Below are positions 1-64,000 of a DNA stretch of 64,000 bases, piece by piece. The translations under genes were made by a program, and so were the position numbers. Within the stretch, counting starts at the first letter, position 1; the number at the start of each line of letters is the position of its first letter. Below the pieces are notes generated by a model. It saw only the letters and a list, made by a program, of their open reading frames with translations, was not told where the DNA came from and ran no database searches. The DNA lies in NCBI GenBank assembly GCA_006503535.1, contig QYRS01000007.1, positions 372,001 through 436,000 of the forward strand. Direction: 5' to 3'. The stretch comes from Arthrinium phaeospermum (lineage: Eukaryota > Ascomycota > Sordariomycetes > Amphisphaeriales > Apiosporaceae).

Positions 1-1287
1 TGCCGGGATCCCTGCTCGAAGCCGCTGACCTGCAGATGTTCCACTGATGTCATACCCAGACGGGTATCGCCCGGCGAGCAATACGAGAGGCCCGGCGTCT
101 GGACTCTCTCCCTCTGTTGCCCAACGGTCTCAATTGTCGACTGTTCCACTCCAGCCGCCCAGAGTCAACACGAGCCGAGATGCCTCTACCAATTGCTACA
201 TAGTTTGGTCAATGCCACTTGTCTCTGTCAGAAAAAGAGTGGCCGGATTGGGATGAACTTTGCACATTTTAGACCTTTCTGAGACACGTTGAGCAGAGTT
301 TTCTTGACATGCAAGTGCCGTCCTGCCGGACCTCAGCTGTGCAGACCGAACGAAGCAAAGAAAAAAGTCCGACGGGAGCAGCTGACAATCTAATTGAAAT
401 TTGATACTGGAGAGGGAAGAAGGTCGGCAGAGTAAGCACCATATGCTTACCTACCCACACGGAGGTCAGGCTGCCAGGCAAGAAAGCATCCAATCCGCCG
501 GTACATGCCATGCGAGCGCTGTATTCGCCCGGTCCTTTCACTAGGTTCGTTTTGGGGATGCACACCACACTTGCAGCATGCACTTCGCCCGTTGGGTTCA
601 TTGCCTCACTCAACGATGATCATCTCGGCCAGGCTGTGCTCGACGTCAGTCCAAGTACATAGGCAAGTAGGCAACAATCAGACTCGGAAGCTATTCATAA
701 CTGTTTGCATGCAATCTGTGTTTTGTTGTCGGCAACGGGCCGTACTGAACAAGCCGGTTTGGCCGGCCGAAGCTCCGATCAATCGAATTGTGCGCCTCAA
801 CGGGGCGTAGATTCGGCCATCCAAAAAGAATTACACCCCTGCATCAAGGCCTACCAATCTGAATTGGGTGTTACATAACGTTCCTGGACACAAATGCGCA
901 TCGGGCTTGGCTCTGATGATGAATGCCATTTTGGTCCTCTTGGGGCTTTCTATGAGACTTGGAAGGGATGCTCTTTAATGCGATCGTATGTTTTCTGAAC
1001 AGATGCTCATATGACTCCGCCCGAGTCTCCCGGAGTAAGGAATAACCAACAGGCGCAGGGGAGCTTGCTGACATGGCCTCCAAGCAAGGGGCCAGCCCCG
1101 CGGCATCGCTGTAGTAAATAAGAGGAAGGCCACGAACAACTATCAATAGAATACAAGAGTATCTCTCAAAAACCTACAACCGCGCTATATCGGACGTTTA
1201 GATAGCTTCATTGGCTGTACGCGCCATCTCATCTCAGAAACTCAGCTTTTCCCGCCCCCTCTCAGAGAAAGGAAAGCTACCGAAACT
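1..1287. other. No gene recognised
   Basis: The short open frames on both strands have no family signature, no convincing splice structure and no codon pattern like the genes further on. Probably intergenic sequence, including the promoter of the gene starting at 1288. Confidence 0.5.
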
Positions 1288-1821
1288 ATGGCATCGGGTC
1301 GCTTCGTCGACCCAATGACCCTCCTGCGGGTCACGCCCCTCGTCACCTCGACGGCGGCCGTCATGTTCTCCGCGGACCAGTACCTGTTCCTCGACACCCT
1401 GCTGGCGCCGCCGCACCGCGAGCGGGCCAACGAGCTGGTCCCCTCGTACTTCAAGACCTTCTTCGGCCGCGGCATCTGGATCATCATGACGGCCTATCCG
1501 CTCTCCATCGCCACCGGCGTCGCCAACGTCTTCTACCAAAGCAGCGGTGGAGGATCATCATCTGTGGCAGCCAAGCTCAGCAGCGGCGGCGCAGCAGCGC
1601 GTTGGTATGCGGCGGGCGCGGCGCTGGCTCTCGCGCACTTCGCCTTCGTGCCCAGCATCATGTACAAGGTCCAGGCGCTGAACGAGGGCGAGGGCAAGGG
1701 CGAGGGGAACAAGAATCTCAAGCGGTGGCTGGACGTTCATCTGGTGAGATCGCTGCTGGTGGATGTTCCCGCGTGGTTCTGCTTTGCGGCAGCTTGTCTG
1801 AAGTCTCTCGGGCCCCTGTGA
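1288..1821 (+). CDS. Small four-helix integral membrane protein, DUF1772-like
   Basis: An intact single-exon frame of 177 residues. I see about four hydrophobic segments: near residues 8-30 (LLRVTPLVTSTAAVMF), 62-82 (GIWIIMTAYPLSIATGVANVF), 108-132 and 155-172. A polar basic loop (GEGKGEGNKNLKR) lies before the last helix. Size and topology fit the fungal DUF1772/anthrone-oxygenase-like group. Some members of that group oxidise anthrones in polyketide pathways, but most have no known role. It lies 24 kb from the polyketide synthase, so a link to that pathway is not supported. The Met at 1288 is the first in frame and is followed directly by the first helix. The family assignment rests on size, topology and general resemblance, not on a diagnostic motif. 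Confidence 0.6.
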   Translation: MASGRFVDPMTLLRVTPLVTSTAAVMFSADQYLFLDTLLAPPHRERANELVPSYFKTFFGRGIWIIMTAYPLSIATGVANVFYQSSGGGSSSVAAKLSSGGAAARWYAAGAALALAHFAFVPSIMYKVQALNEGEGKGEGNKNLKRWLDVHLVRSLLVDVPAWFCFAAACLKSLGPL

Positions 1822-3215
1822 GGGTGGGCGTGTGTGGGTGAGACATATCGCTTGAGCTCTGGGGACATGCGCATAGGGTCCATGCGAACTTGTCTCGGCG
1901 TGCATAGTCCACATGTCTACCATCTCGTTGGGTGACGATGTGGGGGGAAGAGGGGATGCTCGCGGTACTGCAGGCATGAATCTGTGATACCCGCGCAACC
2001 ACTGGCTGACTGGATGTCCAACTTCATTAGCGGGAGATGAATGGATTCCACGATATATCATAGTATTTATCTCAGTGGAGTTACCAGAGATGTGAAATAG
2101 CATCCGCTCGTTTTCTCTCCCTATTACGAGGTGCCTCATTCAGGGTGTTGCCAGTGTCTTGTCTAATTTCAACTATGTTGCGAATAACCACTTCGGTCGG
2201 CGTGCCTGTGCTATGAGACCCTTCGCCTACTCGCCTCTTTTAGCTTGAAAGACATTTGCAAGTCATCGTCTGAGCCGTTACGATTGGCGAACTCAATTCT
2301 GGAACATGTACCACACAGATTTTCGGGAGGTGTTCTCGCCTGGAATAGTGATACAGCCATTCACGGGCCTGCTTCTTTGCTCACCATCGCTTGCCAACAT
2401 GCGAGATGGTATTCTACGCGGACACTCTCGCGTGACACGTGGTACAACCTTTGAATCTAGGTGGTGAATTCGAATACCGGCACTTGATCACTTCCATCAA
2501 TTTAGAGCATTATGCACGTCGTACACGTGATCAACGAGAGCCGCGATGCAGGTCCCGGAAGCCGCCTAAAGTCGCTGTCTTGAGACCAATGCGCATTTCT
2601 ACATACATCAGAATTGGTGAGGAGGTAATATATCAAATCCCGCATTTCAATAGTTCCGTACCCATCAAAGCTAGAGAGGGCCAGCATCAATCAATCCCGC
2701 CTCCAAGAAAGCCGAACAACGCCGGCATGATCTCCGGCCCACGATTTTACCCACTGTTTTCCCCGTAGTCGGTTGGGACGCCTGATCCGGGGTAGTTTTC
2801 CCACCAATGAGAGAGCCCGTAGCAACAACCGGCTCAATACACCCCAGACTATCACCCCACGACGATTGACGCGCTGGGCTAGAATCGTGATAGGATGGCA
2901 CTGATGCCCCTCCTACATGCAGTGTACGAGCCTAGGGGCCTTCCTGCCCCTCGCGAGGAGACAGGTGATGCGGGATGATGGATGAGGGGTGGTGTCGTGG
3001 GGTAAAGGGGAGTGATACACAGCATGGCAGGAGTTCAACACGACAGATATGATCTCCACGATTCCTGTAGGTATTTATTCACGCAACTTGCTTTGGTCTT
3101 GGTCTTGGTCTTGACTTCTAGTCGATCTGCTGCTCTCCTTGCTTCCTTAGTCCATCTCCCCAAGCGCTATTTCGTCGTCATAGGTGGCTTTCTCAGCGCC
3201 ATATCGTAGCCCAAC
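1822..3215. other. Intergenic, no gene recognised
   Basis: No recognisable coding sequence. The last 200 bases should hold the promoter and leader of the L-galactonate dehydratase gene. A short tandem run of GGTCTT units lies near 3093-3115. Confidence 0.5.
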
Positions 3216-4666
3216 ATGCCCGAGATCACTATTACTGGCTGGTCCACGCGGGACGTGCGGTTCCCCACGTCCCTGGACAAGACCGGCTCCGATGCCATGA
3301 ACGCAGCTGGCGACTACTCATCTGCCTACTGCATCTTGGAGACGGACTCCGAGTTCAGCGGGCATGGAATGGTAAGTAACTACGTGTTTCCAACGTCATC
3401 GTTGTCTCTTTTCTTCCTCTAAGCATGTAAAACCTTTCTGAGTATGAAGACTAACGGAATCAGACTTTTACCATCGGCCGTGGCAACGACATTGTCTGCG
3501 CTGCGATCAACCACCTGGGCGACCGCATCAAGGGGCGGACCCTGTCGTCGCTGGTCGAGCACTGGGGCGAGACGTGGCGGTACCTGGTCAACGACTCGCA
3601 GCTGCGGTGGATCGGCCCCGAAAAGGGCGTCATCCATCTGGCGCTGGGGGCCGTGGTCAACGCGATCTGGGACCTGTGGGCCAAGGTGCTGGGCAAGCCC
3701 GTGTGGCGGATCGTGGCCGAGATGACGCCCGAGCAGTTCGTCGACTGCATCGACTTCCGCTACATCACCGACGCCATCACGCCCGACGAGGCCGTCGCCC
3801 TGCTGAAGGCGACGGCCGCCGACGGCCAGAAGGAGGCGCGCATGCAGGACGCCCTCGCCAGCCGCGCCGTGCCCGCCTACACCACGAGCGCCGGCTGGCT
3901 CGGCTACGGCGAGGACAAGATGCGCGGCCTGCTGCAGGAGACGCTGGCCAAGGGCTACCGCCACTTCAAGCTCAAAGTGGGCGGCAGCCTCGAGCAGGAC
4001 CGCAAGCGGCTGACCATCGCGCGCGACGTCATCGGCTACGACCAGGGCAACGTCCTCATGGTGGACGCGAACCAGGTCTGGAGCGTGCCCGAGGCCATCG
4101 CGTACATGAAGGAGCTGGCCGACTTCAAGCCCTGGTTCATCGAGGAGCCGACGTCGCCCGACGACATCCTGGGCCACAAGGCGGTGCGGGACGCGCTGCG
4201 CCCGCACGGCATCGGCGTGGCGACGGGCGAGATGTGCCAGAACCGCGTCGTGTTCAAGCAGCTGCTCATGTCGGGCGCCATCGACGTGTGCCAGATCGAC
4301 GCGTGCCGCATGGGCGGCGTCAACGAGGTGCTGGCGGTGCTGCTCATGGCCAAGAAGTACGGCGTGCCCATCGTGCCGCACTCGGGCGGCGTCGGCCTGC
4401 CCGAGTACACGCAGCACCTGAGCACGATTGATTATGTTGTCGTCAGCGGCGCGCGCTCGGTGCTCGAGTACGTCGACCACCTGCACGAGCACTTCCGGCA
4501 CCCCTCCGTCATACGCGACGGCTACTACCAGACCCCCATGGAGGCCGGCTACAGCGTCGAGATGAAGGCCGAGAGCATGGACCGCTTCGAGTACCCGGGC
4601 AAGCAGGGCGTGAGCTGGTGGAGGTCGGACGAGGCGAAGCCTATCCTCGAGGGCGAGAAGTACTGA
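3216..4666 (+). CDS. lgd1: L-galactonate dehydratase (enolase superfamily)
   Basis: Two exons, 3216-3371 and 3464-4666, joined in phase across a GTAAGT...CTAAC...CAG intron, give 452 residues, the normal family length. The enzyme removes water from L-galactonate to give 2-keto-3-deoxy-L-galactonate, the second step of the fungal D-galacturonate (pectin sugar) pathway. Diagnostic features are visible: the N-terminal capping region with TSLDKTGSDAMNAAGDYS, the KxK catalytic pair in HFKLKVGG (near residues 221-223), metal ligands in VDANQVW (near Asp253), IEEPTSPDD (near Glu279) and TGEMCQNR (near Glu308), and the histidine loop VPHSGGVGLPEY (near His358). The overall sequence matches fungal LGD1/GaaB more closely than generic L-fuconate dehydratases. 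The rest of the galacturonate pathway is not in this window, so the gene stands alone. A 469-residue antisense frame over exon 2 is a base-composition shadow. Confidence 0.93.
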
Positions 4667-5524
4667 GCTTCTCGACTGTCGAGCAACACGAGAGGTAATC
4701 TTGGAAAGGAGATAGAAAAAGGAGTGGGGATCGGTTCCCAATAATGGGGTGTTATTCCTACTGCAGGGCAACGATGGCATCCTGTGTGGCGGCTGTGTCG
4801 GGTTACATAGTCGCCGTCCCTGTAACAACAGTTTGGTGAAGTGCGCCGTTGAGGTGACTTCGCAATGGTGTGCGGCCGTGGAGGTCGTTCAGCGAGGCAA
4901 CGATGGCATCTCGTACGTGATAAGGATCGGGCTCTTATCCCGACATCACGTCCTTTATATACCCATGTAGTTCCAATAGCGTCAATGGTTTACTTACACT
5001 TATTTGAAGGCTTCCAGTTCATCAGTCTAAGCTGACAGACAATTCATTCGAAAGACGTGGCAAGATTGGGGGACCGAAACGAAACGGCGTAAGAGCAAAC
5101 GAAAATGTTAGATTGAGCCTCGAAGGTGTGTGCCGACCCTGGTTATAACAGTATTTGTGAGCATACTGAATCGTCACTTGGATCGTTATGTTGTGTGTGA
5201 GGATGAATTGGATCTGCTGGACATTCTACCATAGATACAGGTCTTATACGCGTCCGTGCATACACCTCCATCTTCGATGCAAACGGCCGTATCAAACGGC
5301 TACTCTACCTGCTGACAGTATTCTATCAATCGTCTCTATCCGTCTATGTTTCTTAACGTGCGTAACGAATGGACGTGTTCTTGGAGTCGATTTGGAAAAC
5401 AGTCCAAGAGACAACTCAACGATAAGCCCTCAGATATGGTACAGTTCCTGGGTGCAGCCGCTGTAGCCACTTCTGCATCTGCTGCTACTCGACAACAACA
5501 GGATCGCATCTTCATGGATCCTGA
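4667..5524. other. Intergenic, convergent 3' region
   Basis: Lies between convergent genes. It contains a loosely repeated phrase (CAACGATGGCATC at about 4768-4780 and 4898-4910). No gene recognised. Confidence 0.45.
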
Positions 5525-6633
5525 CTAGTGCAAGACAAACGCCTCAAAAGCAGCGACGACAGGCGCAGGATTGCTACCAAACGGCAGCGCCGGGTGCTGC
5601 GTCAAGTCGTAGTGCCCCGTAACAGACCACTGATCCCCCGCCGTCTGGTTACCGACCCCATAGCACACACTCATCGACGACAGTCGCGGCGTGCCGGTCC
5701 AGTCCACGAAGCTGGGTGAGCCGCCGTAGCTGGCCTGGGCCTCGCAGAGCGCGGCGCCGTTGCTCAGCAGCTCGAGCGAGACGCCGCCGTCCTCGAGATG
5801 GCCGCCGACGGCGTAGACGTAGCCCGACTGCGGAAAGGTGAAGGTTCCCGGCATGACGGTGTCGAAGGTGGCGTTGTTGGGCGCCGTCAGCAACGAGGGG
5901 CCGCACACGCCCGAGCTGTCGAGGTAGTAGGGGGTCAGGTGTTGGAAGCCGTCGACGGTGCCGGGGACGAACTCGAACTCGAAGGTCAGGAAGTAGTCCT
6001 CGTCGGCGTCGTTATAGTTCAAGACTTCGGCGTAGATGTTCATGGGGGCGTCGGGCAAGAGGTAGCCCACTTTCACTGTGCTGCAGTGTTGGGGGATTCA
6101 GATCAGCGGGCAAGTTCATCAAATGATACCATGCCAGTAGACAGATGGCCAAGGGTAATCTTTCTCCTTTTTTGCATCACTTACCCATTGACGGCCAGGT
6201 CATACGGCAGCCTCTCGTTAGCACTAAAGAAGGCTTGCTCGTTCACCTGATTGCAGACGCTATCCGTCCGGGCGGTGGTGCTGATAAACGAGCGCTTCAT
6301 CATGGATCCGCTGTTGACATTGGCTTCGGCACCGTTGGCGTAAGTGAGGAAAGCACGATGTCTGTAAATGTAGCACGATCCAACGCAGGGCCGTGTAGCA
6401 TCTTGCAGGTTCTGCACGCTTTGACCATTGATTTCCTCGTTGCCAACAGTGAATGGACCAAACTGGACCTGGACTCTCTGAGATCCGAGGGTCTGGAAGT
6501 CCTGAGGGGGGAACGAGAACACATTGCCTGGGCTGGCGAACTTCGCAGGTGCGGTGGATGAGCTTTTGAAAGCAGAAAGCCCAGAGACCAATACCATGAA
6601 CACGGCGAGAACACAGAAGAGAAGCTTCGCCAT
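5525..6633 (-). CDS. Secreted protein resembling SURNod19
   Basis: Two exons on the minus strand, 6633-6185 and 6080-5525, join in phase (AATGG|GTAAGTG...CTGCAG|C) to give 334 residues. The N-terminus has a clear signal peptide (MAKLLFCVLAVFMVLVSGLSA). The mature part has several cysteines and a motif-rich C-terminal half: YVYAVGGHLEDGGVSLEL, then NGAALCEAQASYGG and MSVCYGVGNQTAGDQW. This arrangement resembles the extracellular stress-up-regulated Nod19 (SURNod19) fold, known in plants and fungi, where a Gly-His-x-x-x-Gly-Gly turn and conserved cysteines recur. That is recognition by resemblance and the biochemical role is unknown. A TATA-like box sits about 200 bases upstream. Likely extracellular or cell-wall associated. 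Confidence 0.6.
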
Positions 6634-6829
6634 TGCTGTGATGCAGTCTCCTTATTTCGAAGGGGTAATTGGATAGTCCTTTGGAATAAGTTTCCACAGA
6701 AGGGAGTGTCAAGTGATGGAGGGTTTCGAGAGACTGGAGATTCTAAGAAATGGTTAAGGAGAGTGGGAAGAGAGTGTGATGGTTGACGGAGAAGTTGAGG
6801 GAGAGAAAGCGGCGATTGGGACTGGGCCC

Positions 6830-6836
6830 CTTTATA
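6830..6836 (-). promoter_or_regulatory. TATA-like box of the SURNod19-like gene
   Basis: TATAAAG on the minus strand, about 200 bases upstream of the ATG at 6633. Position and sequence only. Confidence 0.3.
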
Positions 6837-7858
6837 CTGGAAGTGAAGAACCCCAGGTCTCACACTGATTCATGTAGGCGATATAGAAGAGCGCATTTGC
6901 TTGTGGCGCCAGTAGCTATGAAGTATCATAGTAGACAGTGACACGATAAAGACATTGAATATAAACAAACGAGATTTTGCAGACTGTATTCACCTGGAAG
7001 GCGAGCTCCCCTGAATCCAGGGGCGGGCTTGCTCATCCAGATGAATCGAAACCGCAGCCAAGAGACGCAGATGCAGCCAAAAGAATTCATGTTCTACCCG
7101 CCTACAGCGTTGTTGCCTCACTATGGTGCTTTGAGATAAGGCCTGCGTAGCGTTCGGGTACGTCGATGTGTGGTGAGGGATGAGAAAGGACAGCAGCGCA
7201 ATAGTCAGTATAGGCCTCCTTCCTCGCTTCCAGATCTACATATGCCTGGATCGTCGTTTACTGACCGCCAAGCAATGCCTCTGTTGTCAGCGCAGCCAGT
7301 AAGGACAGTCACTCGCGCATACCTGGTTTGAATCGGTTGCCACAGACTCACGTCCTTGAATAACTGAAGGAGCTGGACTAACTACCAATGAGCCTGGGAT
7401 CACCATAATTGCCTTGTATTTATATTCACGCACCTGAAATGGTAGCCATCATCGACAAAAAGATGGTGTGATGTGCTGTAAGTGCAGGTAGGCCTCGCGT
7501 AGCACATGCCATCTAAAACATCGGCTCCGGGTTTTCGTCCTCGTGATCTCTTGAGGCACCCAGTCGCTTGGAACGATGCCAAGCCGCTGCGACACAACCG
7601 AGAGACATGAGATCCTCTCGGCAAATCTGGTTCAGTTCTGGGTCACTTCCATCAATCTGATAGACATCCCATGGCCTCTGAACCACCAGTCACCTCGTAG
7701 GAGGCCAGAAATGATGTGGCTATCAAGTAAGACTGCTTCACCGAAATGGACTTGTATTGCATGCAAGCGATGCCCGAGTGCTTCAATTGGCTTCTTTGAA
7801 CAATCTGCTAATCTATATACACAATCGGAAAGCTGCCGTAATTGTTTCATTCTGATTT
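6837..7858. other. Intergenic, no gene recognised
   Basis: Only short overlapping frames without family signatures. It contains the promoter side of the SURNod19-like gene and the 3' side of the flavoprotein gene. Confidence 0.45.
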
Positions 7859-9682
7859 CTATAGGCATTTCGTCTTCATCCACTCGCTTGTGCCCAGGCC
7901 GAGATTCAGACCGTTCCTGGCCCACCAGACCCGAACAGGCCGGTCGTCGCCAATGGCATCCTCCAGCGCCTCCTCAATGTCGCACGTCTTGTACTCGACG
8001 CGGTGCGTCCTGCCATCGCCGGCCTGCTCGCCTCGGGCGTACTGCTTCCACCACTCGAGAACGTTGACGTGCCCCTGTCGGGTGGGGGCGACCAAGACAT
8101 AGGGGTCGAAGGAGAGCTTGTCGCCCTTGAGCTCTCGCCAGGTGTCCAGTACGGCAGTATGGCCGTGCGCGCTAGCAATCTTGCAGACGCCCTCTCCGTG
8201 TCCGATGGGGATGTTGGATGATTCCCACCATCTGAGTACTGCCGTTTGGCCTGACTGAGAGGCTTGTAGCAGACTGCGACCTGGCTTCAGCACAATGCTG
8301 TCATCCTCCAGCGCAAGGTCACGCCACCACTCGAGGACCAAGAGGTGACCTCGGGCGGAAGCCGACTCCAGGGCCGCGTCGGTGTATTTCAACGGCAGAC
8401 CAGAGTCCCGCCACCAGTCCAGTACGTGTATATATCCCATTCGAGACGCATTGTCCAGCGCCTCGGCGTCGTACTCTTTCTTCAGGAACGATGGAGATGT
8501 ATTCCACCAATCGAGAATATCGATTCTGCCGTAGACTCCAGAGGCCTTGTTGGGCAAAAGTTTGGAGCTGAAAGAAGCCCAGAAAGCCTCCTTGCTCAGG
8601 TTCGTCTCGAGATACGTCAACACTTCGGTCTGGGAGAATTTGATGATGAGTTTGACTGCCAGGGACGATATGTAGGGTAGATCCCTTGGTGCCTGGGAGA
8701 GCTTGCCGCAGATGGCAGCGGAGCCTGGACAGGACAAGATCAACCACTCCAGTTCATTCATATATATATCGATAGGGTCGGTAAGGCGGGTTCGATCAGT
8801 CTGCCATTCCTTTGGTGCTTTGAGGCTCGTGTAGACACCAAGTGCCTGGGCAAGCTCCCAGTCGCCAACGTAGTCGAAGATGAGTGTCCATATCTCCGGA
8901 GGGAGCGCGGTAGCTACCCGGTTGGGTTGGGAGGTGTGTAGTGCATGTTGTGCCGCCACTTCGACGTCGTGGCCAAGGCTCAAGAGTTCGGCTTGGTTCT
9001 TTATGATGCCGACAAGGTCGTTGAAGCCATCCCAGGTAACGGCACGTTTCAAGGGCGTGGCCCCGTCGTATTGCCAGAGAATCGGCGACATCACCTTCAC
9101 CCAAGTCCACTTTCTCTTGATTTTGCTCAGTTGCTTCTTCGTCATGGGGTTCTCCCACATTTGTATTGACATGCCAGGTACTAAAAGAATCTTCTTGGAG
9201 ACGTCCCAAGCCCGCAGAATTTCGAGCAACAACGTATCGGCAATCCCGCTCATCATCTTGGCCAAGTGGTCGGCATCGATCGGCGCCAGCACCAGTATGT
9301 CTGCCCAGTCCACCAACTCGTACGACGTCTGTCTTGCTGACTCTATGGCCTCCCGTGTTCTCTGGTCTGCGTCGATCGCCAAGGTCGCCAAACTTCGATT
9401 CTCCATTACGATGATATCGTGTGTCAGGCGCGTGGGGACTTCGTCGACGAGGGCACGTGTCTCGACCTGCGTGTCCTTGAGGAGCCGGACGGCAATGGCC
9501 TGGGCGTAGGCCACATCGCGCTGCCCGTTGGCGGCGACCAGCATTCGTAGTTTTCTCGTGCGCGCCATGTCTTGGAAGGAAGAGCAAGATGAGCTCGTTG
9601 TGAGGGTTGGTATGTGGCGACGCCGGAACGACGACGACAAGCCGTCGGGCGGCGGGCTGCTGCGACTGCTGCTACCGGGCAT
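7859..9682 (-). CDS. Flavoprotein (PPC-decarboxylase-like) domain fused to ankyrin-like repeats
   Basis: An intronless frame of 607 residues. A second Met at 9568 (MARTRKLRMLVAANG) starts exactly at the flavoprotein domain and may be the true start, giving 569 residues. Residues 45-250 carry hallmarks of the FMN-binding flavoprotein family that includes phosphopantothenoylcysteine decarboxylase and Hal3: an N-terminal beta strand MLVAANG, then ADILVLAPIDADHLAKMMSG and PGMSIQMWENPMTKKQL, the counterparts of the LAPxSAN and PAMNxxMWxxP motifs. From about residue 385 there are about seven degenerate repeats built on GHxxVLxWWxxSGLP, for example GYIHVLDWWRDSGLP and GHVNVLEWWKQYA. The enzymatic role is uncertain because the key histidine and cysteine of the decarboxylase were not confirmed. 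The repeats suggest protein binding. A regulatory or sensor protein is as likely as a coenzyme A enzyme. Confidence 0.72.
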   Translation of the reverse strand: MPGSSSRSSPPPDGLSSSFRRRHIPTLTTSSSCSSFQDMARTRKLRMLVAANGQRDVAYAQAIAVRLLKDTQVETRALVDEVPTRLTHDIIVMENRSLATLAIDADQRTREAIESARQTSYELVDWADILVLAPIDADHLAKMMSGIADTLLLEILRAWDVSKKILLVPGMSIQMWENPMTKKQLSKIKRKWTWVKVMSPILWQYDGATPLKRAVTWDGFNDLVGIIKNQAELLSLGHDVEVAAQHALHTSQPNRVATALPPEIWTLIFDYVGDWELAQALGVYTSLKAPKEWQTDRTRLTDPIDIYMNELEWLILSCPGSAAICGKLSQAPRDLPYISSLAVKLIIKFSQTEVLTYLETNLSKEAFWASFSSKLLPNKASGVYGRIDILDWWNTSPSFLKKEYDAEALDNASRMGYIHVLDWWRDSGLPLKYTDAALESASARGHLLVLEWWRDLALEDDSIVLKPGRSLLQASQSGQTAVLRWWESSNIPIGHGEGVCKIASAHGHTAVLDTWRELKGDKLSFDPYVLVAPTRQGHVNVLEWWKQYARGEQAGDGRTHRVEYKTCDIEEALEDAIGDDRPVRVWWARNGLNLGLGTSEWMKTKCL

Positions 9683-10664
9683 CTTCGCTCATTCTTTGCT
9701 CCCTGGCAACCCCTAGATGTCTCTTATTGACGGTATAGTCCCGCGGGTGGGTAAGGTTTCGAAGTCGTCCGGAAGAATTCGAGTCGATTTGCCTTGACCC
9801 GCAATCGGTAATTCCCTTGATGGTTTGATGATGTCCCCTAATGGCGCCAATGCTAAAGTGCCCAACCTTGTCGTCGCCGACCGAGAAAATTGCGCAGTTG
9901 ATGGGTTGGTAATGGTAGAAGTAGAACTCGAGAACCACCAGCCTATAAAAACATCGATTTGTTAAGGAGGAGTAGTATGAGATATCGATACTCAGGGTCA
10001 GGCGATCAGGTTTCGCCGTGGTTACGAAAGGGTGCTTGTCGCGTCTCACATGGCAAAAAATCCCAGGCCCATGAATTTGCCCCGTTGCTGGAATGATGCG
10101 GGATTGTGGATTCCATGCTCCGCAAGATGCAAAAGGACGTAGCGCCAAGGCCCGACTAACCGCTTCGCTAGTCGCATGTCGACGCACAATGGAGCAGACA
10201 CCCCGGATTATGCATGTATGCAATACGCGATACCCGTCATCCACGTCAAGTGCTTGTCAAACTGATCAATCGTTCAATCCCATCTCATCTTGGGACGCGC
10301 TTTGGGTTTCCCGCCAGTCTCCAACTCCTCTCGAGTCATCCGGTACCTGCCAACGCAAACCATCTCACGCGAGCAATGTTGGCATCATGCAAGACAAAGG
10401 CTTGGCTCTAGGCGGTTTAGCAACTGGAGCCACTTGTGGAAGCCGACATTAGCAGATTGGCTTCGCTGCTTCGATGCCCGCTTACAGGCTACATGAGGCA
10501 CTGCACTTCTGCACGACAGGTGCCAAGGTTTCGGTGACCCCCGAACAGAGCATTGGATGCACAATTTTGACTACCTAAACCTACATACTCACTACCAAAT
10601 CCAGTAACTCAAAGCACAAGACCCTTTTCCCTTCAATTTCAAACCACAACAGACCTCCTGTCAA
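9683..10664. other. Intergenic, no gene recognised
   Basis: Holds the promoter side of the flavoprotein-repeat gene. Small frames on both strands are not convincing. Confidence 0.45.
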
Positions 10665-11660
10665 TCATGAAGAGCTCCCGAGACGTTCCATTCCGGCCTT
10701 GCATTGTGGATACTTCTCCAAATGCCTCCTCAGGTAGTCCATCCTCGCTAGTTTTCTGTCACAGATGGGGCATTTGGTGTCTATCGGAGGGATGTTGTTG
10801 TCTTTGGCCCAATTCCGATGGGTTGACCAATAATGCTTGGTCATTTCCTTCTCATAAGGAGCACAGTAGCTGCAAGATGAAAGTGCCCTGCATCCGAGAG
10901 GCCTGTCGTGGAGCTTTTTGTGTTTACTGATCACTCATCAGGTAAGGGTGGGGATACTCCGAGCAGTCTGCTGCTTTACTTACTTAAGGTCTCTGCCGCG
11001 CTTGTGCCAATGCTTGCAACAATAACGATAGCCAGGCCTCACCGCACCTACGACTGCGTCAGCCAACCAGGACAGGAAATATTGGGACCAGGAACGACTT
11101 ACCATTACTGTCCGTATCTGAAGAAGGGTCATTTACGTCACCGTTCTGGGGTATGTTGTTCATAAGGTCCATAGGCAATGTCGCATCCAAAGAGGCCTGG
11201 TCAAAGTTGAAATGGCCAGGGCTTAATCCGGGTGTTGGACTCCCTGGCTATGCCGAGGAGCTGACATGGCCGTATGGCGTGTTCGGGATGTAGGGGGTGG
11301 TTGGTGTCAAACAATTCAGAGCAGCTGTTGCTGCATCAGTCCCTCCGCCGTCGTTGGAAAGAATTGTTCCAGGAAGGCTGATGCTTTCTCCAGATGCGCT
11401 GGTGTAAAAGGACACAGGATGCGGGAAGGACTGGTCAAGTGACCCTGCAAAAGCTTCCTCCGTGCAGAGTTCTTGGCCTACAGCAGTAGGGTGGCACCAT
11501 CTGGTATCTTGGACGTGGGCGGCGACGTTGCCTGTGATGCAAATCAGCACGCTCTGTTTTTGCTGCAATCAAGACAAATGAAAAGTTCTTCTTCACCGTT
11601 CTCAGGCACGCAATCCCACGTTCTGTCATCAATGAATCCAGTCATGGCATTGCTGGCCAT
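10665..11660 (-). pseudogene. C2H2 zinc-finger protein gene, apparently decayed
   Basis: The 3' part is a clear C2H2-type zinc-finger region. The exon from about 10930 to 10665 encodes KHKKLHDRPLGC, CSYCAPYEKEMTKHYWSTH and CPICDRKLARMDYLRRH. Upstream, a short exon around 10966-11030 ending CKHWHKRGRDL joins it in phase across GTAAGT...GATCAG and completes a finger. Further upstream are an acidic, Ser/Pro-rich segment (PGSPTPGLSPGHFNFDQA, then DVNDPSSDTDS followed by a GTAAGTC donor) and a 5' segment from the ATG at 11660 (MASNAMTGF, ELFICLDC). Two things break a simple model. A TAG interrupts the Ser/Pro-rich segment in frame near 11235, and the 5' segment reaches TGA near 11544 in a different frame from the sequence that follows. 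Unusual splicing could rescue the first. Intact members would be DNA-binding or signalling proteins. Confidence 0.5.
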
Positions 11661-12410
11661 TGTCGAGTAAGGCAAAGAAGTTGTTAGAGCCCCATGGGCG
11701 CGTCTGCCATCCTGACCCCGTACGGGATCCATTGGAACAAGACTGATAAGGGTGAACGGAACTACTGTCGGAGGCCGATCAGTCACTCATATTATATTTC
11801 TGCTTGACCACGGCTTCGATGACCTCATCTCTTCCGGGCAGTTATGTCACTCGATAGCCTTCAATCGTTATCTATCCAATTCTTTTTGCAATCAAGGAAG
11901 CCTCGAATCACAGTGCTGGTCTTGACCGATGTCGTGAGGCCCGGCCATGTCAGACTCATAAGCCGCCCAAAACTCGTCGCGCAGAGACTCGAAACTGTCC
12001 AATAGGGTTCGACACCAATGCCACTGCTGAGCTTCGATGGACGCATCATTCGATGTTCATTGGATGGTTATGCAGAAAATGGTAGGCCTCACGCATTCAC
12101 CCCGCAGCCGGGGCGGTACAACTTTGATGTCGCTGGTAGGCCTCTGCTACGCTTGCGGGTGGTAGGCCTCAATTCGATATTGCAAGGCATTCTCGTAAGG
12201 CGTTTTGGCCTACTTCAATTTTCTAATGTGTTGATTGATGCCCGATGACAGAGTTGCTGAAGGATACTTAAGGGTCGCTGTCGTTGTCAGCAAGCATCGG
12301 CAAGTTTCAGTTCATGGCAGGAGCCCTTCAATAAACTCTCCAGAAGTCGCAGCCCGCCAAGTTACCTGCTGGACAGCCCTCTTCCCGCCCCTGTAGTCAT
12401 AAAAGGCAGC
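11661..12410. other. Intergenic region with a repeated decamer
   Basis: Likely a shared upstream region of the divergent zinc-finger and deaminase genes. The only structure I see is three exact copies of GGTAGGCCTC, listed separately. Confidence 0.45.
12081..12170. repeat. Three copies of GGTAGGCCTC
   Basis: Exact copies at 12081-12090, 12135-12144 and 12161-12170, about 240-330 bases upstream of the deaminase ATG. The core AGGCCT is palindromic, so the copies could be binding sites for a dimeric factor. No known site is being claimed. Confidence 0.45.
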
Positions 12411-14144
12411 ATGTCTGACGACAACACCACCCGTTCGTGAACCCCTTTTTTTGTCACCACTCCTAACGCACATGAGCTCATCAGGTGGCCAGAGGAACCA
12501 ATCGCGCTGGGCTCCCGCGTTCAGCACAAATTCTACGAGCCCATCATTCTCTTTGAAGCGCTCAATTTTGCAACCAGGGATACTGTGCAGTCGGCGTCGC
12601 AAGCCGAGCCGCTAGATGCTCGGGATCCGGAGCAGCTCTTCCAGGCGTTCGTGTACAAGCTGGCGCACCTGTGCGATTACATGAAGCGGGGCACCACGGT
12701 CACCTCCTTCATGATTCTCCAGGGCGACCACGACACTGGTGCCGTCCTGTACAAGTTTGCCGCGAATCAGCAGAAAGCGGGAGAGCTGGAGAAGACGCGG
12801 CAGTATGTCGAGAGTCTTCTGACGAAAGTTGACCAATTGGTTAGCGCGCCCTCCGGCCGCCTGCAGTTGCGGGCCAAGATACATCGGGATGTCTTGATAT
12901 TCAACAAGCCCCGAATCACGCTCTACCTCAAGCAGCTCCAAGCTCAGGTGGAGGATTGCCGTACGATTTGCAACAACAACCCGTCCGAGGACAGTAAGTT
13001 ATCCTTTCCCTGTGTCATCCTCGCTCAGCACCAGGAGGACTAATCGGCTATGCAGACACAACAATCTCCGCTGGGCTCACCAATGTCGAGTCTTCCATGC
13101 AAATTGATTTCGGGGGTCGCGAGATTGCGGATTCGACTTGTGAGTTGCCGGTTTCAGCTCTCTAGAACTTGGCCTCGTAGTACTGATCATGATACGAAAC
13201 AGTTGCCGATGAGGCCCAGGCTGTGATTGACGAACTCGGGCAATTCCAGAAGTCTCCAGCGGGGGAACTGATTGCCGACCGAGCACGGGAAGGCAGGAAC
13301 CTGGCAGGGTACCCGAGACCCGAATGGGAGCTCCAGCATACCATGAGTCGGCTCGTAGCTTATACCGTCTCAGTCCAGTTCTTGATCCAGGCTCGCAAGA
13401 TGTGGCCGCGCCTCTTCAAAGGCTTCGAGGTGTCCTTCGTGCCCTCCAGCCAGCCATTTCCGAGGGTTTTCCGGAACAAGAGCGGGACTGCTGAAGGAAT
13501 CATTGGCCGCATGACGAGGAAGGCCAAGATCATGGAGACGTTCAAGGCCTTTGTGAAAACCCTACAAGGGTTCGACCTGGATGCCCGGATCCAGGAGCAG
13601 TATCAGAACCCCAAGTTCCGGCCCATTGTGCATTCCGAGCTTCTGCTCCTGAACTGGCTGCAGAATTCGGGTGGTATCCGCCCCGAGAGGTTCTTCAATG
13701 ACTGGATGTACATCGGCGCGAGCAAGCCTACATGTCGTCTGTGTAGCTACTATGTCGAGGAACATCCTGCTGCAGTCAAGGTACGACCGACGCATGGCAA
13801 CATCTACACCAGCTGGCGGGTGCCGGATGTGCTCCCGGCCGATGGGCCGGAAGCCATCACAGCCAGAGATGCCATGGTCGACAAGATGCTGCGCAGGATC
13901 CGTAACAACGCTTTTGACATGGTACAGAAGAAGGTCCCGTCTTCTTACAAGCAGCAAGTCATCTATTTCCTTTCGCTAGTTCTTCCCTCCCCAACATCTG
14001 CTAACGGTTCTAGCTAGCCACGACTCCAACACCTTCTCAGCCAGACTGTCCGCTAGGGATACGACTACTGTGAATGGGAGCAGTGTTGCGGGAGACTACG
14101 ATGATATCACCTCGCGTCTTGGTGACATGGGATTAGAAGACTAG
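12411..14144 (+). CDS. OTT_1508-like deaminase family protein
   Basis: Spliced gene: 12411-12436, 12485-12993, 13056-13139, then an exon from 13203 to roughly 13970 and a last exon to the TAG at 14144. The first three junctions are in phase with good consensus sites. The last has a clear branch and acceptor (GCTAACGGTTCTAG, about 14000-14013) but no strong donor that fits the phase, so it is unresolved. The C-terminal part carries the deaminase signature: a His-x-Glu in PIVHSELLLLNWL and a Cys-x-x-Cys in KPTCRLCSYY, the zinc ligands of the cytidine-deaminase fold. The motif FFNDWMYIGASKPTC is typical of the large fungal OTT_1508-like group. The N-terminal 300 residues are helical with no known domain. 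In fungi these proteins are uncharacterised. Members of the fold are found in inter-organism conflict systems, so a defence-type role is possible but only inferred. Confidence 0.75.
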
Positions 14145-14312
14145 AGGTTCCTGAACATGTTTGTCACCAGTGGGGTGAGACTATCAGGCATATCAGCAAA
14201 ACGGTTGTGATTTCAAGTCGGACAATCACTATATATACGTCGCAGATTGACCGCTGGGTTTTTGGATGCTGCCCGTATGCCGGGGGACGAATTAAGGTAC
14301 CTACCAACCAGG

Positions 14313-16788
14313 CTAATAAGTGAGTTTGAACACCCATGCCCACTTGTCCGCCTCCCACATCTCCCGGGTGATGTTCAGTCGTATCCCATTCTCCCCCACG
14401 CTTTCAACTCCGATAGGCTGTCCCGCCATCTGACCGCCTACGATGGTAACATGGTCTCCGTCGACCCATGGTACTGGCGTGTTGCGAATCACCACAGAAC
14501 CATCGGTCGTCTGGTTCAGCACACTGATGTAGAAAGCGTCCATGGTCATGGTGAACCGCACATCCGTGTTCGTCGCCGCATCGACATACTGCGGCGTGAC
14601 ACCCAATAGGTCGTGTTGAAAATAGCCTCGCCATGGTCCTTGATCCACGCCCCCGCCTCCCGCAGATTTCTTCGTTCGACCGCGACAATCTCACCGGTCT
14701 CAGTGGGCCCAATATCCAGCAAAAAGTTGCCGTTCTTACTAACAATATCCAGCAGCGTTGTCACGATGGTACTCGCGTTCATGTAGGCCCCGTCGGGCGT
14801 CGCCCGGTTGTACCCGTACGAGAAGGGGTCCATGCCGGCGCTGCTCTCCCACTTGCGCCGCTGCGCCGTCGAGTAGGCCGCGTACTCGGGCGTGTCGAAG
14901 TCGCCCGGCAGGCCGCACCGCGCGTTCATCGACACCTGCCGCCCCGCCGCGGCGGCGTGGTTGTACCAGCGGGCGGCGAAGTCGGCGGTGGCGTTGGGGC
15001 CGCCGATGTCGCACCACATGATGTCGACCTCGTAGCGGGGGTCGGTGCCGAGCATGTCCATCTCGGGCACGATGAGGTCCGCGACGAAGTCCCCGACATC
15101 GCCCAGGGGCACGTAGCCCGCGTAGGACAGGCTGGCGTTGGTGAAGGGGTTCGTCGCGTTCCCGCCGGGCCAGCTGCCGAACCCGAGGGGCTCGTAGTCC
15201 GGGTGGAACCACTCGGGCAGGCTGAAGTAGACGGCACGGTGAAGGTGGGGCTGGCGCTCGCGGGCGGCCTCGAAGAGCTCCTCCAGAAGGTCGCGGTGCG
15301 GGGTCAAGGCGACCGACGTGCGCGCCGAGATGGTTTCGGGCACGTCGAAAATGGCGTAGCCGTCGTGGTGCTTGGACGTCTGGACAAAGTACCGCGCCCC
15401 GCTGTCAGCGAACAGGTCGACCCAGTCGTGTGGGGCGTACTTTTCGGCGGTGAAGTTGGCGATGAAGTCGTCGTAGACCACGTCGGGGCCGTAGGTGTCG
15501 AGGTGGTGCTGTCGGAAGTTGGCTTTGGTCGGGTCGCTCAGGTACCACCAGTACCACTCGGCATACGACTCCTGAGGGCCGACGTCGCCCCAGCCGGGGA
15601 CGGCGTACACGCCCCAGTGAATGAAGATGCCGAATTTGGCGTTGCTGAACCACTCGGGGGCTTCATGGCCGTACACGGAGTCGTACGTCGGCTCGTAGGA
15701 TGCGATGCCAAAAGTGGCTTCGATTGTATGGGTGGCGATTTGACTGCCTTCTTCGGTTTGCAGTACAATAGTCGCGAGGCCCTTTGATCCCTCCAAGACA
15801 CCCTCTTTGTTGACCACCCCGACCTCCGCAATGACCTGATCGCCGGGCCGCAACCGCTTGATGACAGCGGGACGCACTGTCATCAGACCTGGAGAGTCTA
15901 CCGAGACGGTGACCGTCTGGTTGGACAGGAGCCAGGTCAGACCGGCATTGTTGACGACGACTTCGACTATCTGGGTCTTGTTCGTATCCTCGAGCCACTT
16001 CTGGGTCGTACGCGCATACTGCACTTCAAGCTGCGGCAGCCCATCTTTCCCAGTAGGTTCCGCCGCGGCCGGCAAGAGGGAAATGGCAAAGACATGCAGC
16101 TTCGTTTCGATTTCACCCCCTCCGACGCCGCTTCCCGCCCCCTTGGGAATGGGCAACGTCAGCGACCTCAGCTCCTTTGTCGGGTCGAGCCAATTGGTCG
16201 TCTGGAAGACGTTGGACCTGTTGTAGTCGACCGACCGGTTGGCGAAATGGTAGGGCATGACCAGGTCGCCGCCAAAGGGGTACGGCCAGCTCCACCAGGA
16301 GGGCACCAGGACCTGGGCCGGCGTCATGCTGCCGTCGGCGTACGTCGCGTTGACGGAGCCCTCTGCGAGCCCGTCCTCGGCGGCGGCCAGCATGGAGACG
16401 CGCACGTAGCGGCCCTTGGGCACGTCGATGGTCTGGCCGTGGGAGATGACGTTGTCGTTGCCGGCTGGGCGGTACTGGGGGAAGGAGAAGTTGAAGCCGT
16501 CGTACAGCAGAGTCTCCTCTGGCAGGAACTCGGCCGGATAGCACCCTTCAATTACATTAGCACCTTCAAGCTCGTTACATTTGAGATGTTGGGTAGAGTC
16601 AACTTACGACCTGTGCCGTCAAAGTTGGCATCGCCTCCGACTTTGCCAAATCCGCGGTTGTTGAAAAGATGACCAATTTCAATTGGTATCGACCTTGAGA
16701 CCTCATTTGTGTTGTTCTTATGCTGGGGTTGTATGACGAGCTGAGCCGCCACGCTCGACAGAGTTGCTAAGAACACGGCACTCAACAT
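14313..16788 (-). CDS. GH29 alpha-L-fucosidase, secreted, with a one-base frame break
   Basis: Exon 1 (16788-16608) begins with a signal peptide (MLSAVFLATLSSVAA). Exon 2 (16545-14313) follows after a 62-base intron (GTAAGT...GAAG) in phase. An N-terminal region of about 250 residues precedes the GH29 catalytic barrel, recognised by FGIFIHWGVYAVPGW, TSKHHDGYAIFD, the nucleophile-strand motif VDIMWCDIGG and NGNFLLDIGPTETGE. A C-terminal beta domain ends VDGDHVTIVGG...WVFKLTY. The enzyme releases terminal fucose from glycans outside the cell. At about 14602-14604 the frame jumps by one base inside a GGG run: IFNTTYW is in one frame and GVTPQYVDAATN in the next. The protein downstream of the break is well conserved in character. 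As written it ends early, and the gene would encode about 804 residues without the break. It may be a sequencing error or a recent inactivation. Confidence 0.88.
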
Positions 16789-17243
16789 CTTGGCAGACTT
16801 ATATCACAAATCAGAAAGAAGAATCAATAGTATCCTCCGTCAGCCATCAGAAGTGCCCTTAAGTACTGACATATCTACAAGCAGGAAATTTAGGTCACCA
16901 TGAGATCTAAATACGTCCGATTGCATTGAACCCCAGGCTACCCCTCCCAGTTCTTCGGAAGCAAGTACAGACTACGGTTATTGCGGGACTCTAGTCCCGG
17001 CTTTCTGGACCGATTCGGTAGATAAGACCCCGGACGGGTCTCCACGCGGGGTCGAGATTGATCGTCGATCATGGACCGTTGCTAACGATGTAGCGTTGAC
17101 AGGGGCCCGCCTGTTGATAAGATCCACGCCACGCTGCATTTCTTGCAATCCATAAATAGAGTAGAGAGAACACTGTCAACGTGACCTATCTACACCTGTA
17201 CAGAACATCTGATTGATTCCAGACCATGCTGTAACCCTCTAGC
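16789..17243. other. Fucosidase promoter side, no gene recognised
   Basis: Sequence between two minus-strand genes: the fucosidase upstream region and the transporter 3' end. No gene seen. Confidence 0.4.
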
Positions 17244-19263
17244 TCAGACGGGACTGTCGCAAGTGAAGCTTGTAGCGACTCCGCTAGCGAACGCCCCGAT
17301 AAGCTGGATGATCGCAGCATAACAGCCCAAACCACAAATGACCAGACCCCCAAGAAAGTAAACCAAGTGAGCCAGATTCACGACGGGCCTCTTCATGAAC
17401 CCGCGCACGAGGCGGCGGAACCCGGAGTCCACGTAATTGACCGCCCCGGTGGCCGGGTCGAACCGCTCCGACTCTTCGAGCATGGCGTCCCTGCGGACGC
17501 GGAAGCCCAACGCCGCCAACGCCGGCAGGATGTAGGTGAAGCCCACGCCGAAGACGGCGCCGATGAGCCCGGACACCATGGGGAACTGCGGGACGGCCCC
17601 CGCGATCACGAAGCCGAGGACCCAGTACGCCGGCGAGAGAATGGCCCACCATAGTCGCCCGCGTGGGGTGTGGATCGGTGGGAAATGCAAGAGCCGCTCG
17701 AAGACTTCGATGTAGACAATCTTTACTCCGATGTTGCCTGCAAATTCCTCATTAGATGTTGTAAAATTTCCATATAGGACAGGTAAGGATAGAATGAAGT
17801 AAACATACCAAACAAGCCAGAGGCGATTAGACCCATGACGAGGTTCATGGCATTCAACGCGGTCTGCCACCTGTAATCCGAAACGCCCTGGACGGCCGGG
17901 GCGTAGGTGTACTGGCCATGATAATGATACACCACCATGCCAAACACGATATACGTGACGTAAATGAGTATCTGAGCGCAGAGGATGCTCTTCCAAAAGT
18001 CCATGGGATGGCGCATCTCGGCCAGGAAGAAGACAAAGAGCGCCGCACCACCATAGCAGAACAGGGCCTGGTTTACGCCGTTGACCGCCGCCACGAAGCC
18101 CGAGCCGCCCGTCGCGAACCCGTCGGGCGGCGTGCCGGCAAAGGTCACGATGGGACCCGGCTTCCACTGGGGGCCAAAGGTGGCCATGACGGCGTTGTAG
18201 TTGGGGGCGTAGTTAGCAGCGACTCCCATCCTATTCCAGTTCAGGGATTAGTACAATGTGGGTGCAATCATGTGCATTTAACAGCACTTACACGATAAAC
18301 ACAACCGACAGGTGTATCAAGACCGACACGTTGGCCAGCCAGCTGTACTTCTGCAGACTCCGAACCTGACCGATGACGAAACCCGCTACCGTGAAGATGA
18401 CGAGGCAGGCGACGAAGCAGATGCCCGGGTACGAGCCGTCGGGGCCCTGCGCCATCTGCGAGATGCCTTGCCCGTTCAGTAGGATGAGGAAGCCGAGGAC
18501 TGCGATCAATTGGATGGCCTGGGCAATGTTGACAAAGTGCCTCATTCCGGGTCCAAAGACGCGGTAGAATACGTCGGCCAAGTTCCGCATCGGGTAGCGG
18601 TCCGAATCTAGCTGCAAAAACAGCCTCCAGAGGACGAAACCAGAGCTGTTGAGTCAGGTCAGCTTGCATCGCAGTGAAGTATCTAGAAGAGTGCAACAGC
18701 TCCTCTTTCAACTTACTATCCCGAGAGGATGCCGAAGACGGTGTACAGTGCAAATCCCGGGCCGTATCCCAGCTGAGAGAACGACCAGCTATCGGCATTG
18801 GTCAGTTCCATCCCCACCTCAGCCGTAAATGGCTTGCGTGTTGCACTCACGGTGTCTGGGACGGGCCAAGAACGTCGGTGGCGATGAGATAGAAGGCGCC
18901 TCCCCAGCCAGCCGTCCTGACGGCACGACTCGCATTCTTCCACTCCGCCTCCATGTCCCCGTCGACACGTGCTTGTCCTCCATCACTATTATCGTTGTGC
19001 AGTTCGCGTCTGCTGGATCGCTTGGAGAAACGCTCTCGCACGGCTGTTTGCCAGGTGAGAGGCGCCTTGGTGGCGCGATACTTCTCGTTGGCCACCTTTT
19101 CCTCGGCACGCGTGATAGATGCATAGTGCAGGTATTCCTCCAACGTCACGTTCTTGGTATCAACGGGCGCCTCGGTGTGCGAAAAGGCAGCCGTATCTTT
19201 TGGATCGGCACGAGGATCACCGCCATCCAATGCCAGGGCAGTAGTGGGAGCAGAAAGAGCCAT
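17244..19263 (-). CDS. Amino-acid transporter (AAAP family, neutral amino-acid type)
   Basis: Five exons, all in phase: 19263-18851, 18788-18717, 18645-18292, 18230-17809 and 17737-17244, giving 584 residues. The N-terminal 110 residues are hydrophilic and probably cytosolic. Eleven or so membrane helices follow, including AGWGGAFYLIATDVLGPSQTPW, LIAVLGFLILLNGQG, FVACLVIFTVAGFVIGQVRSL, ILIYVTYIVFGMVVYHYHGQY and VVNLAHLVYFLGGLVICGLG. Helix 1, the GQYxYxPA stretch and the EMRHPMDFWKS loop match fungal AAAP permeases such as Neurospora MTR (N-system). Substrate and location (plasma membrane or vacuole) cannot be told from sequence. No associated metabolic gene lies nearby. Confidence 0.88.
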
Positions 19264-20264
19264 TTTCTTCAGTTGATATAACCAAGCCGTCAAGATTGAT
19301 AATGTGAGGTATAACAGAGGTGAGACTTCGAGGTTTGGGGAAGACCGTCGAAGAAATGCTTTATATGGTATCTCAAGACGACTGTCACTGCATGTCGAAC
19401 AGCACAAGTAGATCGATGGTGTGACTGTCTGTCTCGGAAAATATGACCCCGGTTCGGCGGTGGGTAGGATTGCAGATGCAGTAATCGTATCTGATGCAAT
19501 AGTATCGCTTAAGCACATATGGTGTAACCCCATGGACCAATGAGAGGCTCTGAATTTTAGTGTTTCGAAGATTCGTGCTACTCATTGGTCTTATCTAGCA
19601 AACAATGACCCAGACATACAGATCCATAGCTTCTAGACTTCTGGACCACACGTCATCATCGTAACACAAGTCATGGTACATGTGGGATGAATGTCCGCCA
19701 GGGTGCTAACGGGGACTCGGTATGAGAGTATAATAGACCAGAAACATATAAGAGAGTCCTGCCCTTCAGCTTGTGACTCGAAAACTCCGGCTCGGGCCCG
19801 CGCTTGCAGATAAATACGGATAGATAGAATGACGTTAAGGAAAGTGTGTAGAAGTCATGCGACCTCTTATGAAAACGATCCTGCCAGTCAGACTCAGATT
19901 CTTCCAGGACCCTCCAGGTCAGGACTCAATGATGCGTGGATTATATCCTCGACTGAGTGGACAACCGTACACATACCATATGTTTTGCATGCATTCTGAA
20001 TATATCCCACAGCACATTGTTACTGTAAAAAGGTAGGTATATTACAAGTTCACCTCTGTGTTATAGTCACTCCATCTTCTTGTCTCGTAACATGGGGCAC
20101 CGAGCGGCATTTCATGGGTAGTATTGATCAAATAGAAATAACAAGCGCAAGCAAAGAGACCAACAAAACAAGTGACCACCCCTCCTGCGTACTCCCTGCC
20201 TCCGTCCAAGTTCCCCTTCAACTCATCAACCCTTCCCTGTCAGTATTGCAATCTCGTATTACAT
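19264..20264. other. Intergenic, no gene recognised
   Basis: AT-richer than its neighbours. Holds the transporter promoter side and the 3' side of the cysteine-rich gene. No feature seen. Confidence 0.45.
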
Positions 20265-20821
20265 TTAAGCGTCCTGTGTCCCGGTGCAGAACTGCGTGGT
20301 GCAGAAGCCCCCCTTGGGCGCACAGATGCCGCAGCTCTTGTTGCAGCAGAACTCGCCCGAGCCGCAGGTGTTCTTGCCGCACTTCTCGCCGGCGGGGGCG
20401 GTAGCGGGAGCGGCCTCACGGGGCTCGGGGCAGCTGCCCATGGTGCAGAAGTCGCCGGCTTGACGCAGGTGCCGCACAGCGGGTTGCAGCAGACCTGGCC
20501 GGCGGGGCACTGGGCCTTGCCGCACTGCTCGAGCTGGCTGACGCAGCGGGGCTTGCCGTCCTGCATCTCGCACGTGAAGCCCGTGCGGCAGAGGACGGTG
20601 GCGCACGTCAGGACCGGCTCCGGCTCCGGCGCCGGCTCCGCGGGCTTGGGGATGCACTTGGGCTTGCCGTCGACCATCTCGCACCGGTACGCGCACCGGA
20701 CGTTGGCGCACGTGAGGTCGCGGCCGGCGAGGCCGTTGCTGTTGGGGCTGCCCTGGATGGGGTTGGCGATGGCGCCGAGGGCGGCGGTGAGGAAGAGGAG
20801 GGTTTTCATGATGGGAGCCAT
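20265..20821 (-). CDS. Small secreted cysteine-rich protein with tandem cysteine modules and a frame break
   Basis: Met at 20821 (MAPIM...) or 20809 (MKTLLFLTAALGAIA) starts a signal peptide. The mature protein has two CxxVxC...GKPxC units (LTCANVRCAYRCEMVDGKPKC and LTCATVLCRTGFTCEMQDGKPRC) separated by an acidic Pro-Glu linker. Two copies of a CG...C..G..CCN..CG.C module follow: CGKAQCPAGQVCCNPLCGTC and CGKNTCGSGEFCCNKSCGIC. The second module and the C-terminus (GGFCTTQFC) are in a different frame from the first. The switch lies in GCCGGC near 20454-20457 and a single missing G/C would restore one frame of about 185 residues. Such proteins are common in fungal secretomes and include candidate effectors, but no function can be assigned. 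A TATA box lies about 165 bases upstream of the Met. Confidence 0.75.
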
Positions 20822-20984
20822 TGCGGATAGATGTACGGAGTAATTAGAGTTAAATGTATTTGCGGGTTGATGAAAGAGATTGCGACTTAGACTGGGATTT
20901 TGATGGTTGAAGACAGTGAAGGGGGATGCTTGCTGGATGCTGCTCAATCTCTCTCGGTATCCATAACTGAGGGATGCATTAGTC

Positions 20985-20993
20985 TTTTATATA
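20985..20993 (-). promoter_or_regulatory. TATA box of the cysteine-rich protein gene
   Basis: TATATAAAA on the minus strand, about 165 bases upstream of the start codon, a usual position for highly expressed secreted-protein genes. Confidence 0.4.
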
Positions 20994-22825
20994 CTTTTCT
21001 GGGTTCGTTTTTTGCTACTGGATCGAGTAAACTTCGTGTCGCCCGTGTCACCGTATTTTCCAAGCTGTACTACCCGTAGCGGAAAACGCTCAGCCTACGG
21101 GCCAAGAAATATGGCTGATGAAGCCAGAAGAACAGCAATTACCAAGCCAGTCTCTGCCGCACATGCTCGAGCGTGGCGTCAAGGGTTTCTCAGCTGGGGC
21201 GGGTGGAATGAGTTCAGCTTACCCCAGAAATGGTGAGCATCCATCGTTACTATTTATTGGCCAATCCATACCGAACCACCCCCCTGCCGATCTCCCTTTC
21301 CGCTCCGAGTCATAAATTTCGCATTACAGGTGGAGGATTGCGCCCCGCGTTCTGCCAAAATCCCTAGTCCGCGGCACCGGGTCCTCTTGGCCTTACCAGT
21401 TGTGGCGTGACCTGCACGTCACGTTTGATACTAAATAAGCTCTGCTCAGACGACCAACGTATTACCGTTTTCAATTTTCGATGTCACGATGCGCCGCCAC
21501 TTAGGTAAATCTTATTTCGTCGTTGCAGATGGTCTGTGGCAGGAAAATAAAAACAAGTGGGGACAATTTGGCCCAGGAATCAGCAAAGAACGAAAGTACC
21601 AAGATGACAAAGGTGGCTGTCAGCCACTTGACACAATGCCTAGCCTCCGTTTATTAGCCTTTTTCCGAGACGGGAACGAAAAGCACTAAGACGAGTACTG
21701 TACAGTACATAAAAAGAAAAGAAGGGGAGATTTGTCCCACTCAGGAGCACGGTGAACAGAACCAGCCCAACGTCAGTCTCACCTCAGGCTTACGGCCCAG
21801 CACACGGAACTTGTAGATTCCACAGCAATTTTCAGGACTATCCATTCCTCTGCGGGGCTATTTCCATATCCGACGATCCTTCGAGCCTTGGTATCGCTAG
21901 GGAGGCTAGTCTGACCTCCTCCACCCCAGAGAACTCAATTGTTTCATGAGGCAAGAATAGATGTCTATATAATTGAAGTAGGCTGTAACTTATTTATTTT
22001 ACACTTTTTTTTTTAGCTATACTGTTGCGGCGCGAAGTTAATTTTCCAGTGAGTAGTAATGTTTTATATGGGCTACACACGGCCTGTATCGCTATCCAAG
22101 TTGTTGTCCTGCCGTAAAAGCTGTCGCGGTGCTGAAAAGAGGATTCCTATAAGATCGTAGGATTCGACTACAGTGTAAGCACAAATGCGCCCGTCAGCAT
22201 CCCATTACACATGATTTCTCGGGCTCTGTCACGAGTTGCACTGTAGCCCTTGGCTGTAAAGAGTTATGCTCACTTTCGATTTAGCTGAAAAAAACTGCCA
22301 GCATATCCAAGATGGAATGAGTATGGTGTATGTAATCCTTGTGCGATCGGAGCTGACAATGCCATTGATACCGACTCACAGATTCTATCTGAGTAATATG
22401 TTCATATTGGGTAAATTAATCTCACGGCGTTGCACTGGCCATCTGGCTGCCACATGCAGATCGATAATGGGTGAAGGATCTGACCCTGAGTGGCTGTTCT
22501 TAATGTCTGCAGGGGTTCCCCTCTCAGCCGCTCTGTTCTTACGGATCGTTACAGATCAACTTAATTAATCCCTTGGCCTTCTTCCTGAAAATACAGTCAT
22601 CATGAAAACATAGACAGTGATCTATCTGTCTCTGCTGTCCGCGCACGGAATCGAGCTGCACAATGTCCCAAAAGTCTCTTCCTGAGCAATGCAGATGTCA
22701 CAGACCCCAAGACCTCAAGTTCCCAGCAGATCGCTGATGAGAATACACTGCGATCACTTGCCAGTATACTGGCAAATGCTTTATGAAAGATACGCTCGAG
22801 TTGGCATCGCTACCTGGCTACAACA
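20994..22825. other. Intergenic, no gene recognised
   Basis: Low-complexity and AT-rich stretches (for example around 21985-22020) with only short unconvincing frames. No tRNA, repeat array or element recognised. Confidence 0.4.
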
Positions 22826-23159
22826 GATGTAGACGACGTGCTCGTCTTTGAGTACGAAGGAACCAACAGTCAAGGATGGGCGAACGGGCAAGCCAACAGA
22901 AACGCTGGCTCAACCTCGGGATTGTCCGCTCCCTCACTCTCGTCGCATCTTGTCCTCTTCCAGACTGGTCTCCCGCGCCTTTCTGACGTAGATTGGCGTG
23001 TAAGCATAGGACTCTAGCCGGTTTCTGCGACCCGTGAAGGGCTACAACTGACAAGGGCTGCCACTGTCAGCGGAGTTCTCGAATTCTGCAGGCCAGTACG
23101 CCATCTACGTCTCGATCGAGTCCGGACGGAAACCTGTCAGTGTGGCCCGCATACTATAA
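22826..23159 (+). pseudogene. Unrecognised coding remnant or missed small gene
   Basis: A stretch that reads as protein on the plus strand: DVDDVLVFEYEGTNSQGW, SAPSLSSHLVLFQTG and LPRLSDVDWR up to about 22998. An intron-like GT(GT)AAGC...ACAAG follows, then LPLSAEFSNSAGQYAIYVS and ESGRKPVSVARIL ending at the TAA at 23157-23159. The two parts join in phase if the donor is GTGTAAG. No convincing 5' exon or start codon was found; the stretch opens just after CAACAG, which could be an acceptor. I do not recognise the family. It may be the 3' end of a degraded gene. Confidence 0.35.
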
Positions 23160-23445
23160 TATTGGCTGGACTGGTTCATACATCGCCTATCTTGCTAGAT
23201 CCCCTCACGTAATAGGACGAAATTTCAAGTGGCCGATTTGCCCCTTATCTTCTCTGCAATGGCCACGGTCGATTTATTCCCTCTCCCGTTCATGCGCATG
23301 CCCAGAGCCTTAACGCCGTAATGACGACCATGAGGGCCCATCGCTCCCCAAACAAGACCGAAACCGTGTCGTCGGCGAACTCTAGCGAAAGAGGGTGGTT
23401 GACTTGGACCCGAGCTTGGCCCACGTGAGTATAGCCAGCGCCCCA

Positions 23446-24150
23446 TCACGTGAACTTTCCGTTGGAAATGCTGCTGCTCTGCTGCTGCTGCTGAGGGACC
23501 GGTGCTACTGTTTCCCAAGCTGTCTGGGTGGGCGTTGCAGGATAGCATTTGAACCCGTCCTGGTCAACTCCCTCCTGGCCCCTTTTTGAACTGTCTCCAC
23601 TCGAACCTCTTCCGTTCCACCTTGTCGCCCTGCCCGGCTTCGATGGTGACAAGTAGCTGACACCGCCCTCGTCGTTAGTGTCGTTGTCATCAGCTCCGAC
23701 ACCATCTCCTGCGAGCCCGGCAAGGCCTCGACGGGCGGCAGTAAGATGACGCTCTTGAGATTAAAGCGTAGATTCGCGCCGCCCATTGTGATTCGTCGCA
23801 AGCCCCCCCAATCGGGTCCTTGTGGCTCAGCCCGTTGTACAAGATAAGACCCGACGCGTGCCAGGGGTGTGCCGCCGCTGTAGCCCGTGTGCACTCCAAA
23901 CACGAACAGCTGATCTTCCTTGGTGGCGCCGCACAGGTGGGCGTACTTGAGACCGCTGAGGTCGTTTGGCTATAGAAGTTCATGATGCGGGGGAAGGGCG
24001 GGTACGGGGTGCAGGTGGAATCGGCTCAACCGAACCTCCGTCATCCTCACCCGTAGACGTCAGTGTTCAGGAGATTCATCGGTTTGCACCGTTGTATCTA
24101 CCTTTCCGCTTGTGTCGGAGCTCATGTTGCCTGACGTATTTTGAACACCA
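23446..24150 (-). pseudogene. Unrecognised coding sequence with a frame break
   Basis: Minus-strand protein-like sequence from about 23970 (PNDLSGLKYAHLCGATKEDQ, FVFGVHTGYSGGTPLARVG, GGANLRFNLKSVILLPPVEA, GSQEMVSE) continues only after a one-base frame change near 23690, as DNDTNDEGGVSYLSPSKPGR. It ends with a glutamine run and SISNGKFT before the stop at 23446. The acceptor-like CTATAG before PNDLSG and the GTGAGG near 24048 suggest an intron and a short 5' exon, for which the ATG MSSDTSGK near 24124 is a candidate. The family is not recognised. It could be a damaged gene, or an intact one with a sequencing error. Confidence 0.4.
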
Positions 24151-24159
24151 AGAATGGGA

Positions 24160-25015
24160 GCGATAGATATGATATCTAGGGTATTACACAACGCTGCGTA
24201 GAAGATCAGACCGCGAGAAGTCGTCAAAGAACGGAACCGACTGCGATATAGCTTTGTCACTCAGGCCGGTCCACTTTGTAGGTATTTCCCTTATTTAAGG
24301 GCATATCCTCTGTTGGTTCAACCGAGATCCCCTGATATTCCAATCTTAGTTGTACTTCGGGTAAATGGGCTAAGATAGCAGAGGAAACTGCGGCTTTACC
24401 GGGTACTCGGCCCGCCAAGTAAAACGCCTATCACACCGCTCGTTCGCCTGGTTGAAGTTGATTGCCACCATACCAACAGACCTACGACGTTGTAAAGAGG
24501 CGGCCCCCGAGCCAATGTGCAGGCGGATATTTTGAAATAGCTGTTCAGAGCCTGCAGCGTCGCTTGGGTAAATTGAAAAAGAAAATTGCAACGGTGCATT
24601 CGGACTCGGACCCAAGTAGGTGGAAACCCGCTACCTTCAGGATACAGCCAAGCGACGTGCCGAAAGCTATGCAGTCTCGACTGTGTCACACTCGACGTAT
24701 TTACACTGCACCCGAGCCCCCTGCTCGGGCCGCACTACTGCATGAGATGGACCAACTGCTGCACAAGTCTTGCCAATCGATCGCAACATTAAGTGACATT
24801 ACGCCATGTTTGAAGTGTTGTTAGTTCTTACCGAAGTCAGAATCGGACCACGAGCACATGGGGACAGACACACGGTAGCACCAAGATTTGCTTTACTAGT
24901 TGAATTTTGACATGTTACTCTGTGTTTCTTCCTGGTCTACCTGCTACTAATCTACCGGAGCCACCAAACAGCGACTTCGATGCCAGCCAACTCTGTCCAC
25001 CATCAACGCCTCCTC
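24160..25015. other. Intergenic, no gene recognised
   Basis: Short overlapping frames only. Marks the left edge of the metabolite cluster. Confidence 0.4.
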
Positions 25016-26333
25016 TCACAAGGACGAAGGCCTATGAGCACCCGGGAACTTCATAGCATGAGTGCGGGCGATCAGGAACGAGGACCCCGTAACATTAGGA
25101 TCCTCCGCAATGAAATTGTGCGGAAACCCAGGATCGAAAGGCCGAACAGCCTCGAGGCTCGCGACCTGCTCGGCCGTGAGCTCGAGGCTCAACGCCCGGA
25201 TGTTGTCGCGCAGGTGCTCGACCTTGCGGCCGCCGACGACGGGGAACACGTGGCCCGCCTTGGACATGACGTAGGCCAGCGCGACGGCCGTCACCGACGC
25301 GGTGCCGTGCTCGGCCGCCACCCGGGCCAGCGCCGCGCTCATCCGCGCCTCGTCCTCGGTTTGGTGCGGCGGCCCGCCCCGGAAGATGCGCAGGCCCTCG
25401 CCTGCCGCCTTGCGCTTCTCGAGCTCGGCTTGCGATTGGAATTTGCCGCCGGCGAGGACATCCCATCTTTCGTCCGGGCAGGTATGTCGTGTCAACGGGA
25501 CTCTTGCTCAGAGGGGGAGGAGGAAGAGAAGGGGGGTAGCGGGAGGTGTGCTTACGGGGCAAGTGCCATGCCAAAGTGACGGGCCATCGGGATGATGTCC
25601 CGCTCAAAGTCCCGATTGAGCAGGTTCCAGCGGCCTTGGTAAATGCTGAAGGGGGTCTTGCCGTGGTCGATCGCGTAGGTGTTGGCCGTTGCCACGATCC
25701 AGGCGGGCGTGTCAGAGATGCCGAGATAGTGCACCTTGCCCTGCTCGACAAGGATGTGAAGGGCGTCCATGACTTCCTTGATGGATGTGGTGTAGTCCCA
25801 GTAGTGAAGATAGTAAATATCTGTTGTGAATTCAGTTCGGTAAGCAATACTTTCTATCTATATTGGCCGTCGCATCACGATCGTCCTAGCACGACCTCGG
25901 CTCACTTACCAATATAGTCGGTCTGCAGCTTTTTCAGCGAGTCGCGAACGGCAACGCTGAGAGCCCGGCGAGAGTTTCCGGCATAGTTAGCAGCCGGCAC
26001 ACCCTTGCCCAGGGCGTGACTGCGGTTGTCCATGGAGAACTTGGTTGCCAGAACGAGCGAATCGCGGATGTTGCGGGCACTGGCCCATTCGCCGATCCAG
26101 ATTTCGGACTGCTCGTTCTGGTAGGCGTTGGCCGTGTCGATAAAGTTGCCGCCGGCCTCGTAGTAGGCGTCGAGGAGCTCGAAAGCCGCCTCTTTGCTCA
26201 TCGAGCCCATCGTGCCGGCCCAGGCGTCGCCCAGCGACATGCCGCCCAGCTGCAAGGGGGAAACCCGAATACCCGCAGTGGGTGAGAGCACGCGCAGGCG
26301 ACCGAGCTCGGTGGGAGGCGTGGGCTCGGCCAT
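25016..26333 (-). CDS. Aldo/keto reductase (aryl-alcohol dehydrogenase / norsolorinic acid reductase type)
   Basis: Three exons, 26333-25910, 25820-25556 and 25466-25016, all in phase with good consensus sites, giving 379 residues. The NADPH-dependent AKR signature is complete: [10 protein letters not shown] start, the catalytic Asp and Tyr in [14 protein letters not shown], Lys in LVLATKFS, His in YYLHYWD, and the cofactor-binding C-terminal part with [17 protein letters not shown]. The closest resemblance is to fungal aryl-alcohol dehydrogenases and to the reductases that act on polyketide ketones or aldehydes. It sits next to the polyketide synthase on the same strand, 0.76 kb from its 3' end, so reduction of an intermediate of that pathway is the likely job. 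The substrate is unknown. Confidence 0.9.
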
Positions 26334-27095
26334 GATGTTTGGAGGGTATTTGGAAAGTGATGTGAATGATTTGGAGAAGGGAAGGGCCTGTTACGTTTCG
26401 AGGTGGATGGTCGAGCATGCAGGGCATTAAAATTCCAAAATCTTCGGGCAAGGGAGAAACGTCCAAATATTGACGTATACGACTTACAGTACTTCTCCAT
26501 CTTTCAAAGGCAGCGCCTCACTTTCCTCGACAGTCGCGTTTCAAAGATCCCGATCAGAAGGCTAGACAGCGACAAGGAAATAACGGTTTATGTCCGGCGA
26601 TGGAGGCGAAAGCGCGAGGTATCACAAGGGCAGACGTATGCCAACTTGTTTTCGTAATCGCATGGATTTCTTGGGGTAGGAGACCAGCATCCAACGAACG
26701 CCCGACTAATCAAGACGGGGGCTCCAATGTTGGGCTGGTGGCAGGTGCTCGTGCCGGGCCAGTACTTCACCCCAAGTACAAGTACCCGCTGAGTACTTAC
26801 CGAATAACGGTTGGAGGGAAGTAACGACGGCGCTCGCCTGATGAATTTCGACCGACCCGACGCTACTTACGATCGACCAATTTGGCCCTGGTGGTGGCTG
26901 CCAGCAGAAGAAAGGTCAAACATCATCAACACGCAGCAACACTGATTGCCGATGACAAAACTGCAATGGGCGATAGGTAGCAAGTGCACGCGATGGTTTA
27001 TTAGGCGAATGATATGCGAGAATCTAGATAGAACACCATCTCATATTGGTGTCCCACAAATGGCACCTCGCGCAGCACTAGATACTCGCTTTGGT
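26334..27095. other. Intergenic between AKR and polyketide synthase
   Basis: Upstream region of the AKR and downstream region of the synthase, both on the minus strand. No gene seen. Confidence 0.45.
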
Positions 27096-30000
27096 TCAAT
27101 CCAGCATCTCAGCGAGCTTCGACCCCCATCCCTTGACCTGGTACACATATGTCAGCATCAATAGCAAAGTCACGACAAGGAGATGTATTTACCATGGCGG
27201 GTGTCATCATGGAGAAGTGGTTCCCCTCCGCCCGGACGACACTGATTGGACTTCTCAAGAACTCGTCCCACCCCAGCGACCCGCCGCTATCAGGCCGGTC
27301 ATCCAGGAACCATTCGGCAATCTGCCTCTCATCGCCCGAGAAGACGGGCCTGGTAACGGCGCTCTGTTTATCGACACCCTCCCGCGCCGAGAAGAGCACA
27401 AATTGCGGTCGCCTCCGTCCTGGCAACCCGCTTGCCTTGTACGAAGCCAGCTGCTGCCGCGCCAGGGTGAAGTGCTGGCCTTTGAGCAGCCTGCCGTGGT
27501 TCTTCTCTCGGACCTCGTCCTCGTTGGGAACCCCAAGGTGCGAGCTGATGGACTCGAGATAGTCTACTAGGGTGTCTGGCATGGAGGGGGCGAGGGTGGG
27601 ACAGGCCGTATCGATCAGGAAGAGCTTTTTCACCTGACAGTGGTCCTCCAGCAGCAGCCGCGTCATCTCGTAGGCCACCAAACCGCCGATCGAGTAGCCG
27701 CCAATGAGGTAGGGGCCTTCGGGCTGCCGGCGCTGGAGCTCCGCCACGTACAAGGGCGCCAGCTGCTCTATCGTGGGCGCCAGGTCTGGGTCTGCGGGCT
27801 GGCTGTTTCTGGTATGGAAGGGGCTGTTGAGGGCAAAGACAGACATGTCCTCGACGCGGGCGAGCATGGGCGCGAGGGGGCCAAAGACGGCGCCGGACCC
27901 GAACCCGTCAGGGACCAAGAAGAGATTGCAAATTTTGGAGGCAGAGCTCGTCCCCACGCCCGATGAAGCAGCATGGACGTGGCCTTGGCCGGGCGCTGAC
28001 GCTCGGTCTCATACTCGGGCTCGGCAGCCGTCATGGCGCATATGACACGCACGCTGCGCGACTCCCTCGTCGCGCCCTCGGACCAGTCGACATGCGAGAA
28101 GCCAGCGGCATGCATAGCCCGCTCCCAAGAAAACGGACTCTGCAGCGCGTACTCCCGCCCGTCGTCGAAGAGCCACCACCCGTCCAGGAGGCCCCAGACC
28201 AAATCATACCAAGCCAACCGCTGCGTCAACTCGACCAGCGCCAGGGCCCCGTCGCGCGGCCGCACCATCTGCCGGATATGCGTCAGGCTGCGCCGCAGGT
28301 CGCGCGTCGCGTGCACGCAGTTGCTCGAGACGACGAGGTGGTAGCGCCCCAACAGGTCCGCGGGCGGCGGCGCCTCGACGTCGAGCTTGCGGAAGTCCAT
28401 GCCAGCGACCCCCTTGAAATCGGGCGTCTTCTTGGCGCGCGCCACGAGCGAGACGGAGACGTCGGTGAAGGTGTAGGCGAAGGGCAGGCCCGTCGCCTGC
28501 AGGAGCGGGACGAGGTGGCGCGTGGTGCCGCCGGTGCCGGCGCCGATCTCGAGGATGCGGAAGGACTCGTCGGGACCCGATGACGAGGAGGCCGCGTGGG
28601 CGCGGGTCGCGGCTATGACGAAGTCGCAGAGGACTTGGGTGGCGGCCCGGAGGTCGGGTCCGTTGGCGTAGAAGTCCTCGAGCAGGGTTCGGCACTTGTC
28701 GCTGCCGAATAGTAGGGCGACGGGGTCGGCTTGGCCTGTGAGGCACTCGGCCAGATGCGGGCCCAGCAGGTCGGGCAGGCCGTGCGTGGAGGCGAACTGG
28801 GGAAAGGCGTAGATAAGCTCCGTGCTCAGCTCTTTCGCCGTTTTACCACTGGCAACAACAGCGCTGCTGGTAGGGCCGCGCACCCAGCCGTCGGGCCTGG
28901 CTTCGGCTATGCCGGCTTCTTCGAGGATGTCCCAGAGGCGGGCTATTTCTCTGCCATACTTGGGAAGTGTCTCTCGTAGAACAGGTAGTTTCTCCCCCTC
29001 TCCGATATTCAGGATGGGGCAACCCAGCTTCTCGAATCCTTCCACAATGAAGCCCGTAACTACTTCCAGTTGTTGCGGGTACACATGGTCCCAGTAGCCA
29101 GTGAGTTTGGTGTCTTCTGCGTGGGCGTCGAAACCGCCCCGAACCTGTTGGAATGCTGCGCGGATCGACACCGCGTTTTCTTTCCCGTCATCTATCAGGG
29201 TCTCAATACCAGGAGGTGGGGTTCCAGGTTGACTACTCGTCGCTGGAGTTGAATAGCTCTGGGGCGTAGCCGGCGAAACACCCAGCGACTCGGCGATCAA
29301 TTGACAAACTGCCGCCACGTCGGTCGCCGCGGATAACTCGGACGATGTGATATCGACGTTCAAAGCTTCATTGAGGCGACCGATGATCTCTCCCGAGATG
29401 AGCGAGTCGACGCCAAGGTCCTCGAGTTTCGAGTCTAGTTGGATAGCCTCCATATCCACATCCAGGGAGTCGCTGAGGCTCTTGAACACTGCATCCTGCC
29501 ACATTGTAGCATTGCCGTTGGTGATCAGTGGGGCCTTTTCTTGCTCATCGTACTCGATCTGGTTCTCCTGGGCGACTGTGGACGAGACCAGGGCACACAA
29601 GGATGCGACATCGCTAGTCAAGGAAAGTTTGTCGCTCGAGATGTCGATGCCAAACTTGCTCGAGATGTTGCCGAGTATCTCGGGACTGACCAGCGAATCT
29701 GCGCCGAGCTCTTCCAGAGTGGCATCTTCTTTAACTTCCTCAATTGGCACATCGAGTGATTTGGCCAGGATTTCTTTCACGCCCCTCGTTACCAAATCGG
29801 GTTTGTCTTGGGAGACACTGTCGGTGTTGTTTGCTAGACTAGGGGTAGACCGGGCAGTTTGGCTCAGACCATTGGGACTTTGTTTGGCGGGCGTGGCAGA
29901 TGCCGCTGTCAATGGATTGGTTTGCTGCAGCCCGTCAAGCCCCTTCTCAGGATTGGCCCCAGCCAGCACCTTCGCCAGCGAAAGACGGGGTACCCTGGAG

Positions 30001-33000
30001 AATTGCAGGCCCTTGGCCGCCCAAATAGTCTTTTTAGTCGTCTTATCGATCGCAAACACGTCAAGCGAGACTTTGTTGCTCGTCTCCCCAACGACCTTGG
30101 CATAGGCCCTGAACCCGCCATGGCCTGGCAACTGCCGATCCAGGGGCCCGACCGAGCCCATTCCCGTACAGATGTAGGACATGCTGCCATTTTCCTCGCC
30201 CCCCTCGGCCGCGCCGCGTAGCGAGTGCACGAACGCGCCGGGAACCTGCAGGAAATTGTCCATGATAAACGGGTCCGCGAGGCCGTCGTTGGGCGACCGG
30301 GCGGCGGGGTCGAGGTCCTGCGCCGGCATCGAGATGTCGCCCGCCCCCTCGGCGCCCTTGCCGGCCAGGTGCTTGAGGCCTCTGTAAGGGGGAGCGTACT
30401 TGGCCATGGATGAGAATACCTTGTACACCATGGCACCACGCAGGGCTTCCGTGTCGATGTCCTTCTCCAGCAATTGGGTGACGCGGGCCCATCGATCTCC
30501 ATCGTTGATGTGGTCACCGTTGAGAATGCTGTCGCGGCCTCCCAAGATTACGGTTCCGGTAGCGTGGGATGTTGGCTTTTCGCCTTTCTTGGTGGAGGAT
30601 AACTCAAACCCCCATGCGGTCTCTGATCTCTTTGTAACAATAAGGCTGATGGACCGTTGCATGTCCAGGCCCAATGGCGATTTGATTGCCAGGCTATCAA
30701 CCGTCATCTCTGAGTCTGTGGTGCGCGCCAGAGAGGCGACAGCGAGTGTCGCCAGCTCCAGGTACATGGCAGCCGGGCAGATGGGCGACCCCACCACCGC
30801 GTGTCCCTGAACCAGCTCCTGGTAGCGCCGGCTGCGCGTATCGACCTTGAACACGAACGTTCCGCTACCTTCTGGGGTCTGAGACGCATCCTGGGCAATG
30901 TAGGGGAATTCGCTCGTGTGTCTCAGACAGTGGGGGCACTGTGAGGGTGCTATCGAGGGTCCCTCGGCGGCGGTCTTGGCCGTGTCGCCCTCTAAGCAAG
31001 GGGCGTAGTCCAGCCAGTGTCTGTTCTGTTCGAACTGATAGTGCGGCAGCCGCACGGTCGCGTAGTCTGCGCGCTGGCGCTTGTGGAAGGGCCATGGGGC
31101 TGCCCGGACATGGGGCTTCCACAGCCCGCTCTTCCACAGCAAGCGAGAGTAGCGTTCCAAGCGACCGGAGGTCCTTGCCGTCAATGGCTACAAAGGTGTG
31201 CAGCGCAGGAGGAGTCTGCGGTATCGCGTTGCGAGCCATGGCGACGATGGGCCCTCCAAGTCCTGCTTCCAGGAATGTACACGGGCCGAGACGGTCAACG
31301 ATTCGCGCGATGGCTTGCGTGAAGTAGACGGGTCCGCGGGTGTTGCTGGCTATTACGTTCGAGCCAGGCCGGGTCCACGTGCCCGCGTGACAGGATTCGA
31401 AGGGCAATTTGGGATCCTGATACAACGGTTGAAAGATCAAACCAGTGACTGGAACTCTGTTCAGTACGTGGAACGGGATGGTGGCCGACAACTTGGCGCT
31501 ATCTTCGATGATCGGGTCCGCCATGGCGGAATGATACGCGTGCATTCCTTTCAGCACCTTAAAGCGCATCACCTCGCCGTTCGACTTCCTGCCCTTCAAA
31601 TGCGATTCGAGCAGCTCTATATCAGGAGTGGGACCGGCGACAACGTAGTTGTTGGGTCCGTTATAGCAGGCGACGCTCAACTTGGTCTCGGGCTGTTGCT
31701 TGAAAAACGGATCCAGATGCACCGTCGGCGACATGTCTTTCTTGACCAGATCGGCTTCGATGGCGATCATGGAACCAGTGTCGTCACCCCACAGCCTCTG
31801 AATAATGGACGCGCGGCCTATTCTCTGTCAGTACCCTACGTTCATGTACTCACGCGTTGATTTTGTCGTTCGGAAACAAGAGTCATCTACTCACTGCAAG
31901 GGGGTACGGTCAGTCTTTTGACGCAGAGAAGAACATGGTGGTATAACACTTACCCAGTGACAAGTCGCATTCCCGCATCAAGCGTCATGACGCCCGACAC
32001 TGTCGCCGCCGCCCACTCTCCAAAAGAATGGCCGCAGACGGCCTGGGGCTGCAGGCCCGAGTCGAGCCATGACATGCCGCTCGAATACTGGATGGCGAAC
32101 ATGGCAGCGTGACGAAGGCTGAGATCGCTGTCGCCCCTGAGTCCGTCGAGCACCGCCGGGAAGAGGCTGGGCAGCCCGAGCGACTGGATCGTCTCGTCGC
32201 ACTGGCGCAGATGGTGCTGGAATAGCATGGAGCTGTCGTAGAGAGACCTGGCGGACGGGACTGTGTCGCCGTTCTGGCCGCTGAATAACAGCACGACGGG
32301 TTGGGGGCGTTGGGCGACCAATGTGAACTTCTCCGGGCTGGAGAGCTGCGACTTCAGCTCGGTCACTGCGTTGATAACATAGACTTTATTAGAGGCAAAG
32401 ATATTTTGGAACTACCTGGGTAGATCGTTGGACTGTACTTACCAGACTTTGCCGTCGTGCAGAACAATTGTTGGTGCTGGCGGCTTCGCTTGGTTGCCAG
32501 GGCGAAGGCCAAATCGGATAATGTGGGAGTGATGGAGGGATCCTTAATTTGGTCCTTGAGCTTCTCACAGTAGGAAGCCAGGCTCGCGGTTGAAGCCGCA
32601 GAGATAATGATGGGCAAGGGTGTATCAGAGGCTGCCAGTGCTGCCGACTCTCTCTTCGTCCCCGTCGTTGACGACGATGGCGGCGGCGCAACAACCGCGG
32701 CCGCATTATTCCCAGAAGCCCCGTAGCTGTTCACCAGAGCCAACCGCCTGCTATCGTCCCAATCCCTCACCGACGTCGCGATAGCCAGCCGGTCCGAATC
32801 GAGAGGCCGAATGTTTGGGTTCAGCGTCTCAAACTGGGCCTGGGGTGTGATCTTTCCGTATCGCATCATCAGCAAGACCTTGATCAAGGAGACGATGCCC
32901 GAAGCGCCCTCGGAATGCCCGACATTCGCCTTGACCGCGCCAACGTGCAGCGTCGAAGTCCTGTCTTTGCCCCCCAGGACTTGCCGTATGCCGGCCATCT

Positions 33001-35439
33001 CGACGGGGTCCCCGGCAGGGGTTCCAGTGCCGTGGGCCTCGACATACGAGACCTCGTGGGGATGGACCCGCGCGCGGGCCAGGACATCTCGATACAAAGC
33101 CGCCTGGCTCTCCAGCACCGGGTTCGTGATGCTAGTGCAGTTAATATTCTGATTATTCCCCGTCGCGAGCAGCACGCCCTGCACCTCATCCCCGTCCCGC
33201 AGCGCCGCGCGCAGCGGTTTCAACACGACCACACCAACAGCCTCGCCGCGACAATAGCCGTCGGCGCGCGCGTCGAAGGTCTTGCAGGGCCCCGCGGCGC
33301 TGAGGAAGCCGCCGACGCGCAGGGCGTCGAACAGGGCCGTGTTGGCGACGAGGTTGGCGCCGCCGGCGACGGCGCGCGTGCACTCGCCCAGCTGCAGGGC
33401 GCGGCAGGCCTGGTGCACGGCCACCATGGCCGACGAGCAGGCCGTGTCGATAGTATGGGACGGGCCCGTCCAGCCGAAGTGGTGGCTCAGCCGGCCCGCG
33501 GCGAAGGAGCGGAGCATGCCGCCGCCCGTGTAGGGCGAGGCTGGGTGGCTGGCTAGGTTTAGCGGCCAGTCGGGGCGTTCATGCCGATGAAGCAGCCCGT
33601 CGTCGTCGTCGTGCAGCGTCCCTTGCTATCACCATGTGTCTCGGGCCCTTGCTGTGTCTGGTCGCCGCCAAGCCAGCCGGCCGATTCGAGCGCGTGGTAG
33701 GTGGTTTGCAGCAACAGGCGCTGGTGCGGGTCGAGGGCTGCCGCCTCGCGTCTCGTCTTCTTGAAGAACTGGTGGTCGAACGACTCGACATGCGGCAGAA
33801 GGTTGGCCCACATCTCGGGCTTCCCTGCCGCGTCGGGGAACCGCTCTAGGGGCAGTTTACGGGCCATGCTCTTGCCCTCGAGGAGAATTCGCCATAGGCT
33901 TTCCGGGGTGTCTCCGGCTGCCGTCTGGCAAGCCATGCCCACCACTGCTACGGCATGCTCGGGATAGTCGGTAATGCCCCGCGTATCTTGCGTCCCATTA
34001 CACGCCGCCAGCTTTCGGGGCGTGATTTCTTTGAGCACGGGATGCCGTAGCGGCTCATCGGCACTCAGCTCCAAAGCCCGCACCACGACCGCATGGTCGG
34101 TGTCGAGCCCCGCGATGCGGTCCCACGCCGAAAACGCCTCTTCCTGGCTGATATCCGCGATCCCCCTGGCCTGCATGCCCCTGGAAATCATCCGGGTCGC
34201 CGACTTGCTCTGCGCCATCAGGCCCACCCCGCGCCAGCTCGACCACAGGATGGAAGTGCTGTTGTCTCCCCGCCGCCGGCGGTGCGCCGCCAGACCCTCG
34301 AGGAAAGCGTTGGCGGGGGCGTACGTGAGCTGGCCCTCGAACCCGACGAGCTGCCCGACCGAGGACGTGAGCACGAAGAAGTCGAGGGTGCCGGGCGGGA
34401 ACAGGGCGTCGAGGACCAGGCCGCCTGTGACCTTGGGCGCGAGCACCTCGGCCATGTCTGATGGGGTGCAGCGCTCGAGGGTGTGGTGGCCTGCGATGCC
34501 CGCGGCGTGCACTACGCCCTTGATTGGTGGCAAGCTCAACCGGTCAACAGCTTTTCTCAGTGTTGGACCGGCATCGGGCTTGCCCACGTCGATTGCGAGT
34601 ACGTGAACCCTCACGCCCAAGGCCTCGAGTGCAGAGATACGGGAGAGCAGTTTCTCAACACTGGCACCGTCTCTAGAGCCGTCTTGAGTGGCTGGGATGC
34701 CTTGGCGGGAGACGAGGATCAAGTTGCGAGCGCCGCGCTCGCCCATCCAGCTCGCTATCTCGAGGCCCATGCCCCGGGTCCCGCCGGTGACTAGGTATGT
34801 CTTGCCGGGATCCAGCTGCAGCTGCGACTCCGTGCCGACGTTGGGTTCGTTTGGGAACGGCTGAAGTGAAGCCGCCTGTGCGGTGCCATTATGAACCCGA
34901 ACAACGTCAAAGTCCTGTGCGTACTTGATGGCCGACGTTGGAAAGGAGAAATCGTCCACCTCGAACAGGCCACCGAAGATGTCCGGGATTTCCATCTTCA
35001 ATACACGCGCTAGTCCTGAGAGCGGGGCATACGCAAGACCACCGGCGTTGGAGTCCTGTAGAGTCAGGGAGTAAAGACCGGCAATTGGGGCCTTGCCATG
35101 CTGTCGGTGACGGTGTAACAGCCGGGCAGCCTCAATAAGCCTCATGCAGGACTTGTGGACAGCTTCGTAAACGCCATCTTTCGTGCTGGGAGTGTTGGGG
35201 ATGTGTACAACGATGGAACTTGGCGACAAATGAGCGTCTATCTCTGTGACTTGCTTGACAACTGCAATCGCATAGCCCTCGTCGACAATCTGGGCCTTGT
35301 AGGTCGAGACGAGCTCGCTGTTGCAGTCCTCGTCATCCTCTGGTTCCAGGAGCACAACTTTGTCAAAGTTCAGTGGGCTCTCGGACAGTGTGACTGGTGT
35401 CCAGTTGAGACGATGGACAAGGCAGCTGCTGGTATCCAT
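27096..35439 (-). CDS. Polyketide synthase KR-KS-AT-PT-ACP-ACP-MT-TE with N-terminal ketoreductase
   Basis: About 2,720 residues. The start is set at the Met at 35439 (MDTSSCLVHRLNWTP); an earlier in-frame Met lies at 35547. Domains in order: KR, with NADPH motif GGTRGMG (residues 219-225) and Ser359/360, Tyr373, Asn377 in SSVGQLVGF...YAPAN, matching the 6-methylsalicylate-synthase type. KS, from about residue 494, with DTACSS (about 33440), EAHGTGTP and GHSEG. AT, with GHSFGEW (about 32020). PT, with GHAVVGSPICPA and DPFIMDNFLQVPG. ACP1 GADSL (about 29700) and ACP2 GVDSL (about 29410). C-methyltransferase LEIGAGTGG (about 28540). Thioesterase GGYSIGG (about 27690). The last exon is 27137-27096; another clear intron is 32442-32366. 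No SAT domain is present. One-base frame breaks occur near 33574 (GGGG run), 31170 and 27960, and the junction 31954/31817 is one base out of phase. The expected product is a C-methylated aromatic polyketide. What the leading KR does is unknown. Confidence 0.88.
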
Positions 35440-35612
35440 GGCTACTTGTTGATTGTCCCCAGTTGGGTCAGAAGTTCTCTTCGTATATGGGTGGCTCTCT
35501 GACCTTGCCAAAGTGAGTTTCTGATAGAGGGGACAGGGAACGGTCAAGAATATGGGATCTGCCTAGTATGGAGTTGTTTATTGTCTATATACACTCATCT
35601 ACAGTTGTTGGC

Positions 35613-35622
35613 TTATATATAG
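35613..35622 (-). promoter_or_regulatory. Possible TATA box of the polyketide synthase
   Basis: TATATATAAG on the minus strand, about 175 bases upstream of the Met at 35439. It supports 35439 as the start over 35547, which would leave a very short leader. Confidence 0.3.
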
Positions 35623-35639
35623 TCATGCTCATTTTGGTA

Positions 35640-36811
35640 AATCGTTCTCCCAATGAGTAGACACTCCTCCAGTCAATCCCGCAATGTATCCACCCACGTC
35701 ATGAAAGGCAATCGGTTACCAGAGGGTGGTCAGCCGATAAGATTGTATCCAAGGTCCAAATTGACGCCTTCTCTATTGGTATAAGAAGGCGATTAGGAAG
35801 AGAAAACTCGCAAGGTGATTGGTTGCCCATGAAGAGAATATCATCCATCTTGTTGCGATCAAGGCCCCGAGTTGCAAGTTCTTCGAGCACATTGGTTCAT
35901 AGAATGAATGTGTAGTCGGGGCCAAGGCATATATTGTGCAGAAGTACTACCTGCATGCTTGCCAGTACTGAATCATTGCCAGTTCTATCAAAGACAGGTT
36001 GACGACAACTAGTAGGGCGGTTTCACGACATCTTAAAACTAACATTGCTGTTGGTGGGCTGTGGATGGTCGTACGAAAGACAATGCATTCCTGCATATAA
36101 TACTCTGGCAGGTGGTCGCATGTGACGTGACCCATATGCATATCACGGTTACACCTAGCGATCTGCTGGAGGTCGCGGGGAACCCGGACCGGGCTGCGAA
36201 AACGCCTATATCGGACTGTCCTGCATCCGCCTATTCCCGCCCAGCCATGATAAGAAAAACACCACCACAGAGCGGGAAGATCCCCGACACAAGACAGTTG
36301 GGTGGCTTCTCGGCCATCTGCATGATTCCATGATGACCTCACATTGGACATTAGCGCTCACTCAGCAGCATTGTGTCACAGAGCCGATACGCCGAGACAA
36401 TACGCCACGACGCGGCAGCCAGTCTCGGAGACCGACTCGTGCAACATAATCTTGTAGAAGGGCATTTCAGATAGTACACTATTTGAAGCGAGGACCGAGC
36501 GGTACTTTCCGAATGCGTTTGCTGGCAGCTACGGGAAGGGCCGCGGGGGAACGCAATGCCCCCTTACGGGTTTAGTTTGCCTGTGTACATACGAAGAAGC
36601 TACGACTCCTGGATTATGCAATGCCTGGACCACAGGGGCCGTACAAAGTTCAAAGACGGTCAAACTTGGAGAGCGATCAGGGGCTAGCAATTGCCGATAA
36701 ATTGTACTAGGTCCTTGAAAACTACAGACTCCCTGTTTGCCCGCCACTCGGGATCCTAATTAATCCCTCCTCTCCAAAGATTGAAAACGGCCGTTCTCTG
36801 CTCTCATTCTA
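35640..36811. other. Intergenic between synthase and first P450
   Basis: Searched on the minus strand for a missing N-terminal SAT domain or other synthase exon; none seen. Only short frames are present. Confidence 0.5.
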
Positions 36812-38912
36812 TCACCGATCACGCTTCTTCAAGGTGCAGTGGAGTCCCTGCTGTCTAAAAAAGAACCGGTTCTCCATCTTGAGACCGTTGGGATTGTGGA
36901 TGTGTATCTGGCATTATCAGCTCTTAGACCTATCGGGAGCAAGTATCAGGCTGGACTTACGTCGTAGTTCATAATCAAATAGGGGACAAGTTTCTTCACC
37001 TCGAATATGCCGATATGCTTGCCGAGACAGACGCGTCTCCCGGCTCCAAACTAAATCCCCGAGACCGTCAGTGACCAGGATGAGCTGCACGCCAGAAGGC
37101 AAAACATAACAAAACTCACTGTGAGCAATCCCTGCTCCATTTTCTTTCTGCGCTGTTCGTCGCCGACGAGCCAACGCTCCGGGTCCCACTCCTCGACGTT
37201 GTCGCCGAAAGTCGCCTTGTGCCTGTTCACTACGTAGGGGTTGCCACCGACCAAGGTGCCCGGGGGCAAGTACGTGCCCAGCACCTCGACGCCACCGGCG
37301 GGCACCACTCGCTCGAGCGGGAGAGCGAACGGCGGGTGGATCCGGGCCGCCTCGTTGACGCAGGCGTCCAGATAGGGCAGGTCGCGCACCTCGCTCCATT
37401 TGGGGAATGGGCGCGAGAGGTTGGCGTCGACGAGCTCCTGTTGCAGTTTCTGGAGCGTGTCGGGGTGGGATAGTAGGAAGTCTGCCGCGTGAGGGTTCAA
37501 ATATGGCTGTCAATGGGGAGTACAAGGGCAGAGTACAAGGGCAGGGCCTGCTTGAAGGGAGGGAGACTCACTCCAGTTGGGTTAGTCGTGATGTTTGAAA
37601 ATGGGAAATAGGGATAGAAGCTTACCACATGACAGTTTTCATCAATGATCCAACTGAATCGGAGCCGGCAATGACATTTGAGAATGTCCAGGCAGTAGAG
37701 GCCCTACAAAACAATTTTGATGTTAACTGCCTACATGTGGTGCCTTGATGGATATCGCTGGAAATGGGGTTCTCACCAGGGCGGGATATCCGAGTTCGCG
37801 TTCTGAATCTCCAGAAATCGGGAGAGAAAGTCTCTATCCCCTGTCTTCTTGATGGTCTCGGTCTCGGCATCATCAGGACAGGCGAGACGTTCGCGGATGG
37901 CTTTTCCCACAAACCCGAGAATCGTCATCCCGGGGGTCCGCCGGATAGTGTGGATCAGCCTGTTCTTGTATAGCAGCTTGTCAAGCCAGGTTATTTGTGT
38001 CATCTGGAAACAGACCGATGTCAGCGTATGGTGGAACAGCTCCGAACCATTTTCACCGCCATGTCACACAATCCATTCAGGGGTATCAAGCAGATTGGGG
38101 AAGAACACAAACAGGTGCTGCCGTCTTGAAGAATTGGAAGATGGCATTCAGCATGCCCCCCACGTCCCGGCCTTGGTCAAGGAAACCGTAGCGCTTGGAA
38201 AACGACATGGTGCCCATGACGTCAAAGGCGAAATACTGCATCCAGTCGCCCAGGTCAAACGTATCTCCGCTAGCCAAGAACCGCCGGTCGAGCTGAGTCG
38301 ATAGGCAGGAGAGGACCTCTTCCACCAGGCCCTCGAATGACGTGGCGTTGGAAAGAGCAAAGAGGGGCGCGATGGGGCTCTTGAGCCGTTTATGGATCTG
38401 CTCGTCCTGCGTGTTGAACACGGCCAGCATGGAGCCGCGTTCGCGCGTGTAGGGTCGCAGCGTGGCGTAAAAGTCACTCTACCAAAGGAAGAGGGATTGG
38501 TCAATGAAACAGGGCGTCTTCCGAACAAGATGGTCGGCGAGGCAGTACTTACCTTGGGAAAACCAGGCCGGAAGGGGTAGATGGTGGGGATGGCGTCCGG
38601 ATTGCTGACAGACACCATACGCGGCCCCAGGCGCACGATATCGCCGTATCTCGCATGTGCAGCCCGGTGGTACTGATGCGCGCGGCCGGTCATGACCCAC
38701 CAGCTCCTGGGAAGGTTTGTGAAACTGGCCAAGAAGGGGCCGGGGACGTGCCTCAACGCCGACCACGCCCGGAACGCCCGCAGGAACGCCACCGTCAGCA
38801 CGAGGCCTGCAGCCAATAGTATCAGCTGAACGCCGTGCATGTGGCTTATGCGGTCCCCGATTAACTGGGACACCGAGATGGCGGCAGAGTGGATTTGGTG
38901 ATTTTGTGCCAT
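36812..38912 (-). CDS. Cytochrome P450 (first of two in cluster)
   Basis: Multi-exon gene on the synthase strand: 38912-38553, 38478-38113, 38003-37777, 37703-37626, an exon from about 37506 to 37130, then exons with the haem loop and the 3' end to the TGA at 36812. An N-terminal anchor ([18 protein letters not shown]) is followed by the proline hinge HVPGP, the I-helix AGSDSV (usually AGxDTT), the K-helix NEAARIHPP, the PERW region and the haem-binding [10 protein letters not shown] (about 37035). It would sit in the endoplasmic reticulum membrane and oxidise the polyketide. The join between 37626 and about 37506 cannot be made in frame with standard sites, so a one-base error or an unseen small exon is likely there. 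The intron contains a tandem duplication of GAGTACAAGGGCA. Confidence 0.82.
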
Positions 38913-38941
38913 GACTGATAAGGGGTTGTTGGAAACCTCTC

Positions 38942-39184
38942 TCAAGTTACGGACTTTGTGTGAAACAACGACATTTTGAGACTATATAACTGACATAGCG
39001 AGAAGTTGGATCGGAGGGGCGAGGGCATACTGTCGGCCACGTCGGTGTGCCGAGAGAACTTACGAAGCAATTGATGCGTAGCGGCAACAATTGCCGGCTG
39101 CAAGTATGCTCCTTGACTTCCATCTAACACTCTTCAACCGTAGGGCAAGTCCATAACACGGCCATGGTGGTGACGAAAGTGATA
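38942..39184. other. Upstream region of first P450
   Basis: About 250 bases between the P450 start and the TIR element, including its likely promoter. The element ends 270 bases from the start codon. Confidence 0.4.
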
Positions 39185-39961
39185 AGATCGACGACCCTGC
39201 TGCGCACCACCCCTGCTACGCACCACCCATCACCACCAAAAACACCCGATTTCAACCACAAATATCTCGACCACTTTATATAATAATAAAAATAAAAATA
39301 TTTAAAATATATTATAGAATTTAGAGTTTAATAATATGAATTTAAAAAAAATCAAAAAAATCGGGATCTACTTTTAAATTAAGTTTAAAGTTTTTATCGC
39401 GAAAATCGATACCTTTTTATTTTAATAAATTTATATTATAATTTAAAAATAAAAATTATAGAAAAATTTAGAAAAATTAAATATAATAAGATTTTAAATT
39501 TCGAAACTTTAATTTAAAGGGATTATTTTTATTTTTAAGCTTAAAGTTTTTCCCTAAGAAATTAAATGGAGAAAATTAGATTTTCTTAAATAACTTAATA
39601 AATAACTTTTTTAGAAAGTTTTTATTAAAGAATTTAAATCCGTATTAAAAAAAGGAATATAAAAGGTATTTAAAATTTTAAAATCTATTTAATATTAACG
39701 TTATTTTTAAAGAGTTATATTTCTTAGGAATTCCTATATATTTTAAAATTTTATTTTTTAAAGTTATATTTCTCTACTTTAAAATTTTTATTATTTTTGA
39801 AAAATTAAATTCTCTCGATAAATTTAAATTCTATTTTTAAAACTATTTTTATTTTATTTTTACGATTTTATTTCGATTTTCTACGTAGGGGCTGAAAATG
39901 CGTTTTTTGGTGGTGATGGGTGGTGCGTGGCAGGGGTGGTGCGTAGCAGGGTCGCCGATCT
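39185..39961. mobile_element. TIR element with AT-rich interior, TA-flanked (MITE-like or RIP-degraded mariner type)
   Basis: A 777-base element with GC-rich terminal inverted repeats of 58 bases, left 39185-39242 and right 39904-39961, starting AGATCGRCGACCCTGCTRCG and differing at three sites, all transitions. TA dinucleotides flank both ends (39183-39184 and 39962-39963), as expected of a Tc1/mariner/pogo-type target duplication. Each terminal repeat contains a tandem pair of CTGCYRCGCACCACCC-like units. The 660-base interior is extremely AT-rich with no open frame. It may be a non-autonomous element, or a transposon whose interior was converted by repeat-induced point mutation. It lies between the two P450 genes of the cluster. 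Confidence 0.85.
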
Positions 39962-39963
39962 TA

Positions 39964-40774
39964 GATCATACACGCTGTTCAGGAAGGGGTAATACACTGC
40001 GAGCGGAAAGTACCAATTGCCGCTTAGAATTTAGCGTATGGGTTCTTATCAACACGACTCCGGGAGGTGAATGGGTTTTGACTATATTGGATATATCATC
40101 AGTATCATGCCATACATTGTAGCTACTGCGTGCATGACCGGCAATTGATAGGATATGCAACTTTTCGGCATTGCTATTTGGGTTGCGCCCGCATGCTACA
40201 TGCCTAAGTAATCGTTATCTATGCCGATGCATGAAAGCTTAGCCAGTTAGCACTAACCACATACTTACTCCTTAGGCTGGTAAGCTTAGTCGATGATCAC
40301 GTAGGGGGGGGATCCTGTTATGGATGGTACTTTCCCGTTATCACCCGTTTTGACCCCTTGTGTCTATCAAATTCGTTAATGATCATCTTTCCACCTCGCA
40401 TTCAATCTCGGCCGAGTATATGTGACAGGCATGGGTTGACAGTCACGAGAACATCGAGATGCCTAAATCGCGTATGAAGGGACGTGATACCGGCGGTAAG
40501 GTCAATCTAAGTATCAGTACTTGGCGGTTCTCACGATAGGCTCACCTCTTATCTGCTGCCGAAACCGGGGGCATGCTTTGTCTTGGTCGCTAGACTAAGT
40601 TTTATCCAGGTGTAGGCCGAATAGCGAACTTCCGAGGGAAAGGGGGTTTAATCCATACCAAGTATTCCTGGCAGAAACAAGAAAGTGACGAAGGGCAGTC
40701 GTCCCATTTCCATACAGGGCGGCGTACAGAACACCATCCCTCGTCGTCGCTTTCACACACATGCAATTACCATC
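39964..40774. other. Upstream region of second P450
   Basis: No gene recognised. Contains the promoter of the P450 starting at 40775 and one copy of a 26-base repeat also found at 57653. Confidence 0.4.
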
Positions 40775-42687
40775 ATGGATTCATTCTCGAGCTTTGCATC
40801 CCTTGATGTGTTTCTGGGACACATCACTCTTGCCCGTCTGGCGGGTTGTTGGGGGTTGTTCTGGCTCCTTCGCGCCTTGTACAATGTCTCGCCTCTGCAT
40901 CCTCTCTCCCATATCCCTGGGCCGAAGCTCGCAGCAGCAACGTTCCTCTACGAGGCCTGGTTCGACCTGGTCCGTGGAGGCCGATATACTCATGAGATCA
41001 GAAGGCTGCATGCTGTCGATGGTATGATGATGTCGTCTCGAATCCATGGGCTTGATTCTCACCACGTCACAAAACAGGGCCAGTCGTGCGGATCAACCCA
41101 GAGGAACTACACTTCAACGACATTGGGTTCAGCGACGAGATCTATGCGGCCGGCGGCCGCAGGCGGGACAAGCAGACGCACTTTCTTAACTTCATGGCAG
41201 GACCCATTACTCAGTCCATGTTCGCGACGGTCGACCATGACCACCACCGCCTCCGACGCAGCGCGGTCAACAAGTTTTTCTCCCGGGCGCAGATCTTGAA
41301 GCTCGAGACCAATATCAAGGAGATGGTGGATCAGCTGTGCGAGAAGATGATCCGTCTAGGTATGTCCCATCTCTCCTGCTGCCCAATCCGTGCAGGCCTG
41401 ACTTGCTGATCTTGAAAAGGCGGCGGCTCGAAGAGACCCTTTGATGTGACTACGGCCTACAGTTGCTTCACCGCCGATGTCATCTCCGGCTACTGCTTCG
41501 ACGAGCCATTCGGCTTCGTGCGACAGGTAAGCAGCAACCCCCAGAATTAAGTAGCCAGCCAACTCTCTAACAGCTCAATACCAGCCAAACTGGGAGCCCA
41601 ACTTCCGAGAACCCCTGAACGCCATGCTCGGCCTCATCTACGTCTTCCGCTTCTTCCCGCTCCTCAAAGTCCTCGTCGACATCCTCCCCCTCTTCGCCAA
41701 GTGGGTCGGAGGCGACGTCGGCCGCATGCTGAAAGAGTCCAACGAGGCGATGCCCGCCCGGGTCCGCAAGGCCACCGAGGACGTCGCCGCCGGCAAGGTC
41801 CACGACAACGCCAGCATCTTTGCCGCCATCATCGGGTCTTCGCTGCCCGGCGTGGAGAAAACGGACCGCAGGCTCGGCGGCGAGGGCTTCTCTATGATTT
41901 CGGCCGGCACGGAAACTACTGCGGTGGGTTTCTTGCTCTACGTTTCTTCCCTCCAGATAAGCACATTGAAAAGCTGATGATCGTCGTGGTGGGGTGTTAA
42001 TGGCAGTGGACACTAACGGTCGCCACCTTCCATCTCCTCAACCAGCCGGCGACGCTGGAGCGGCTGACCGAGGAGCTCCGAGAGTCCGACGCGCTCAACA
42101 GGTCGTGGTTCGCGCTGGAGAAGCTGCCGTACTTGGGGGCCGTCGTCAACGAGGCCCTACGGCTCTCGTACGGCGTCACGGCACGGACGCCGCGGATCGC
42201 GCCCTACGAGACACTGTCGTACCGCGGCCAGTTCCGCGGCCGCTCGGTGAGCTACGCCATCCCGGCCGGCACGCCCATGGGCATGTCCAGCGGTATCAAC
42301 CACCACAACGAGGACGTCTACCCCGACTCCTACGCCTTCCGGCCCGAGCGGTGGCTCGAGGCGAGTGCCGACCAGCGCCGCCAGATGGAGAATAGCCTGA
42401 CGTCGTTCGGAAAGGGTAGTAGGGTTTGCTTGGGCATGCAGTGAGCACTCCTTCTCTTTCTGTTTTTCACAAAATTGGCTTCGTGGCGCTGATCAATACT
42501 TTCGTCGCACAGGTTGGCGTACGCCAATATGTATCTGGCGCTGGCGGCCTTGACCTTGCGCGTCTTCCCGTCGATGAAACTTTTCGAGACGGACGTGACG
42601 GATGTCGCGTGGGACTGTGACTATTTCGTTCCGGTTACTCGCAAGGGGAGCAAGGGGGTCAGAGTTCTGATTGATAGGCGTACGTAG
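40775..42687 (+). CDS. Cytochrome P450 (second of two in cluster)
   Basis: Six exons, all in phase: 40775-41021, 41078-41359, 41420-41526, 41585-41923, 42007-42440 and 42513-42687, giving 527 residues with no defects. The N-terminus has a membrane anchor ([17 protein letters not shown]) and hinge HIPGPKLAA. The I-helix motif AGTETTA, K-helix [16 protein letters not shown] and the haem loop [11 protein letters not shown] are intact. The segment [19 protein letters not shown] is typical of the large fungal group that includes trichodiene oxygenase-like P450s. It is transcribed away from the first P450, with the TIR element between them. Probably an ER-bound tailoring oxygenase of the cluster; the reaction is unknown. 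Confidence 0.93.
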
Positions 42688-44718
42688 ACAGCTAGGTTCC
42701 CACGACATATGGCTTAGAGCATTTGGGCAAACCTTCCCACCTCTCGGTGCGATTGAAAAAGTAGCAATAGGACAGTAGTTTGACTCGATACTACTTGATC
42801 GTTCGTAACAGTTTACCACGACACACGGTCCGAATAAAATGTATAACATGATCAGAACTCTTGTTCAGTCTTGCTTCTATTTGATCATGTAAACAATGCT
42901 AAGTCCACCGGCAATCAATGTAGGTCGACAAGTTAATCACCATTGTGTACCATATGGCGGCTCCCACGAACAAGCGAAGCTGGGAATACACTGCCCGTTC
43001 GGCCAGTTGGGCCTCTACGATGGTTTGGGCTGCCAGGGGGATGACCGCCAGGTTTGAACGCCCTTGAGGCCCGCGGAACCAAGCAAGACCTCGCTTCGGC
43101 CGGCAACGGAGGCAAAGCTATCGAATCTGATGGAGTCCAGGTTATGAAGGACATTCTCCAATGAAGAGGAGAATAGTTTGGTAACCATGGTGGTATGGTA
43201 TTGTTTTGGTAGTCACTCAGCCTTGATCTGGTATCAGAAATGCAAGAAACAGCAACTGTGTCCGGCCGCTGCGGTCGGGCCCGGCCTCGGCTTTTTCGCC
43301 GGCTGCCACAACCCCTGGCAGATTCCATTCACCCCCACGCTGGCTGGTTTGGTCTCAAATGCCGTGGAAGGTACAGGTACATGCAAACAAATGCGATGCC
43401 CAATTCGCTTACACGCACATTCGTCAGCATGATGTATATCTGGGGTAGCACAAGAGAAACTGAAGCATGCACCTTTCTTCCGGCACTTCCCGAGTTTGAC
43501 AAGACCCAAATGAGCATGGCTGATGGCAGCTTATCTGGTCACGCATTGCCTAATCTGGGGGTACCTACAGGTGTCAGTCATGTTGTGTAACATGTAAGCT
43601 CCCATGTACCCATATACGGAATGAGGGGCTAAGTTGCGAAGGTGGCCTGGTAGTATGTCCAGAGTCTAAGTAAGTACCTCGTAAGTAGCAACTATCTATC
43701 TACAAACCATTCACATGACTCCCGACTTGTATCTTATCGCAACAACCATGAGTAGAGAGTTCCTCATTCGGCATGGCCGTGGACCACAGTTGCTCGGACC
43801 CCCAGGCTCAGTGATGGTAATAGCGAATTTTCAGGGTCTTTTGAACTCCCCGCCAAGACATAGCAGATTCGTTCCTGGGTCAGTTAACTCACTTTGTACG
43901 AGCCCGTGTGAATTGTTGATATTGCATGTATTCCAGGCAGTTGAGCAATTCGGCAACATGGTGGTTGAGAATGTTTCTGGGATCACATAGTTGGCAGCTG
44001 TCCTGATGTTGATTCTTTCCTTCATCGTCTTCCGCGTCTACTTTCATCATCTCTATCGAGTTATTGGCTCACTTTAAGGGTGCGCGTCGCCCCTTTGCGT
44101 CTACAACATCGGCTACTTGGGCATCGAGGCTCGCCTACAACGCCAAGGTACTGGGTCACGCCCAATCCGGTGTCCGTCTCCGACGTCGCCGCCCTGTACA
44201 ACATCCAGGTAGCCAACGGCGGGTTTCTCAAAGACATTTGTTGCTCGAACTTGGATATGGGCCCTGTAGAAACCATATACTCGACCTGCTGGACCTCTGT
44301 GCCCGTCTCTCCCTCGATCTGATGTCGAGGTATCTTCTAGACGAGGCGCACGGTGGCTCGCTCCCGGCAAGGACTCGGGACTACGGTCCACGGCGGTCCA
44401 GCATGGAGACGATTTTGCTAATCTTCAGTGGAGACCTGTATCAAGTGGTCCAAGACGCATGAAGAACGTATCGAGCTGCTGGAGTGGTTTGACGCGGAAA
44501 TAAAGGGGCACAGAATAGGGGTAGAGTAGGCCCGTCTGGTGTAAACAATATGTCTAAAAAAGAAGAATACAAAAAGAAAATCTGTCTAAGTGTCTTGGAC
44601 TAATAAGAAATCTATCCTTCTTCCACTCGATATATCCTCTTCACTCTATTGCTTTCGCACTGGAAACATATGTAGTGGCCAATGATCAAAATTCCATAAT
44701 AAGAAATAAACAGGAGCT
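42688..44718. other. Two-kilobase gap with weak coding traces
   Basis: No gene that I can defend. A plus-strand stretch near 44140-44300 (YWVTPNPVSVSDVAALYNIQ, LDMGPVETIYSTCW) and a minus-strand cysteine-rich frame at 43234-43509 read somewhat like protein. Neither has a start, splice structure or family that I recognise. Confidence 0.4.
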
Positions 44719-46791
44719 TTAGTTTCCGTTCTTGATGCTATCGGCAATCTTCTCGCCCAGCATGTCTGTGTTCACCGTCAGCTTGTTTCACCGATATTTC
44801 CCTTAGGGCTGTGTCAAAGGACGCGAGACTTACAGACTGTAGCTTGCGGAAGCCCAGGAGGCAGGAACGGGAAGGCGGAGGCATCGACAACGCGTACTAC
44901 ATGCGGACAAAATGAGTATGCATCTTGCATCACCCAGGGGAAGAGAAGACTCACGGTTCTTGACCCCGTACACGCGCGCGTGGTTATCCACGACCGCGTA
45001 CGCGTCGTTAGACTTGCCCATGCGACAAGTCGAGCTGACGTGGAACATGGTGTTAAAGCTCTCCTGAATATGGCGATGAATCTCGTCGTCCGTGCGGACC
45101 GCCGAGCCCGGGTAGAACTCGGACCCAATGGTCAGGTTAGCCATGGAGGGCGCCTCGAAGATATTCCGGAGGCGCTTGAAGCCGGCCACGACGAGATCAA
45201 TATCACGCTGCGTCGTCATCCAGTTGGGGTTGATGAGCGGCCGGTCCCGCATGCGGCCCGACGCAATGCTGACGTTGCCGACCGACGACGGCGCCACCAG
45301 CGTCGCCAGCAACGTGGCGTACATGGCCCCGTCGCGCGGGACCGCGGGGGTGCTCCAGAAGTCGCCCACGAGGTTCGGCAGGGTGAAGTACTGGATCTCG
45401 GGCCAGTCGTCGGGCAGCCCCGCGAGCTCGGCGCGCGTCTCGGGCGCGAACGCGGCGCGCATCTCCTCGGGAACCTTCTCGTAGGCGGCGAAGTCGCCGC
45501 CGGGGCTCGCCAGCGGGCCCGTCCCGTTGGTGTTAAAAGCGGCTTCGGCCCGCTGCTGGGCGTCGCCGTACGAAAGCGCCGTGGCCGTCTCGACGTTGAC
45601 GCGGTACCCGATGCCGAAGTAGACGTGGTCGTTCATGTTGCGGCCCACGCCCGGCCGGTCGGCGACTACGGTGATTTTGTGGCGGCGCAGGATCTCGGCG
45701 GGGCCCACCCCGGAGACCTGCAGCAGCTGTGGCGACAGGAAGGTGCCGCCTGATACAATCACCTCGCGTTTAGCCGCCAGGGTGTAAGTCCGGTTGCCAG
45801 TGCTGACTTGCACGCCGCTCGCGGTCTTGTTCTTGTCAAAGAGGATGCGCTCAGCGAGTGTTAGGTCGAAGACTGCCAGGTTCGGACGGGACTTGACGGG
45901 CGTCAAGAAGGCCGTCTCGGCCGACGCTCGGTGTCCGTTGGTCGGGTTGATGGCCGATGTCAGCCAGGAAGAACCATTCAGGCGGCCGTCGATGAAGGGT
46001 TTGGAGCCCGGGATGCCGACGGATTCCATGGCGGCCCCGATCCAGGTGCTAAAGGTCTGGGGCCATGACGAGTACGAAACGTCCAGGGGGCCCCCTTTCG
46101 CGGCGGTCCCAGGGGGAGGCTGCGAAGTCGAGGCATTTGCAAGACGGGTCTCCTCGTTGGGCGGCGTGAGGTTCATGCTTTTGCGGTAGTAGAACGACGA
46201 AGAATCGTATGCGTACGATTTATCTCCCACCGTGTCTGCCCACCGCTGGAGGGCACCTGCTGTGGTCTGTGTATAGCCCATGTAGTTCAGGTTGGTGCTG
46301 CCTCCAAGCTGGTGTGTTCTCGTTAGTCCAAGAAAGTCTTTATAGATTTGAAACTGACTGGATTCGGCTTACCGATTTCCCACGAGCGTAGTGTATTCTC
46401 TGCCCATTGGCTCCCTATCGATCTGTTAGCCCTCAGATAACACACAGTTGCTGTGAAGTGGAATCCCTACTGCTTGCGGAGTGGTGACGAAGCCCCACTC
46501 GTCCAACGGGTTCGTGTCATTGGGAGCCTTGAGGTTGTAAAAATAGTCATATGCCGGAACCTGGCTTTGGTTGCCTGTCACTGAAGTCGACCATGTGCCG
46601 GCCTCGATGACCGCGACAGACACCGATGGGTCCTCAGACAGTCGGTTTGCCACGGTCAAACCACCCGGTCCGGCTCCGACGATAACGTAGTCGAAGGAAA
46701 GGCTGCTGTTGGTGTGTTGAGGAGCGGCGCTGGTGAGGCGCAGTCCTGCGATGACAGCCAACGCTGCGAGGGGTTCTGATGTCGTCTTCAT
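44719..46791 (-). CDS. GMC-family FAD oxidoreductase
   Basis: Five exons, all in phase: 46791-46471, 46414-46373, 46308-44955, 44896-44834 and 44765-44719, giving 608 residues. There is a signal-peptide-like N-terminus ([16 protein letters not shown]). The FAD-binding motif GAGPGG is at residues 39-44 and the second GMC signature is [36 protein letters not shown] and [13 protein letters not shown] follow. The C-terminal substrate domain carries [11 protein letters not shown] and the ending [28 protein letters not shown]. Fungal relatives include glucose oxidase-like and aryl-alcohol oxidase-like enzymes and versicolorin B synthase, which acts in a polyketide pathway. Its position suggests oxidation or ring closure of the cluster product, possibly in the secretory route. 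A TATA-like box lies 90 bases upstream. Confidence 0.92.
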
Positions 46792-46879
46792 TGTACACAC
46801 TAATAGAGCTGGTTTGATTTATATGACCTCGTCAAAGTTGGACACAGACTTTCATTCATCTTGGCGAACAGAATGGGCC

Positions 46880-46887
46880 TATTTATA
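46880..46887 (-). promoter_or_regulatory. TATA-like box of the GMC oxidoreductase
   Basis: TATAAATA on the minus strand about 90 bases upstream of the ATG at 46791. Confidence 0.35.
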
Positions 46888-47926
46888 CACAACAATACCT
46901 CCGTAAAACAACCATCAACCCTGGGTCGCAAAGAAAGCCATCAACACGACACGAATTCCACCTCCAAGACGCTGAGTCGCTTTCCGGACCCCCCAGCTTG
47001 CCAAAGCTGAGAATGAAGAGGATCTAGGTCAAGTGATGCAAACCATTGGTCTCAGCAACCCGATAACGAGTGTTCTGAAGGATTGCTGACCATGTGTAGG
47101 ATCGCTGAGTCGGGTGGCTTCCCTTGTTGGGTATTTAGCTGCTGCCCTGGCTCGGTGGCGCCTAGCCCAGGCGGACAAGAGTATATTTGGAATCCTTCAG
47201 CTTCTTTCTCAGCAAGGGCTCTCTGTTGGGGGCGAGCACGTTCGGGGCTACCGATGACCCCTGAATGTGTTGAAAGACCAGTGACTGTATCTATTTCTGG
47301 TCCTGATTCAATGTTGCCAAACGTCTCCATATCTTCATCCGATCAAGACTGATAGTCAATAGGGCTGTGTATTAACAGGCCACTGTTAACCACGTGAATT
47401 CCAGACTCCTTCAGGGGTAAAGGACATGGACACGGTGGTGGTAGCTTGCCTTGCCGTCCGTACTACTAGGAAAGTTGATGCAGTGCTAGTGGGCCAATCA
47501 TATTGCATTGAATGGTATTACTGACTGGGGCCCAGACGGATGTCATCCAGTCCCCTCCATCTAAGCTTTACACTCAGAATGGGATAAGGGCCGCGCGGAT
47601 GGTTCGGTGAAGAAGAACAACATCAAAATATATCTTCGCAGGTACCCATGTACGTAGAGGTACCTCGCCAGGTACCTCCTATGTAATACGTCGGTACATG
47701 TTCGATACTTGGTGGGAAACGGTGCGTCGTGTAAGCAAGCATATCTTCGGGCTTACCTTCTTATCTTTGGCCGAAAAGCGCGAGCAACTCCGGCATGTTA
47801 CACGAAATCGGTACCTTGGCGCAACAGGATGGTGCAAGCTTGATCAACTACTTATTGCGCGGGCTCTCTGCCTGGCACGGGTCAACGTAATGTATCATCT
47901 CACGAAAGCCCTCGCCCCCTGCAAAC
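46888..47926. other. Divergent intergenic region between GMC and MBL genes
   Basis: Likely bidirectional promoter region. Around 47640-47699 it has several close copies of GGTACC-centred words. No gene seen; the in-frame extension of the hydrolase into this region is not protein-like. Confidence 0.45.
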
Positions 47927-49086
47927 ATGGCCGACTCCCCGTCTTCGCGACCACCCTTCCAGTTCCCGGCTTCCCCGGCCACTGTCGACGTCAGGGTAAT
48001 CGATACGTACGTCCCCCCAAACAGGGTAGCAGTGCCATCTTAGACAGCCATGCCCCCGTGACCTCGCAAACGTATCTGACAGTTTCTACTACTCACAGCG
48101 GCACACGCCTCTACCTCAAGCCCGGCGTCTTCTGGGAGCCCGCCTTACCCGGCTTCGAGGGCCCCGACGCCCCGGTCTACACCTTCCTCATCTCACACGG
48201 CGGGCGGCACGTGCTGTTCGACCTGGGCGTCCGCACGGACTGGGAGAACCTGCCGCCCCGCATCGTCGAGGTGATCCAGGCCACGACGCGCGTGACGGGG
48301 CGCGGCCGCGACGTCGCGTCCGTGCTCGACGACGACGCAGCCCAGGACCGAGGCGGCGGGCAGGAGCCCGCCGTGCGCAGCTCCGACATCGAGGCCGTTA
48401 TCTGGTCGCACAGCCACTTCGACCACGTCGGGGACCCGTCGCGCTTCCCGCCCTCCACGAGCCTTGTCGTCGGGCCCGGCATCTCCGCGGCCGCTTGGCC
48501 CGGATACCCGTCGAACCCCAACGGCACTGTCCTCGACAGCGATGCCGCCGGTCGTGACGTGCGCGAGATCAGCTTCGCCGGCGGGGGCGCCGAGGACGAC
48601 CACCTACGGATCGGTCGTTTTGATGCGTTCGACTACTTTGGCGACGGCTCCTTCTATCTGCTCGACGCCCCCGGCCACGCCCCGGGCCACATGTGCGGCC
48701 TGGCCCGCACGACGGCCGAGCCGCCCACCTTCGTCTTCGTGGGGGCCGATGCGTGTCACCACGCGGGGGTGATCCGGCCCTCGGCCCATCTGCCGCTGCC
48801 GCCGTCCGAGGCGCGGCGGGTGGCGTGGAAGGTCGACCCTTGTGCGCCCTTCTTCGAGGTTGCCCGGAACAGCCTGTTCCCAGACTACGCGGCGGCGACG
48901 GAGACGGTGGCTAAGATCCAGGAGCTGGACGCCTGCGACAATGTGTTTGTTGTCCTGTCTCATGATGACTCGCTAGGCGGTCGCCTGCCATTGTTTCCGG
49001 AGCGGGTGAACGACTGGCACGAATCCGGGTTGCGGGAGGGGACGAGGTGGCTGTTTTGTAAGGAATTCGAGAGTGTCAAGGTTTGA
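47927..49086 (+). CDS. Metallo-beta-lactamase-fold hydrolase (lactonase-like)
   Basis: Two exons, 47927-48006 and 48099-49086, join in phase (GATAC|GTACGT...CTCACAG|C) to give 355 residues. This start (MADSPSSRPPFQF) is preferred over the open frame beginning at 47698, whose first 130 codons lack protein character. The metal-binding HxHxDH is in SHSHFDHVGD (about residues 131-136), followed by GHAPGHM, GADACHH and VLSHDDS, giving the full ligand set. The layout, with ISHGGRHVLFDLGVRTDW before the motif, is that of the AHL-lactonase-like branch. It differs from the short MBL thioesterases that release aromatic polyketides in TE-less synthases. Since the synthase here has its own TE, a lactone-opening or resistance role is more likely than chain release. 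Cytosolic. Confidence 0.88.
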
Positions 49087-52000
49087 GGATTTCACATATG
49101 GAATATCTTGAGCAAAGAAGTCTGTCCAGTTTACTAGGCTCTCCGGCTTGTACAAAGACGGCCTCTCGAGGTGTGCTTGATCCTTCTATCATTAGCAGCC
49201 GGCAGTGGTTGTCAGTAATTAAAGCACCCAGTCCTTTCACTTCCTAGGTGCGTAGTGTCGTCTGTAAATCAGTCTGGGGTTTGAAAAAGCTGCCTCGGCC
49301 TTTTTCCCGAACCCAACCCTCCCAGCTAAATTATCGATGATGAGTTTCTCTGGCCCTGTTGTGATCGCCATGGGAATTTGGTTATTGATGATATGGTAAA
49401 GAGCACGCCATCCACCTGAGGCGCATTTGACGCAGGAGACGACCAAATTGTGCCCCATCTGGGGCAGGCAGGTATGGAGCAAAGACGACTCACCCGAAAT
49501 AGTAGTTATGGTAAGCGATTGTGTCGTGTATGTCCACTCCGCTGCCGTACTTGCCAAGGCGGGAGACAAATCTAAGTTCCCCAGCGGCGTAGTTGAGAAG
49601 ATGTCGGAGATGCGGCGGGGCCCTCCCTCGTCCAGGGGTCGAGCTTCACCCCCGATATTTCCCCTCTGCATACCTAGTCAACCAGCCAGAGAGAGCCCAG
49701 GAGGTGAGGCGTGATTACTCCAGCCCCTGCGTCGGGCGCCGACCTGGTGATGGCTTTCTACGGGAGGCGGCGCTGATCACGCAGCCTCACGCGATGCTAC
49801 TTCAAAAAAAAGAAATCAACACCAAACCGTTGATCGACACCGGTTGCATTTGGGGTGGGCATGTTCGGCCTGGCCTACGAGATCCCTGCGGTGACATCCA
49901 CCCCGGTGTAACGTTGCAGCTCGAGGCAAGAGGGTGTCTGTTTGCTGTCTGTCATGTCTCATGTGCCGCTATCTTGGGATCTGCAGCGTCACTTCGGCCC
50001 AACCGATATCTGCAAGTATGTTGCTTTGACGACAACCTTTCTTCACCAATGTACGTACATACATATTTAGAGGAACGCACGGGTCTGGATCTGGCGTTCC
50101 CTCCAATCTTCCTGCCTGTCGTGTTTGGCAAGGCGCTCGAACAGGGTGCGCACGGTAGCAGCTATTGGGTTCCAGTTCAAAGGCGCAAAGACGAACGAGA
50201 CGAGTCGGGAAGCTCAGCATGCAAGGGGCCCCAGATGTTCGTTGCTACATACGCCGAAGAGTACCCGGCACCCTGGGGATCGCCACTGCAATGCAAGTAA
50301 TACGTTGTATGTATGTAGCCTCAGCCTCAGCCTCCCCCTTTCTGCAACGAAAGTTCGAACATATCATGTAAGGGCGCTCGGGGCAGCCGGTGGCGGCTGA
50401 CGGTTGGCTCCTGCACTGATTGGCCTGAAGGATGCCTACCGTTGTCGTTTGATTTTCTCTATTTGGTCAGCCGCGGGAGATGGCGAACTATCTGAGGAGC
50501 CTATCGCGTGCCTTGCAGACGGCTCCGGTGGAGCCTGATTTGGATGATGCCAACGGAAAATCAGGGGAAGCTCTTCTCTTCAGGGGCCTCTTTGACCGAG
50601 CAAGAGTATCGGGTTCCCTTCGCACCACGGCCTCGCTCAGCGATTGCCGGCACTATCAGTTGCGTTCATCTGCGACATCCGGGCGAGCATCAAAGTCAAA
50701 TAAATGGAAACCGTAACCCCATGACTCGGTGAAATTTCCATAGCAACGTTGTAATTGTTTGTTTTTTTCGTCGCCAATAAACTTCGGGTCTCTTCTTTTT
50801 TTCTTCGATTATTTTGTTTCGCCAAAGGCCAAGAAAATATCACGTTGGGCTGGTTAATAATACTCGGCCAGAAGAACTTGGCTCTACAATGGATTGCCCA
50901 CCCCCTGTCCGGGTCCCCACCAAAATAGGCGGCGTCTCTATCCTCTTCCGGCCAGCCGGCCATGGGGTATGAGTCGTGCAAAGCGGACTGACTCGCGCGG
51001 GTCGCATCACGCCAAGCCCATTTGCCGACGATCGCATCGTTTGGGAGATGGGGATGGACGACGCTCTTTTGCCAGAACCGGCCGCGGCCAGTCGCGCAGG
51101 AATCAATGCCGACGGGTGATTTGCCGGCCGGCAGGCAATCCGGGATCGTGTTTTGCGCCGCACCCTGTTACTGATCCTGATCCCTTCGTCGGTCTTTAGC
51201 AGACGAAGAAGAAGAAGCAGCAGCAGGGGTCGGACGAGTCCCCGTCATGGATGGTTCGATTCGCGGGTGCCGTGACCGTGTCTTCCGCGCCTGCTCTCTC
51301 GCGTCGTTGCCTCCTCAAAACCTCGCTTGCTAGCGCGCAAGCCACTCCCTCCCCCCGCCGCCGCACGCCGCCGCCGCCACCCGCATGCGCATGCGCAGAT
51401 TTTGCGCCCGCCACCCGCAACGCAACCGCTAGTCCGATAGATCTGGTAAAGAACAAAGGACCAACCAACCCAATGGGGAAACCCATCGCCGGGAAGCGAA
51501 GTTAAAAAAACACATACTGTACATGCACCACACAATACGAGGGCTACTACGGAGACCAGCAACCAGAGAGCTACGATAATAATTACTAGTAGTATTACAA
51601 CGACGGAAGAGCAAACGGCCGTCGGATGGTCCTCCCCAAACGGGCAAATCGGGCGAATAGCGACTGAAGCCAGCGTATGACCAAACCGTACCTATCCAAA
51701 GAAACACAGTAAGCGGTCAAGAGTTGGAGGCCCAGGGGTGGATATGCATACAGGGTCGTACTTACTTAGTTAAGATGGGACCCCCCGGCCACACCCAAAG
51801 AGGAGGAACCACCAAGACAGGGCAGATGCCCCCACCTGGGCCCATTGCCGCTCCGAACCGCCTTTTCTCCGAAGGCAAGGGGAGCCTGGCAGAAACCCTC
51901 GTTCTTCTGGAAATCGTTAGGTAACGGCATGAGCTAGATTCCGTAACGAGCGTAATGGCACGACAAAAGGCGGGCCCTTGCAGATCCGACGTAAATTTCC

Positions 52001-52490
52001 AGCCCCGCCTTATTAAGGGGCTGACAGCAAGGCTGTACTGTCCAAGCACTAGTCCCCTTCCGTGCGCATCAAGTATAGTAGCGCAACGGGGTGATCCAAC
52101 TGTTTTTCAGCCAATCAGAACTGTCGCTTCGACTAGTTTGAAACGCTAGCACGAACCGTAATTATAAACTGTGCCAGGCAAGAGGTTCTGGAAAGAGAAA
52201 GAAGCCTGGCTGGCACCCTGGAAGGCTCACGAGCAAACAAGTCGATTGATATGGAATCATCATCATGTCATGCCGGTTCCAATTATTTTTGATTACTGTT
52301 GGTAGGTAGTGCTCCGTAGAGACTAGAGGTATGCTTGTGTATGTATCCCGCGCTCAATGGGATAGAGAAGGTAATAGAAAAAAGCAAGGAAGAAAAGTAA
52401 TTCGCTGCCGGCCGGTGGCAGTGGCTCCGGGCTCCGTCCTTAGTTAGTGATGCCCAGTGTTCCCAGTGCTGCTTGCTCTCCGTGCTCAGC
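49087..52490. other. Gene desert of 3.4 kb
   Basis: No family, signal peptide, transporter or splice structure recognised on either strand. Contains low-complexity pieces such as a (GAA)n(GCA)n run at 51205-51227 and CCGCCG-rich sequence near 51355-51385, which generate spurious frames. Confidence 0.5.
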
Positions 52491-53987
52491 TCAGTAGCCC
52501 CGTCCCGTCCCGTTTTGGCCGCCGGCGCCGTGCTGCTGCTGCTTGTTCTCGATCGCCATGCCGAACTCGGTATGCACGTGAATCTGGCCCTGGCTCTGCT
52601 TATGCACGATGCGCTCCCGGCTGTCCGCGGGCGGCGGCAGGCTCTCGCTGCTGCCTTCCTCCACGTAGGTCCCGTAGACCCGCGTCTCCACGCCGCCGCC
52701 GCCCCGGCTCGCCATCGAGTTGCCGCCCTTCCTCGAGGGGTCCCGCTCGCCGAGCTCCAGATAGCTGTTTTTTGCGGCCGCCGACGCGGCCCCCGTCTTG
52801 GAGGACTTGTTGCCCGAGATGGTGCTCGCGAAGGTGGAGATGAGGCTCTCGAGGAGCGGGCGGCAGGCGGGCAGGTTGGCGACCAGCAGACCGATGCCCA
52901 CCTCGGCCTGCGCCCAGGCGAGAATGAGGCCGAGGCCTTGGAGGAACTTGGCCTGGTCGTTGAGGCCAAGGAGGTACTTGAGACGGACAATAGGCGCAAT
53001 CGAGGCACTAGGTAGAAGGAAAACGTGTTAGTTGACGTGTGCACCTTTCTGCTGATTACGATAGCCGTTTGGCAGAAGGGGGGGGAGACTCACAAGATAC
53101 CCAGTCCCAGCAAGCCAATCACAGAGGCCTTGACACGCGACCCCATCTGGAGCTTCCAAATGAGGGCGAACGGCAGTGTCGCGAAGATCCAATCAGTCGT
53201 AATGGAGACAGCGGCAACCAAAAACGACAGTACCGTTTGGATTTCGCGGGGTTGACAGGTGCCCTCAATATCCGTGAGCCAGTTCTTCCTGTACCACGGT
53301 TAGTATCTGCTTGGATGCCCCAGAAGACGTGCATAGGGGTTCGCCGATAGCGGCTGGAGATGGATGGAGCTTACTGGACGGGCGTGCATTGGAAGAACAG
53401 ATACATGCCGGTGCCACCGGTGCAGATGGTCACCAGGGCCAGGCAGCTGTAGATGATGGCCTGCACCCATTTCTTGCCGTCGCCGATACGGAGGAGGGTG
53501 AAGCCGAGAGACCATTTCAGTGTGACCAGAGTGAAGCACCAGAACTCCTGGAACACGTAGAACCACTGCACAAGTTGCGGTTAGTCATTGGGAGATCCGG
53601 AGATCCAGCGCCGCTGCGCACAGACGATATGGAAATGGGATCTTACAAAGTTGGAATTCGCCTTTTGCTGAGCTGTCAAAGTAGAATCCAGCTGCCCGAC
53701 TCCGCTCCAGGCCATGCCGATCATGCCGACCTGGGAAACCACCCATACAGGCTTTTCATCGTGTTAGCGAACAAGGAAACAACACGCAAGAGATGACGCT
53801 GCTGGCCCTGCAAAAGGAGGGCCTCAAAAATCAATAGACTCACGATAGTAGCCACCATGGCCCAGTCATCGGGGCCCCAGGCCTTGCGGTGCGTCCGAAT
53901 CCAGAATCGGGCGACCATTGAGAGCAGGTTCAGTGGCAGCGGTACCAAGACCGCCAAGGCCATGTCCTTCGACGTTGCCGCACCCAT
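52491..53987 (-). CDS. Fungal rhodopsin-domain integral membrane protein (PTH11-like receptor class)
   Basis: Five exons, all in phase: 53987-53844, 53751-53647, 53565-53375, 53288-53094 and 53007-52491, giving 383 residues. About seven membrane helices are seen, starting with MALAVLVPLPLNLLSMVARF. Family signs are WGPDDWAMVAT after helix 1, FWCFTLVTLKWSLGFTLLRI, a conserved cysteine in FFQCTPVQ paired with EGTCQP in the second outer loop, and ITTDWIFATLPFALIWKLQM. The cytosolic tail of about 130 residues is Gly/Ser/Gln-rich and unstructured (IENKQQQHGAGGQNG). No CFEM domain precedes it. Relatives are plasma-membrane sensors of surface or plant cues in some fungi, but most are uncharacterised. 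Confidence 0.87.
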
Positions 53988-55360
53988 CTTGTCCGGTTTT
54001 TCTTGCGCGCTTCTTGTTTTTTCCGTCGCTTGTCTCTGCGGCTGTTGTCGCCTTTGGGAAAGAACCGGCTTCGTTTGCTCCGACGGGGGTCGTGGGGAGC
54101 GAGCTAGCAAGAGAGGGTGGTGGAAGGTAAGGAGCGTATACGGTAGGCAACGATAAAAAAGACCAGATGCATATACCACGAAAGCGCCAGGCTGACACGG
54201 AAAGCTTAAGAATATGTATTTAGGGCTCTGGGGAAAAGGGCGACGGTAGGATAAGGACCAGGGCCGACGGTGGATGATATGATCATGATTGCAAGCGGGA
54301 GGCAATACCTGCCAATTCCCTGCCCAGATCAGTCCGTGTAATTTCGACCGGAAATCCCTACACTAATCCCCATTCTTGCTGCCAGCCGCTAGTCCGTCCC
54401 GCAATCAAGGTTGCACTCTCCGGCTCCCGATGCAACGCCGTCAGCCATACAGAATACGCCGTTGCGCCCTTCGCTGCTACCGCAGTGGGTTCTGCCCAGC
54501 CGGTGCGAAAAGTCAATTTGGGACCGTTGCGAGGTTGTCTGGGTTTGTACCATACGACGCCCAAACGCTCGCATTATGCATGCAGGGCAGTTTTCCTCTC
54601 CCCGAAACGTGAGATCTCGTGCCCAGATTTAATCGGGCCTACAGCCAGTCAGGGATCGGGGAGGTGTCTAGCAGAGTGCCGGCCGTCTCACGAGCCAGAC
54701 TCAGGCAGCGAGTCCAAAAAGTCGGCCTATACCCACCCATAGGCCGACTTTGCTGGACTGGGCTCGACCTATGACAGTACGAGTCGCCTTATCGCCCTAG
54801 TCCCTCCCCGACTTTCTATAAATTGCATCCCCATCGGTGGGAACAAATGCCAATTTCATGCGCAAGGCTAAAACTTAGCGAACCAGCTTTCATGCTGCAC
54901 TGACTGAAACAGGAGAGAGTCTCGTTGTATCCAGAACGAACTGGTCTCTGCCGCGCCCTAGGTTTCCGTAGCTTCTAGCCCCAGGATAGGGCGGCCTTTG
55001 GTAGCGACTTGCGACTGGCCGCCAGCCCGTTTTTATTTTTTGGCCGAGCCTGTCCTGTGCCCAAGCCAGGAAAGGCGCTGATCAGGATCGTGAATCGTGC
55101 TACGCAGCGTCGTTTCAAGATTAAACCCGTTCTAGATTAAGATCAGCAGTACCTTTTAGTGGTAAGCCAGTTGACGTGGCTGCGGGTACTGGGTCAGGCT
55201 AGGCCGGTTAGGGGACATTAGCAGGTTATATTGCCATGACCCCTGCCCGCGATCCCTGGCCTAGTCGTGCTTAGTCCCCGCCGCGACATCCACTCTGATG
55301 GCGGCTCTCGGCTTGGCTGTCAATGGCGGTGGGAACAGACGGGACAATACGCTGCATATG
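53988..55360. other. Intergenic, divergent upstream region
   Basis: Upstream of both the receptor-like gene and the SDR. No gene recognised. The words AGTCGGCCTAT and ATAGGCCGACT (54720-54750) form an inverted repeat able to make a hairpin. Confidence 0.4.
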
Positions 55361-55367
55361 TATAAAA
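55361..55367 (+). promoter_or_regulatory. TATA box of the SDR gene
   Basis: TATAAAA about 160 bases upstream of the ATG at 55524, followed by a long leader with CT-rich stretches. Confidence 0.45.
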
Positions 55368-55523
55368 GAGGCGCGGTGTTCTGCATCACGTGGAAGGGGG
55401 AGGGATAATAAACATACCATACCACTTTCTAACTCACTACTACATCTACTTACTACTACGCCGCAACCAACCCTGATTTCTCGTATTTCCCAACTTGGAA
55501 GTTATCTTGTATTAGACGAAATC

Positions 55524-56471
55524 ATGGCTCCTCCTTTTAGAGTTTACGAAGGCAAGCTTGCCATTGTCACCGGTGCCTCGCGCAGTACGTATTCCATCTT
55601 CAAAACACAACCCTGCATCTCTGCATGCATACCATCGTGATCATCGGCTAACACTAGTCTCTTCCCCCCTACCAAAGGCTTCGGCGCCGCATGCGCTGAG
55701 CACTTCGCCAGCCGTGGTGCCAACGTAGTCATCAACTATGCCACCGAGGGCTCGACGGCCAAGGCGCAGGCGCTGGCCAAGGACTTCGAGACCAAGTACG
55801 GCGTCAAGACGCTCACGGTCCAGGCCGACCTGAGCACCGTCGAGGGCCCGCAGCAGGTCGTCGACGCGGCCAAGGGCCACTTCGCCAGCAGCGGCAAGTT
55901 CCAGATCGACATCATCGTCAACAACGCGGCCACGGTCAACGGCCAGCGCCTCGACGAGCTGGACCTGGAGCTGTTCCAGAAGACGTTCGACACCAACTGC
56001 CGCGCGCCCGCGCTGCTCATCAAGGCGGCCTTCCCCTACCTGCCCACGGACCGGTCCGGCCGCATCGTCAACATCTCGAGCGCGACGACGACCTGGGGCG
56101 TCTTCGGCCAGACCTCGTACGCCGGCACCAAGGGCGCCCTCGAGGCCATGACGCGCGTCTGGGCCCGCGAGCTGGCCGAGAAGGCCACCGTCAACACCGT
56201 CTCCCCCGGCCCCATGGATACCGGTCTCTACGCCGGCCTGCCCGAGGAGATCAAGGAGACGCTCAAGCCCCAGAACCACCTCACCCCGCTCGCCACCCCG
56301 CGCCCCGGCGTCGACAGCCAGGAGATGCTCACCCTCGCCAAGCAGATCGGCGGCCGCCCCGGCTACCTCGAGGAGGTCGCCGGCATCGTCGGCATCTGCT
56401 GCCTGCCCGAGAGCGGCTGGATGACGGGCAACCAGGTCGGCGCCAGCGGTGGCGGTCACTTTGTCCGATAA
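55524..56471 (+). CDS. Short-chain dehydrogenase/reductase (classical SDR)
   Basis: Two exons, 55524-55584 and 55678-56471, joined in phase (CGCA|GTACGT...CCAAAG|GC) to give 284 residues. The Rossmann cofactor loop reads TGASRSFGAA, with Ser where most SDRs have the second Gly of TGxxxGxG. The residue is created at the splice junction and so depends on this model. NNAATVNG, the catalytic Ser in NISSATTTWGVFG and the YAGTK Tyr-x-x-x-Lys pair are intact, and SPGPMDTGLYAGLP closes the active site. Overall similarity is to fungal NADPH-dependent hydroxynaphthalene-reductase-like and general ketone reductases. It is 6 kb from the end of the cluster core and on its own, so membership in the polyketide pathway is possible but unproven. 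Confidence 0.9.
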
Positions 56472-58127
56472 ACTTTTTAACGACCTTTTCATGAGACAAA
56501 GGACTTGTACCAGACTACTAGAGCTTGTAATTAGATGAAAAACAATACTGTCAAAATAGAGAGATGCCATTTCTCCAGCAAACCAAAAACGTGTGTGCGT
56601 GATAACCAACCTACCAGTTTCGTTTCGTTGTGTAATCTAGCTTTCGCCAAATAATTCTCATTGGCTGCTATGTTCATCTCGGGCCTTGATATGCTACTGT
56701 ATAATTATGACTTTATGAATTGTTTATCACTGCAGAGGCAATTGTTCCTTTTGCTTGTAAGTCAATATTTGAAATAACAATACGAACCTCTAGGCCATGC
56801 CGATCAGCCCGCGAGGGAAGATCACTTCCGCCAAGATACCTATATATTGAAAGACTCTTGAGGTGCAGAGTGTGGGAGTGTGCTATGGCCAGGCAAGATT
56901 TAACCTTCGACGCAACCACGGATGGTTCATACCCTTTGCTGTGGAGAAAAAGGGGCTCGGAATCCGGAAAGCTAAGAGACCGGGAGATAAGGCTCTGCCC
57001 ATCCTTTGGATGTGGATGAGGATTGGGAAATGAAACCGGTTCCGTAAGACACCATCGGTATTGCGTTCCGGGCGGGACTGAACATTGCGATCTGCTCGCA
57101 TCATCGCATCAAAGCAAAGGCCATGTCCACTTTCGCATATCCAAGCAGCTGGTAACACGTAGAGTGCCAAATGGGGGCGGATTGATCGAGATCAGCATTT
57201 CTAATATTGGTTCAGTTGTCCGTCTATATGTAAGTGTTCCATCTGGCAGGCACCCGGGTATAAGTTGTTCATGGTTTTGTAACCCAGCTATCAGTTGACT
57301 TGACCCCAAGATTGGGGGGAGGTGATGATCTCTCAATCTTTGCGAGACGTCTCTCTCGGGAAAAGGGTTCCCCCCTCACACTGTGGGGTAGGGTTTCCTT
57401 CTCCCCCTTACCGGCCGAGAAGGCTTTGAGAGTTTCATGTATTTAGAGTCGGCCTTTACGGTCATTTAAGAGTTTGTGGGTCTCCCCCAGGTAGAGATCA
57501 ATATAATATACAGAAACACATGATCTCTCAACTCACTTTGAGCATAGATGCAATGCCCCCGAGTTGGGACGCGCAACCTGTCTATGCTGCTCTGTCAGGA
57601 GTTTTCTTCAAGGCTGGCCTTCTTTCTGTCTTTTTTCTTTTCTTTTTCGATTCATACCAAGTACCCCTGGCAGAAACAGAAGGCTTAAAAAGAGAATGCA
57701 AACTGGTTGACCTCTGGTTTGAGGACACAAATAAAGGAGGGATCAATGTCGCTGGTTGGATATGGCAGTCGGTATTAGCCAGGGTAACTCACCAATTTTC
57801 TGAATTTTATATAATCAACACTTGAGGATGTTTAGATGTTGTCAATATAAACTCTTACTGACCTATCATTTTCCTACCCGGAGGCCCGGGGGTCTGGGTC
57901 AGGGGTGCGTGACTGTTGCCTATTAATAGTAACTTTTTTCAGCTGAACCCCACTTTTGCTGACGTCGTTCTTATCAAATTGCTGCCTGTTCCCCAGATTG
58001 ATTACATAAAGTACACGAAGTAACCCATCATCTGCATCGTCGTCGCCTTTCTTTTTCCGCGGCCAAGGCTAAATACAAGAAAGCCGCGACATGAAACTGC
58101 CATCGCCCATCCACTCATGTCAGGACG
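56472..58127. other. Intergenic with LTR-like remnant
   Basis: No gene recognised. A segment flanked by direct repeats (57325-57531) and one copy of a 26-base repeat (57653-57678) suggest old transposon debris. Confidence 0.4.
57325..57531. repeat. 12-base direct repeats flanking a 183-base segment, possible solo-LTR remnant
   Basis: ATGATCTCTCAA occurs exactly at 57325-57336 and 57520-57531. The segment between is unlike its surroundings, C- and T-rich with a late AATATAATATACAG stretch, and could be the remains of a small LTR or an insertion with a long target duplication. No coding sequence or primer-binding site was identified. Confidence 0.35.
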
Positions 58128-59141
58128 ATGAAGTTGCGAGCCAGGGACCTCCCCGGCAGTCTCCTGGGCAGACGGCGACTGGCCAAGGAATCGGGCAGAT
58201 CGAAACCTAGATCAACAGATTGCCCATCAGCGGCTCGGGCCGTGTTCTCCACGTGGGAGCTGCTCGAGACTATTCTCGCCCATCTCGACATGCGCGACCT
58301 GCTGTTACTCCAACGAGTCTCGGTCGCGTTCCGGGACGTGATCCAGAGCAGCACGCCCCTGCAACAAACCCTTTTCTTCCTACCCGTCGCGGGAGAAACA
58401 ACGGCCCCAGGCGAGGAGACCGTACCCAACCCATTGCTGATGCAGGCCTTCTTCCCGCTCTTCATCGACGCGCTCCTCCCGTCGTCCCGTCCCGCCGTCA
58501 ATACGGACACGTACCACACCGGCCTTCGTACCGCAGCCGCATGGTCGGAACCCAAACGCAGACAAGACGCCTTCAACCGGCGCGGCGCCAGCTGGCGCTC
58601 CATGCTCGTCTCCCAGCCGCCGCCGGCGCGTCTCAAGTACCTGAACAAAGTGTCCGCCCCGCGCCACCGCGAGAGGCTGGTGGCGGTCTCGCGGGACCAG
58701 CCCGTCCGCATGGGCGCCGTCTACGACCTGGCCTACTACGCGCTGTGGCGGACGGGCGCCGTGCGCGTGCGCTGGCAGTTCTACGCAAATTTGTTCGACG
58801 AGCGCGGCCGGCCGCTGCCGCACGAGATCTTCCGTGCTGGTGGTATCGAGGGGCCCCCGGGCGCCGCGGGGCTCCTGGATATTTGCGTGGAGGAGGACGC
58901 GGGGTGTGCGTCGGCCGCGCCGGTGCCGCATCCGTCGCAGTTTTTCGCGCGGTGGAGTCGGGGGTCCCTTACTAGGCTGGAGCGGATGGTGTACGGGACT
59001 TCCAAATCGGTGAGGGAGAGGCCGAGGTGCCAGTACTTGGAGTCTGAGGATTTTGACCGAGACGTTGTGGCGGAGGCAGTCTTACCAGAGGGCGCGGGAA
59101 TCGCGGATACAGAAAGATTATGTCGATTGGATTGGTGGTGA
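58128..59141 (+). CDS. F-box-like protein
   Basis: Single-exon frame of 337 residues. Residues about 38-85 form an F-box: VFSTWELLETILAHLDMRD, then LLLLQRVSVAFRDVIQSS with the typical Leu/Ile spacing and the closing TPLQQTLFF. The rest is a fungal-type C-terminal region (SWRSMLVSQPPPARL, VRMGAVYDLAYYALW) of unknown fold seen in many fungal F-box proteins. It probably acts as a substrate adaptor in an SCF ubiquitin ligase; the target is unknown. It precedes a HET gene by 275 bases on the same strand. Confidence 0.8.
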   Translation: MKLRARDLPGSLLGRRRLAKESGRSKPRSTDCPSAARAVFSTWELLETILAHLDMRDLLLLQRVSVAFRDVIQSSTPLQQTLFFLPVAGETTAPGEETVPNPLLMQAFFPLFIDALLPSSRPAVNTDTYHTGLRTAAAWSEPKRRQDAFNRRGASWRSMLVSQPPPARLKYLNKVSAPRHRERLVAVSRDQPVRMGAVYDLAYYALWRTGAVRVRWQFYANLFDERGRPLPHEIFRAGGIEGPPGAAGLLDICVEEDAGCASAAPVPHPSQFFARWSRGSLTRLERMVYGTSKSVRERPRCQYLESEDFDRDVVAEAVLPEGAGIADTERLCRLDWW

Positions 59142-59415
59142 GAAGTTCTCGGGCAGGGGTGGCCAACCACATAGGCGATTGGCCTCCTAAGTGCCCCTGG
59201 TAATTGTATTAAGGTGCCCACATGCACATGCAGGCAGTAATTCACTGGGATTGGTAGTTGCGGCACGGAATAATGTTCTGCCAAAGCTTGGCTGTACGAG
59301 GAGGATGACGGCGGGGAAGAGCCGTTGTTATACACTGATATTGTTGATTTAATTGTTGTCGCGGCAGCAGCATACCCCCAGGAAATAAATATCAGATGCT
59401 TCATGAACCAAGTCA

Positions 59416-61505
59416 ATGTCCGCCTCTGTTCAGGGAAACGCCGGCCTGTGCTGGAAGTGCCAGGCCATCCTCAATGCGCAGTATTCCGAGGCCCTCAACT
59501 TAGCAGAAACCGATTACGACCGAACGTTATACACAAGCGATCCGTTACAAGCTACAGCCTCAGCCGGATGCCCTCTTTGCTGTCATCTACTGCATTCATT
59601 CCGTGATCCGGACAGGGCCGGTTTGCAACGATTGATTAGAGCCGCGGAAGATGGGACTCTGGAATTTGATGTCGCCTATGAGCATTCAGTTGATGCTAAT
59701 TCCGCTGAAGGGTCTCCATGGATTGCGTTATATCTGGATACGAAAAGAGCGAGTCCCAAGAATGAGATGGGGGATACATATGAGACTATCATGAACTTAT
59801 TCCCCGAAACTGGTGAGCCCGCGTGTAGCAATCTCTTGAAGAGGCGACTCTTGACAGCAGTCTCAGAAACGCTCCGATTCGCAAACCACGGGGAAGTCCA
59901 CCGCAGCACAAATTCGGAGCCAAGCAGGGCAATAGCTGCGGATTGGCTGTATCAGTGTGTGAATACACACCCGACCTGCAAGAGCTTAGTCGACAAGGTG
60001 GCGACCCGACCATCTCGTGTGCTTGATTGCAGCACAGAAACGCCAAAGCTTCTGGTGGTCCGCGACGACACTCCCCCGTTCCTGTATGCTACAATGAGCC
60101 ATTGCTGGGGCGGCCACGTACCGTTGCGCTTATTGTCTGACAACATCGACGACTTGCAGGTAGAGCTACCGGTCGCCCAACTATCCCAGTCGTTCCGAGA
60201 CGCCATCCAAGTCCTAAAGTGGCTCGGTCTCAGCTATCTCTGGATCGACAGTCTCTGTATCATCCAAAACTCGCCAGCAGACTGGGAAAAGGAGTCGGCA
60301 CTGATGGCCGAGGTCTACTCCAATTCACACTGCAACATTGCGGCCGCTCATGCTTCGAACGGAACCCATGGATGTTTCACGGAGCGAGATCCTCACCTAG
60401 TTAAGCCGTTGAAGGTTGAGTTGAACTGGGGCCTGAACCCTGGCGTGTACTACGCCGTGCACGACGACATCTGGCAGCACAACGTGATGGAGACGCCGCT
60501 GAACTCGCGAGCCTGGGTGTGCCAAGAGCGGTACCTGGCCCCACGAAATTTGTTCTTTGGCGAGACACAGCTTTTCTGGGAATGTTACGACTGTTCAGCG
60601 TGCGAAACGTTCCCGGCTGGCCTGCCGCCCGGCCTGAGCAAGATGGTCAAAATGTCCGATCCGCATACCAGCGGTGCCGCGGTCCGGCGTCGACGGTCCT
60701 TGTCAGAGGAACCAGAGCTCGACGCGTTGAGCTTGTGGGGGGAGATAGTCGGCCAATACTCCAAGGGCCAACTCACGTTCCCGGGCGACAAGCTCGTGGC
60801 GGTCTCCGGGCTGGCGTCAAGAATGCAGAAGCATGTCCGATCCGAGTACCTCTCTGGGTTATGGCGGAAAAACCTGGCTGCTCAACTACTCTGGGAAATA
60901 AATTTGGATGCTCCTGGAGAACGTCTCGATTTCTACACCGCACCAAGCTGGTCGTGGGCCTCGGTGCACGGCGTGATCGAGCAGGCTTGCGATATGGAAC
61001 GCACGGATGACGTTCTTCTGGAAATCCAAGAAGCTCAAACGCAAATTGTTAGCGAGGCGAATCCCTTTGGCCAAGTCAAAGCTGGGTATATTCGGGCTAG
61101 GGGCTTCCTGGCTAAGGCCGGAGTTCACGTCAAGCAAGGGTCATATTATTTTGTTTCCTACCGTATGTTCATTCATGATAAGGAGGTCGGTGAAGCAGTT
61201 ATTGAGCACTATAAGCGAGGAGACGCCCCGCGGCAAACCCAGCCGAAAACGTTGTAAAATACTACGGGTTGTATTATCTCCCGGTACGCATAAGGGGATC
61301 GACTACTTATATCGAAGGTCTGGTCTTGAGAGAAAACTCCCCTGGTTCTGGAGAGTTTGTCAGGTTTGGGATATTTTGGCTCAGGCCAGAAGAAGTAGGG
61401 TCGTTTCAAGCTGTATGTCGCGAGCACTCCACAGGGTCCCGACAAGAGGGACGCACAGAAGACACGAAAGAATGGGGCCCGAAACTGGAATTCGCTCTCA
61501 TTTGA
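59416..61505 (+). CDS. HET-domain protein (heterokaryon incompatibility), with a frame break near the 3' end
   Basis: An open frame of 613 codons from 59416. The HET domain is unmistakable: ATMSHCWGG (about residue 228), LSYLWIDSLCIIQNSPADW, then NSHCNIAAAHASNGTHGCF and SRAWVCQERYLAPRNLFF. The N-terminus has CWKCQAIL and GCPLCCHLLHS, a cysteine-rich segment common in this family. The frame stops at 61257, but the next frame continues as typical C-terminal HET-protein sequence (YYLPVRIRGSTTYIEGLVL, FGIFWLRPEEVGSFQAVC) to 61505. A single missing base, most simply in the CCCC run at 61226-61229, accounts for this. Such proteins can trigger cell death on non-self recognition, and the effect depends on the intact C-terminus. 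The break may be an assembly error or an inactive allele. Confidence 0.88.
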
Positions 61506-61541
61506 TCGTGTATTCTGTACCACAGTAAAATGAATGCCATG

Positions 61542-63425
61542 CTACTTCAACCACTTCATAAACGAGGGTAAAGCGTCAAACGGCCCAATGTGCGCGACGT
61601 GCCCATCCGGCCTGATGTAAACGTATCCCGCACCGCCTTCGAAACCATATCGTTCGTGCAGAACGCCATCGACGTCCATGTAACAACTGCAATCCGACGA
61701 CGACGACAGCCTGCTGCCGCCCGAAGAGGGACTGGCGAGTAGAACGTGCACCAAGGCGGCAGCGCCCGGATTCTCCTCCTGGAACGTTTCCGCTGCCTGC
61801 TGCAGGTCATCCACCAACGCTGCCTCCGACGGCGTAACTCCGGAAAAGAATAGCAGGTGGTGCTTATCAGGCACCAAGAGCTGGTGCAGTCGCATTTGCC
61901 CCTTCTTCTGCTTCTGCTTCTCCCCTTCTTCCCCACAAAACTCAAGAATAGGTCCATCCGGCGCTCGATCCCCACCCAGCACGGGCCCCGAGAACCCCTC
62001 AGCGGTTCCGACGATAGAGCTGTGGCGGTAGCGGATGCCGAGCTGGGACGCGAAGCGGAACGCGTGGTTGCGGCGCGCCTCGTCGCCGAGGAGCCAGGGC
62101 AGAACCCAGGGAGCCAGCAGGTTGCGGAAGAAGAGCCACAGCCAGCTTTGCGAGGCCGTCAGGTTGAACAACCAGTCGGACGATCCCAGGATCCGCAGGC
62201 CGACGGGCCGGCGTTCCTCGTTATACGAGTCGAGGAAAGCGTCCGGCTGCTCGCCTCGGATAACGCGCGCGAGCTTCCAGCCCAGGTTGACCGAGTCTTG
62301 GACTTATGAGACAGTTAGCAGCATGGCTACGACAGGGAGATACGGTAAGGGAAAGAGGGAATAATTGATTGAAAAGAAAGACTTACTTCCCGTGTTCATT
62401 CCCTGCCCGCCGGCCGGCGAGTGGATATGCGCCGCATCCCCCGCCAGCAGCAAGCGCCCGTCGCGGTAGTTGGTGGAGACGCGGTGGTGCAACTTGAAGC
62501 GGGTCATCCAGATGGGGTCGAAGAGCTCCCCGGCGGAGCCGCCAGGGACCATGTACTCGAGCCACTTCTGGAAGTCGCCGAGGACGGGCTCTTCCGTGGC
62601 ACGGACGCCCGGCCGCGACGCCACGAGGCGTACGACGTCGTTCCCCAGGGGAAATAGCAGCAGCAGGCCGTACCGCATGCAGATCCGGAAGCGGTTGCGC
62701 GGCATGGACGTGTTGCGGATGTGCGCGTCGCATAGGATGAAGTCTTGCGGGTACGCGTCGCCCTCGTAGGCGACCGCGGCCGCGTGCCGCACGACGCTGT
62801 GCGCACCGTCCGCGCCGACGACGTATTTGGCGCGGACTATCTCTGTCTCTTGGGATTCGCTCTGGCCTTCGCGGCTGGCATCGCCTCGTGTTGACGACGC
62901 CGACGAACTTGGCAGTGATGAGGACGGCGATGTCACCTTCCTCAAGGTCACCGTCACACCGTCAGCGTCTTGCACCACCGACGTCGCCTCAGTGCCGAAC
63001 TCGACGGCGCGGCCGTAGCGGGTGGCGAGGCAGTTGGCGAGGAAGCCCTCGGTCTCGCTCTGGGGCGCCAGAACGGTGTGGGGGAAGGCCGAGTCGCGAG
63101 TGGCGCGGAGGCCGCCGAGGTCGAGGTCGGCCGCCTTCTTGCCGTTAACGAAGATGGCGCCGCCCAGACCGAGGTTGCCGCGCTCGACGAGGCACTCAAC
63201 CGGGCCATGCCGGCCCATGAGCTCGAGACTGCGCGGCTGCAGGGCGAGGGCCTTGGACTTGTCGGACCGCTGGCCAATCTTGTCCACGATGCGGAAAGGG
63301 ATGCCCTGCGCCGCCAGCTCGAGGGCCATGGTGGTGCCCGTGGGCCCGCTGCCGATGATCAGGACGTCGGTGGTGGTCTGGGCCATAGCGGTAGCAGTAG
63401 TAGTAAGAGAGTCAATGGTAGGCAT
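61542..63425 (-). CDS. FAD-dependent aromatic-ring monooxygenase (PHBH/phenol-hydroxylase type)
   Basis: Two exons, 63425-62387 and 62302-61542, in phase (GGAA|GTAAGT...CATAAG|TC), give 599 residues; a later Met at 63386 is an alternative start. The three flavin signatures are present: GSGPTG (residues 25-30), the DG motif GADGAHSVVR, and the GD motif LLAGDAAHIHSPAGGQGMN, followed by QDSVNLGWKLARV. The last 180 residues form a thioredoxin-like end domain (YVYIRPDGHVAHIG) as in phenol and resorcinol hydroxylases. NAD(P)H-dependent hydroxylation of a phenolic substrate is the expected reaction. A Ser-rich insertion (SSSLPSSSASS) near residue 175 is unusual but lies in a loop. It could serve the polyketide pathway or the catabolism of phenolics; it is 12 kb from the cluster edge. 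Confidence 0.9.
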
Positions 63426-64000
63426 TCAGCATGGGAAGTATCAAAACTTTCTGAATGAGTTATCACATCTTGCATATGAACCAAGAAGATCACGGTGCTT
63501 GTTGGGAGTCCTACTTATACTTGCCCTTCGCGACGCGTTGTCGACCAAAGTTACACTCCATCGATTGGATTTCAGCGGCCGCGAGCCCCGATCTACACGA
63601 TGCCGACAGGCAATGAGTTGTGTGCCAGCTAGCTCAAATGGAACGCAGTCGGCGGTTCAACCTTTACGAGGCCCGACCTGCTTGTACCTAGTAGTCTGGA
63701 GAATCGGGGTCGCATAACTCAGCTGCGAAGTGCGTGGCCCAGTTTTCCCTCCCATGAGGGCATGACGCCGGCTTTACGACTCGACAGCCTCTCACATTGC
63801 ATCAGTGACACGCCAATGCGGGGCGAGATCCTTCTTAGGTTCTGAAACATCGCTCCTCGCTCTAGGTCAGTAGTGCGGTCTGTAGACAGCGACTAGTATC
63901 AGTCGATCTTGATACATGGCATATCGTGACACCCGCGTTGTGTAATCAGTTGCGTTTTAGTGCGGTTGGGGAGACATCCATCTTCTGGTCGCGGTTCCGG
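63426..64000. other. Upstream region of the monooxygenase, no gene recognised
   Basis: The first bases are the monooxygenase promoter side. The remaining sequence to the window edge shows no gene. Confidence 0.4.

Follow-up and report, generated by a model that had tools for sequence, protein, structure and literature searches.

The window analysed here, i.e., the whole 64,000-nucleotide stretch of Arthrinium phaeospermum contig QYRS01000007.1, carries on its minus strand a polyketide synthase (PKS) gene in which a ketoreductase (KR) domain precedes the domains of a non-reducing PKS (NR-PKS), with a cytochrome P450 gene as its upstream neighbour (Table 1). The PKS gene runs from an ATG at 35437-35439 to a TGA at 27096, and the Apiospora marii orthologue P0002, 88% identical in the KR-KS part, begins at the same point. 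A stop-free frame (33559-35562) encodes the full KR (Pfam KR, 183.6 bits) and, after it, the first part of the KS (84.3 bits), and the KR-KS junction lies within this single continuous frame without an intron, as claimed in a preliminary description made from the DNA alone.

Table 1. Features of the KR-first PKS locus (positions in the window)
Feature	Position	Strand	Basis or remarks
Whole PKS gene, KR-KS-AT-PT-ACP-ACP-C-MeT-TE	27096..35439	-	tblastn, P0002 residues 1-2690 to 35439-27099; three frame breaks as assembled
KR, structural and catalytic subdomains, residues 1-478	34006..35439	-	
KR NADPH motif TGGTRGMG	34765..34788	-	motif reading
KR catalytic stretch, Ser (SSVGQL) to Tyr/Asn (YAPAN)	34309..34365	-	motif reading
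KS	32831..33951	-	Pfam ketoacyl-synt and C-terminal domain, across two frames
KS motifs	active-site Cys 33431-33448; His 33020-33034, 32906-32926	-	
Frame break 1 (approximate), inside KS	33565..33580	-	P0002, P0003, P0005 contiguous where window shifts frame
Probable intron, KS/AT	32366..32442	-	GT..AG by eye; frame change with alignment gap
AT (GHSFGE 32016-32033; MHAYHS 31528-31545)	31160..32288	-	
AT intron(s)	near 31.82-31.95 kb	-	by eye; splice-site positions approximate
Probable 51-nt AT intron	31417-31467	-	by eye
Frame break 2 (approximate), AT end	31139..31175	-	comparison with relatives
PT	29961..30872	-	TIGR04532; His motif 30789-30806, Asp motif 30246-30260
ACP 1 (GADSL)	29586..29780	-	Pfam PP-binding, two stretches in that frame
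ACP 2 (GVDSL)	29283..29501	-	Pfam PF23297
C-methyltransferase (C-MeT, MT)	27999..29156	-	Pfam HTH_51 and methyltransferase models
Frame break 3 (approximate), MT/TE interval	27948..27963	-	comparison with relatives
TE (GYSIGG 27682-27699; His motif 27208-27225)	27202..27924	-	Pfam Thioesterase, 90.9 bits
Cytochrome P450, upstream neighbour	36812..38900 (upper end approximate)	-	Pfam p450, 37054-37509 and 38089-38478, two frames

The AlphaFold model of the KR (residues 1-487) has a double-Rossmann fold (pLDDT 89), and solved PKS KRs match it up to approximately residue 478. Since the KS profile match begins near residue 496, the linker between the two domains would measure approximately 20 residues; it is short, as had been described, but not the 30 residues or so given at the time. 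The NADPH motif and the Lys/Ser/Tyr/Asn residues are present in the window copy, and these four residues, together with the T and the three glycines of the NADPH motif, were invariant in all 26 aligned rows (the window and 25 of its 48 relatives). The model, the motifs and the alignment agree with the earlier account of an intact KR, and the domain as modelled is complete, located at the N-terminus and placed directly before the KS.

None of the 17 Pfam SAT matches found genome-wide falls within the window, and no SAT match was obtained in P0002 at E-values up to 1. Upstream, the P450 gene limits the room for any SAT exon: across the 1.37 kb from the ATG to its stop codon (36812-36814, located by eye and then checked), none of the three minus-strand frames stays free of stops for more than 136 codons. 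An upstream SAT exon was rejected on these grounds, and the absence of a SAT stands as originally reported. Canonical NR-PKSs are recognised by an N-terminal SAT and no reductive domains, while this synthase has a KR and no SAT match. The remainder fits the textbook NR-PKS order (KS-AT-PT-ACP and a release domain), and motifs were found for the PT, both ACPs, the C-MeT and the TE, consistent with the non-reducing character already attributed to this part. The PT scored 105.7 bits against TIGR04532, under the curated NCBIfam cut-off of 168, and the C-MeT region matched the citrinin PKS chain 5mpt (260.8 bits).

As assembled, the spliced gene is not a single open coding sequence, as three frame breaks lie outside introns (near 33.57, 31.15, and 27.95 kb) in approximately 8.3 kb. 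The frame end at 33559 marks a frame break rather than an intron, since the relatives are contiguous at that site; this point was missed in the preliminary description. Introns were rejected as the source of all three frame changes, the relatives being contiguous at these sites and no fitting GT..AG being visible by eye. Because of these breaks, the enzyme may not work in the source strain. We nevertheless consider it probable that they are assembly errors in an intact gene. When changes were polarised using the window, P0002 and 10 outgroups, 39 were specific to the window vs. 39 to P0002 across 2,583 columns (12 vs. 13 at outgroup-invariant columns), and no stop was found within the six aligned segments. 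As substitution rates equal those of the intact orthologue, the breaks are likely to stem from errors of assembly or from a very recent loss. Against intactness, 20 other PKS-like loci of the same genome form single open frames of at least 1,800 aa, a comparison that is biased because those loci were chosen for their length. This count, together with the density of breaks, would fit a decaying pseudogene in the source strain, with the architecture real for the family and only this enzyme dead, but no relaxed selection was seen in the rate comparison and we regard such decay as unlikely.

The KR precedes the KS in all 48 best of the 120 listed relatives, which came from a KR-KS query favouring KR-bearing proteins, and the MT is present in 38 of these 48, domains being counted at a coverage of at least 60% of the respective P0002 domain (P0045 reached 69% for the KR). 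A query spanning PT to TE recovered 45 of the same 48 and, among the matches listed at ≥ 41% identity, only six others (P0222-P0227). These six show no KR, but their protein models begin within the KS or AT, which makes them uninformative on KR absence, and they were dropped as a KR-less sister group. Two metagenomic proteins (P0228 and P0229; 30-48% identity by domain) gave no KR or SAT match at E-values up to 1, but their N-termini are short, so that they, too, are uninformative on this point. The 48 relatives presumably span three ascomycete classes, the class names being our own attribution except for Apiospora. Given the frame breaks elsewhere in the gene, the continuity of KR and KS could be suspected to reflect a false gene fusion or an assembly join; the chance of this is negligible, as the junction frame is continuous and the same join recurs in the 48 relatives from many species, on which grounds it was rejected. 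A false fusion was dismissed by the Synthaser authors too, in the available part of PMC8582187. Judging from predicted proteins, the KR-first architecture is widely distributed among fungi.

Separate KS and KR trees were built with 25 of the 48 family proteins and the first 24 by number of 64 6-MSAS-like proteins, a label denoting a length of 1650-1900 aa among P0051-P0120 (only some bear the name). The KS tree also included 27 of the 29 own-genome KS loci (L039 and L047 were left out as too short); for the KR, 6 of 7 own-genome loci tried were used (L007, a KS match, was left out), the tree covering part of the own-genome KR matches listed. The family forms one clade in each tree. Its KSs fall within the non-reducing clade among SAT-type NR-PKSs (34 rows, 100/99 support), apart from the 24 6-MSAS-like KSs, which have a clade of their own, whereas its KRs are placed among the 6-MSAS-like KRs (50 rows, 100/100 support). 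The 6-MSAS type proposed for the KR was thereby confirmed and the suspected domain transplant gained support from the different origins of the two domains; the trees indicate a chimeric synthase with a single origin. Four own-genome KS homologues show 46-48% identity, and three of them adjoin a SAT match. A protein search with the KS part was dominated by multimodular bacterial PKSs and did not reveal the nearest NR-PKS. Like the KR-first family, 6-MSAS has no SAT, but in the 6-MSAS-like P0051-P0055 and P0073 the KS comes first and the KR occupies approximately residues 1190-1660 of 1750. The citrinin-PKS-like C-MeT-bearing NR-PKSs, with which the four own-genome KS homologues are grouped, share the KS-AT-PT-ACP-MT layout and an MT resembling 5mpt with the window gene, but their first domain is a SAT and a KR is lacking.

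The preliminary description knew of no synthase with this order, a statement contradicted by two publications. The available part of PMC8582187 (Gilchrist et al. 2021, Synthaser) reports from Aspergilli a cluster of NR-PKSs that carry a KR instead of the SAT at their N-terminus, and terms them abnormal and uncharacterised; as in the window gene, the rest is a textbook NR-PKS and the KS belongs to the non-reducing network. That network was drawn from Aspergillus and MIBiG records, while the window copy, with its frame breaks, belongs to a Sordariomycete resembling Apiospora. For A. flavus AF70 and A. parasiticus BN9, Table 4 of PMC4073137 (2014) contains a 2648-aa protein ordered KR-KS-AT-PP-TE, which likewise has the KR first and the TE last, with the MT of the window gene unmarked in that table; in the available part of this source both genes are only listed, at 0.0 RPKM and outside the identified clusters. 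The window gene is a further member of this already described KR-first family. Relatives named BcPKS20 (e.g., P0005 and P0027, with KR-KS identities of 67% and 56%) have the same architecture, and Bcpks20 of Botrytis is tabulated, in the part of the source available, in a published block of unknown polyketides; the Botrytis relative P0016 is at most a candidate for Bcpks20. Many sequences thus share this order, but no characterised product or enzyme assay for any KR-first member was found in the literature searched: such synthases are unmentioned in the available parts of PMC11579551 and PMC12470490, and a term search of PMC3158057, PMC10532697, and PMC9495618 returned no relevant match.

Our main reading, to which we give a probability of roughly 0.65, is that in the KR-first family a 6-MSAS-type KR has replaced the SAT of an NR-PKS and reduces in cis, the enzyme being self-primed and its product partly reduced. 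The KR would work on the ACP-bound poly-beta-keto chain and reduce at least one carbonyl ahead of PT-directed ring closure, as is done by the 6-MSAS KR, which sits elsewhere in its synthase. Lacking a SAT, the enzyme would prime itself with acetyl via the KS/AT, the MT would add one or more methyl groups, and the TE may release a partly reduced aromatic or lactone, often C-methylated. The PT score under the model cut-off counts against this mechanism, and so do the three frame breaks and the 0.0 RPKM of the Aspergillus genes (PMC4073137, Table 4).

It is also conceivable, though rather doubtful, that the KR reduces the starter or the released product instead of the growing chain. The KR occupies the usual position of the starter-loading SAT, which would suit such a role, but in all 48 relatives it lies on one predicted polypeptide with the other domains, and its nearest counterparts are 6-MSAS-like KRs, which act on the ACP-bound chain. 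Action on a released product can draw on TerB, which reduces 2,3-dehydro-6-hydroxymellein according to the accessible part of a review. Terrein formation, as reviewed, also sets a precedent for an NR-PKS that is assisted by a KR, the ketoreductase TerB working with TerA; unlike in the KR-first family, these are two proteins, with TerB a dehydratase-ketoreductase, and the likeness is one of described roles.

If the KR does act in cis, programmed reduction would have been gained by an aromatic synthase through its N-terminal domain alone, and this change would serve usefully as a model for engineering domains. Textbooks keep non-reducing fungal PKSs apart from partially reducing ones, a division that this architecture breaks. 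Whether KR-first synthases represent a distinct class of fungal iterative PKSs, self-priming and partially reducing with PT-controlled cyclisation, derived from one exchange of a SAT for a 6-MSAS-type KR and subsequently spread into three classes of ascomycetes, the KR being indispensable but the MT optional, seems to us evenly balanced; if so, their products would be selectively reduced aromatics that are so far unlinked. Being common, conserved and without a product found in the literature, the KR-first family is a concrete target for genome mining.

The source genome comprises 48.4 Mb in 19 contigs, with the window at G000:C7:372001-436000 (C7 being contig QYRS01000007.1). The frames of the polyketide synthase (PKS) gene were scanned separately (Pfam, NCBIfam and motif scans), which gave the domain order KR, KS, AT, PT, two ACPs, C-methyltransferase (MT) and thioesterase (TE). 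The KR-first order proposed in the preliminary description was thus borne out, and the KR match also preceded the KS match in 48 of 48 relatives. That no SAT lies upstream was confirmed too: none of the genome's 17 Pfam SAT matches fell in the window (the nearest on this contig is at C7:874726), and the 1.37 kb separating the PKS gene from the end of the P450 gene upstream held no stop-free stretch > 136 codons in the three minus-strand frames. In the 48 relatives, too, no SAT family was seen in the precomputed domain annotation.

These relatives were obtained with the unaltered single frame of the KR-KS part (P0001, residues 1-626) as query, which matched 2,749 proteins, 120 of them being listed. 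The best 48 of these 120 (P0002-P0049, identity 48–88%) came from Apiospora, Colletotrichum, Trichoderma, Conoideocrella, Xylariales, Diaporthe, Cytospora, Botrytis, Stromatinia, Rhexocercosporidium, Aspergillus, and Penicillium, and 6-MSAS-like fungal and multimodular bacterial proteins ranked below them among the matches listed. The closest match listed (P0002, 88% identical across the KR-KS part) belongs to Apiospora marii, a Sordariomycete of the Amphisphaeriales. As this query includes the KR and so favours KR-bearing proteins, the PT-to-TE part of P0002 was used in a control search, which recovered 45 of the 48 among the matches listed; only six others were listed at ≥ 41% identity, all gene models beginning inside KS or AT, and the remaining listed proteins showed ≤ 38%.

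At a coverage of ≥ 60%, KR, KS, AT, and PT were each found in all 48 relatives, TE in 47 and MT in 38. The ten proteins lacking an MT match (P0003, P0004, P0008, P0036, P0039, and P0044-P0048) comprise four from Apiospora, two from Aspergillus brasiliensis, those of A. stella-maris with A. venezuelensis, and those of A. melleus with A. affinis. The relatives are predicted proteins, and in some cases the absence may be a gene-model gap, yet it recurs across several groups.

Among the 77 rows of the KS tree, a 34-row clade (support 100/99) held the family, the window and eight KSs of the same genome, seven of which have a SAT match within ~2 kb; 24 6-MSAS-like KSs formed another clade. The KR tree, of 56 rows, grouped the family with 6-MSAS-like KRs (50 rows, 100/100), leaving outside six KRs from other PKSs of the genome. 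For both trees the program warned of long branches in the own-genome rows. The KR-first family was a single clade in each (KS 100/100, KR 99/100), and the domain transplant suggested earlier is in line with these separate placements. The family is best read as the probable outcome of a single fusion that joined a 6-MSAS-type KR to a non-reducing PKS of SAT type, which lost its SAT. Its KR may be either sister to or nested within the 6-MSAS-like group, which was monophyletic in 26% of the bootstrap trees. The KRs of P0051, P0053, and P0054 (called 6-MSAS-like by length, 1650–1900 aa) are 42–45% identical to that of P0005, a BcPKS20-named relative, and are loosely placed basal branches in the KR tree; this lineage is a possible KR donor.

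As assembled, the gene contains three frame changes, near 33.57, 31.15, and 27.95 kb (tblastn of relatives), which introns fitted poorly and were rejected as their source. Decay in this strain would explain them, but over 2,583 aligned columns (six segments aligned separately) 39 changes were unique to the window and 39 to P0002, and at outgroup-invariant columns 12 vs. 13, with no signs of relaxed selection. Assembly error is opposed by 20 other PKS-like loci of the genome, each open in one frame over ≥ 1,800 aa, though these were chosen for length. We lean towards assembly error or very recent loss.

The PKS gene, two P450s, the aldo/keto reductase, the GMC oxidoreductase, and the metallo-beta-lactamase-fold protein could form a small cluster.

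Features in and near the window
Feature	Position	Strand	Remark
KR-first PKS	ATG 35439; TGA 27098-27096	-	start shared with A. marii protein
P450	36.8-38.9 kb	as PKS gene	
Aldo/keto reductase	25.0-26.4 kb	as PKS gene	
P450	near 42 kb (from 42001)	+	
GMC oxidoreductase	44.8-46.8 kb	-	
Metallo-beta-lactamase-fold protein	47.6-49.1 kb (to 49083)	+	
Alpha-L-fucosidase	14549-16603		single frame, 685 codons
HET-domain protein	59407-61254		single frame, 616 codons
FAD-binding monooxygenase	61545-63425		FAD domain in one frame save one TAA, 62304-62306
Second PKS (KS and KR pieces)	G000:C7:360589-366594	+	~5-11 kb left of window; ~33 kb from KR-first PKS gene

The synthase would be primed with acetyl without a SAT; KS and AT would extend the chain on the tandem ACPs, the N-terminal KR would reduce at least one beta-keto group, the chain would be C-methylated, PT would direct ring closure, and TE would release the product. 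Because the KR is kept more strictly than the MT and its catalytic residues are retained, the sequences argue for a working, central role of the KR. Co-operation of a non-reducing PKS with a reductase has a precedent in TerA with TerB.

The architecture is real and odd, and the class is already known: the preliminary description knew of no synthase with this order, yet the Synthaser paper (PMC8582187), in its part on Aspergilli, describes non-reducing PKSs that form a KS cluster and carry an N-terminal KR in place of the SAT, terms them very abnormal without believing in an annotation error, suggests reductive processing and calls for further study. Table 4 of PMC4073137 lists, for A. flavus AF70 and A. 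parasiticus BN9, a 2648-aa protein with the order KR-KS-AT-PP-TE, both entries at 0.0 RPKM. Bcpks20 of Botrytis is tabulated in a block of unknown polyketides. A characterised product of KR-first synthases was not found in searches of open-licence papers and may exist elsewhere. What this gene would add is a member outside Aspergillus, and evidence pointing to a single chimeric origin and a wide spread of the class.
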